This document shows, in pieces, positions 1 through 29,483 of a stretch of 29,483 nucleotides of DNA. Each line of letters starts with the position of its first letter. Positions within the stretch are counted from its first letter, which is position 1. The DNA is taken from positions 1-29,483 of the IMG/VR virus record IMGVR_UViG_3300030098_003893; one strand, written 5' to 3'. Both the position numbers and the translations under genes were made by a program. Below the pieces are notes generated by a model. It searched no databases, was not told the origin of the DNA, and worked only from the letters and a program-made list of their open reading frames with translations. This stretch comes from a virus.

Positions 1-1
1 A

Positions 2-247
2 GATGCAGAACAAGCCGCTCGTGACGCGGAGATAAAATCGTATAACGATGAAGCGCACACTAGGGCTTGGGTCTCACTTCGGACTCAAAGAGATCAAAAA
101 TTAGCAGATTGCGATTGGAGAGCTTGCAGTGATTTGTCTTTACCTGACAACTGGAAAACCTATCGTCAGGAACTCAGGGATCTGCCTTCAAAATATGATG
201 ATACAAGTGTTCAGGGGACCATAACATGGCCTACTGAGCCAAGCTAG
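2..247 (+). CDS. Tail fibre C-terminal / tail assembly chaperone domain (5' partial)
   Basis: An open frame enters from the left edge and stops at TAG 245-247, leaving 81 residues. The visible part has the pattern of the phage tail assembly chaperone domain often found at the C-terminus of tail fibre proteins: a basic helix containing LRTQRDQKLADCDW, then a Ser-Asp-Leu turn, then TYRQELRDLP, and a final TWPTEPS. The family pattern is R..RD.LLA..DW....D......YR..LRDLP....WP..P, and the match is good over this length. In other phages such domains lie at the end of the fibre or as a separate chaperone that helps fold or attach it. Its position just before virion structural genes agrees. Whether this is a separate small gene or the tail of a long fibre cannot be seen from here. 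Confidence 0.7.
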   Translation, partial: DAEQAARDAEIKSYNDEAHTRAWVSLRTQRDQKLADCDWRACSDLSLPDNWKTYRQELRDLPSKYDDTSVQGTITWPTEPS

Positions 248-278
248 ATGCAAACGTTAATCTAGAATGGGTAGGTAA

Positions 279-2570
279 ATGCCATTAGCTAAAATAAACT
301 TTAGACCAGGCGTTAATAGAGAAACTACTAGTTATGCCTCTGAAAATGGCTGGTTTAATTCAAATTTAATTCGCTTTAGAAAAGGACGACCTGAAAAGTT
401 AGGCGGGTGGGTTCGTCTTAGCAGTAATCTTATTGAAGGGGTAGGAAGATCTCTTCATGTGTGGTCTTCTTTTGCGGGTGCTAAATTTATGGGTTTAGGC
501 ACTCAGTTTAAATTTTATATAGAACAAGGTGGTGGATATAACGATATAACTCCTATCAGAGCAACAACTGCATTAGGATCAAATCCTCTTACGACAGGTT
601 CTGCGGGTAGTGGTGTAATTACAGTTTCTGCTCCATCACATGGAGCTGTTAACGGAGATTTTGTAACTCTTAGCGGTGCCACTACAACAGATGGCATAAA
701 TGCATCTTTAATAAATGCTGAACATCAGATAACTCTTATTGATTCTGATTCTTATACCATATCCACAACAGGATCAGCTTCTTCAGGTAGCACTGCGGGA
801 GGTGGTTCTTCTGTGGTAGCTGTTTATCAGATAAACACAGGTCTTGAAACTGTTATAGCAGGAAATGGTTGGGGTGCAGGTTCTTGGTCAGGATATTCTA
901 CAGGGTATTCTCAGACTACCTTAAATGATTCTGGTGGAATTAGTAATTCTGATACTTCTTTTACTTTAACAAGTGCTTCAAACTTTGAAACAGCAAGCAC
1001 AACAACATCTTCTAATCGAACAGCATCTGATACTACAATACCTGTTGCGGATTCTTCAGGTTTTCCTAGTAAAGGCACCATTAAAATAGGTAGTGAGAAC
1101 ATTCGATATGGAAGTAATGTTAACAATATATTTGGTGATATAATAAGAGGAGATGATGGGACCACCGCCGCTAGTTCATCTAGCGGTGATACGGTTACTT
1201 TTGTTGGTCTCATATTAATTGATGATGAATTAATTCAGTATACAGGCAAATCATCTAATACGATTGATGCAGGAGTTGTTAGAGGAGTTCGAGGAACTAC
1301 AGCCGTATCTCATAGTGACGGAGTAGTTGTTAAAGAGGCAAATGACTTTATTGGATGGGGAGATGCTTCTTCTACTTCAGCAGAAGTTGGATCTAATATT
1401 CGTTTGTGGTCACAAGATAATTATGAAGAAGATTTATTATTTAATGCCTTTGATGGAACACCTTATTTTTGGGATCAAACATTAGGTGTGGGTAATCGTG
1501 CTTCCAGCCTTGCTTCTCAATCTGGTGCTTCTGATGCTCCTACTATAACAAGAAGAATAATGGTTGGACCAAAACAGCATGTTCTTTGTTTTGCTTGTAA
1601 TCCTTTAGGAGGATCCGATCAGGACATGTTACTTGTTCGCTGGTCTAATACTGTCAATGACAATATTTTTGATTGGACCCCTACTGTTACAGGAAATGCG
1701 GGAGATTTACACGTTTCATCTGGTTCTGAAATTCTAACGGCACAAAAAACTCGTCAGGAAGTTTTAATTTGGACAGATACATCTCTTCATTCTTTAGCTC
1801 ATGTAGGAGGGGAAAATGTATTTTCTCTGAATATGGTTGCAAATAACGTTTCCATATTAGGACCAAATGCAGCAACAACTGTTGGAGATAAAGTATTCTG
1901 GATTGATCGTGAAAACTTTTACGCTTATACAGGTAGCGTTCAAACAATTCCATGCACTCTTTTAAGATATGTTTTTGATGACATAAATCTTGAACAAAAC
2001 TTTAAATGTTTTGCCGCTTCTAATAAAATGTTCGATGAGGTTTTTTGGTTTTATCCCAGTGCTAGTTCATTAGAGATAGATCGCTATGTAAAGTATAACT
2101 TTACAGAAAATACTTGGGATTTGGGAACTTTATCTCGAACTGCTTGGGTTGATTATGGTCTACATGATAATCCTAGAGCCTGTGGACAAAACTCAAGCGG
2201 TACAAATTTTGTGTATGTTCATGAAAGCGGTAACAATGATGACGGATCAGCAATGACTTCTTTTATTGAGTCTTCTGATTTTGATCTTGGAGATGGAGAA
2301 CAGTTTATGTTTGTAGATCGTCTCATACCCGATATTGATATTACAAGTTCAGATTCAACTGCTTCTGTTAATTATATTTTAAAGACAAGAAACTTTCCAG
2401 GAGACAGTCTTTCAACAACCTCAACTAATGAAATTACTTCAACAACTCAACAATCGTTTATTCGTAGCAGATCAAGACAAGCTGTTGTTAGAATTGAAAG
2501 TAATGTAACAGATTTAACATGGACATTGGGTGATTTACGCCTAAATATTCGTCCAGATGGCAGACGTTAA
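279..2570 (+). CDS. Large virion structural protein, tail or head-tail associated
   Basis: This 763-residue protein begins MPLAKINFRPGVNRETTSYA and continues with a Gly-Trp, Ile-Arg-Phe-Arg and GGW pattern. I recognise that N-terminus from structural proteins of many marine and proteobacterial phages, some labelled tail tubular or DNA stabilisation proteins. The body is rich in Ser, Thr, Gly and Asp and looks like beta-rich repeats (residues about 100-340 include two related segments with IGSENIRYG and IDDELIQYTG). No signal peptide, membrane segment or enzyme motif is visible. GGGTAGGTAA lies just before the ATG as a ribosome site. The next gene starts on the last base of its stop (TAATG), so translation is probably coupled. 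The structural role is inferred from family resemblance and position; the exact virion location is uncertain. Confidence 0.6.
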   Translation: MPLAKINFRPGVNRETTSYASENGWFNSNLIRFRKGRPEKLGGWVRLSSNLIEGVGRSLHVWSSFAGAKFMGLGTQFKFYIEQGGGYNDITPIRATTALGSNPLTTGSAGSGVITVSAPSHGAVNGDFVTLSGATTTDGINASLINAEHQITLIDSDSYTISTTGSASSGSTAGGGSSVVAVYQINTGLETVIAGNGWGAGSWSGYSTGYSQTTLNDSGGISNSDTSFTLTSASNFETASTTTSSNRTASDTTIPVADSSGFPSKGTIKIGSENIRYGSNVNNIFGDIIRGDDGTTAASSSSGDTVTFVGLILIDDELIQYTGKSSNTIDAGVVRGVRGTTAVSHSDGVVVKEANDFIGWGDASSTSAEVGSNIRLWSQDNYEEDLLFNAFDGTPYFWDQTLGVGNRASSLASQSGASDAPTITRRIMVGPKQHVLCFACNPLGGSDQDMLLVRWSNTVNDNIFDWTPTVTGNAGDLHVSSGSEILTAQKTRQEVLIWTDTSLHSLAHVGGENVFSLNMVANNVSILGPNAATTVGDKVFWIDRENFYAYTGSVQTIPCTLLRYVFDDINLEQNFKCFAASNKMFDEVFWFYPSASSLEIDRYVKYNFTENTWDLGTLSRTAWVDYGLHDNPRACGQNSSGTNFVYVHESGNNDDGSAMTSFIESSDFDLGDGEQFMFVDRLIPDIDITSSDSTASVNYILKTRNFPGDSLSTTSTNEITSTTQQSFIRSRSRQAVVRIESNVTDLTWTLGDLRLNIRPDGRR

Positions 2571-2737
2571 TGGTAAAACTTTTAGAACAATCAATGCCTT
2601 TAGCTCCTTCAGAGTATGATTCAGTTACTTTTGTAAGGATTTTAAGAGATTTAGAGATGGCATTAACAAAAATAGAGTTTCCAGAACAAATTACGAGTCA
2701 AGATGACAATAATAGTTTAACTTGGTTTATGGAATAA
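2570..2737 (+). CDS. Small conserved-position phage protein, 55 residues
   Basis: A short open frame begins MVKLLEQSMPLAPSEYDSVT and ends SLTWFME. Its ATG overlaps the stop of the preceding structural gene by one base (TAATG), and its own stop overlaps the next ATG in the same way, so it fills the gap between two virion genes exactly. The product is acidic, probably helical in the middle (FVRILRDLEMALTKIEF), and has no membrane segment. Similar tiny acidic proteins occur between structural genes in related marine phages, but I know no function. The coupled start and stop at both ends is the main reason to regard it as a real gene. Confidence 0.65.
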   Translation: MVKLLEQSMPLAPSEYDSVTFVRILRDLEMALTKIEFPEQITSQDDNNSLTWFME

Positions 2738-3057
2738 TGGCTAATATCTATAAAAATGTAGCAACAGTAGTTGGATCGACAGGAGATGTCACAATTTATA
2801 CTTGTCCGACAGCAACAACAGCTTTGATTAAGAACTTAAATCTTTATAATAGTCATTCTGGAACTATTGTGGTATTTCCTAAGATAACCGATAGTTCTGC
2901 ATCGGCAACTGCTATATTAGAAAAAGCTAGTATTGCCGCAGATGCTGATACGTCTCTCTCCGGACCTTTTGTTTTAGAGTCTGGTGATACGCTGAAATTA
3001 AACTGTGATACAGCTTCGAAGATTAATGCCTTCGCCAGCGTTTTGGAGATTTCTTAA
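2737..3057 (+). CDS. Small beta-rich putative virion protein
   Basis: A 106-residue protein starting MANIYKNVATVVGSTGDVTI. An in-frame ATG at 2722 would add five residues, but 2737 sits in a TAATG junction with the previous stop and is preferred. Alternating hydrophobic residues, the phrase VTIYTCPTATTALIKNLNLYN and a terminal FASVLEIS suggest a compact beta-sandwich. Many phages carry small proteins of this type (TLYTCPA..TA.I..I...N) among head and tail genes, which suggests a decoration or connector role. It could also be an adaptor. No catalytic motif is seen. Confidence 0.55.
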   Translation: MANIYKNVATVVGSTGDVTIYTCPTATTALIKNLNLYNSHSGTIVVFPKITDSSASATAILEKASIAADADTSLSGPFVLESGDTLKLNCDTASKINAFASVLEIS

Positions 3058-3059
3058 CT

Positions 3060-4469
3060 ATGATAACAGATACTTCTCCCAAGTTTTCAGGTGAACCTAA
3101 TGCACAAGTTTTAGCTAATGGTTTAGCTACTTTAGGCCGTTATGGTGATAACTATATGGTTCACGCTGCAGAAGGTGAAACTGTTGTACCCAAAGAAGTA
3201 TTAGATGCAAATCCGGGTTTAAAAGAAGATTTGTTTAAACAAATGATAACAATGGGTATTAAAAACCCAGATCGTTATGTGGTGGGCAATCAACTTAATT
3301 CAATCAATCCTATAACAGGTCAGCCTGAGTTTTTCTTTAAAAAAATATTTAAAGCCGTTAAAAAGGTTGCTAAAAAGATTTTACCTGTTGCGGCTCCAAT
3401 CATAGGTAATGCGATTGCTCCTGGTATTGGTGGTGTTCTTGCATCAGGATTAACCACTTCTTTAACAGGTGGTTCTGCATCAGACGTTCTTAAATCCATG
3501 GCTCTTAGTTATGGTATCGGAGCTCTTGGTCGAGGAGTTTCGGGTGCAATGAGTCCTACAGGCACTTTTCTAGGTGGTCTTAGTAAAGGTCTTACAGAAC
3601 CTTTTACCGCTTTAAGTAATCTTGCTTCTTCTGGTCCTTCAAATCCGTTAGCACAGGGCATCTTTGGTCCTAAATTATTTGGTTCTGGTCTTATAAGCTT
3701 TCCTCCTACAGGAGGAATGTCTGCTGAAAACTTTAGTCGTCTTCAAGGTAGATCAGTAGCTAACCCATCTCCTTCTTTTGTACCACAAAGAGATATGGCA
3801 GTAGCTAAAGGAGATGGTATTTTTAGTGGTGGTTCTGGCAATCTTAATCTGATTGGTTCTAGTGGTGATGATGATCTTGGTTCTGGATTAACATTATCTT
3901 ATGAAGGACCAGCACCTACAGAAATAGTTAAAGAAGCAACTAAAGGAGCAACTGAAAAAGGTTTATTAGAGCGTTTTGGCAGTTTTATAACAGGGGATAA
4001 ATTAACAGGAACACCTGCAAGTTTAGCTGGAGCAGGAGCTCTTGGTATAGGAGCCTATTTAGCTGCAGATGCTTTAACTCCTGATGAATTAAGTGTAGCA
4101 GAACAGCTTGAGAGGTTACCAGATAGTCCAAAAAGAAAGGCTTACGAACAATGGAAAGGTATACAGGATAAAAGTTCTCCTGCCGCACAATCATTAAAAA
4201 ATGTTTGGTATGGCACACCTTCTTACAGTGCTTCTCAATTAGCAAGTATGTTTGGTTCGAATCCTCTATCTAACATAACAGCCGTAGCGGGTGGAGGAGA
4301 AATCGTAGGACCAGGAACAGGTACTTCAGATAGTATCCCTGCAATGCTTTCTGATGGTGAATTTGTAATGACAGCAAAAGCAGTGAGAAATGCTGGAAAT
4401 GGAGATAGAGATTTAGGAGCCGCAAGAATGTATGATATGATGAATAGGTTTGAGAAAGGAACAGCATAA
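3060..4469 (+). CDS. Tape-measure-like / internal virion protein
   Basis: A 469-residue protein. Residues about 30-100 contain HAAEGETVVPKEVLDANPGL and, further on, RYVVGNQLNSINP, a pattern I recognise from phage internal or tape-measure-like proteins. Next comes a Lys-rich amphipathic stretch (KKIFKAVKKVAKKILP) leading into Gly/Ala-rich hydrophobic segments at about 105-180 and a second at about 320-340. The C-terminus has the common motif GTSDSIPAMLSDGEFVMTA followed by a helix. Hydrophobic, Gly-rich regions fit a protein that inserts in or crosses the host membrane during DNA ejection. The next gene's ATG overlaps its stop (TAATG). No enzyme motif is seen. A siphovirus tape measure is possible, but those are usually longer. 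Confidence 0.6.
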   Translation: MITDTSPKFSGEPNAQVLANGLATLGRYGDNYMVHAAEGETVVPKEVLDANPGLKEDLFKQMITMGIKNPDRYVVGNQLNSINPITGQPEFFFKKIFKAVKKVAKKILPVAAPIIGNAIAPGIGGVLASGLTTSLTGGSASDVLKSMALSYGIGALGRGVSGAMSPTGTFLGGLSKGLTEPFTALSNLASSGPSNPLAQGIFGPKLFGSGLISFPPTGGMSAENFSRLQGRSVANPSPSFVPQRDMAVAKGDGIFSGGSGNLNLIGSSGDDDLGSGLTLSYEGPAPTEIVKEATKGATEKGLLERFGSFITGDKLTGTPASLAGAGALGIGAYLAADALTPDELSVAEQLERLPDSPKRKAYEQWKGIQDKSSPAAQSLKNVWYGTPSYSASQLASMFGSNPLSNITAVAGGGEIVGPGTGTSDSIPAMLSDGEFVMTAKAVRNAGNGDRDLGAARMYDMMNRFEKGTA

Positions 4470-5485
4470 TGGCTGACACTGTAACAGAACAAATTGTACG
4501 CCAAGCTCCTTTTCTGGAAGAGTTTCAAAAGAAACTATTGGAGTCAAGTTTTGCTCGTGGAGAAACACCTGTAGACATACCCGCTGTTCAAGTAGCTTCT
4601 CTTGATCCTTTAACGCAACAAGCCATTGCAACGGCTGGGGGTATCGGTTCCTTTCAAGATTATATAACAGATGCTAGAGGAACCATTGGCACAGGATTAA
4701 GCACTCTGCAAAATGTAGGGTCAGGTGTTGATCAACTATTCACAGATGCTGCAACTCAAGCGGCTGGAACAGCACAGACTTTTGACCCAACGGGCATTGC
4801 TTCTTTTATGGATCCGTATCAGCAAGCTGTTACACAAAATGCTCTTGCAGAAATGAATCGACAAGCAGAAATACAGCGTAGGGCTTTAAGAGACAGAGCT
4901 GATCAGGTAAGTCCTACACGTGGAAGTCGTTTTGCTCTTCAGGAAGCTGAATTAGGAAGAAACCTAGCAGATATACAAAGCCGTAGAATTTTTGAAGATT
5001 TAAGTCGTAATTACAATCAGGCACAAAATGCTGCCCAGACTGCCTTTGAAAATCAACAGCGTAGGCAACAAGGAGTTTCTCAATTGCTAGGTGGTTTAGG
5101 ATCTGCTCGAGGAACAGAAGCTGTTCGTTTGGGAGGCGGTATTGCTGGATTAGGTACAGCTCAAGCTAACTTAGGTAGTGCAGGTGCAAATCTTTTGTCG
5201 CAACAAGCGCAACTTGAATCACAATTAGGAGCTCTAGGTCAGACTCAAGCACAAAGACAGCTTGATGCTGCCAGACAAACACAGCTTCAACAGGCTTATG
5301 AACCGTTTCAGCGTATTGGCTTTATGAGTGATATATTCAAGCCTCAGATAGGTTCTTCTGCATCTACATTAGCTGTGGGTACAGCACCACAGCCAAGTCC
5401 TTTATCACAGGCTATAGGATTAGGTATTGGTGCTCTTGGTATAAATAAAGCTTTAGAAAACCCATTAGGTGGATTGTTTGGATAA
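4469..5485 (+). CDS. Putative internal virion / ejection protein, Gln- and Ala-rich coiled coil
   Basis: A 338-residue protein beginning MADTVTEQIVRQAPFLEEF. The N-terminal third matches a pattern seen in marine phage virion proteins (an all-helical EEFQKKLLES segment, then VASLDPLTQQAI). The centre (about 120-275) is very rich in Gln, Ala, Arg and Leu with likely coiled-coil segments (AEMNRQAEIQRRALRDRADQ and LLSQQAQLESQLGALGQTQA). The C-terminal 50 residues are Gly/Ile-rich. It lies between two other large virion proteins, and its start is coupled to the upstream stop by TAATG. This composition is typical of ejection proteins in podoviruses. No catalytic residues are recognised, so the role is inferred. 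Confidence 0.55.
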   Translation: MADTVTEQIVRQAPFLEEFQKKLLESSFARGETPVDIPAVQVASLDPLTQQAIATAGGIGSFQDYITDARGTIGTGLSTLQNVGSGVDQLFTDAATQAAGTAQTFDPTGIASFMDPYQQAVTQNALAEMNRQAEIQRRALRDRADQVSPTRGSRFALQEAELGRNLADIQSRRIFEDLSRNYNQAQNAAQTAFENQQRRQQGVSQLLGGLGSARGTEAVRLGGGIAGLGTAQANLGSAGANLLSQQAQLESQLGALGQTQAQRQLDAARQTQLQQAYEPFQRIGFMSDIFKPQIGSSASTLAVGTAPQPSPLSQAIGLGIGALGINKALENPLGGLFG

Positions 5486-5490
5486 TAAAC

Positions 5491-7734
5491 ATGAGAAGAA
5501 GATCACCAGTTAGGTCTGTTTTAGCGGAACGTAAAATGTTTGCGGGTGGTGGTATGCTACCTATAAGCACTCCTATGAAAAAAGAACCTTCGGGAATATT
5601 AGCCTCTTCAGAACCGTTGATAGATGCTGTTTCTCAGGAAATCCTTGCACCAATGACGGGCGGTGCAATGCCCATGGCCCAAGGTGGTATTGCACGTTTT
5701 CAGCGTGGCGGTGGTGCTATTAGTTTGGGTCAAGCTCCTGATATGGATATGTCCTTTCTTCCTGATTTTAAATCTTCTGTTGAAAGATTTAATGAAATGA
5801 TTGATTCAGGAGCTTTTAGGACGCAACCTACCGTAGCCGAAGCTGTTATTGAAGCAGCTCCTCCGCCTACGGATATGTCCTTTCTTCCTAATTTTAAATC
5901 TTCTGTTGAAAGATTTAATAAAATGATTGACTCAGGAGCTTTTAGGACGCAACCGCAAGAAAGAGAAGAAAGTGGTGCACAGCCTCCTTCTACAGAACAG
6001 CCTCTTTCTACAGATTTGACAGGAACACCATCTTTTAGGTCAAGAAGAGACATAGATGCTGATCTATCGGTTCCTTCTACAGATTTGACAGAAACACCAT
6101 TAGTTGGAATGAATATTGATGATGAATTAGTAAAACAAGAAAATGTAGATCTTGGAGGTGATGTTACTAAAAAGAAACCTTTTTCAGATGAAGTTTCAAA
6201 AAATTTAAATAAATATACTCAAAACTTAGGCGGTTTAAATGCGTATTTAGGTCAAGATCCAAAAAATATTCCTGCGAGTGCTTTATCTGATAGTATAGAT
6301 GGAATTATTGGGTCTGCAATAAAAGCGGCAAGCGGTGCTAAGTTTGATAAGGAAGCTTTTAAAAATGAAATTGAAAGTCTCTTACCTGCTGTAGAAGATG
6401 ATCCTGAAACGGAAGGCTTGTTAATAGCTATGCTAGGGGCTTCTATTATGGCTGGAAAAGATCCGAATGCTCTTGTTAATATAGGAAAGGGTGTTGAAGA
6501 AGGATTACCTGCTCTTATTAAATTTAAAAATAATAAAAAAGAAGCAGAAAGAAATCGTCAGATGACAGCAGCAAAACTTACTATTCAAGAAGGTTTGAGC
6601 AGAGATAAAGAAGTTAGAAAAGCTGTTTCTGGACTTAAAAATTTACAGACAACGTCTCAAATTAAAGAAGCAACAAGGATGCTTACTCCTAAAGATTGGT
6701 GGGTATCAGAAAGCACAACCATTGATCCTGAATTAATAGGCGGTAAGAAAGGCGATCCTGCTGTGTTTATTCCAAAAGGTACTACTTTAAATCTTAACGA
6801 AACAGCTTTTAAAAAATTAAGTGCTTTAGGTGTAAAAGCTATGCCTCTTGATAGAGGTTCATGGAAACCTAGTGACTTTTTAGATAATCAAGATACTGTA
6901 GCTAATGCTAAACACGTTAAAGCTATGAATGAATATGGAACACCAAAACAGGTAGAGGTGTTTAAACGGTTCGTAAAAGAGGGTGGATTAAAAATTAATT
7001 ATTATATTCCTAGTTATGGAGCTACTCTTGCTGGTGCTAAATCAGAAAACATGATTAATACTAGTGAACTAGATGCCTTTATGGGTGCATACAGGAATGT
7101 TCAACAACCAGCTCTTAATCTTCGAAATGATGTACGAGAAATTTTAGATTTAGTTATTAGTGACCCTAGAAAGTTTAGTGGACCAGGTCAACTTTTAGAT
7201 CAAGCTACAGATATCATTAGATCTATTCCTGGTGCAGAAGGTGTTGTTGATTATTTAGAAAGTGTAGGAGCAACTGAAACTTTAGGTTTAAGAGATCAAG
7301 CTCAAACTAAATCTTTAATTGTTCTTGCTAAAATCGCCCCTATTCTTTTGGATGAAAGTGGTAAGACTATTTCTGATGCTGATAGAAGAATGATTGCTCA
7401 GACGCTTGGTTTAAAGGCCATACCAAATGATCCTGATGATGCTTCTAAAGGATTTAGAATTGAATTAAATGCAGGTATCTTTAGAAACCCGAAACAAATA
7501 GAACTTGCTATCAGTCAAACAGAACAAGCCCTTAACGACAGACTAACAGCTATTCGAGCTGAAGCTAAAACACATTTAAGTCAATTTGGTATTCCATCCA
7601 GTGCAAAGCAAATGATGGCTTTAGAAAGAGAACAGGAGCTATTTGAAAAAGGACCTAAATTTAAAAAATTTGGAAAAGGCGAAGATCAAGTAGGTCCTTT
7701 ATCAGACGACTTTAACTTCGTAATAGGTAGTTGA
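5491..7734 (+). CDS. Large internal virion protein with duplicated segment
   Basis: A 747-residue protein beginning MRRRSPVRSVLAERKMFAGG. The first 75 residues hold short Gly-Gly patches (AQGGIARFQRGG) that recur at the N-termini of internal virion proteins in related phages. Residues about 86-155 contain a nearly perfect tandem-like duplication around DMSFLP.FKSSVERFN, and residues about 170-210 carry two copies of STDLTxTP. The remainder (about 230-740) looks helical and soluble, with Lys/Glu-rich stretches and no recognised enzyme motif. It is five bases downstream of the previous gene and one base upstream of the next, so it belongs to the same transcript. The ATG lacks a strong ribosome site, which fits coupled translation. 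The role as an ejection or tape-measure-like protein comes from context. Confidence 0.55.
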   Translation: MRRRSPVRSVLAERKMFAGGGMLPISTPMKKEPSGILASSEPLIDAVSQEILAPMTGGAMPMAQGGIARFQRGGGAISLGQAPDMDMSFLPDFKSSVERFNEMIDSGAFRTQPTVAEAVIEAAPPPTDMSFLPNFKSSVERFNKMIDSGAFRTQPQEREESGAQPPSTEQPLSTDLTGTPSFRSRRDIDADLSVPSTDLTETPLVGMNIDDELVKQENVDLGGDVTKKKPFSDEVSKNLNKYTQNLGGLNAYLGQDPKNIPASALSDSIDGIIGSAIKAASGAKFDKEAFKNEIESLLPAVEDDPETEGLLIAMLGASIMAGKDPNALVNIGKGVEEGLPALIKFKNNKKEAERNRQMTAAKLTIQEGLSRDKEVRKAVSGLKNLQTTSQIKEATRMLTPKDWWVSESTTIDPELIGGKKGDPAVFIPKGTTLNLNETAFKKLSALGVKAMPLDRGSWKPSDFLDNQDTVANAKHVKAMNEYGTPKQVEVFKRFVKEGGLKINYYIPSYGATLAGAKSENMINTSELDAFMGAYRNVQQPALNLRNDVREILDLVISDPRKFSGPGQLLDQATDIIRSIPGAEGVVDYLESVGATETLGLRDQAQTKSLIVLAKIAPILLDESGKTISDADRRMIAQTLGLKAIPNDPDDASKGFRIELNAGIFRNPKQIELAISQTEQALNDRLTAIRAEAKTHLSQFGIPSSAKQMMALEREQELFEKGPKFKKFGKGEDQVGPLSDDFNFVIGS
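5746..5954 (+). repeat. 83-bp direct repeat pair, in frame
   Basis: Two copies, 5746-5828 and 5872-5954, begin GATATGTCCTTTCTTCCT and end in ACGCAACC. They differ at only three positions by eye: two G-to-A changes that give Asp/Asn and Glu/Lys, and one silent T-to-C. The period is 126 bp (42 codons), so the frame is kept. Each codes DMSFLP(D/N)FKSSVERFN and what follows. A smaller pair of 25 bp lies downstream at 6007-6031 and 6076-6100 with one mismatch. Confidence 0.9.
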
Positions 7735-7735
7735 A

Positions 7736-10700
7736 ATGGGTAGAATAGTTATTCAAACTCCTCAAGGACCTAAAACGGGACAAATTAAAGGAAGTGTTCC
7801 TACAAATGAAGAGTTAAATAAAATAAAAGAAATGTTTCCTGCCGAAAAAGGAGATGTGTTTAATTACTCTTTCACTCTCCTAGAGGATTCTCCAGCAAGT
7901 TCTAGTGTCTCACCTGCACCTGTTCCTTCTCCAGAAGTTTCACCTGCACCTGTTCCTTCTCCAGAAATTGAAGAAGAAGTTGAAAATTTATTTCTTCGTT
8001 ATCAAGTAGGTCGAATGGATAACGATGAAGAAAAACAAAATCTTTTAAATCAACTTTTAGGTCAAGGCACTAGTATAAGAACAGATCCTGATACTTTTGT
8101 AATAGATCAAGAAAAAGTTGATCCAAGAATACGAGAAAAATATGGTTTAGCAGATACAGGTCTTGTTTATTTAGATGCACCTGGATTTACTCGATATGAT
8201 TTTGCAGATTTTGCTGGTGAAGCTGGACCTGAAACTATTGCTGCAATTGGAGCAAGTATTGCAACAACAGGACTTGGATTCGTTCCAGGAATGGCTATTG
8301 TAGGAACTGCAGCAGGATTAGCAAAAGCTCTTGATGAAGCTGTTGAGTGGGCTCAAGGACTAAATCGTCAATCTGCTGGCGAAGTAGCTTCTTCAATTGC
8401 AAAAACGGCTGCTTTAAATGCTACATTTGAAGGTGGTGGTCGTCTATTAGCAAAAGGAATTGGACGATTAATTAAGGGTCCTGGCCCAGAAATTTCTGCC
8501 GCACGAGTTGAAGAACTAACTGAAGCGTTTGCAAAAGATAATACAGGACGCAGTTTTATGCAAAGCTTTCTTAGTCCTAGAGATTTAGCAAAAAGAGCCG
8601 CTAGAGAAGAAGCTTTATCTAACATGAATATAGCCATTCGTAGTGGAGCAGTTCCTACGGTTGAAGCCGCTGCAGGAAAAGGTTTGTCTGCTCGTGCTCA
8701 AGCTATATATGAAAAGTTATTTAAAAATCCTTCGGTAGGTCAAGCTAATTATAAATATATTAACGATGTTTTTAAACAACTTGATGAGGGGATACTAGAC
8801 GAAAAGCAAGCTACAAAATTGCTCACAGAAAATAATGAACAAATATCAAAACAAATATCAAAAAGTTTAGCTAATCCTGATGAAGCTTTTGATTTAAGTC
8901 AAAAACATTTTAAAGATATTGTTTCTAAAGAATTAGCAGAGTACGAAGCTACGTTTGTTCCTAGCAAAAGTTTGCCCGAAGAATATACAAGAAGTCTACA
9001 ACTTGCGGCTACTTTATTTAAAACTGAATCAAACAATCTTTATGATATTGCGGGAGAAAGTATGGGAAAAGCAGGTGTTTTCGATCTAGCTCCTGTTCTT
9101 CAAACTTTAGAAACTCTTTCTAGTGACAATCCTTTTGTCTCTTATGGAGGCTCTCTTTTTAAAAAAATCGAACAAAGGGCGGCTGAAGGAAAAGTGTCTA
9201 TTGGTGAGCTTCAACAATTAAAAACAGCTCTTCGTATCTCTAGGGGAGATACAGAACTTGTTTCAAGTGCTGCTCAAGGAGGAATAAATAAACTTTTAGG
9301 TTCTATAGATGATCTTATGACTTCTAAGCAAATTGAATTGGCAGAGCAAGTAGCTCAAGGATTTAAAATAGAAACTATTCCTGGAAATATAGCTAAAGGT
9401 ATTGGAGAGTCTTATAGAAAAGTTACGTTAAATCCAAGTGAATTATCCGATCTTAGACAAGGTCTTAACGAATGGAATCAAGCCAATTCATTTTATATGA
9501 AGGGTCAAGATCAATTTAACAATACTGCTCTCAATTCAATACTTAAAAATGCTAAAGGTGGATTTTTTACTAGTAACATAGACGTTGCTAAAGTTGCCAT
9601 ACAACCTATGAATGCTCCTAGATTAGCAATGTATTTGCAAGCAGTTACTCCAACTAAAAATATGGCTCAAAAATTAGCTCAACCGGGAGCTACAGAAGTC
9701 CTTGAAAATGTTCGCAGACTTGTAGATGAAAATCAATTTGCAAGAGCGGAAGCTTTAGTTAGATCTTCTGGATTAGAAGGAACTGTGCCTAAGATTCAAG
9801 GATTCATAGACGAACTTCCTGTTGATGATGTGTTTAGGGTATCTCAGAAAAAAGCTTATCTTCAACAAATTGACGATTTAACAGAACTTTCAAGAGCTGG
9901 AACAAACCCTCAAGTTATTAGAGAATCGGTAAGGAACTCTTTAGCTAAAACTTGGATATCTCAAACTAAAGAAGCTGCCGTAGATAGTGTTAACAATTTT
10001 AACCCTGCTGAATTTGCTAAGAAATTTACATCATTAGGAAATGATGTTCAGGATGCTTTGTTTGGATCGGCTAACGCTAAATCAATGCGAGAGGCTATGG
10101 AAGCTTTTCAATTGTCTGCTGTAGATAGGAAATCTGCCCAACAATTATTTGATGCTTTACCTACTCTGTCTAATCAACCTTTAAAAGCTAGTATTGAATC
10201 TATGAAAGAAATATTTGATAGAGCTACTCTTGAATCTCAAGATGCTGTTCTTTCTGCAATAAATACTGGAAATATAAAAAATCCTATTGAGTTAGTTTCC
10301 GGATTGCTTAAAAGCCCTAACTCTTATCAAAGATTAAAAACTGTTGTGGGGGATGCTGAACTAAGTAAACCCGGTGGAGTTAAAGATATGGTTATGAATA
10401 ATTTAATTCATAACGGTATTAAAGAAAGCTTTGAAGCTGGAACTATTCAAACTGGTAGGTGGGGAGAAAGTTTCAAATCAGCTCTAAAATCTCAAAATCA
10501 AAATGGAGCTCTTACTAACATTCTTGGTAAAGATACTGTTCAACAATTAAATAAATTAGCTGATAATGCTGTTAAAATATCTGACAAACCCATAGCTGGA
10601 TTTGGAGGTCTAGTACAAGCATCATTACCTCTTTCCTTACTGGCAATGCTGTATAATGGCATGTTTGGCACTGCTGCAGCTACTGTTACTGGTATGTTAA

Positions 10701-11164
10701 TTGCCTCTAGAACATTAAGAAATCCTAGTGTGCTTAAACTTCTTACATCTCCAAAAGTAAGAGCCGCTGAATATGATCAAGCTATAAAAGCGGGAGCCAA
10801 TATTCCTTCTAGAGATTTAATTAAAGATAAGGGATTATTCACTGTTTATAACGCAAACAAATTATCTAATTTAATAGCTTCAGAGGCTTCTATTATTTTG
10901 GGTAGTGGGATATTAGGTGAAGTAGGAGGAGAGGCTCAAAAAGATGTGACAGAAGAATATAGAAAAGCTGCTAAAAGGATTGATCAAGGTTCAACTACTG
11001 AGCCTCAGTATGGACGATCTTTTCCTGTAGAACCTCCTAGACCAGGGTTATCTTATGAACAGGTTATTAGAGATGCGGTTAAATCAGGTAACGTGCCAGG
11101 ATCTGCTTCTATATTAAGAGAAATTGAACGTAATAAACTTTTAGGAGTAACACCTACACAATGA
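7736..11164 (+). CDS. Very large internal virion protein (putative DNA ejection protein)
   Basis: A 1142-residue protein, the largest in the window, beginning MGRIVIQTPQGPKTGQIKG. Residues about 59-76 are a Pro-rich linker made of two SPAPVPSPE units. Residues about 160-250 are Gly/Ala-rich and hydrophobic (AAIGASIATTGLGFVPGMAI), and a second hydrophobic segment lies near residues 960-990 (VQASLPLSLLAMLYNGMFG). The rest is helical and charged. Proteins of this size at the end of a podovirus structural block usually form the internal core or trans-envelope ejection tube. I see no lysozyme or transglycosylase catalytic motif. The ATG follows the previous TGA by one base, and the next gene overlaps its stop (ATGA). 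The role is inferred from length, hydrophobic segments and position. Confidence 0.55.
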   Translation: MGRIVIQTPQGPKTGQIKGSVPTNEELNKIKEMFPAEKGDVFNYSFTLLEDSPASSSVSPAPVPSPEVSPAPVPSPEIEEEVENLFLRYQVGRMDNDEEKQNLLNQLLGQGTSIRTDPDTFVIDQEKVDPRIREKYGLADTGLVYLDAPGFTRYDFADFAGEAGPETIAAIGASIATTGLGFVPGMAIVGTAAGLAKALDEAVEWAQGLNRQSAGEVASSIAKTAALNATFEGGGRLLAKGIGRLIKGPGPEISAARVEELTEAFAKDNTGRSFMQSFLSPRDLAKRAAREEALSNMNIAIRSGAVPTVEAAAGKGLSARAQAIYEKLFKNPSVGQANYKYINDVFKQLDEGILDEKQATKLLTENNEQISKQISKSLANPDEAFDLSQKHFKDIVSKELAEYEATFVPSKSLPEEYTRSLQLAATLFKTESNNLYDIAGESMGKAGVFDLAPVLQTLETLSSDNPFVSYGGSLFKKIEQRAAEGKVSIGELQQLKTALRISRGDTELVSSAAQGGINKLLGSIDDLMTSKQIELAEQVAQGFKIETIPGNIAKGIGESYRKVTLNPSELSDLRQGLNEWNQANSFYMKGQDQFNNTALNSILKNAKGGFFTSNIDVAKVAIQPMNAPRLAMYLQAVTPTKNMAQKLAQPGATEVLENVRRLVDENQFARAEALVRSSGLEGTVPKIQGFIDELPVDDVFRVSQKKAYLQQIDDLTELSRAGTNPQVIRESVRNSLAKTWISQTKEAAVDSVNNFNPAEFAKKFTSLGNDVQDALFGSANAKSMREAMEAFQLSAVDRKSAQQLFDALPTLSNQPLKASIESMKEIFDRATLESQDAVLSAINTGNIKNPIELVSGLLKSPNSYQRLKTVVGDAELSKPGGVKDMVMNNLIHNGIKESFEAGTIQTGRWGESFKSALKSQNQNGALTNILGKDTVQQLNKLADNAVKISDKPIAGFGGLVQASLPLSLLAMLYNGMFGTAAATVTGMLIASRTLRNPSVLKLLTSPKVRAAEYDQAIKAGANIPSRDLIKDKGLFTVYNANKLSNLIASEASIILGSGILGEVGGEAQKDVTEEYRKAAKRIDQGSTTEPQYGRSFPVEPPRPGLSYEQVIRDAVKSGNVPGSASILREIERNKLLGVTPTQ
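7910..7966 (+). repeat. 30-bp period tandem repeat coding SPAPVPSPE
   Basis: Two identical 27-bp units, 7910-7936 and 7940-7966, each start TCACCTGCACCTGTTCC and are separated by three bases. They code SPAPVPSPE twice, a flexible Pro-rich linker between the short N-terminal domain and the main body of the large virion protein. Perfect identity points to recent slippage or duplication. Confidence 0.9.
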
Positions 11165-11610
11165 TAAGACTTTCAACACACTTCTCTTTAAAAGAACTGA
11201 CTAGATCCGAGACAGCAGTTCGTAAGGGTATTAAAAACGAACCTAACGAAAGAGAAATAGAAAATTTAAAAAGGGTATGCGAGAACATACTGGAGCCCGT
11301 TAGGGTTCATTACGGTATACCGTTTACACCTTCGAGTGGTTTTCGTTCTTTACCTTTAAACACGGAAATTGGATCTTCCAGTAAATCACAGCATATACAA
11401 GGTCAAGCTGTTGATTTTGAAATACCTGGTGTTCCTAATCTTGAACTTGCAATGTGGGTAAAAGATAATTTAGATTATGATCAGTTGATATTAGAATTTT
11501 ATAAGAAGGATGTGCCAGACTCAGGATGGGTGCATTGTAGTTATGTTGAAGACAGAAACAGAAAAGATTCAAAGCGGTTTGATGGACGAACTTGGGAATC
11601 GTTGTCCTAG
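11161..11610 (+). CDS. Peptidase M15-type endopeptidase (endolysin candidate)
   Basis: A 149-residue protein with the Peptidase M15A fold signature. After an N-terminal helix (HFSLKELTRSETA) comes PSSGFRSLPLNTEIG, then SKSQHIQGQAVDF with the zinc-binding His78 and Asp85, and GWVHCSY with His125. In this family the three residues hold zinc and the enzyme cuts D-Ala or L-Ala/D-Glu type bonds in peptidoglycan. Full length is typical for a phage M15 protein. No signal peptide is present, so it would need a holin or act from the virion. The start overlaps the previous stop by four bases (ATGA). Placement directly after the internal virion proteins allows either a virion-associated or a lysis role. 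Confidence 0.85.
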   Translation: MIRLSTHFSLKELTRSETAVRKGIKNEPNEREIENLKRVCENILEPVRVHYGIPFTPSSGFRSLPLNTEIGSSSKSQHIQGQAVDFEIPGVPNLELAMWVKDNLDYDQLILEFYKKDVPDSGWVHCSYVEDRNRKDSKRFDGRTWESLS

Positions 11611-11713
11611 TTGTGGGTGCCGTGAATCAAAGATCTTTGTCCATGGACACTATCAGTGCGTTAATTGTAAATCAATCACGGACGGTGATTGCTGTCAGGG
11701 AGTTTCTTTCTAA
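11582..11713 (+). CDS. Zinc-ribbon microprotein, 43 residues
   Basis: The frame is open from 11510, but the likely start is the ATG at 11582, inside the end of the M15 gene (29-bp overlap), because the earlier part is a shadow of that gene. The product has cysteines at 8, 11, 26 and 29 (RCPSCGC and QCVNCKS), a clean CX2C-X14-CX2C zinc ribbon, with HGHY between and an Asp-Cys-Cys-rich tail. Its stop overlaps the next ATG by one base (TAATG). I recall similar short zinc ribbons in marine phage genomes; no function is known to me. Binding of nucleic acid or protein is possible. A second microprotein at 16194-16346 has the same cysteine spacing. Confidence 0.65.
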   Translation: MDELGNRCPSCGCRESKIFVHGHYQCVNCKSITDGDCCQGVSF

Positions 11714-12543
11714 TGGCTAATACTGTTTCAGAAGCGTTATTGAGAAGATCTGGTCAAATAAGTAACGATCCAGTTCCTTATGAGGAGTTGCAGTCTCCTC
11801 CTCCTCAAACTCCACTTCAAGTATTTAATTCTTTAGTTCCTAACTCACAAAGTTTACAAGAAATTGCTCTTCGTGATCCTACTATTCAAGCAACTATAAA
11901 TACTATAGATAATTTAAAATTTGATGAAAAAGAACCTTTTGATACAGTAAATGAATACGCACTTCCTGATAATGATCTTACGAGAGGAATAATGAATTTT
12001 ACAGGAGCTGTAGAGGATAAAGTTATAGCTCCTATTGCGAGAACAGTAACAGATACTTTAGAAAATCCAAATCCATTAAATATTGGAAAAGCAGGACTTA
12101 AAGTAGCATCCGCACTTGGTAGGGTTAATCCTGTAACTGGTATTCTTGGTCAAGGTGCTTTTAATGCTTTAGACTTTTCTCAATTAAACAAACAGCTTGA
12201 CGACTACGGAGTTCCAAAAAAGAACCAGCTTGGCTTTTCAGATTTTATTTCTTCTATGATTCCATTCACACCATCACTACAAGAACGAAGTCAAAATATT
12301 TTAAACATATACAATGAAGGTATGATGGGTAAAATCAGAGACGATATGTTTAATGCAGCTTTTGGTAATTATGATATGGATCGTGCTGGCCGTCCAGGAG
12401 ATCCCGTACAAGGTTCTGGAATATTTAGTGCAGGTTTCCCTGGAGATCCCGCACAAGGTTCTGAAGTAAGCTCTGATGTGGATAGTGATGATGACCTTGG
12501 TGGATACGGAGGTTTTGCTGATGATGATGGTTCTACTATTTAG
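11713..12543 (+). CDS. Unknown protein at end of virion module, acidic C-terminus
   Basis: A 276-residue protein beginning MANTVSEALLRRSGQISNDP. An upstream in-frame ATG at 11689 exists, but 11713 sits on the stop of the zinc-ribbon gene (TAATG) and is preferred. The N-terminal part is Pro/Gln-rich, the middle is helical with Gly/Ala segments (AGLKVASALGRVNPVTGILG), and the last 60 residues hold two PGDP(V/A)QGS units and then an Asp/Gly-rich tail. I recognise no family. Being last in the rightward virion operon suggests a virion or assembly role. It meets the polymerase gene tail to tail with an 8-bp overlap, leaving no room for a terminator between the two transcripts. Confidence 0.6.
   Translation: MANTVSEALLRRSGQISNDPVPYEELQSPPPQTPLQVFNSLVPNSQSLQEIALRDPTIQATINTIDNLKFDEKEPFDTVNEYALPDNDLTRGIMNFTGAVEDKVIAPIARTVTDTLENPNPLNIGKAGLKVASALGRVNPVTGILGQGAFNALDFSQLNKQLDDYGVPKKNQLGFSDFISSMIPFTPSLQERSQNILNIYNEGMMGKIRDDMFNAAFGNYDMDRAGRPGDPVQGSGIFSAGFPGDPAQGSEVSSDVDSDDDLGGYGGFADDDGSTI
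12394..12463 (+). repeat. 25-bp direct repeat pair coding PGDPxQGS
   Basis: Copies at 12394-12418 and 12439-12463 share GGAGATCCCG and ACAAGGTTCTG with two mismatches by eye. The period is 45 bp (15 codons), so the frame is kept. They code PGDPVQGS and PGDPAQGS in the C-terminal tail of the unknown protein. Confidence 0.85.
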
Positions 12544-14464
12544 CTAACCCCCAATTCTTTCCTAGACCTACATCTATCTTAGAAGGTATCTTCATTTTTG
12601 GTACGCAGTTCTCCATAATATCTTTAATTTCAACAACTTGTTTATCACTCTCTATAGAAAAACAAAGTTCATCGTGAACAGTAAGCATGGGCCAATGACC
12701 ATTGCCAATACAGTTCTGCATAGCTTTTTTAGTTTGATCTGCCGCTGATGCTTGTATTAATCGGTTAAGAGCCTTGTACACAAAAGCAACCTGATAGTTT
12801 TGTGGATTTTTTTTGTGCCAATCATCTGGTCTCTCTTCTAACGGGGTATCTATGATTTCCTTCCATTGCTCCTCTAGCTTTTCTGCATGGATTAATGTTT
12901 TTGACTTAATTGAAAAACCTTTGGGTTCACGCATTGGAAAACGACATTTACGTCCTAACAAAGTTCTAACCTCACAACGTTTAGAAGCCGCATCCATTAC
13001 AGAGGACGCTAGGGCACGAATAAAAGGAACCTTTTCATCATATTCATTTCGTATTGCTTTGGCTTCTTCAAAAGGTATATCTCCTAAAGTAGATGCTAAC
13101 TTACCAACTCCCATACCATACATGGTTCCAAGATTTATAATTTTTGCTTGGTATCTATCTACATCAGCTATGTCTGCCATGATCTGATGAAAGTCTACAT
13201 CTGACTTTTGATATTCATGCACGATCTCTTTTACCCTTTCATTATCTTTAGTTGCAGGAGCAATCGAGGCATAGTGCATCAGCCACCTAGGTTCTTGGGA
13301 GCTGTAATCAAAGCTTCCCCATTTGCATCCTTCTTCTGGCAAAAATAAACCCCTGATAAGTTCTTTGATTTCTGGGTGCCGAGAGGGAACTTGCTGTAAA
13401 TTAGGATGGCTTGACGAGAAGCGTCCAGACACAGTTCCACCTTCATCTGAGCGCAACTGATTAAACTGACAATGGATGCGACCATTATGCTGATGATTAA
13501 GAATCGTATCCACAAAGGTTGTATTTGCCTTATTATACTCTCGAACTTCCAGAATTTTTTTAGCAATCGGATGTTCGTGAGTTTTCAAAAAGTGTTTTGT
13601 AAAGCTTGGAGCATCTGACTTAGGTGTTCTTTCATAAGATAAGTTAAGATTTTCAAAGGCAGAAGCAAGGCTTTTAGCGTTCCATGGTTCAATGTGAACG
13701 CCCGTTTCATCATATAGTTCTTTTAAAATTGATTTTTCTTTGGACAGAAGATAGGCTTTTGTTTTCTCTGCTTTGTCCAAGTCTACTCGAACCCCACGTT
13801 TTCTCATTTCAAATACAAGAGGTAATAAAGACAACTCCATTTCTAAAATGTCCTGACAATTGTCTTCTTTTAGTTTGTTATGAAGAACGTCCCATAGTTT
13901 TAAGGTTAGTTCTGCATCTCCTTCTGCATATAAAGCAACTCTTTCGGCTGGAAGCTTCCACATTTCTGCTTTTGCATTTACACCATGTTGATCTGCCGCA
14001 CGTTTTAAATCTTCTTCTTTTTTTCTTTGCCCCAGATATGTCGCACCCAATGAGTTAAGAGAGTAACTAAATCTATTCTCATCGAGAATTGGTGCGGCAA
14101 CCATAGTATCAAGAATATTTCCTTTGATCTCTATTCCTTCTGATAACAACCAACCCAAGTCATATTGAGCATTATGAAATACAACGGACATGCCATGGTT
14201 AAGCTGATCTTGAAGCCATCCAAGAACAAGGCTCTTAGCCATGTTTCCTCCTCCCTCATGACCAATAGGAAGATAGGAACTCCATCCAGAAACAGCAACA
14301 GCAATTCCTATAAGCTTTCCATCTTGTCTAACCCACCCTGGACCCAGATCTTTTATCTTTGGATCTTTTGTTTCTACGTCAATGCACATAAGCTTTTCAC
14401 CAGATAAATCTGGCAAATGCTCTGGAGGAGACCAAACTTTTTCGTCAAATAAATCTTCACGCAT
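12536..14464 (-). CDS. polA: DNA polymerase, family A, with 3'-5' exonuclease
   Basis: A 642-residue replicative polymerase. The exonuclease domain shows IDVETK (Asp29, Glu31), FHNAQYDLGWL and YAEGDAELTLKLW. The polymerase domain shows TVSGRFSSSHPNLQQVP (344-360), motif A FDYSSQEPRW (385-394), the finger helix RYQAKIINLGTMYG (437-450) and motif C LTVHDEL (594-600). Leu445 (codon 13132-13130) aligns with E. coli Pol I Phe762. Motif A has SSQE where most family members have SQIE. There is no 5'-3' exonuclease domain. I chose the ATG at 14464, which overlaps the upstream stop by 8 bp and matches the usual N-terminus; an in-frame ATG at 14521 would add 19 residues. It is the last gene of the leftward replication operon. 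Confidence 0.95.
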   Translation of the reverse strand: MREDLFDEKVWSPPEHLPDLSGEKLMCIDVETKDPKIKDLGPGWVRQDGKLIGIAVAVSGWSSYLPIGHEGGGNMAKSLVLGWLQDQLNHGMSVVFHNAQYDLGWLLSEGIEIKGNILDTMVAAPILDENRFSYSLNSLGATYLGQRKKEEDLKRAADQHGVNAKAEMWKLPAERVALYAEGDAELTLKLWDVLHNKLKEDNCQDILEMELSLLPLVFEMRKRGVRVDLDKAEKTKAYLLSKEKSILKELYDETGVHIEPWNAKSLASAFENLNLSYERTPKSDAPSFTKHFLKTHEHPIAKKILEVREYNKANTTFVDTILNHQHNGRIHCQFNQLRSDEGGTVSGRFSSSHPNLQQVPSRHPEIKELIRGLFLPEEGCKWGSFDYSSQEPRWLMHYASIAPATKDNERVKEIVHEYQKSDVDFHQIMADIADVDRYQAKIINLGTMYGMGVGKLASTLGDIPFEEAKAIRNEYDEKVPFIRALASSVMDAASKRCEVRTLLGRKCRFPMREPKGFSIKSKTLIHAEKLEEQWKEIIDTPLEERPDDWHKKNPQNYQVAFVYKALNRLIQASAADQTKKAMQNCIGNGHWPMLTVHDELCFSIESDKQVVEIKDIMENCVPKMKIPSKIDVGLGKNWGLAK

Positions 14465-14726
14465 CTTTTTGAGACAATGCTGCCCATATGGAAGTGTATG
14501 CAGATGCATCCACTCCATCATCCATATTGGGAGATCCTAGTTCATCTCTGGATATTTTTAACAAAACCATGCAGAAAGCTACTTCTTGTGCGCTTATAGG
14601 TGTTTTTAAATAAGCACTCCATAAATCGGCTACTCTTTTATGTTGCTGGGTATAATCTCCATGTTGCTTGGCACGATCTCCGCTAACTAATGATGCAGCT
14701 TTGTTTAGTATTTCTTCTGGTTTCAT
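14457..14726 (-). CDS. DUF6378-like phage protein
   Basis: An 89-residue, probably all-helical protein. Segments HGDYTQQHKRVADLWSAYL, a central VAFCMVLLKISRDELG and a Met-Asp-Asp-Gly/Tyr ending resemble phage proteins labelled DUF6378, which often sit next to replication or nucleotide genes. The helical pattern with conserved acidic and His residues recalls MazG-type nucleotide hydrolases, but that link is a guess. The start overlaps the helicase stop by four bases (ATGA), and the end overlaps the polymerase start by eight, so it is translated within the replication operon. Confidence 0.7.
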   Translation of the reverse strand: MKPEEILNKAASLVSGDRAKQHGDYTQQHKRVADLWSAYLKTPISAQEVAFCMVLLKISRDELGSPNMDDGVDASAYTSIWAALSQKDA

Positions 14727-16246
14727 ATCACATAATTCCTATTGGTTGTTGGATAAAGCACGTGAAGAGCTTGCTTGGCTCTTGTAACGGCAACATAAAA
14801 AACTCTATGCTCTATAGAGGGATTTTTTTGATACTCCTTATGAGCCGCATAAGAAATATCAGGAATGACTATAACATTGTCTGATTCTCCACCTTTCATA
14901 GAATGTATAGTGCTTACTTTTATACGAGGACTTTTAACGTTATCTCCCCTTCTCAGGGCATTAAGAATGTAGTTTTTAGTTTCTAGATCTATTTTTTCAA
15001 GAGCTCTGTGCCATCTAATCGATCCATCAACTAACAATCCTAAATTGTCTTTGGCATAAGACATGTTGTAAACACCCTCTTCATCCATAATCAAAAGTGT
15101 TTTAGACCTTGGACCATAACCTCTTTGAAAACCATTACCCACTTTCATGAAGGTATAGATATTTCTAATCTTGGAAGGAGATATGGAAGTACCCTTGGAC
15201 CAGGTTTCCCAATCCATAATAGCTTCATACGTTTTAATTGGAATACTAGGATGACCGTTACGGCTATACACCCATCCTTCATCCCTTAATTGTGAAGCGT
15301 AATAAGAAGCAATTCTATTAGTTCTTGCCATAAGACACCACTCTCCTTCTCCAAGCGGTATGTCCCATAAACTTTGATGATACCTGACACTTCCAGCACG
15401 TTCTTTCGGAAACCATTCTTTAGGGGCTCGACCGTGTATTCTATTAACAATACTCTGTGCCTGATCCCACACCGCTTCAGGAACACGGTACGATTGATTT
15501 AGAACTGTCTTCTTTTCCGTTGCATTTAGAAAAGCTTTAACATCTGCTCCTTGAAAATTCATAATTGCCTGATCATCATCCCCAGTGAATACCTGTATGC
15601 GAGGGTTTTTCCTAAGAACATTGACCATGGACCATTGAAGTGTGGACAGATCCTGTGCCTCATCAACAAATAGTGCATCAATGTCAGGACAAACATCTGA
15701 TGCAACAAAATTTTCTATCATGTCTGTAAAATCTATTTTGTGATATGCGTTCTTGTAATCTTCATAAGCACGAACTAATCTATTTAGTTCTGAAAAATTC
15801 AGATTGTAATCTCCTGTAATACGATACATTTCTTCAATCGGTAATTTTTTACTTCGAGACAGATGATACAAATTCATGTAATTATCACCCATGGATACAC
15901 CTAGATTATCAAAATCTGTTTCGGTGTTAGAATTTTTGACTCCAAAAGATACGCCAGTAGCCATACCGATAGTCTTTAAATCCTTTGGCGACATAACGTC
16001 ATCTGTCTTGTATCCACCTGCTCTGTACGCCATGGAATGCAACGTTTGAAAGTAAGGTAAATCTTGCTCGTCAATGTTCCAGTCGTTTGATACACGTTCA
16101 CGACTTTCTGCCGCCGCCTTACGTGTAAACGAAACACACGCAATGCGATTAGGATCTATCCCCTCTTGAATACAATTACGGACACGATTGGAGTTAGTCT
16201 GTGTCTTTCCTGTTCCTGGAGGTCCCAGTATCGTTTCGCTTTGCAT
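14723..16246 (-). CDS. UvrD/Rep-like superfamily 1 DNA helicase
   Basis: A 507-residue SF1 helicase with all main motifs: Walker A GPPGTGKT (8-15), Walker B DEAQD (195-199), GDDDQAIMNF (222-231), SYRVP (252-256), HSMKGGESDNV (448-458) and FYVAVTRAKQ (483-492). It should use ATP to unwind DNA 3'-5' ahead of or behind the phage polymerase; polarity is taken from the family. It is shorter than UvrD (about 720), lacking part of the accessory 1B/2B regions. The ATG at 16246 lies inside the upstream zinc-ribbon gene (53-bp overlap), with GAGAG nearby as a weak ribosome site. Confidence 0.93.
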   Translation of the reverse strand: MQSETILGPPGTGKTQTNSNRVRNCIQEGIDPNRIACVSFTRKAAAESRERVSNDWNIDEQDLPYFQTLHSMAYRAGGYKTDDVMSPKDLKTIGMATGVSFGVKNSNTETDFDNLGVSMGDNYMNLYHLSRSKKLPIEEMYRITGDYNLNFSELNRLVRAYEDYKNAYHKIDFTDMIENFVASDVCPDIDALFVDEAQDLSTLQWSMVNVLRKNPRIQVFTGDDDQAIMNFQGADVKAFLNATEKKTVLNQSYRVPEAVWDQAQSIVNRIHGRAPKEWFPKERAGSVRYHQSLWDIPLGEGEWCLMARTNRIASYYASQLRDEGWVYSRNGHPSIPIKTYEAIMDWETWSKGTSISPSKIRNIYTFMKVGNGFQRGYGPRSKTLLIMDEEGVYNMSYAKDNLGLLVDGSIRWHRALEKIDLETKNYILNALRRGDNVKSPRIKVSTIHSMKGGESDNVIVIPDISYAAHKEYQKNPSIEHRVFYVAVTRAKQALHVLYPTTNRNYVI

Positions 16247-16346
16247 TTACTACTCTCTTACAAGACAAACATAATTCATCGTCACCTTCCCATAAAGTTC
16301 TGGTAACTTTTCCACACCACGGACAATCTAGCCAACGTTCATTCAT
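16194..16346 (-). CDS. Zinc-ribbon microprotein between primase and helicase, 50 residues
   Basis: Read directly from the minus strand: the ATG at 16346-16344 overlaps the primase stop by one base (TAATG) and the frame runs to TAA at 16196-16194. The product starts MNERWLDCPWCGKVTRTLWE and then has CLSCK, giving cysteines at 8, 11, 26 and 29 (CX2C-X14-CX2C). The last 17 codons overlap the first codons of the helicase in another frame, and the tail is basic and polar (KRNDTGTSRNRKDTD). The coupled start and clean ribbon argue that it is real. It may bind DNA or one of its replication neighbours; no function is known to me. Confidence 0.7.
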   Translation of the reverse strand: MNERWLDCPWCGKVTRTLWEGDDELCLSCKRVVNAKRNDTGTSRNRKDTD

Positions 16347-17881
16347 TAAAATGGTGGATCTTCTGGTTCAAACGTAACTTCTGGAAGATCTACTTCTCCT
16401 CTATTCATTTCTGGCACGAACCACACTCTAACCGATTTCCATCTATCTTGGTTATCTTTAAATCTGTAAGTCTTGTCCGCCTCAACACCCTCATTCATTT
16501 CTTTAAGACGTTCTGTTATTTGACCACGAGTATAATGCGTAAATCCATTTCTTTTTAAAAAATCTTGCAAAGAACTAAGTTTAAAATAAGTAAGACCTTC
16601 TTCTGTCCAAGGCTTCCCGGTTAATAACTCTTCTGGACTATGAGCGGAGATTCTAGATGTACAAAAAGACTCAACTAATTCTATAAACAGTCCTCTGTGT
16701 GTAAGTTCATCAGGAACTGAAATACGTGTTGCATCATTTAACAAAGTGTCTATCAGGTCCCTCCAATCATTATCCTTCATCTTAGCTGGCATTTTATACA
16801 TCTGTTCCATGCAAGCACGCTGAAACTCAACCTGCATCTGTAACTGTTTAGTAGACAGTTCGAGCCTTGCTCCATCTACATTAATAAACCAAACAGGAGG
16901 TTCAGACTCTACAACTGTTAACCCTCCTACTACAGGATGAGAGTTGTGAAACCCTATTCCAAATTTACGACTACGACATAAGGACTTATTGCAATGACTT
17001 TGCAAAGGTTCCTGTTTGCACGTAAAAGCATAATCTTTTTTTTCAAGCTGTTCTTGAATAGAAACTATTTCTCTCGCTGGTAATGGTGGATTGCAATAGT
17101 CCATGTTGTGATTTTCCAGTAGTTCCTTCCAATCATTAGGAGAACATTTTCTATAGTATATACCAATATTCAGAAGAGTCATATTACGACCACCCTCTGG
17201 TATTCCAAATTCTGTTAGTTGCTGACAACAAGGAGGTCCATCTGGAAGAACACTGCTTTTAGAACCGAGCTGTATGGAAGCTAATTGTTTAGCTGATATA
17301 CGTAATTTATCTGCTAATTTTAAAAACTTGGTCAAGGATAAGTTGTCACCATTCTTTGCCAAAGCATATCGTGTTGTGTGTTTTGAATTTTGATAGGGTA
17401 AATTTATAAAGTTGCCAATGTCTCCTCTGTCTGCGCGAACTTCTTCTTGCTTTGGAAATATCTCACAATTGCCCCAACCAAGAACAGATGCAAACTCTGC
17501 AAGCCTGTCTCTAACTTCTGAAGCAGAAACCTTTTCTGACAAGAACAAAAATAAATGAGCACCACCCGATTTAGAACGGCACACAACCAAAGGTAATTTA
17601 AATCTTTGAACCTTTTTTAGTAAAGCTGGTATATCTAAATTATAATCGTCAATATCTAACGCACCAAAAGAACATCTGCTCGTCTCATCAATAGGAATGG
17701 ATCCAACTCCAATCTTTCCATCTAGATGATCTTGAACAAGATTTACGGTCAACGGTTCATGGACAATTTGATATTTGGCTTGTGTCTTACCATGTCTGGC
17801 ACGATCTAAAACAGCCGTTTGTCCATGAGCCTTTCCGTATCCCTCAAATAATTGAAGGAATTTTTCTGATGCGCTCCCCAT
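16346..17881 (-). CDS. Archaeo-eukaryotic-type (AEP) primase, TOTE-like
   Basis: A 511-residue primase. Catalytic pattern: GALDIDDY (Asp76 and Asp78, metal binding), SKSGGAHLFLF (103-113, the S.GGxH nucleotide-binding strand), CEIFPKQ (139-145) and NFINLPYQ (157-164). A second region has GGRNMTLLNIGIYYRK (230-245) and four likely ligand cysteines: Cys218 (or 219), 288, 297 and 302, the last within CNKSLCRSRKFG. This matches AEP proteins labelled TOTE-type primase, whose cysteine cluster recalls the Fe-S or zinc site of PriL. It should make primers for the family A polymerase. The C-terminus is EPEDPPF, an acidic tip ending in Phe like that of SSB proteins. It is transcribed with the SSB-like gene through an intervening hairpin. 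Confidence 0.85.
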   Translation of the reverse strand: MGSASEKFLQLFEGYGKAHGQTAVLDRARHGKTQAKYQIVHEPLTVNLVQDHLDGKIGVGSIPIDETSRCSFGALDIDDYNLDIPALLKKVQRFKLPLVVCRSKSGGAHLFLFLSEKVSASEVRDRLAEFASVLGWGNCEIFPKQEEVRADRGDIGNFINLPYQNSKHTTRYALAKNGDNLSLTKFLKLADKLRISAKQLASIQLGSKSSVLPDGPPCCQQLTEFGIPEGGRNMTLLNIGIYYRKCSPNDWKELLENHNMDYCNPPLPAREIVSIQEQLEKKDYAFTCKQEPLQSHCNKSLCRSRKFGIGFHNSHPVVGGLTVVESEPPVWFINVDGARLELSTKQLQMQVEFQRACMEQMYKMPAKMKDNDWRDLIDTLLNDATRISVPDELTHRGLFIELVESFCTSRISAHSPEELLTGKPWTEEGLTYFKLSSLQDFLKRNGFTHYTRGQITERLKEMNEGVEADKTYRFKDNQDRWKSVRVWFVPEMNRGEVDLPEVTFEPEDPPF

Positions 17882-17890
17882 AAGAAAAGT

Positions 17891-17918
17891 GGTCCCCCCG
17901 TGTGCAGACGGGGAGACC
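17891..17918 (-). terminator. Strong hairpin between SSB-like gene and primase (attenuator or terminator)
   Basis: Arms 17891-17901 and 17908-17918 enclose a 6-nt loop. On the plus strand there is one C/A mismatch; on the minus strand that position becomes a G-U pair, so the leftward RNA has an unbroken 11-bp, GC-rich stem. It is followed by ACTTTTCTT and then the primase ATG at 17881. It can act as an intrinsic terminator that lowers primase expression relative to SSB, or mask the purine-rich (GGGGGGA) ribosome site. It begins 10 bases after the SSB-like stop. Confidence 0.65.
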
Positions 17919-17928
17919 GCAGCCCTTC

Positions 17929-18705
17929 CTAGAACGGCACTTCGTCAGAGGACTGATCGTCCAACATCAGATCAGAAGGAGCTACAGAAATCTGCAACTC
18001 TCCTTTTCTAATGTTGGTATGCAGTTCCTTACACTCGTAGTAGGCTTCCATACTCGGAACAGGACTACCTACTTTAACAGACCATGAGTACCAGCTACCT
18101 TTGTCGTTGCCATCCTCTACACTGCTAAGTTGGTATGTATTTGCAAAACTTGGTAAAGTAGCCCCATTATGCTTCTGCATGTGAGCCAGACTATTCCACT
18201 TCTTAGACACTTTAATTTGTGTTTTTTTCATGTCTACAATTGCACTTTCCAGATTTCCATCTTCGTGAACAATTTTGACATAGTGTTGTGCCGTCCTAAC
18301 AAGTTCATTGCCATTTGGCAACAATTCCATTCCTGAGTCTTTGTCACGAACTGCCTGTCGTACTTCTGGACTATTGTGATGTAACTCTCCGACAAATCCA
18401 CCTCCAGACTGACGCGGTACAAACTCCAGAAGTTTCATAATGAAATGCACAGGCAAGACTGTTACGCCCTTATCTGCTTCCCAGATTTTATTAGTAACAG
18501 TATTAAATACGTCTCCCTGGGACGCACCTTCAATAAAAGCTGGGTCATTCTTTTTAAGTTGTGGACTTAACGCCTGTATGATTCGCAGAAAAGGCATCTG
18601 CATGTCACTTGTTGTTATATCTTCTAGTCCCATTCCAGCATCAGCCTCAAATGCATTTGCAAGTTCTGCTGGTAATGTGTTCTCTTTTTTTGGTGCTTTA
18701 GCCAT
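17929..18705 (-). CDS. SSB-like single-stranded DNA-binding protein
   Basis: A 258-residue protein beginning MAKAPKKENTLPAELANAFE. The region MQMPFLRIIQALSPQLKK and following GDVFNT resembles a phage family carried in replication operons and often called ssDNA-binding. The C-terminus, DDQSSDEVPF, is an acidic tail ending Pro-Phe, the tip that in SSB proteins binds partner enzymes. The centre is mixed beta-strand (VTVLPVHFI, KVGSPVP). I do not see a clear OB-fold consensus, so the assignment rests on tail, size and operon position before primase, helicase and polymerase. AAGGAG lies a suitable distance before the ATG. Confidence 0.7.
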   Translation of the reverse strand: MAKAPKKENTLPAELANAFEADAGMGLEDITTSDMQMPFLRIIQALSPQLKKNDPAFIEGASQGDVFNTVTNKIWEADKGVTVLPVHFIMKLLEFVPRQSGGGFVGELHHNSPEVRQAVRDKDSGMELLPNGNELVRTAQHYVKIVHEDGNLESAIVDMKKTQIKVSKKWNSLAHMQKHNGATLPSFANTYQLSSVEDGNDKGSWYSWSVKVGSPVPSMEAYYECKELHTNIRKGELQISVAPSDLMLDDQSSDEVPF

Positions 18706-18709
18706 TGTT

Positions 18710-19282
18710 CTATTCTCCTTTAATCTTTGCTATTGTTCCAACGTGTGCGTTAAATATATCTAGATCTATTTCTTGGTTCGATTCAACTCGTTCACGTATC
18801 AACTTTTTTAATGTCATGGGTTCTACCCAAGTCTTTGCCGAAGTTTCGTATCCTTTGTTTTCAAGATCAGCAACTAAATCTTTCGCAACATTATCCTGAG
18901 TAATTCCAAACGATACACTTACATCGTTTTTAATGAAGTCACCTGCTCCGATCTCTCGAAGATGATCTAGTGCGTTTTTTTTTGCGATAGGATCTTTCGG
19001 CATAGTGCCAGATACAAAAGTTTGTAGTGATACCTTATTGCCTTCAACCTCTACTTTATCTAAATTCATTTCTGCCATTTTTGCAGGTATGTATTCATGT
19101 ACGTAACGGTCTCGGCTTTTCTTTAAAGACTTAACGGTTTTCTCTGCTACTATTATTGACTTATTTACATCCGACAAAATCCGAATCATTTCGCTTAATT
19201 CAGATCCACCTTCCGTTGTCAATTGATCAAATTTAGAAGCATCCGCTTCGATAGCTTCCCAAAGTTCTTCTTTTTCACTCAT
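18710..19282 (-). CDS. Conserved phage replication-operon protein of unknown function
   Basis: A 190-residue protein with a helical N-terminal half (ELWEAIEADASKFDQL, then a KTVKSLKKSRDRY coiled segment), the phrase IPAKMAEMNLDKVEVEGNKV, and a C-terminal part with KTWVEPMTLKKLIRERVES. I recall phage families with this order (an IP..M.E.GL..V.L..G segment followed by a V.P.TLK...RE segment), always near SSB or recombination genes, with no proven role. The ATG at 19282 overlaps the previous stop by one base (TGATG); a TTG one codon earlier is possible but unlikely. Its stop is four bases before the SSB-like ATG. Confidence 0.6.
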   Translation of the reverse strand: MSEKEELWEAIEADASKFDQLTTEGGSELSEMIRILSDVNKSIIVAEKTVKSLKKSRDRYVHEYIPAKMAEMNLDKVEVEGNKVSLQTFVSGTMPKDPIAKKNALDHLREIGAGDFIKNDVSVSFGITQDNVAKDLVADLENKGYETSAKTWVEPMTLKKLIRERVESNQEIDLDIFNAHVGTIAKIKGE

Positions 19283-19629
19283 CAACGTATCTCCTCGTCA
19301 GGGTTTAAGTTCTCAATTCCACCACCTAATAAATTTACCTTTACGGGGTAGTATATTTTTTCAATCTTATCCCACTTCAGCATATTTATTCGGCCATGAT
19401 TTACAGAAGAGGCAAGAGCAAAAGCGATACCGATTATGGCCGGGTCACCCATAGCCAATAACCAGTCATCGTCACTGTAACTCTTTAACTTTCTTCTAAG
19501 TTGCGCCACAACTCGAGACGGGTCTATGTGAACCTGATCGAATGGTGAGGCCAAAGGTTCAAGATCACCCCATTTTGAAGCCGCCACTATATTGACTCGG
19601 GGATTTTCTTGGGTAACAAAGACGCTCAT
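19282..19629 (-). CDS. Conserved phage protein, first gene of replication operon
   Basis: A 115-residue protein beginning MSVFVTQENPRVNIVAASKW. The segments RRKLKSYSDDDWLLAMGDPA, IGIAFA and LKWDKIEKIYYPVKV belong to a small conserved family I recognise from marine and rhodobacterial phages, where it also opens replication operons. No function is known to me. An open frame extends upstream to 19710, but the ATG at 19629 has a very good ribosome site (GGAGAAAG, 2 bases of AT between) and lies directly after the promoter at 19655-19683, so translation should start there. Being first in the operon, it may be an early regulator or replication accessory factor. Confidence 0.7.
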   Translation of the reverse strand: MSVFVTQENPRVNIVAASKWGDLEPLASPFDQVHIDPSRVVAQLRRKLKSYSDDDWLLAMGDPAIIGIAFALASSVNHGRINMLKWDKIEKIYYPVKVNLLGGGIENLNPDEEIR

Positions 19630-19654
19630 ATTCTTTCTCCATTTCTGACTTTTT

Positions 19655-19683
19655 TTAATAAAGACTCTAAAGTTACTTGTCAA
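19655..19683 (-). promoter_or_regulatory. Sigma70-type promoter of the leftward replication operon
   Basis: Reading leftward, TTGACA (19683-19678) is followed after exactly 17 bases by TATTAA (19660-19655), a perfect -35 box and a 4-of-6 or better -10 box. Transcription would begin near 19648, and the first ATG is at 19629 behind GGAGAAAG. The order promoter, short leader, ribosome site and gene is clean, making this the best-supported promoter in the window. Confidence 0.75.
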
Positions 19684-19710
19684 GTGGTATGTTATGGTAT
19701 ATCTTACCAC
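19684..19710. promoter_or_regulatory. Inverted repeat GTGGTA...TACCAC in divergent region (operator candidate)
   Basis: GTGGTA at 19684-19689 and TACCAC at 19705-19710 are inverted copies separated by 15 bases, about one helical turn for the whole site. The site lies between the leftward -35 box and the start of the rightward SNF2 gene. A weak rightward promoter (TTGTCA 19677-19682, TATATC 19698-19703, 15-base spacer) overlaps it. A dimeric regulator here could control both directions; the XRE-type protein at 21881-22099 is a possible binder. This is inference from symmetry and position. Confidence 0.4.
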
Positions 19711-19712
19711 GC

Positions 19713-21161
19713 ATGATGGACATAGATTATCACTACAAAACTAAACCCTATCAGCATCAGGACGATGTTTTAAGAGAATCCTGGAGCAAGACCAACTGGG
19801 CTTATCTTATGGAAATGGGTACAGGTAAGTCCAAGGTTTGCATCGACAATGCCTCGTTGCTTTTTCAAAGGGGTAAGATTAATACGTTCATTGTTGTGGC
19901 TCCCAAGGGCGTTTATCGCAACTGGGCGAACCTAGAAATACCCGCACATATGCCTGATAATATTGATAGAACTGTTGCTATCTGGAAGTCCGGGGCAAAT
20001 AAATCAGAGCGTAAACTTTTAGAGGATCTTCTGGAGCCTTCAGATACTTTTAAAATTCTTGTTATGAATGTTGAGGCACTCTCATCCCCGAAGGGTCGCA
20101 AGTACCTTACAGCTCTTTTACAATCTTCCGAAGCTTTATTGGCGGTGGACGAGTCCACTGCAATCAAATCTCCCAAGGCGAGTCGAACTAAAGCTCTAAT
20201 TAAAGTTGGTGAGTTGGCAAAGTACAAGCGGATCTTAACAGGTTTTCCTGTTACTCAATCGCCTATGGATCTCTGGAGTCAATGTAGATTTTTAAATAAA
20301 AAGTTACTGGGTGACTGTGGAGATAACTTTTTCCAGTTTCAATATCGATACTGCATCATGAAAAAACAACACGTTGGCACTCATAGTTTTAATCGAATTG
20401 TCGGCTATCGAAACTTAGAACAGCTCGGTTCAATATTAAAAAACTTTTCTAGCCGAATCACAAAGGATGAATGTCTCGATTTACCCGACAAGATATATAC
20501 GCAACGAAACATTGCTCTCACTGATGATCAGAAAAGAATTTACACCGAGCTAAAAGAGTTTGCCCTCGCACATATAGATGATCATGATTTCATGACCGCG
20601 AACAATGTCATGACCCAATTATTAAGGATGCAACAGGTTCTGTCTGGTCATGTTAAATCTGATGAAGGTGAGTTTGTAGAAATTAAAGATAACAGACTCA
20701 ACGAACTACTTGACTGCCTCGAAGAGATCGAAGGCAAGGCAATTATCTGGTCACGGTTCAGGTATGATGTAAAGCGCATTACTGAAGCACTGACCAAGGA
20801 ACATGGACCAGGGTCCACGGTATCTTACTTTGGCGACACGAAAGATGAAGAACGTGTCAGTGCCATTGAACAGTTTCAAGAAGGTGGAGCACGGTTCTTT
20901 GTTGGCAACCCGCAAACTGGCGGTTACGGAATTACGTTAACCTCTGCAAAAAATGTTATTTATTTTGCAAACAGTTTTGACTTGGCTGTTCGTATGCAGT
21001 CAGAAGACCGAGCTCATAGAATTGGTCAAACAGATCATGTGAATTATATTGATTTTATTTCAGAAAAAACGATTGATGAGAAGATTGTTAAGGCACTTCG
21101 TAACAAGATGGATATAGCATCCACTGTTATGGGTGAAGAATTAAAAACGTGGCTCACATAA
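19713..21161 (+). CDS. SNF2-like superfamily 2 helicase/translocase
   Basis: A 482-residue SF2 ATPase: KPYQHQDDVLRESW (Q-motif-like), Walker A MGTGKS (35-40), VVAPKGVYRNW (motif Ia), AVDEST (144-149, the DEAH-box equivalent), LTGFPVTQSP (motif III, about 175-184) and motif VI RAHRIGQ (433-439). In SNF2 proteins these drive translocation along duplex DNA without full strand separation. Phages carry similar short forms, probably for replication, recombination or removal of bound proteins. The frame is open to 19677, but related proteins begin near the ATG at 19713 (19716 is an alternative). It opens the rightward operon, divergent from the replication operon. Confidence 0.9.
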   Translation: MMDIDYHYKTKPYQHQDDVLRESWSKTNWAYLMEMGTGKSKVCIDNASLLFQRGKINTFIVVAPKGVYRNWANLEIPAHMPDNIDRTVAIWKSGANKSERKLLEDLLEPSDTFKILVMNVEALSSPKGRKYLTALLQSSEALLAVDESTAIKSPKASRTKALIKVGELAKYKRILTGFPVTQSPMDLWSQCRFLNKKLLGDCGDNFFQFQYRYCIMKKQHVGTHSFNRIVGYRNLEQLGSILKNFSSRITKDECLDLPDKIYTQRNIALTDDQKRIYTELKEFALAHIDDHDFMTANNVMTQLLRMQQVLSGHVKSDEGEFVEIKDNRLNELLDCLEEIEGKAIIWSRFRYDVKRITEALTKEHGPGSTVSYFGDTKDEERVSAIEQFQEGGARFFVGNPQTGGYGITLTSAKNVIYFANSFDLAVRMQSEDRAHRIGQTDHVNYIDFISEKTIDEKIVKALRNKMDIASTVMGEELKTWLT

Positions 21162-21174
21162 AAGGAGAACTACT

Positions 21175-21396
21175 ATGGAAGTAATTACAGCTTTAACTAT
21201 TTCTTTTGCAAGTATGTTTATTGCAGACAACGAAGAATTTTTTGACAAAGTCAAAGAACAAATAAAACAAGGAGCCGAGTGGCATTATGTCGGAAAATCT
21301 CCACTTGATTCTAACTCCAAGTCCATTCCGGCTCAAATATGCATGAACGGCTGTGATGAGCCGTATATCATGTGGAAACTCAAACTACCTGAATAA
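21175..21396 (+). CDS. Small hypothetical protein, 73 residues
   Basis: The ATG follows AAAGGAG with ideal spacing, 13 bases after the SNF2 stop. The product begins MEVITALTISFASMFIADNE, with a short hydrophobic N-terminal part, then an acidic helix (EEFFDKVKEQIKQG), EWHYVGK, and a C-terminal CMNGCDEPYIMWKLKLPE. I recall similar small proteins in related phages but no function. The hydrophobic stretch is too short and interrupted to be a sure membrane segment. Confidence 0.6.
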   Translation: MEVITALTISFASMFIADNEEFFDKVKEQIKQGAEWHYVGKSPLDSNSKSIPAQICMNGCDEPYIMWKLKLPE

Positions 21397-21407
21397 AGGA
21401 TAAAGAC

Positions 21408-21605
21408 ATGCCTGATATTAAAAGATATAAAAGTGTTGCTGTTCCCATACCTACTTGGAAAAAATTATGGAAACTAGCAGATAAAAATCAAAGATCCCCT
21501 GCTCAACAAATTTCATTTTTAGTGGAAATTGCACAAACAGCACCCACGGATGCAGAATTTAGAGTATTATTTTCAGATGTAGAAAAAAATAGGAAAAAGA
21601 AATGA
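21408..21605 (+). CDS. Small ribbon-helix-helix-like protein
   Basis: A 65-residue basic protein beginning MPDIKRYKSVAVPIPTWKKL and continuing WKLADKNQRSPAQQISFLVE. The order of a short beta-strand with alternating residues (KSVAVPI), a helix, a RSP turn and a second helix (AQQISFLVEIA) fits the ribbon-helix-helix DNA-binding fold of Arc/CopG proteins. AAGGA precedes the ATG. The next gene overlaps its stop by four bases (ATGA). It may regulate phage promoters. The fold is inferred from pattern only. Confidence 0.6.
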   Translation: MPDIKRYKSVAVPIPTWKKLWKLADKNQRSPAQQISFLVEIAQTAPTDAEFRVLFSDVEKNRKKK

Positions 21606-21871
21606 ACAAAAAGTATACTCCGTTGGATGATTTTTATGATCATATAAAAATCATTACAAAGGCTACTACAGATTTGAATATGGAAGCAAAAACAATAGTT
21701 CTTTTTAGAGCGGCTCTTGAACTGGGGGCTGAAGAAATGGGTGTTGAAAAAGCTATGAATGTCCTTGCTAGGCTCATGACTTCTACAATGAGTATACTTG
21801 ATGGAGATGAAGAAGCTGATTTTCAAGATATTTTAGAAGACCTAGATATTTCTGACATGACTAAAAATTAA
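21602..21871 (+). CDS. Small acidic helical protein, unknown
   Basis: An 89-residue protein whose ATG overlaps the stop of the ribbon-helix-helix-like gene (ATGA), behind AGGAAAAAG. It is predicted helical (DDFYDHIKIITKATTDLN, RAALELGAEEMGVEKAM), with a strongly acidic tail (ILDGDEEADFQDILEDLD). No motif is recognised. Pairing of a small basic DNA-binding protein with a small acidic one recalls regulator pairs or toxin-antitoxin pairs, but nothing in the sequence proves that. Confidence 0.6.
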   Translation: MNKKYTPLDDFYDHIKIITKATTDLNMEAKTIVLFRAALELGAEEMGVEKAMNVLARLMTSTMSILDGDEEADFQDILEDLDISDMTKN

Positions 21872-21880
21872 TGAGGATAA

Positions 21881-22099
21881 ATGATCAAACAGAAAGAACA
21901 TTGGTCTGTTATATTAACAGATATACGAAAAGAAGCTGGACTTACAAGAACTCAGCTCTCTTCTTTATCTGGTGTTGGATCAAGCACCATAGAAAACTAT
22001 GAAAGATGTAAGATTGTAGAGCCTTCAATATACAAAATTGAAAGTCTTCTTTGTGCGATGGGATATGAATTAGATGCTATTAAAAGGAGAATAATATGA
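21881..22099 (+). CDS. XRE-type helix-turn-helix regulator
   Basis: A 72-residue protein containing a complete HTH_3 domain: WSVILTDIRKEAGLTRTQLS, then SLSGVGSSTIENYERC and a final helix IYKIESLLCAMGYELD. Residues about 20-40 are the helix-turn-helix (LTRTQLSSLSGVGSSTIENYE). Domains of this length bind DNA as dimers and commonly repress phage promoters (Cro/CI type). AGGA lies before the ATG. It belongs to the SNF2 operon and could control the divergent region at 19630-19712 or the region at 26803-27205. Confidence 0.85.
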   Translation: MIKQKEHWSVILTDIRKEAGLTRTQLSSLSGVGSSTIENYERCKIVEPSIYKIESLLCAMGYELDAIKRRII

Positions 22100-22353
22100 T
22101 TAAGTATGCTTTAATTTTAGTCATACATTTGTTTTATCCTGACAAATCTTTATTTCTCCAAGTAGGAACAAAAGAAGAAGGCCCCATGGTTTTTGATTCT
22201 TTTGTAAAGTGTGAAAAATATTTTTTTGAAAACATCATATCTTTGAGACTATGGAGTTTAAATATGATTCCAAAAGATAAGTTGGTTAAAGATATAAGTT
22301 TTTTATGTCATAAAGAAGAAGATGTAATACCTGATTACAAAAAAGAAATTTAA
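22096..22353 (+). CDS. Small protein with hydrophobic N-terminus, unknown
   Basis: An 85-residue protein overlapping the XRE gene by four bases, behind AAGGAG. It begins MIKYALILVIHLFYPDKSLF, a hydrophobic segment that could be a signal peptide or short membrane anchor, followed by a polar part with two cysteines (VKCEKYF, FLCHKEE) and a Lys/Asp-rich end. A periplasmic or membrane-attached role is possible. It meets the hydrolase gene tail to tail with a 4-bp overlap. Confidence 0.55.
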   Translation: MIKYALILVIHLFYPDKSLFLQVGTKEEGPMVFDSFVKCEKYFFENIISLRLWSLNMIPKDKLVKDISFLCHKEEDVIPDYKKEI

Positions 22354-22820
22354 TTAGAATAAAAAATGTGTTGACCAATCTTAAAACGTTTTTCGAGGAT
22401 CTTAGACCAATCAGGACTAACCCAGTCAGCATGATAGTGTGTTGCCTTTTCAAGACCTACAATTTCTATTTCTTTCAATAACAGATTAAAAGCTATGCCT
22501 TGGGCTAAGTTCCATGAATCCTTGTCATTAGGACGTTCTGGCTTTCCATCACACCAATAACTAAACTGACAACGGTTCTTTATAGGAATGTGTTTCCAAT
22601 ACCTACCTTGTCTTACAACCCCACACACTGTATCGGGATAATTAGGATGATCAACTCTATTTTGTATGACTACTCCTACAGCTATCATACCCAATATTCC
22701 CTGATTACGAGCTTCAAAGTAAAGTGCTTCAGCTAAACAATATTGTTCGTTTGCACTAACAGCTTTTGCCGGGAACAATAGTGATAATAAAAATAACAAA
22801 GTTATGATTTTATTTCTCAT
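22350..22820 (-). CDS. SleB-type cell wall hydrolase with signal peptide (endolysin candidate)
   Basis: A 156-residue protein. Residues 1-23 are a clear signal sequence (MRNKIITLLFLLSLLF then PAKAVSA). The mature part shows CLAEALYFEARNQG (28-41), GMIAVGVVIQNRV (44-56) and DTVCGVVRQG (63-72), then CQFSYWCDG (84-92), the hallmark of the Hydrolase_2/SleB family of peptidoglycan glycosidases. Glu31 or Glu36 is the likely catalytic acid. Four cysteines (28, 66, 84, 90) may form disulfides in the periplasm. Export by Sec would allow lysis without a holin for this enzyme. The start overlaps the SET-domain gene by 11 bp. Confidence 0.88.
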   Translation of the reverse strand: MRNKIITLLFLLSLLFPAKAVSANEQYCLAEALYFEARNQGILGMIAVGVVIQNRVDHPNYPDTVCGVVRQGRYWKHIPIKNRCQFSYWCDGKPERPNDKDSWNLAQGIAFNLLLKEIEIVGLEKATHYHADWVSPDWSKILEKRFKIGQHIFYSN

Positions 22821-23127
22821 AATCTAACGTTAGCTCCTCACCCTTCTTTATATTACGCGATGTTACTAGGTTATAAATCTGACAATCATCCCAATCATGA
22901 ATCAGCTCTAAAAAACAATTTTCTTTTTCTGAATGATTTAAAAAGCCTCCAATAGGTGTTCGAATTAATCCTTTGTACATCGGCACGTTAATGTGCGTTG
23001 TGCCAAGATCAGTATCCTTTGGTATATTAACAACAGCAAATATACCAAGACCCTCAATGTCACTTTGACTGATTGTAATCTCATCAGGTAAAGGTCGATA
23101 GTAAAAGGGATTGTAAATGGGAATCAC
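22810..23127 (-). CDS. SET-domain protein (protein-lysine methyltransferase fold)
   Basis: A 105-residue protein starting with GTG at 23127, overlapping the upstream stop by four bases (GTGA). It shows the compact SET pattern: SDIEGLGIFA (22-31), GGFLNHSEKENC (60-71, with the NHS that binds the methyl donor) and NIKKGEELTLDYE (92-104, with the catalytic Tyr103). SET enzymes use S-adenosylmethionine to methylate lysine on proteins. It is short and lacks pre- and post-SET regions, as do other bacterial and phage forms. The target is unknown; host nucleoid or ribosomal proteins are possible. Confidence 0.8.
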   Translation of the reverse strand: MIPIYNPFYYRPLPDEITISQSDIEGLGIFAVVNIPKDTDLGTTHINVPMYKGLIRTPIGGFLNHSEKENCFLELIHDWDDCQIYNLVTSRNIKKGEELTLDYEK

Positions 23128-23267
23128 TCTCTGCTACCCAATGTTTCTTTGAGTAAAATTCTCAACTTATGATCCCACATCATTTTCAAATCCGGGTGAC
23201 CAGCTCTAGCTCTAGCCAGAACTATTTGATCAACTATCCTAGCAAATTTTTCTTTTATATACATCAT
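23124..23267 (-). CDS. Microprotein A, 47 residues, related to that at 24256-24393
   Basis: Read from the minus strand: ATG at 23267 (second ATG at 23264) with AGGAGA at an ideal distance; TGA at 23126-23124 overlaps the SET gene's GTG. It begins MMYIKEKFARIVDQIVLARA and ends WDHKLRILLKETLGSRE. It shares with the microprotein at 24256-24393 the order F..(I/M)(V/I)D...AR..A..PD.....W..KLR.LLK..L. This shared order and the strong ribosome site argue that both are genes. The start overlaps the end of the methyltransferase by 29 bp. Function unknown. Confidence 0.7.
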   Translation of the reverse strand: MMYIKEKFARIVDQIVLARARAGHPDLKMMWDHKLRILLKETLGSRE

Positions 23268-24195
23268 AGGTCTCCTTTATTGCTTGTCCGATTTTTTGCG
23301 CGATTTGGGGGATGATACTGTTTCCCAAGGCACGGAGTTGAGGTACTCGGTTGGGTAGCCCATCAACCAGGCGACCCACTGAGGGTTCAACTTCCCACCA
23401 CTGCTCTGCTCGGTATGACTCACCGCATCCTTCAGCTTCACGCCCCACCGTTCTCCCTTTTGATTTTTTCGGGAAAACGACCCCTTGTTTAGTTCCACGT
23501 TCTTTACCACCCCTCCCTCCGTGTCGCTTACTCTTGGAGTCGGCCACAGTTGTACTTCTGTCTCTAACCTTTTCTTCGGGTTGCCCTCTCGTATTTCCTT
23601 GCTTGATGGACCATTTGCCATTGAAACTCTTGGAGTCGGCCACAAACTCGAACCCCAACTGCCGTTGTCCCGCGTTGCCATCGAAGGAGCCATCTGGTTC
23701 GCTTTCGCTGTCGGAGTGTGCAACAATCCATAACCTTTGACGGAGGTGCGGGGCTCCGACCGAGCAAGCTGGAATATTAAACGTCCTTGTGGCGTAACCT
23801 TCGCTTTCCAAGTCAGCGAGTACTTCGTCCAAGCCCAATCGGATGAGTCCAACAACATTTTCTCCAACAACCCAAGTGGGCCGGCATTCCCTGATAAGCC
23901 TAAACATTTCTGGCCAGAGATGGCGGGGGTCGTCTTGGGCTTGCTGTCTTCCCGCTTGACTGAATGGCTGGCAAGGGAATCCTCCGCAAATAACATCGGG
24001 TCGGGTCGGGAGGTCTTCGGCTTTGACATTTTTTATATCTCCTAATACCGGGACTTCGGGCCAATGGTGTTTCAACACCGCTTGGCAGTATGGTTCGTTT
24101 TCTACAAATGATATTGTCTCAAAGAAACCAGTGGCTTCAAATCCTCTCGAGAAGCCACCAATTCCTGAGAATAAATCAAGAATGCGTAACACCAC
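23239..24195 (-). CDS. DNA (cytosine-5) methyltransferase
   Basis: A 318-residue enzyme with the C5-methyltransferase motifs in order: I DLFSGIGGF (7-15, methyl donor), IV GGFPCQPFS (71-79, catalytic Cys75), VI GENV (111-114), VIII RQRLWIV (152-158), then a polar target-recognition region rich in VADS and Lys/Arg, and X LGNSIIPQIA (290-299). It should methylate cytosine in a short site, protecting phage DNA from host nucleases; the site cannot be told. The start is a GTG at 24195 in a TAGTG junction; a TTG at 24210 is also in frame. The gene is visibly richer in G+C than its neighbours, which suggests acquisition. A second long frame lies inside it. Confidence 0.93.
   Translation of the reverse strand: MVLRILDLFSGIGGFSRGFEATGFFETISFVENEPYCQAVLKHHWPEVPVLGDIKNVKAEDLPTRPDVICGGFPCQPFSQAGRQQAQDDPRHLWPEMFRLIRECRPTWVVGENVVGLIRLGLDEVLADLESEGYATRTFNIPACSVGAPHLRQRLWIVAHSDSESEPDGSFDGNAGQRQLGFEFVADSKSFNGKWSIKQGNTRGQPEEKVRDRSTTVADSKSKRHGGRGGKERGTKQGVVFPKKSKGRTVGREAEGCGESYRAEQWWEVEPSVGRLVDGLPNRVPQLRALGNSIIPQIAQKIGQAIKETYDVYKRKIC
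23277..24029 (-). CDS. Overlapping alternative-frame ORF inside the methyltransferase, 250 residues
   Basis: A complete ATG-to-TAA frame on the same strand as the methyltransferase, in another frame. Its product has coherent segments: SVKREDSKPKTTPAISGQKC, then YSLTWKAKVTPQGRLIFQLA, two copies of LWPTPRVS, and near the end GGKLNPQWVAWLMGYPTEYL. I recall phage proteins with this same order (LTWK.K.T..GRL.FQL, WPTPT repeats, LNP.WVEWLMG.P) found next to C5 methyltransferases, but cannot check that here. Its TAA lies just before the AGGAGA and ATG of the downstream microgene, as expected for a real operon gene. No enzyme motif is recognised. It may be a genuine overprinted gene or a by-product of constraint on the methyltransferase. 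Confidence 0.45.
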   Translation of the reverse strand: MSKPKTSRPDPMLFAEDSLASHSVKREDSKPKTTPAISGQKCLGLSGNAGPLGLLEKMLLDSSDWAWTKYSLTWKAKVTPQGRLIFQLARSEPRTSVKGYGLLHTPTAKANQMAPSMATRDNGSWGSSLWPTPRVSMANGPSSKEIREGNPKKRLETEVQLWPTPRVSDTEGGVVKNVELNKGSFSRKNQKGERWGVKLKDAVSHTEQSSGGKLNPQWVAWLMGYPTEYLNSVPWETVSSPKSRKKSDKQ

Positions 24196-24263
24196 TACAT
24201 TCCTTGACAAAAACCTACAATAAAACTTCCAATCAATAAACCTATCAGTATTTCACTACCCAT
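24195..24263 (-). CDS. Single-span membrane microprotein, 22 residues
   Basis: The ATG at 24263 is preceded by AGGGAG with good spacing, and the TAG at 24197-24195 overlaps the methyltransferase GTG start. After MGSE, the chain is almost entirely hydrophobic (ILIGLLIGSFIVGF) with a CQGM end, enough for one membrane span. It overlaps the upstream microgene by 8 bp. Such a peptide could be a small membrane factor or just a leader whose translation couples the methyltransferase start. Confidence 0.5.
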   Translation of the reverse strand: MGSEILIGLLIGSFIVGFCQGM

Positions 24264-24393
24264 TGTAATTCTCCCTTAACATATTTTTTAGTAAAAAACG
24301 TAACTTATAATTCCAGATTGCTATGAAATCAGGATCCTTGGCATTGTCTCTTGCCTTGGTTAGATTATCTATCATTCTTTCAAAGTTGTGCAT
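24256..24393 (-). CDS. Microprotein B, 45 residues, related to that at 23124-23267
   Basis: The ATG at 24393 lies inside the end of the preceding zinc-ribbon gene (14-bp overlap), behind AGAGGGAGAA, and the TAG is at 24258-24256. It begins MHNFERMIDNLTKARDNAKD and has WNYKLRFLLKNML near the end. Aligned with microprotein A it keeps F, D, AR, A, PD, W, KLR and LLK. The two genes flank the methyltransferase, as if one had been duplicated around it. Probably helical; function unknown. Confidence 0.65.
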   Translation of the reverse strand: MHNFERMIDNLTKARDNAKDPDFIAIWNYKLRFLLKNMLRENYNG

Positions 24394-24544
24394 CAGGAAC
24401 TTCTCCCTCTGATTTACATTGATCACATTGTTCAATTTCTATAGTTTCAATATCAATGTCTTTATGATCCGCACACCAAAGGCTAGGCTCTAAAACAATC
24501 TTTCTCAAATATCCATTGCCATGACATACTTGACATATTTTCAT
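24380..24544 (-). CDS. Zinc-finger microprotein (CxxCxGxG type), 54 residues
   Basis: The ATG at 24544 follows GGAGGAAG, a nearly perfect ribosome site, and overlaps the previous stop by four bases (ATGA). The product begins MKICQVCHGNGYLRKIVLEP and later has EQCDQCKSEGE. The pairs Cys4/Cys7 with GNG and Cys40/Cys43 resemble one DnaJ-type zinc module (CxxCxGxG), a fold that binds zinc and often RNA, DNA or unfolded protein. Many phages encode such small zinc proteins; its partner is unknown. Confidence 0.65.
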   Translation of the reverse strand: MKICQVCHGNGYLRKIVLEPSLWCADHKDIDIETIEIEQCDQCKSEGEVPDAQL

Positions 24545-24702
24545 TTCACTTCCTCCAAGTAGTTGTTCACAAGTTTTTGAACAACTTGATTTTGAGTTAA
24601 CTTAATACCTAGCTTCTCAGACATTATTTGTTGAACCTTATTCAAGTTAGTTCGGCAAGGCACACGCAAATTAATATCTTCTTCTCTGTATTTATTTTTC
24701 AA
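24541..24702 (-). CDS. Ribbon-helix-helix-like protein with TTG start, 53 residues
   Basis: The frame ends at TGA 24543-24541, overlapping the next ATG. The best start is TTG at 24702, which overlaps the preceding stop (TTGA) and has GGAGA about seven bases before it; the only later ATG would remove half the protein. The product has the strand INLRVPCRTN, a helix LNKVQQIMSEKLG, a turn ILKT-like (GIKLTQNQ) and a helix VVQKLVNNYLEE, the order of an Arc/CopG fold. It could be a small DNA-binding repressor. Confidence 0.55.
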   Translation of the reverse strand: MKNKYREEDINLRVPCRTNLNKVQQIMSEKLGIKLTQNQVVQKLVNNYLEEVK

Positions 24703-24968
24703 ATTTTTTCTCCATCATATTTGTAAATGCCAGATACTATTTCTGACGACAGCTCATCCTCTAGTATCTCATCCGTGTCATTTCCATCGACAATGCAATA
24801 GAGCATGTAGTCGTAAACTTCGATCTTGTCATAAGACTCATGCTTGTTGTCCTTTATGTTAGTTCGAAATAAAACACGCTCCCGGATCTCAATAGTCTTG
24901 TAACCAAGAGTGGTAAAAGAACTTTGTTCCTTTTTGTCTTGTAACTTATATCTTGCTCCAATAAACAT
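24699..24968 (-). CDS. Small hypothetical protein, 89 residues
   Basis: The frame is open from 24989, but the ATG at 24968 has AAGGAGAAAG just before it and starts after the upstream stop, so it is chosen. The product begins MFIGARYKLQDKKEQSSFTT and looks beta-rich (KTIEIRERVLFRT, KIEVYDYMLYCIVDG), with an acidic end (EILEDELSSEI). No family is recognised. Confidence 0.55.
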   Translation of the reverse strand: MFIGARYKLQDKKEQSSFTTLGYKTIEIRERVLFRTNIKDNKHESYDKIEVYDYMLYCIVDGNDTDEILEDELSSEIVSGIYKYDGEKI

Positions 24969-24981
24969 AACTTTCTCCTTT

Positions 24982-25842
24982 CTAATCAATGTAGCCTTTA
25001 ACGATTACGCCATTACCATAATGACGCACGCCACCCAGTATGGACTCTTCCGTATTCACCCAGTTGTACTGGGCGTTCGCCAAGAACACCGCCTTGGCAA
25101 AACCTCTCGGTGTAGCTGAACGTATGTTCTTGGTTCTCTGAGACTTTCCCCCTGTCTTCCCGGCGACAGGAGAATAGTTCTTACCCTTCTTGGGATCCTT
25201 GCGGTCATAGACCATTGTCTCATGAGCCACGGCATTTGACCTTGGCATCCTGAACCGATTGCCAACCCACAAGCAGGTTTTCTTGCGGTAGGCATCCCTT
25301 GGCGGAATGATCTCAGGCCAACGTGGATGCACATCATCTTCAGGCAAGTAACCACCGAAGTCACATGGATCAAACTTGTAATCGGGTTTACGCCACAATC
25401 TGGACAACGCACCAATGGGGTTCTCTATGTAGTAAGAGCAGTCAAACGCATCACCAACCATGGCACAGCGTTTAACATGATCAGATGCCTCCGTCTGGAA
25501 GTCTGGATTAGCTTCGCCCTTCTTCTTCCACCACATTGCACCACTGACCGCCAGATCCGTGCATGGAGGGAAGGCTGAAAGAAAAGCAACCTTGTTGTTA
25601 TGACGGGCAAGTATTTTAAGGGAAGTCTCAGGGTCATATAAGTCAGCGTGGATGAAAAAGATATTTCCACCACCGTCACCGTCACGTTCCCAAAAGGTCT
25701 CAACTCTATCAAGACCACCCCAAAGTCCCTTCTTGTCAGGCTTGTGTTGAATGTCATAAGCGAAACATTGATAACCAGCCTCTGCCCATGGACGCAAAGC
25801 TTCACCCGTATAATCGTATAGTGAAATGACATGGTTTCTCAT
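24982..25842 (-). CDS. C5 DNA methyltransferase-like protein, divergent
   Basis: A 286-residue protein with a reduced C5-methyltransferase plan. SLYDYTG (7-13) replaces the usual DLFSG; FPPCTDLAVSGA (91-102) carries the Pro-Cys of motif IV (Cys94); YIENPIGAL (138-146) takes the place of motif VI ENV; and ATPRGFAKAVFLAN near the C-terminus fits motif X. I recall phage proteins with PPCTDLAVSGA annotated as DNA cytosine methyltransferases. It should act on cytosine in DNA; whether it adds a methyl or another one-carbon group is unknown. The ATG overlaps the previous stop (ATGA). The gene is G+C-rich compared with the virion genes (34 of 60 bases in 25261-25320). Confidence 0.7.
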   Translation of the reverse strand: MRNHVISLYDYTGEALRPWAEAGYQCFAYDIQHKPDKKGLWGGLDRVETFWERDGDGGGNIFFIHADLYDPETSLKILARHNNKVAFLSAFPPCTDLAVSGAMWWKKKGEANPDFQTEASDHVKRCAMVGDAFDCSYYIENPIGALSRLWRKPDYKFDPCDFGGYLPEDDVHPRWPEIIPPRDAYRKKTCLWVGNRFRMPRSNAVAHETMVYDRKDPKKGKNYSPVAGKTGGKSQRTKNIRSATPRGFAKAVFLANAQYNWVNTEESILGGVRHYGNGVIVKGYID

Positions 25843-26309
25843 TTAAAAGCCCTCTCATTATCATCAAGCAATTGTTTAAAACGATCCTCCAGATCTGGAT
25901 GTATCTCCAATGTCCATGAACCACCGCACTTGTGCAAAGTGTTGGCAACAACGATTCCTACATCCGTAAAAATATCTTCGCCCTTGTAGTCGAAAGTCTT
26001 CAGTTCTCTTGTAAGAAGATTATCAACCTTGCGATCTGTTTCAGAATAATCTGGATCATTCTCCCGATCAGGATGTGCATTGTAATAAGGAGATATGGGC
26101 AAAGACACCCTGACCTTTTTTATCCTGTAATCTTCTGGGTCATAAGCCTCATCCATGTCACCCTTCTTAAAAGCTTCCTCAGTCATGGCTATCATGTCGT
26201 TAATAGCCTCTTGAGCTTCCGCCCTCGTGTCATAAGCATCGACCTCCTCATCATTCAATAAATCCCAGCCGTATGTAAAGTCGTGTTCGATTACATATTT
26301 ATTGGTCAC
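25839..26309 (-). CDS. Hypothetical acidic protein, 156 residues
   Basis: Starts with GTG at 26309 behind GGGAGAAATACA and overlaps the upstream gene by 11 bp. The product begins MTNKYVIEHDFTYGWDLLND and is rich in Asp, Glu and Tyr, with the segment YDTRAEAQEAINDMIAMTEE and an end with TLHKCGGSWTLEIHPDLEDR. The start resembles small phage proteins with a Tyr-Val-Ile strand followed by an AEA.E.I helix. No catalytic motif is seen. Confidence 0.6.
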   Translation of the reverse strand: MTNKYVIEHDFTYGWDLLNDEEVDAYDTRAEAQEAINDMIAMTEEAFKKGDMDEAYDPEDYRIKKVRVSLPISPYYNAHPDRENDPDYSETDRKVDNLLTRELKTFDYKGEDIFTDVGIVVANTLHKCGGSWTLEIHPDLEDRFKQLLDDNERAFK

Positions 26310-26568
26310 TGTATTTCTCCCAAGCTTTGTCTTCCATGTCTCTAATCACATTGATCATTTCCGTTGATCCAAATTTCCTGAACCAAAGATCATCAAGGTC
26401 AACGTCCTTACCTTCGACAGTAGTAGAAATTAATTCGATAACTGGATCTTCGTCAGGTTCGCCAGCGAACTCGGTTGTCTGAGCCATGCCACGCATTCCA
26501 GCTTCAACATCTACCTCAACCATAACAACCTGTCCTGATGGTAGCTCGTATTCAAAATCAAAGGTCAT
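26299..26568 (-). CDS. Hypothetical acidic protein, 89 residues
   Basis: The ATG at 26568 follows AGGAGTAG with good spacing. The product begins MTFDFEYELPSGQVVMVEVD, beta-rich at first and helical at the end (STEMINVIRDMEDKAWEKY). It is strongly acidic, with no recognised motif. It sits three bases after the upstream gene and overlaps the downstream gene by 11 bp. Confidence 0.55.
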   Translation of the reverse strand: MTFDFEYELPSGQVVMVEVDVEAGMRGMAQTTEFAGEPDEDPVIELISTTVEGKDVDLDDLWFRKFGSTEMINVIRDMEDKAWEKYSDQ

Positions 26569-26571
26569 GAT

Positions 26572-26802
26572 CTACTCCTTCACAACTCTGTTAAAATCAG
26601 CCACACGCATCTTTCCTCTGTTACCCATAACATCGCAAAGGTACGCCCACTTGTTGCCAGACTTTGCCCACACCATGCGATTCCCCGAACCAATGCGAGG
26701 GCATTCATCGTTCAAGTGAACAACAACTTTAGTTGCACCATCAAACGTCTTCGTTTTTGGCGGTCTCTTGCCGTTGGGTAATTTAGGCATAATATATTTC
26801 AT
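26572..26802 (-). CDS. Small basic hypothetical protein, first of leftward accessory operon
   Basis: A 76-residue protein with GGAGA before the ATG. It begins MKYIMPKLPNGKRPPKTKTF and is Lys/Arg-rich, with KVVVHLNDECPRIGSGNRMV and a compact end (WAYLCDVMGNRGKMRVADFN). Its two cysteines are far apart and do not form an obvious zinc site. It could bind nucleic acid. It is the first gene after the control region 26803-27205. Confidence 0.55.
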   Translation of the reverse strand: MKYIMPKLPNGKRPPKTKTFDGATKVVVHLNDECPRIGSGNRMVWAKSGNKWAYLCDVMGNRGKMRVADFNRVVKE

Positions 26803-26810
26803 AGTATTAT

Positions 26811-26828
26811 CTCCGTAGTTGTTGACTA
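26811..26828 (-). promoter_or_regulatory. Shared leader element TAGTCAACAACT + GGAG
   Basis: Read leftward, TAGTCAACAACT (26828-26817) is followed two bases later by GGAG, the ribosome site of the 76-residue protein. An almost identical element, TAGTCAATAACT then GGAG, is at 29145-29128 before the DUF7227-like gene. Two separate leftward operons thus share the same leader sequence, which suggests a common control in RNA or DNA. Confidence 0.45.
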
Positions 26829-26849
26829 ACTATCGTGTACTTATTTCGT

Positions 26850-26878
26850 AGGTTAACTCAGCTAGATTTTAATGTCAA
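26850..26878 (-). promoter_or_regulatory. Possible promoter of the leftward accessory operon
   Basis: Leftward, TTGACA (26878-26873) is a perfect -35 box. After 17 bases comes TAACCT (26855-26850), which shares only three of six positions with TATAAT. Transcription would start near 26843, about 40 bases before the first ATG. The weak -10 box suggests activator need or a slightly different position. Confidence 0.45.
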
Positions 26879-27008
26879 GAATATATTACCACTGACCATG
26901 GTACACGGTTCATGGTTGCCCCGGAGAATGTGGTGTTCGTTGCGTTCGTCTCTATATACAGTCAATTTGAAAAAAAGTTTTTAAAAAGTAAATTTTTTAT
27001 CAAAAAAA

Positions 27009-27120
27009 GTGTAAAAGTGTAACCAGTACCTAAAAACAGTACTTAACTTATTGAAATATATAAATACTACTCGTTACACTACTCGTTACACTTCGTTACA
27101 AAACAGTATGTTTCGTTACA
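27009..27120. repeat. TCGTTACA cluster with inverted GTGTAA words (iteron- or operator-like)
   Basis: TCGTTACA occurs at 27071-27078, 27083-27090, 27093-27100 and 27113-27120, spaced 12, 10 and 20 bases, close to whole helical turns. The inverted core GTGTAA is at 27009-27014 and 27017-27022. An A+T-rich block precedes the cluster. Same-face spacing is what a cooperative DNA-binding protein, such as an initiator or repressor, would need. Confidence 0.6.
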
Positions 27121-27174
27121 CTTTTAGTATCGTTTTCTTACCGTAGTCAGATCTCATCTTGAAGAGATTGCTTT

Positions 27175-27180
27175 TATAAT
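27175..27180 (+). promoter_or_regulatory. Candidate -10 box for the terminase small subunit gene
   Basis: TATAAT is a perfect -10 box 26 bases before the ATG at 27206, but no good -35 box lies 16-18 bases upstream (TTGAAG is too near, at 27159-27164). If used, it may depend on a protein bound at the TCGTTACA cluster. The ribosome site AGAGGG is only one base from the ATG, which is unusually close. Confidence 0.35.
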
Positions 27181-27205
27181 CTGAAATTAGTGGTATATAG
27201 AGGGC

Positions 27206-27793
27206 ATGAAAAAACGAATCGATACTAAAGCCGAAGAGATCGAAGAAGCTCACGGACGAAAGCTAACGAACAGACAAAAAGAGTTTGCTAAACATTATGT
27301 AGATGGAGTTAATTCCAATGCAGGTTGTGCTAAGTTAGCAGGTTATTCAAACAGAGATGGTAACGCTCGTATACAAGCGCATAAACTTTTAGATGCCAGC
27401 TTGTTTCCTCATGTTGCAGAATATATAGCTGAGTTGAGAGAGGATAGAGAAAAGCGTTATGGTGTTACTCTCATGGGTCAGCTTAAACGATTAAGAGAAC
27501 TATCCATGAATGCGGAAGAGGCAGGACAATTCTCGGCGGCGATTAATGCTGAGAAAACTAGATCAGCTTTAGGTGGTCTTACTATTGATAGAAGAGAGAC
27601 AAATCACTATCACGCTATCGAAAATATGGACCGTCAGGAGATAGAATCCAGACTCAAAGAACTTAGGAAGTCACACCCGCATGCTTTCGTAGATGCAGAA
27701 TATGAGGTCATAAATGAGTCAGAAAGCAGAGACACTTCTTTGGAACAGAATAAAGTCAAAGATACCTCCAAGTTGGAACATCACACGGATTGA
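27206..27793 (+). CDS. terS: Terminase small subunit
   Basis: A 195-residue protein. Residues about 18-75 are the Terminase_2 N-terminal DNA-binding helix-turn-helix: LTNRQKEFAKHYVDGVNSNA followed by GCAKLAGYS and ARIQAHKLL. Then come a helical oligomerisation region (VAEYIAELREDREKRYGVTL, MGQLKRLRELS) and an acidic tail. Small terminases form rings that recognise the packaging site, often within or near their own gene, and load the large subunit. The large subunit is not in the window. Its 3' end overlaps the nuclease gene by 80 bp. The GTCGGG-rich segment begins about 210 bp downstream. Confidence 0.88.
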   Translation: MKKRIDTKAEEIEEAHGRKLTNRQKEFAKHYVDGVNSNAGCAKLAGYSNRDGNARIQAHKLLDASLFPHVAEYIAELREDREKRYGVTLMGQLKRLRELSMNAEEAGQFSAAINAEKTRSALGGLTIDRRETNHYHAIENMDRQEIESRLKELRKSHPHAFVDAEYEVINESESRDTSLEQNKVKDTSKLEHHTD

Positions 27794-28205
27794 AAATCGT
27801 TACGGTGGAGGAGTTCCAGACGTTCATATATGCGCGGAGGCCATTCCCTTTTGGATTGAACTTAAAATAACTAAAACTAACGCAATAAATATATCTGCTC
27901 ATCAAATTGCTTGGAATTACGCCTATTGTAAATCTGGAGGTGTAAGTTTTTACTTAGTACACCCCCTCTCTTCCCCCCACCTATATTTGTTTGACGGGCT
28001 TCATGGTCGGGAGTTGGTGAAGTCGGGACTTCGAGGAGTGGACCTTGGTTCGGGGTCGGGTGTTAAGCCATTGTGGTCGGGGGACAGTGAGTCGGGGTTG
28101 GTGGTCGGGATGTTAGAGGTTGCCAGAGGTCGGGTCGGGGATCGGGTCGGGTCTGGTTTGGATCCTTGGCCAGGGGTCGGGGTTTATGGTAGTTTTAAAA
28201 AGTAG
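27714..28205 (+). CDS. PD-(D/E)XK nuclease (VRR-NUC or resolvase-like) with GTCGGG-derived tail
   Basis: A 163-residue protein. The first 85 residues form a compact nuclease: Glu27, GGGVPDVHI (31-39, Asp36), FWIELK (46-51, Glu49, Lys51) and SAHQIAWNY (61-69, Gln64), the full PD-(D/E)XK signature. VRR-NUC and Holliday-junction resolvase-like phage enzymes have this plan. It may trim or resolve replicated DNA for packaging. The last 70 residues (VDLGSGSGVKPLWSGDSESG and on) are low-complexity Gly/Val/Ser/Asp, coded by the GTCGGG repeats, and do not look like part of the fold. GAGGT precedes the ATG; it overlaps the terminase gene by 80 bp. Confidence 0.8.
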   Translation: MSQKAETLLWNRIKSKIPPSWNITRIENRYGGGVPDVHICAEAIPFWIELKITKTNAINISAHQIAWNYAYCKSGGVSFYLVHPLSSPHLYLFDGLHGRELVKSGLRGVDLGSGSGVKPLWSGDSESGLVVGMLEVARGRVGDRVGSGLDPWPGVGVYGSFKK

Positions 28206-28267
28206 GACCCCAACCTCTGGTGGGGGTCGGGGTCCATTGACTAGGCACGGAGCGCAACCTAGTCGGG
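28006..28267 (+). repeat. GTCGGG array next to the terminase gene
   Basis: Twelve copies of GTCGGG, all on the plus strand, start at 28006, 28022, 28055, 28076, 28091, 28104, 28129, 28134, 28146, 28176, 28226 and 28262. Spacing is irregular. The first ten lie inside the nuclease gene's 3' part; the last two lie in the hairpin region after it. The rest of the window has very few copies apart from 29197-29266 and a pair at 24000-24010. Confidence 0.9.
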
Positions 28268-28304
28268 CGTGCCTTAAGGGAGATGTGTCAACAACTGGCA
28301 CGCC
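28205..28304 (+). other. Three consecutive stem-loops after the nuclease gene
   Basis: Three perfect stems follow one another: GGACCCC/GGGGTCC (28205-28211 with 28229-28235), GACTAGG/CCTAGTC (28239-28245 with 28258-28264) and GGCGTGCC/GGCACGCC (28266-28273 with 28297-28304). GGCACG at 28244-28249 could instead pair with CGTGCC at 28268-28273, so two arrangements are possible. The third stem is followed by TTATTGTTGATTTA and may end rightward transcription. The row could also be a small structured RNA or part of a packaging site. Confidence 0.6.
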
Positions 28305-28338
28305 TTATTGTTGATTTATTATTAAACATTACATCAGA

Positions 28339-28356
28339 ATTGAAATTATTTTCAAT
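28339..28356. terminator. A+T-rich hairpin downstream of the DUF7227-like gene
   Basis: ATTGAAA (28339-28345) and TTTCAAT (28350-28356) form a 7-bp stem with a TTAT loop, 25 bases past the leftward gene's stop. A 12-bp palindrome AATAAATTTATT overlaps at 28354-28365. It is weak as an intrinsic terminator because the stem is A+T-rich and no clear T-run follows on either strand. Confidence 0.35.
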
Positions 28357-28380
28357 AAATTTATTATAAGTTGATCCATG

Positions 28381-29121
28381 TTAATAATCTCTTACTACAA
28401 AACCCGTTTTGTCTTCCAATGCTTTTTTGCCTTTAGGCTCTAATCCGACAATCACGGGTGAAGGGTCCAAGTGTCTAAGGTCATGCTTTAACCCGTCAAT
28501 GACCTTATGACCCATAAAAGTTTTTGGCATTCCGTTGCCGAAAACAACTGCCACATTAAAACCAGCTTTCAAAACTTTTTCGGCTTCCGCCTTGTTAGTT
28601 TCCGATAAGCTAAAAGTTAAGTGATAGTTGCTTGGGCGTTTTGGATCAAGAACCCGCTTCATGCTTTTGGTGTAATCCACAAATTGGACATTCGGAAATA
28701 ATTCTGCGATTGATTTTCCGCTGTCCGTTTTGATCTTTTCAAAGGCAAGGTCTGTTGATCCGTTTGGCCGAACACATAGTTTAAGCTTATTCTTAACCGA
28801 TTTTTTTACTAGGTCTTTAACGTGGTCGGTCATTTCAGATAAAAAAGCTTTTCTATCATTCATGAAATACTCGGCTTTTCTTATTCGGCTTTCACGAACA
28901 TTGTTCGTGCCGTTTTCTAGATCCTTAACAAATGAAGCTTGGCCACTATACTTGCCAAGGCACAAAGACTTGCAACCCTCACTTGCATTCGGGCAAAGAT
29001 TGCCCACGCCACCCGTAGTGTGTGGGGCCATGTAGTTAATGGCATTTAAATAACCATACTTATTAGCCTTAATAGCTTTCGGACTATCAACAGAAAAGAA
29101 ACGCTTAAATTGTTTTTTCAT
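28381..29121 (-). CDS. DUF7227 / GP88-like phage protein
   Basis: A 246-residue protein. The N-terminal part holds YLNAINYMAPHTTGGVGNLC then CPNASEGCKSLCLG (Cys43, 50, 54); the middle has KLCVRPNGSTDLAFEKI and NVQFVDYTKSMKRVL; the end has YHLTFSLSE, FNVAVVFGNGMP, VIDGLKHDLRHLDP and VIVGLEPKG. I recognise this as the phage family called GP88 or DUF7227, widespread from mycobacteriophages to marine phages, with no proven activity. The conserved cysteines suggest a metal or cluster site and the rest a barrel-like enzyme fold; both are inference. AGGAG lies before the ATG at 29121, and a leader element shared with 26811-26828 precedes it. Confidence 0.75.
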   Translation of the reverse strand: MKKQFKRFFSVDSPKAIKANKYGYLNAINYMAPHTTGGVGNLCPNASEGCKSLCLGKYSGQASFVKDLENGTNNVRESRIRKAEYFMNDRKAFLSEMTDHVKDLVKKSVKNKLKLCVRPNGSTDLAFEKIKTDSGKSIAELFPNVQFVDYTKSMKRVLDPKRPSNYHLTFSLSETNKAEAEKVLKAGFNVAVVFGNGMPKTFMGHKVIDGLKHDLRHLDPSPVIVGLEPKGKKALEDKTGFVVRDY

Positions 29122-29127
29122 AATTTA

Positions 29128-29145
29128 CTCCTGAGTTATTGACTA
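29128..29145 (-). promoter_or_regulatory. Shared leader element TAGTCAATAACT + GGAG
   Basis: Second copy of the leader found at 26811-26828. Leftward, TAGTCAATAACT (29145-29134) is followed two bases later by GGAG (29131-29128) and the ATG at 29121. It differs from the first copy at one of twelve positions. No convincing promoter is seen immediately upstream. Confidence 0.45.
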
Positions 29146-29196
29146 GGTAACATTACCATGAATTACCAGCATATAGCAAGTTATTATTTGGTTCGA

Positions 29197-29266
29197 GTCG
29201 GGATAAAATAAATTGAGCTGGCGGTCGGGTCGGGACCAGGTCGGGTCGGGACCAGGTCGGGTCGGG
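29197..29266 (+). repeat. Tandem 16-bp GGTCGGGTCGGGACCA repeats, G-quadruplex-like
   Basis: Units at 29223-29238 and 29239-29254 are identical (GGTCGGGTCGGGACCA) and a third, shortened unit is at 29255-29266. A single GTCGGG precedes at 29197-29202. Seven GTCGGG copies in 70 bases, all on the plus strand. Six GGG runs with alternating 2- and 8-base spacers could fold as a G-quadruplex. The region 29122-29366 holds no gene apart from these repeats, the leader and the terminator. Confidence 0.9.
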
Positions 29267-29267
29267 A

Positions 29268-29300
29268 TAAAAAAACCCGATACCTTTTTGATATCGGGTT
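29268..29300 (-). terminator. Intrinsic terminator of the rightmost leftward gene
   Basis: AACCCGATA (29274-29282) and TATCGGGTT (29292-29300) form a perfect 9-bp stem with a 9-base loop. On the minus strand the stem is followed directly by seven T's (A-run 29269-29275), the classic intrinsic terminator. It would end transcripts from the gene at 29367-29483 and shield the DUF7227-like gene from read-through. Confidence 0.85.
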
Positions 29301-29366
29301 AAAGTTTAAAGTCCAAATTTCATGACTAAATCTGACTGATTATCTAGTATATCTTAAACATATTAA

Positions 29367-29483
29367 TTAATCAAACAATGCTACAATTGCCTGACCTTCT
29401 TTGTAATCTTGATCGGATAAATCATTGCCATAAGTTAGCAACCAATCATCAAGCGATAAGTATTCGTAGCTTTCTTTTCGGTG
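29367..29483 (-). CDS. C-terminal end of an unknown gene (5' partial)
   Basis: An open frame enters from the right edge and ends at TAA 29369-29367, leaving 38 residues: HRKESYEYLSLDDWLLTYGN, then DLSDQDYKEGQAIVALFD. The pattern of a Tyr-rich strand, SLDDWL and an acidic helix looks like the end of a small phage protein, and a good terminator lies 67 bases beyond its stop. No function is recognised. Confidence 0.55.
   Translation of the reverse strand, partial: HRKESYEYLSLDDWLLTYGNDLSDQDYKEGQAIVALFD

Follow-up and report, generated by a model that had tools for sequence, protein, structure and literature searches.

We identified what is very probably (we put it at about 0.86) a C5-cytosine DNA methyltransferase composed of two polypeptides, both of them encoded, in different reading frames, by the same piece of phage DNA. 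The locus lies in a viral sequence of 29,483 nucleotides (IMG/VR record IMGVR_UViG_3300030098_003893), the whole of which is referred to below as the window. The long frame would specify a catalytic chain (alpha), and the protein of the second frame (beta) is most likely the target-recognition subunit of the same enzyme, containing recognition modules and motif IX, as judged from sequence comparisons. We favor this one-enzyme model because relatives carry the modules, motif IX and, at some loci, motif X as components of their methyltransferase, and alpha lacks the modules and motif IX.

Organization of the locus

The inner ORF (23277-24029, minus strand) extends from ATG to TAA, encodes 250 aa and is located entirely within the C5 methyltransferase ORF (23239-24210, minus strand), in the +1 frame of the latter. 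A previous sequence-only reading of this DNA had noted a 250-residue ATG-to-TAA frame on the methyltransferase strand, several segments in its product and a stop placed just before the AGGAGA and ATG of the next gene. All of these were recovered: the frame runs from 24029 to 23277, its product contains LWPTPRVS twice, TWKAKVTPQGRLIFQLA and a closing LNPQWVAWLMGYP, and the inner TAA is directly followed by AGGAGA and then by the start codon (ATG) of a small ORF at 23267. A Shine-Dalgarno sequence of the inner frame itself, listed below, had gone unmentioned in that reading. For alpha, a TTG codon gives the longest ORF, and a GTG at 24195 or 24192, which follows AAGGA, is a likelier start. The features of the locus are as follows.

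23239..24210, minus strand: gene of the alpha chain, a C5-cytosine methyltransferase with motifs I-VIII and X (PF00145, E = 4.5e-43; AlphaFold)
23277..24029, minus strand: overprinted second gene (putative beta chain), 250 aa (phrog_1008, E = 2.8e-33; synonymous conservation over most of its length)
24038..24043, minus strand: Shine-Dalgarno sequence AGGAGA of the internal ATG, with 9 nt between GGAG and ATG
23724..24029, minus strand: N-terminal domain of beta, residues 1-102, which overlaps methyltransferase motifs IV-VIII and holds the predicted LTWKAKVTPQGRLIFQLA beta hairpin
23643..23723, minus strand: putative recognition module 1, LHTPTAKANQMAPSM..., of a family of 78 copies that is nearly always in the first slot
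23547..23642, minus strand: putative recognition module 2, WPTPRVSMANGPSSKEIREGNPKKRLETEVQL, from module extraction and family grouping
23397..23546, minus strand: putative recognition module 3, WPTPRVSDTEGGVVKNVELNKGSFSRKNQKGERWGVKLKDAV..., which recurs in the split locus L250
23337..23396, minus strand: probable motif IX, GGKLNPQWVAWLMGYPTEYL, read in the second frame and aligned with IX-X segments of actinophages and split genes
23278..23346, minus strand: motif X in the methyltransferase frame, LRALGNSIIPQIAQKIGQAI, with predicted helices at 289-298 and 300-322; G296, N297 and P301 are invariant in A5

Two small ORFs (23124-23267 and 24256-24435, both on the minus strand) flank the methyltransferase and resemble paralogues, one containing ..ARARAGHPDLKMMWDHKLRILLKETL.. 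and the other ..ARDNAKDPDFIAIWNYKLRFLLKNML.. sequences. A second methyltransferase-like gene is present just upstream (24982-25842, minus strand; phrog_757, E = 5.4e-69).

Selection on both frames

Codon position 3 of the methyltransferase is position 2 of the inner frame, and inner position 3 is methyltransferase position 1, so the constraints of the two frames can be separated. Chance was assessed by shuffling synonymous codons within the methyltransferase gene, which leaves the protein and its codon usage unchanged. The longest +1 frame in 5000 shuffles had a mean length of 88 and a maximum of 218, compared with 251 observed, and none of the 5000 reproduced it; the longest third frame of the window methyltransferase (72) was unremarkable. 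A search with the inner protein yielded 80 viral loci, in essentially all of which the two frames were open, with PCQ in the outer one. Since such a search selects for the inner frame, a second set of homologues was gathered by methyltransferase sequence alone. The +1 frame was longer than in shuffles (p <= 0.005) in 51 of the 52 distinct complete homologues of this set, which, as counts from related loci, are not independent events; the third frame was longer than in shuffles in 0 of 52.

Codon identity in the methyltransferase frame was measured among same-amino-acid pairs from 40 representatives and compared with expectation. Upstream of the internal ATG it was at expectation (0.35-0.49), and at this ATG it jumped to 0.64 versus 0.43 expected. 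In nearly all intervals inside the second gene, values were 0.5-0.9 versus 0.33-0.46 expected, with a peak of 0.91 versus 0.40 and with 0.89-0.90 versus 0.42-0.43 at methyltransferase codons 133-150. Weaker stretches within the gene were motif IV (0.45 versus 0.42) and codons 229-240 (0.35 versus 0.33), and past the inner stop, codon identity dropped to 0.41 versus 0.46 expected. Divergence at third positions was 0.592 upstream, compared with 0.307 in the conserved dual block.

The module region was compared by means of nucleotide matches that were picked blind to frame. In matches at 75-85% identity, positions 1, 2 and 3 of the inner frame (ORF2) changed at 0.125, 0.139 and 0.362, respectively, and amino-acid identity was 0.81 in ORF2 versus 0.57 in the methyltransferase frame. 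All ungapped nucleotide matches in this region (2784/2784) were in phase. The methyltransferase frame of double-coded modules contained 1 stop in 24,410 codons and the third frame 1245, whereas modules outside the methyltransferase cover (those of split loci and five extra modules of locus L304) had 56 stops in 999 codons in the methyltransferase frame. Module 3 of the window was 76% identical to its counterpart in L250 in the inner frame, and 31% identical, with interruption by stops, in the methyltransferase frame.

These substitution patterns show that both frames are under selection and that the module region is guarded in both, chiefly in the second. It is because of selection on both frames that we regard the locus as an overprinted gene pair, as the sequence-only reading had proposed; synonymous constraint spans the inner ORF, and nearly all methyltransferase-selected homologues are open in the +1 frame. 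Its placement of the pair at the target-recognition region also agrees with our data. Homologues of the modules were not confined to overlapping genes, being found in split loci, actinophage enzymes and the L304 tail, and substitutions were constrained in both frames, within the modules mainly in the second, rather than in the methyltransferase frame alone. The same reading had placed similar phage proteins beside C5 methyltransferases; in nearly all loci found they are inside the gene and not beside it.

A Shine-Dalgarno sequence was present before 53 of 68 homologous inner starts (20.4 expected from synonymous shuffling) and before 14 of 449 internal ATGs. The remaining 15 of the 68 homologous starts had no recognisable Shine-Dalgarno sequence.

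The catalytic chain and the second-frame protein

The PF00145 match (E = 4.5e-43) covers residues 9-171 of alpha and ends after motif VIII. Catalytic motifs I, IV (PCQ), VI (ENV) and VIII were present, with sequence and fold matches to HhaI and HaeIII, and the HaeIII and HhaI methylases were also the best structural matches of the alpha model. In the AlphaFold prediction, the large domain and the C-terminal helix were confident, and residues 170-292, between motifs VIII and X, had pLDDT <50 and no structure. Neither motif IX nor a recognition domain was found in alpha by Pfam extent or AlphaFold, motif IX being located in the second frame. Alpha is predicted to have no folded recognition domain where the small domain belongs.

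Beta consists of a conserved N-terminal part, a middle part made of modules and a conserved end, LNP.WV.WLMG(F/Y)P. Each module begins with (L/M)(W/Y/F)PTP and finishes near L..AV. A set of 213 distinct proteins, each with 1 to 9 modules, gave 667 modules in total, of which 568 fell into 31 families with three or more copies. Most of these families recur in varying slots and neighbourhoods, a pattern that points to exchangeable recognition units. The PHROG 1008 profile matched residues 13-232 of beta (E = 2.8e-33), and other PHROG matches were methyltransferase families or families of unknown function. No match to beta was found in Pfam (E <= 1), NCBIfam, PADLOC or PDB sequences.

The closing segment of beta, LNPQWVAWLMGYP, appears to be C5 motif IX. 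A profile of the IX-X segment matched plant DRM C5 methyltransferases in PDB at motifs IX-X (best E = 0.0077), and 6 of its 7 PDB matches were C5 methyltransferases; single IX-X segments had no match to PDB by phmmer, and the relationship was detected by the profile only. With a moderate E-value and homology through intermediates, motif IX is the most likely assignment. AlphaFold modeled beta alone poorly (pLDDT 63.9, pTM 0.26) and did not confirm a fold, although a beta hairpin was predicted at about residues 71-91 (pLDDT 92-94 over 71-90). A poor prediction of beta by itself might be expected of half a domain; it fits this possibility without proving it.

Natural rearrangements in related loci

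Several relatives divide the same parts differently. In four split loci, L171 (Brevibacillus), L241, L250 and L268, alpha stops just past motif VIII; the inner frame runs on through the modules, LNPDWVE.LMGFP (motif IX) and motif X. In actinophages Twister (gp78), Leona (gp42) and Vash (gp33), modules, IX and X are on a second gene, already annotated separately as DNA methylase; the two genes overlap by 50 nt in Twister, 32 nt in Vash and 251 nt in Leona. DLane gp65 carries four modules, IX and X in the same frame as motifs I-VIII (ORF2 profile, E = 3.8e-14). The Papez alpha contains I-VIII, IX and X but is devoid of modules; nothing beyond the N-terminal domain and one module is present in its +1 frame. 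The inner gene was absent in two canonical Vibrio phage methyltransferases, which have an in-frame motif IX (RVTPEERLKLQGFP). In L304 (2943-4749), the inner frame has 602 codons, of which approximately 230 are past the methyltransferase stop; this tail contains five extra LWPTP modules, and the methyltransferase frame is closed there. In most rearranged loci, the parts missing from one chain sit in the other.

In three loci (L319 of DLane, L314 of Tweety and L331 of prophiGD91-2), the module array is divided between the two frames: one or two modules at its start are read in +1, and those that follow are, together with IX-X, in the catalytic frame, with the switch falling at a module boundary. 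Such arrays could reflect an old indel, reinitiation or frameshifting. They are not explained by a simple alpha-beta split, and labour is divided differently across loci. In L065/L152 (the same contig), a single-base indel swaps the frames, such that the methyltransferase N-terminus runs into the ORF2 modules in one open frame; this exchange may be a sequencing error or a natural fusion, and the locus was left out of the evidence.

A probable two-chain enzyme and alternative explanations

In the model that we favor, the long frame would yield alpha, a chain responsible for catalysis that has motifs I-VIII and X and a disordered linker between VIII and X. Translation of beta would start at the internal ATG, served by a ribosome-binding site of its own, giving a protein with an N-terminal hairpin domain, three exchangeable recognition modules and motif IX. 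Beta would contribute the DNA-reading small domain, and the two chains would assemble into the enzyme. With several modules per array, and presumably one site per module, one enzyme could protect several sites; its presumed role is protection against host restriction. The modules would travel between phages as DNA cassettes that have to remain open in both frames. It seems reasonably probable that double-coded methyltransferases of this type are widespread in phages, with the DNA-reading modular array in the second frame and with specificity changed by swaps of such cassettes.

Alternatively, beta might be translated but act independently, for example as an anti-restriction protein, a regulator or a nuclease that merely lies inside the methyltransferase gene. 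The product has no Pfam, NCBIfam or PADLOC match, its N-terminal hairpin domain is relatively independent, and some phage methylase genes are known to harbor out-of-frame HNH proteins (PMC11855218), all of which would agree with such a role. We consider it unlikely, as the modules, motif IX and sometimes motif X belong to the methyltransferase in relatives, beta occupied the same frame of a C5 methyltransferase in 150 of 150 loci, and alpha is without exactly the parts that beta has. Programmed ribosomal frameshifting could also fuse the frames into one full-length enzyme, and in split loci of the L171 type a shift after motif VIII would indeed place I-VIII, modules, IX and X in one chain. However, synonymous constraint begins at the internal ATG, approximately 100 codons ahead of the end of motif VIII, both this ATG and its Shine-Dalgarno sequence are conserved, and the window would need two shifts because motif X is back in frame 0; we hold little expectation that frameshifting is the explanation.

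Almost no credence can be given to the idea that the open second frame is an unused by-product of the methyltransferase amino acids and codon bias. Some similarity in the second frame is automatic, as its N-terminal FAEDSLAS is a shifted reading of GGFPCQPFS in motif IV, where the excess of conservation is weak (0.45 versus 0.42 expected). Codon shuffles that keep the protein and its codon usage nevertheless fail to reproduce the frame, conservation of the module region falls on ORF2 positions 1 and 2 and not on position 3, and beta homologues occur without a methyltransferase frame. The opposite view, in which the module region matters in the second frame only and the catalytic frame is decaying there, would accommodate both the low amino-acid identity of the methyltransferase frame in the modules (0.40-0.57 in more divergent matches) and the predicted disorder of this region of alpha. 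Yet the methyltransferase frame stays open in nearly every locus (1 stop per 24,410 codons) and leads on to the conserved motif X, which makes decay extremely improbable.

Comparison with known systems

The two-polypeptide organization proposed here has partial counterparts among characterized methyltransferases. The gene for the small chain of M.EcoHK31I lies within that for the large chain, in another frame. In the account of this enzyme (recognition sequence YGGCCR) that PMC3404938 gives with reference to Lee et al. 1995, the large chain has motifs I-VIII and X and the small chain has motif IX. This is the distribution of motifs that we assign to alpha and beta of the window. According to the same account, the predicted recognition domain of M.EcoHK31I is in the large chain, whereas the putative modules of the window are in the second frame, are several and appear exchangeable. 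M.EcoHK31I is also part of a restriction-modification system, whereas the window has a phage gene, beside which no restriction enzyme was noticed. In M.AquI (CYCGRG), one chain contains motifs I-VIII and the other contains IX, X and the final part of the variable region (PMC3404938). Loci L171, L250, L268, Twister and Vash have a layout of this kind, and a small chain of the M.AquI type with IX and X occurs in L171, L241, L250 and L268 and not in the window, where, unlike in M.AquI, the catalytic chain holds motif X and overprinting extends over the entire second gene. What is new with respect to both M.EcoHK31I and M.AquI is the modular array in the second frame and the breadth of the family.

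Multispecific methyltransferases of Bacillus phages, such as M.H2I, have tandem target-recognition domains in one chain (PMC8936443). Several recognition units in tandem and a phage origin are shared with the window enzyme, but M.H2I-type enzymes use a single chain and a single frame, whereas the modules of the window are in the +1 frame and have no known sequence kinship with them. The ShiLan element, an out-of-frame HNH in a phage methylase gene, is a homing insertion that encodes a nuclease (PMC11855218). Like beta, its product is an additional protein concealed in an alternative frame of a phage methylase gene; unlike it, beta is an intrinsic and widely conserved part, and beta had no HNH-family match (Pfam at E <= 1, PHROG). 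M.BatI from a Bacillus prophage has a CxGxxG motif I and a very short recognition region, and its catalytic mutant stays toxic (PMC8936443). Its motif I and short recognition region fit the beta-bearing group, which we take as a lead only.

Distribution and annotation

A genome scan with a single beta protein gave no match, and a scan with the beta alignment detected 80 loci. Alignment searches added 150 further loci, in all of which (150/150) the inner frame was in the same phase of a C5 methyltransferase. According to record titles, the genome matches are from Bacillota, Bacteroidota, Chlorobiota, Verrucomicrobiota, Chloroflexota, Actinomycetota, alpha-, gamma- and deltaproteobacteria, Nitrospirota, Acidobacteriota and Neomarinimicrobiota; many of them probably represent prophages or binned phage contigs. 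The pair is also present in cultivated phages of Paenibacillus (Shelly gp55/gp56), Lacticaseibacillus, Escherichia (phiEc3, L326), Edwardsiella, Sulfitobacter and Synechococcus, as well as in mycobacterial phages.

If this reading is true, many phage genes now listed as single methyltransferases, or assigned to the wrong frame, encode two-subunit enzymes, and cloning or mutating "the methyltransferase" may have altered a second protein unknowingly. Few overprinted gene pairs of DNA viruses would be longer or more widely conserved. The modules would constitute a natural parts list for sequence recognition, with about 30 recurrent cassettes in our sample, each of which can be tested for its site, and the same cassettes are free of overlap in split loci and can be studied there. 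The evolvability of an overprinted pair becomes testable as well, since new specificity would arrive as cassettes open in two frames.

Members of the beta family have entered annotation under different names. Paenibacillus phage Shelly gp56 ("g55 internal gene") belongs to this family, and an internal gene is annotated in some P. larvae phages. The labels of PHROG 1008 and Shelly gp56 are "DNA methyltransferase" or "hypothetical"; no stated function or account of the overlap was found for this family, and our search of the accessible literature found no earlier description of the overlap. In Stenotrophomonas phage SOVA965 (L332), it is the second-frame protein that bears the annotation DNA-cytosine methyltransferase. 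Annotation thus mixes the two frames, PHROG 1008 bearing the same methyltransferase label as this protein. In Gordonia phage Sitar (gp4/gp5, L320), an HNH gene annotated "delete" is located inside the methylase gene and resembles the out-of-frame HNH insertion of PMC11855218.

Follow-up and report, generated by a model that had tools for sequence, protein, structure and literature searches.

The closest described systems are the pac sites of headful phages such as SPP1, P22 and P1, which lie beside the gene for the terminase small subunit (TerS) and upstream of that for the large subunit (TerL), and which contain short repeated words; the pac site of P1, for example, contains several hexamers. 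The oriented word reported here shares this position and make-up, but it extends over 5–12 kb with 20–40 strictly oriented copies, it is purged from the same strand elsewhere, and its reading by terminase is putative; the pac sites known to us are far shorter than such a domain. Chi sites are likewise oriented and short, the Bacillus subtilis Chi being a pentamer. In lambdoid phages Chi can be locally dense near the packaging site (PMC3784561), yet it is read by the host and is beneficial, whereas the present word belongs to a single phage clade spanning 34–60% G+C and shows same-strand purging outside its domain. KOPS, the words read by FtsK, offer a third parallel in being short, oriented and G-rich, and a moving motor would likewise be the reader of the word here; unlike KOPS, it occupies a confined domain, and a mirror-image polarity is absent from the other arm. 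In the open-access library searched, the word as such appears in only three papers, none of them on phages.

We analyzed the whole of a 29,483-base record of an uncultured virus, hereafter the window (Table 1). Its DNA polymerase shares 45–48% identity with the enzymes of pelagiphages of the HTVC023P type and of their relatives. The TerL of this phage is encoded beyond the window end; in a near-identical contig (G001) it lies approximately 4.4 kb past TerS.

Table 1. Coordinates of the word arrays, neighboring genes and other features in the window
Feature	Position	Strand	Description
Tandem duplication	5745–5977		126 bases, near-perfect, 1.8 copies; within a structural gene
DUF7307 (Pam3 gp33-like) protein	18710–19285	-	
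Left shoulder of the domain	22633–26867	+	Sparse TCGGG, from about -4.6 kb to TerS; shoulder also found in relatives
Small SET-domain protein	22810–23127	-	
C5 methyltransferase ORF	23239–24210	-	Pfam match covers the first half only
250-aa ORF	23277–24029	-	Out-of-frame overlap with the C5 methyltransferase ORF, either through overprinting or because the second half is frameshifted
Small array	23996–24010	+	TCGGG three times, within the oppositely coded gene for the C5 methyltransferase
Short words just 5′ of TerS	27005–27130		Repeated CGTTACA(C), with GTGTAA words in the opposite sense; possible promoter/operator or further short-word array
TerS, terminase small subunit	27206–27793	+	PF03592 / phrog_51
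Nuclease-like protein	27714–28205	+	phrog_2165, without Pfam match; predicted PD-(D/E)XK/VRR-NUC type (GVPD..ELK motif, by inspection); array in 3′ part
Main array	28006–28267	+	12 GTCGGG (14 TCGGG); 3′ part of nuclease gene and convergent intergenic gap behind it; same place in relatives
GP88 gene (PF17338)	28381–29121	-	Between main and second arrays; adjoins the array in many relatives too
Second array	29197–29266	+	7 GTCGGG, intergenic; GGTCGGGTCGGGACCA about 2.8 times (three copies)

In the main array, the first-pass annotation had counted twelve GTCGGG copies, all on the plus strand, and had placed the first ten (28006–28181) within the nuclease ORF; both statements proved exact. The array does lie downstream of TerS, not directly so as had been claimed, since it starts 213 bases past the TerS end. 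The further claim that the array had reshaped the nuclease, leaving 70 low-complexity residues at its end, was partly right only: the last approximately 20 residues vary among relatives and look disordered, while residues ~97–142 are conserved and modeled with helices, albeit in a weak structure model (mean pLDDT 53). The ten words in this gene are split 4/4/2 among the three frames. Within the 3′ part of the gene, the word bases are better conserved than the rest in almost all diverged relatives (e.g., 0.94 vs. 0.83). Two plus-strand groups had been overlooked, namely the second and the small array. Over the whole window, GTCGGG occurs 22 times (21 plus, 1 minus) against 3.7 expected, a number that none of 100 dinucleotide shuffles reached. 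Plus-strand TCGGG in the left shoulder lies at 22633, 23469, 23576, 23996, 24001, 24006, 24056 and 25382, with two minus-strand copies only (26063 and 26684).

The core of the word is TCGGG, as altering one base removes most or all of the bias and single-base variants are nearly unbiased. GTCGGG is present in the domain 843 times forward and 44 times in reverse; its first G is replaceable by T or A, and an extra G is preferred before it. Both TTCGGG and ATCGGG are enriched in the domain as well, and TTCGGG is avoided elsewhere. G-runs preceded by TC number 1095 forward versus 151 reverse, with other G-run contexts near balance. The words are irregularly spaced (5, 6, 10, 11, 13, 15, 16, 27 bases and so on) and form many separate clusters.

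Oriented arrays of this word are a conserved feature and not a local repeat. Among the 21 loci identified by a nuclease-based search, those extending past the array position show the array at that point, and additional arrays on the same strand are present in most of the longer loci. A scan for the DNA pattern alone returned at least 119 stretches; among those listed, most of the strongly oriented ones with less than approximately 60% G+C also encode a TerS or TerL homolog on the strand that bears the words. The relatives are mostly fragments; the position profile was computed from 37 non-redundant TerS lineages. In these, the forward word reaches 11.8 per kb in the first kilobase from the TerS start, 2.8–5.6 per kb in kilobases 2–5 and 1.2 per kb in the sixth; it is weaker at -2 to -6 kb (0.3–0.9 per kb) and does not exceed about 0.25 per kb beyond approximately 7 kb, so that forward words are confined to about -6 to +6 kb of TerS with their peak right behind it. 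The reverse word stays at 0–0.6 per kb at all positions. The only relative with a complete circular genome (G008; 55,769 bases with a 91-base end repeat) has all of its 31 forward words in the TerS–TerL interval. A second sample, drawn independently via TerL, contained 526 forward versus 34 reverse words upstream of TerL (191 kb) and 8 forward versus 90 reverse from TerL onward (511 kb). Contigs outside this TerL family mostly had just one tandem run, the very run selected by the pattern scan. Because repeats break assemblies, contigs with ends inside arrays were left out as evidence for genome ends.

Word-bearing TerL proteins range down to approximately 60% identity, on contigs of 34–60% G+C, and the persistence of the word over this range favors a phage-encoded reader. 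In the TerL tree, which has some open or long branches, these proteins are set apart from pelagiphage-like clades, save for two exceptions with little upstream sequence. A host search via TerL across cellular genome contigs gave no match.

Outside the domain, the word is depleted from one strand. We shuffled synonymous codons within each gene, keeping protein and codon usage fixed, and found in structural genes 27 forward TCGGG versus ~149 expected and 3 forward GTCGGG versus ~41, while the reverse words were near expectation (48 vs. 41.8; 171 vs. 184). No other of the 1024 pentamers is avoided as strongly as TCGGG in these genes (log2 ratio -2.4, the next being -1.0). Early genes 7–24 kb from TerS are transcribed in the opposite direction, and there it is the antisense TCGGG, on the TerL strand, that is scarce (8 vs. 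36.7 expected), the sense copy being at 34 versus 29.5. In genes on the other strand at -7 to -1.5 kb of TerS, GTCGGG is enriched instead (23 vs. 9.6). As the avoided copy is on the TerL strand whatever the gene direction, avoidance is a property of the DNA strand and not of the mRNA. Pooled z-scores are indicative only, since homologous genes are not independent, and it is the single-genome counts outside the domain that carry the argument: observed versus expected, these were 5 versus 22.6 in G008, 4 versus 11.9 in G009, 9 versus 26.7 in G010, 0 versus 5.3 in G002 and 1 versus 8.4 in G004. The window, at 3 versus 4.3, alone has too little power to show avoidance. Part of what the first-pass annotation had named as refuting, a word equally common and unbiased along the genome, is contradicted: it is confined to one strand of the TerS–TerL region, and the same strand avoids it elsewhere, an outcome strongly in favor of a signal. 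By the same codon shuffling, sister clades do not have such a lack of TCGGG in their structural genes.

There is weaker evidence that sister phages without GTCGGG have other oriented words in the same gap. Upstream of TerL, the HTVC027P group has GGCTTG at 145 forward versus 12 reverse and GCTTGC at 146 versus 18, and the 023Pt group has GCTCGC at 65 versus 7. The pelagiphages HTVC027P and 023Pt_psg01 and their relatives resemble the present clade in a TerL 60% identical to that of G008 and in an oriented word, GCTTG or GCTYGC, in the gap; they differ in lacking GTCGGG, in a TerS inverted relative to TerL, in having no codon-corrected avoidance of their own word, and in a single-genome signal that is not top-ranked. 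GCTTG had at first looked avoided in the structural genes of pelagiphages, but this effect was gone under codon shuffling. In 023Pt_psg01, an unannotated nuclease-like ORF right after TerS (L156:14949–15395) resembles the window nuclease and has a GCTYGC array at its 3′ end, both preceding a GP88-like gene; judged by eye, this array looks to be at the place homologous to that in the window. When HTVC027P, HTVC023P and 023Pt_psg01 were ranked by sliding window, the gap was outscored by low-complexity coding sequence elsewhere, and the sister-clade words therefore rest on pooled counts and position. A de novo word search in HTVC023P returned A-rich words only. Planktothrix phage Pag-Yong1 (TerL 44% identical) has GTCATAC at 10 forward and 0 reverse in the corresponding gap; nine intergenic copies upstream of TerL (L178:18115–18467) are all on the TerL strand, a possible parallel in a cyanophage.

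The enrichment and avoidance of one orientation, next to a neutral reverse word, suggest a reader passing in a fixed direction, and we favor terminase as that reader because of the position in the terminase gap and the persistence with the phage clade. Our leading interpretation, which we hold tentatively and which stops just short of being probable, is that the arrays belong to a long, oriented, pac-like region that fills the terS–terL interval and would serve as a packaging address; like pac sites, they lie beside terS and between terS and terL. The phage terminase, as TerS and/or the moving TerL motor, would recognize [G>T,A]TCGGG on the TerL strand in a single orientation, and the word would thereby mark the site and direction of concatemer cutting and packaging. 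Since the motor would travel one way along the genome, same-strand words elsewhere would be misread and hence purged, whereas the reverse word would not be seen. The Terminase_6C nuclease domain of TerL also speaks for this reading. Its length sets the domain against known pac sites, however, and plain headful packaging would tolerate stray starts, so strong avoidance would need premature cuts at stray words. Two features of the TerS sequences count against the reading as well: the alignment pointed to no residue with a clear link to the word, and the word-bearing TerS proteins of low G+C are only 30% identical. The neighboring nuclease may have a part in such a mechanism. A bolder form, possible though rather unlikely, is a multi-kilobase, one-way tape in which terminase would sense the density of oriented TCGGG to find its cut site, with the rest of the strand kept word-free and sister clades using other words at the same place. 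The first-pass annotation had offered a packaging site, a translocase-orienting word or a recombination hotspot, a list that is still good, with packaging now favored.

The recombination option would be Chi-like: a helicase–nuclease, whether a host enzyme of RecBCD/AddAB type or a phage-encoded one, would read one-strand TCGGG from a terminase-made end and stop degrading, leaving the concatemer protected or recombined near the packaging site. The words here are indeed short, over-represented and in one orientation, and there is precedent in Chi being very numerous between origin and packaging site in some lambdoid phages and avoided by RecBCD-inhibiting ones (Bobay et al., PMC3784561). Against this, a protective word gives no obvious reason for same-strand purging elsewhere, and unrelated contigs lack dispersed arrays; a host-read word should also vary with the host, yet this one is kept across the G+C range, a point that is not decisive. 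We regard a Chi-like role as unlikely, although with replication it is the main rival to packaging. Of relevance here, gene order makes the DUF7307 protein the likely equivalent of the phage DSL-LC04 protein named “putative DNA ends protecting protein.”

Alternatively, the domain could hold a replication origin, with the words serving as oriented primase starts, iterons or one-way fork barriers in unidirectional replication. The window phage has a gene for an AEP-type primase of its own, phage primases with sequence specificity are known (NrS-1, T7), and one-way fork barriers would account for the one-strand avoidance as well. The T7 primase site, 5′-(G/T)2GTC, is nevertheless a misfit, because TTCGGG has no GTC and yet is domain-enriched and avoided elsewhere; the irregular spacing in many separate clusters is unlike iterons, and surplus primase sites elsewhere should do no harm. 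A replication signal is accordingly doubtful in our estimation.

A segregation or translocase-polarity word read by an FtsK-like host motor would match KOPS in being short, G-rich and strictly oriented (PMC2680272), but the words are confined to ~12 kb instead of being distributed along the arms, and where opposite polarity on two arms would be anticipated, the reverse word remains at background to either side, which makes this reading very improbable. We give equally little credence to a G-quadruplex, an RNA-level element or neutral slippage of a G-rich repeat. (GGGTC)n could form quadruplexes and tandem units at 5-base spacing suggest growth by slippage, yet G-runs without a preceding TC have no clear strand bias; the early genes avoid the antisense copy, at odds with selection on mRNA sense; single-strand folding of the second array, covering hairpins but not G-quadruplexes, gave no structure beyond shuffles; word bases are better conserved than their neighbors; and neutral slippage leaves the avoidance elsewhere unexplained. 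Escape from type III restriction through strand bias, as in T7, whose EcoP15 sites are all in one orientation (36 of 36) and escape cleavage by EcoP15I (PMC3874151), is least credible of all, since it needs one orientation only, whereas here the reverse word is at expectation beside forward arrays, and it leaves the arrays unexplained.

How the genome is recognized in packaging is entirely unknown for many marine phages that have not been cultured. Under the packaging-address reading, or one of recombination or replication, a word that is dense in the terminase gap yet purged from a single strand of the remaining genome provides a purely computational handle on the signals concerned. The same pattern of enrichment and purging can be searched for in other phage groups, and it makes both the reader and its direction testable.
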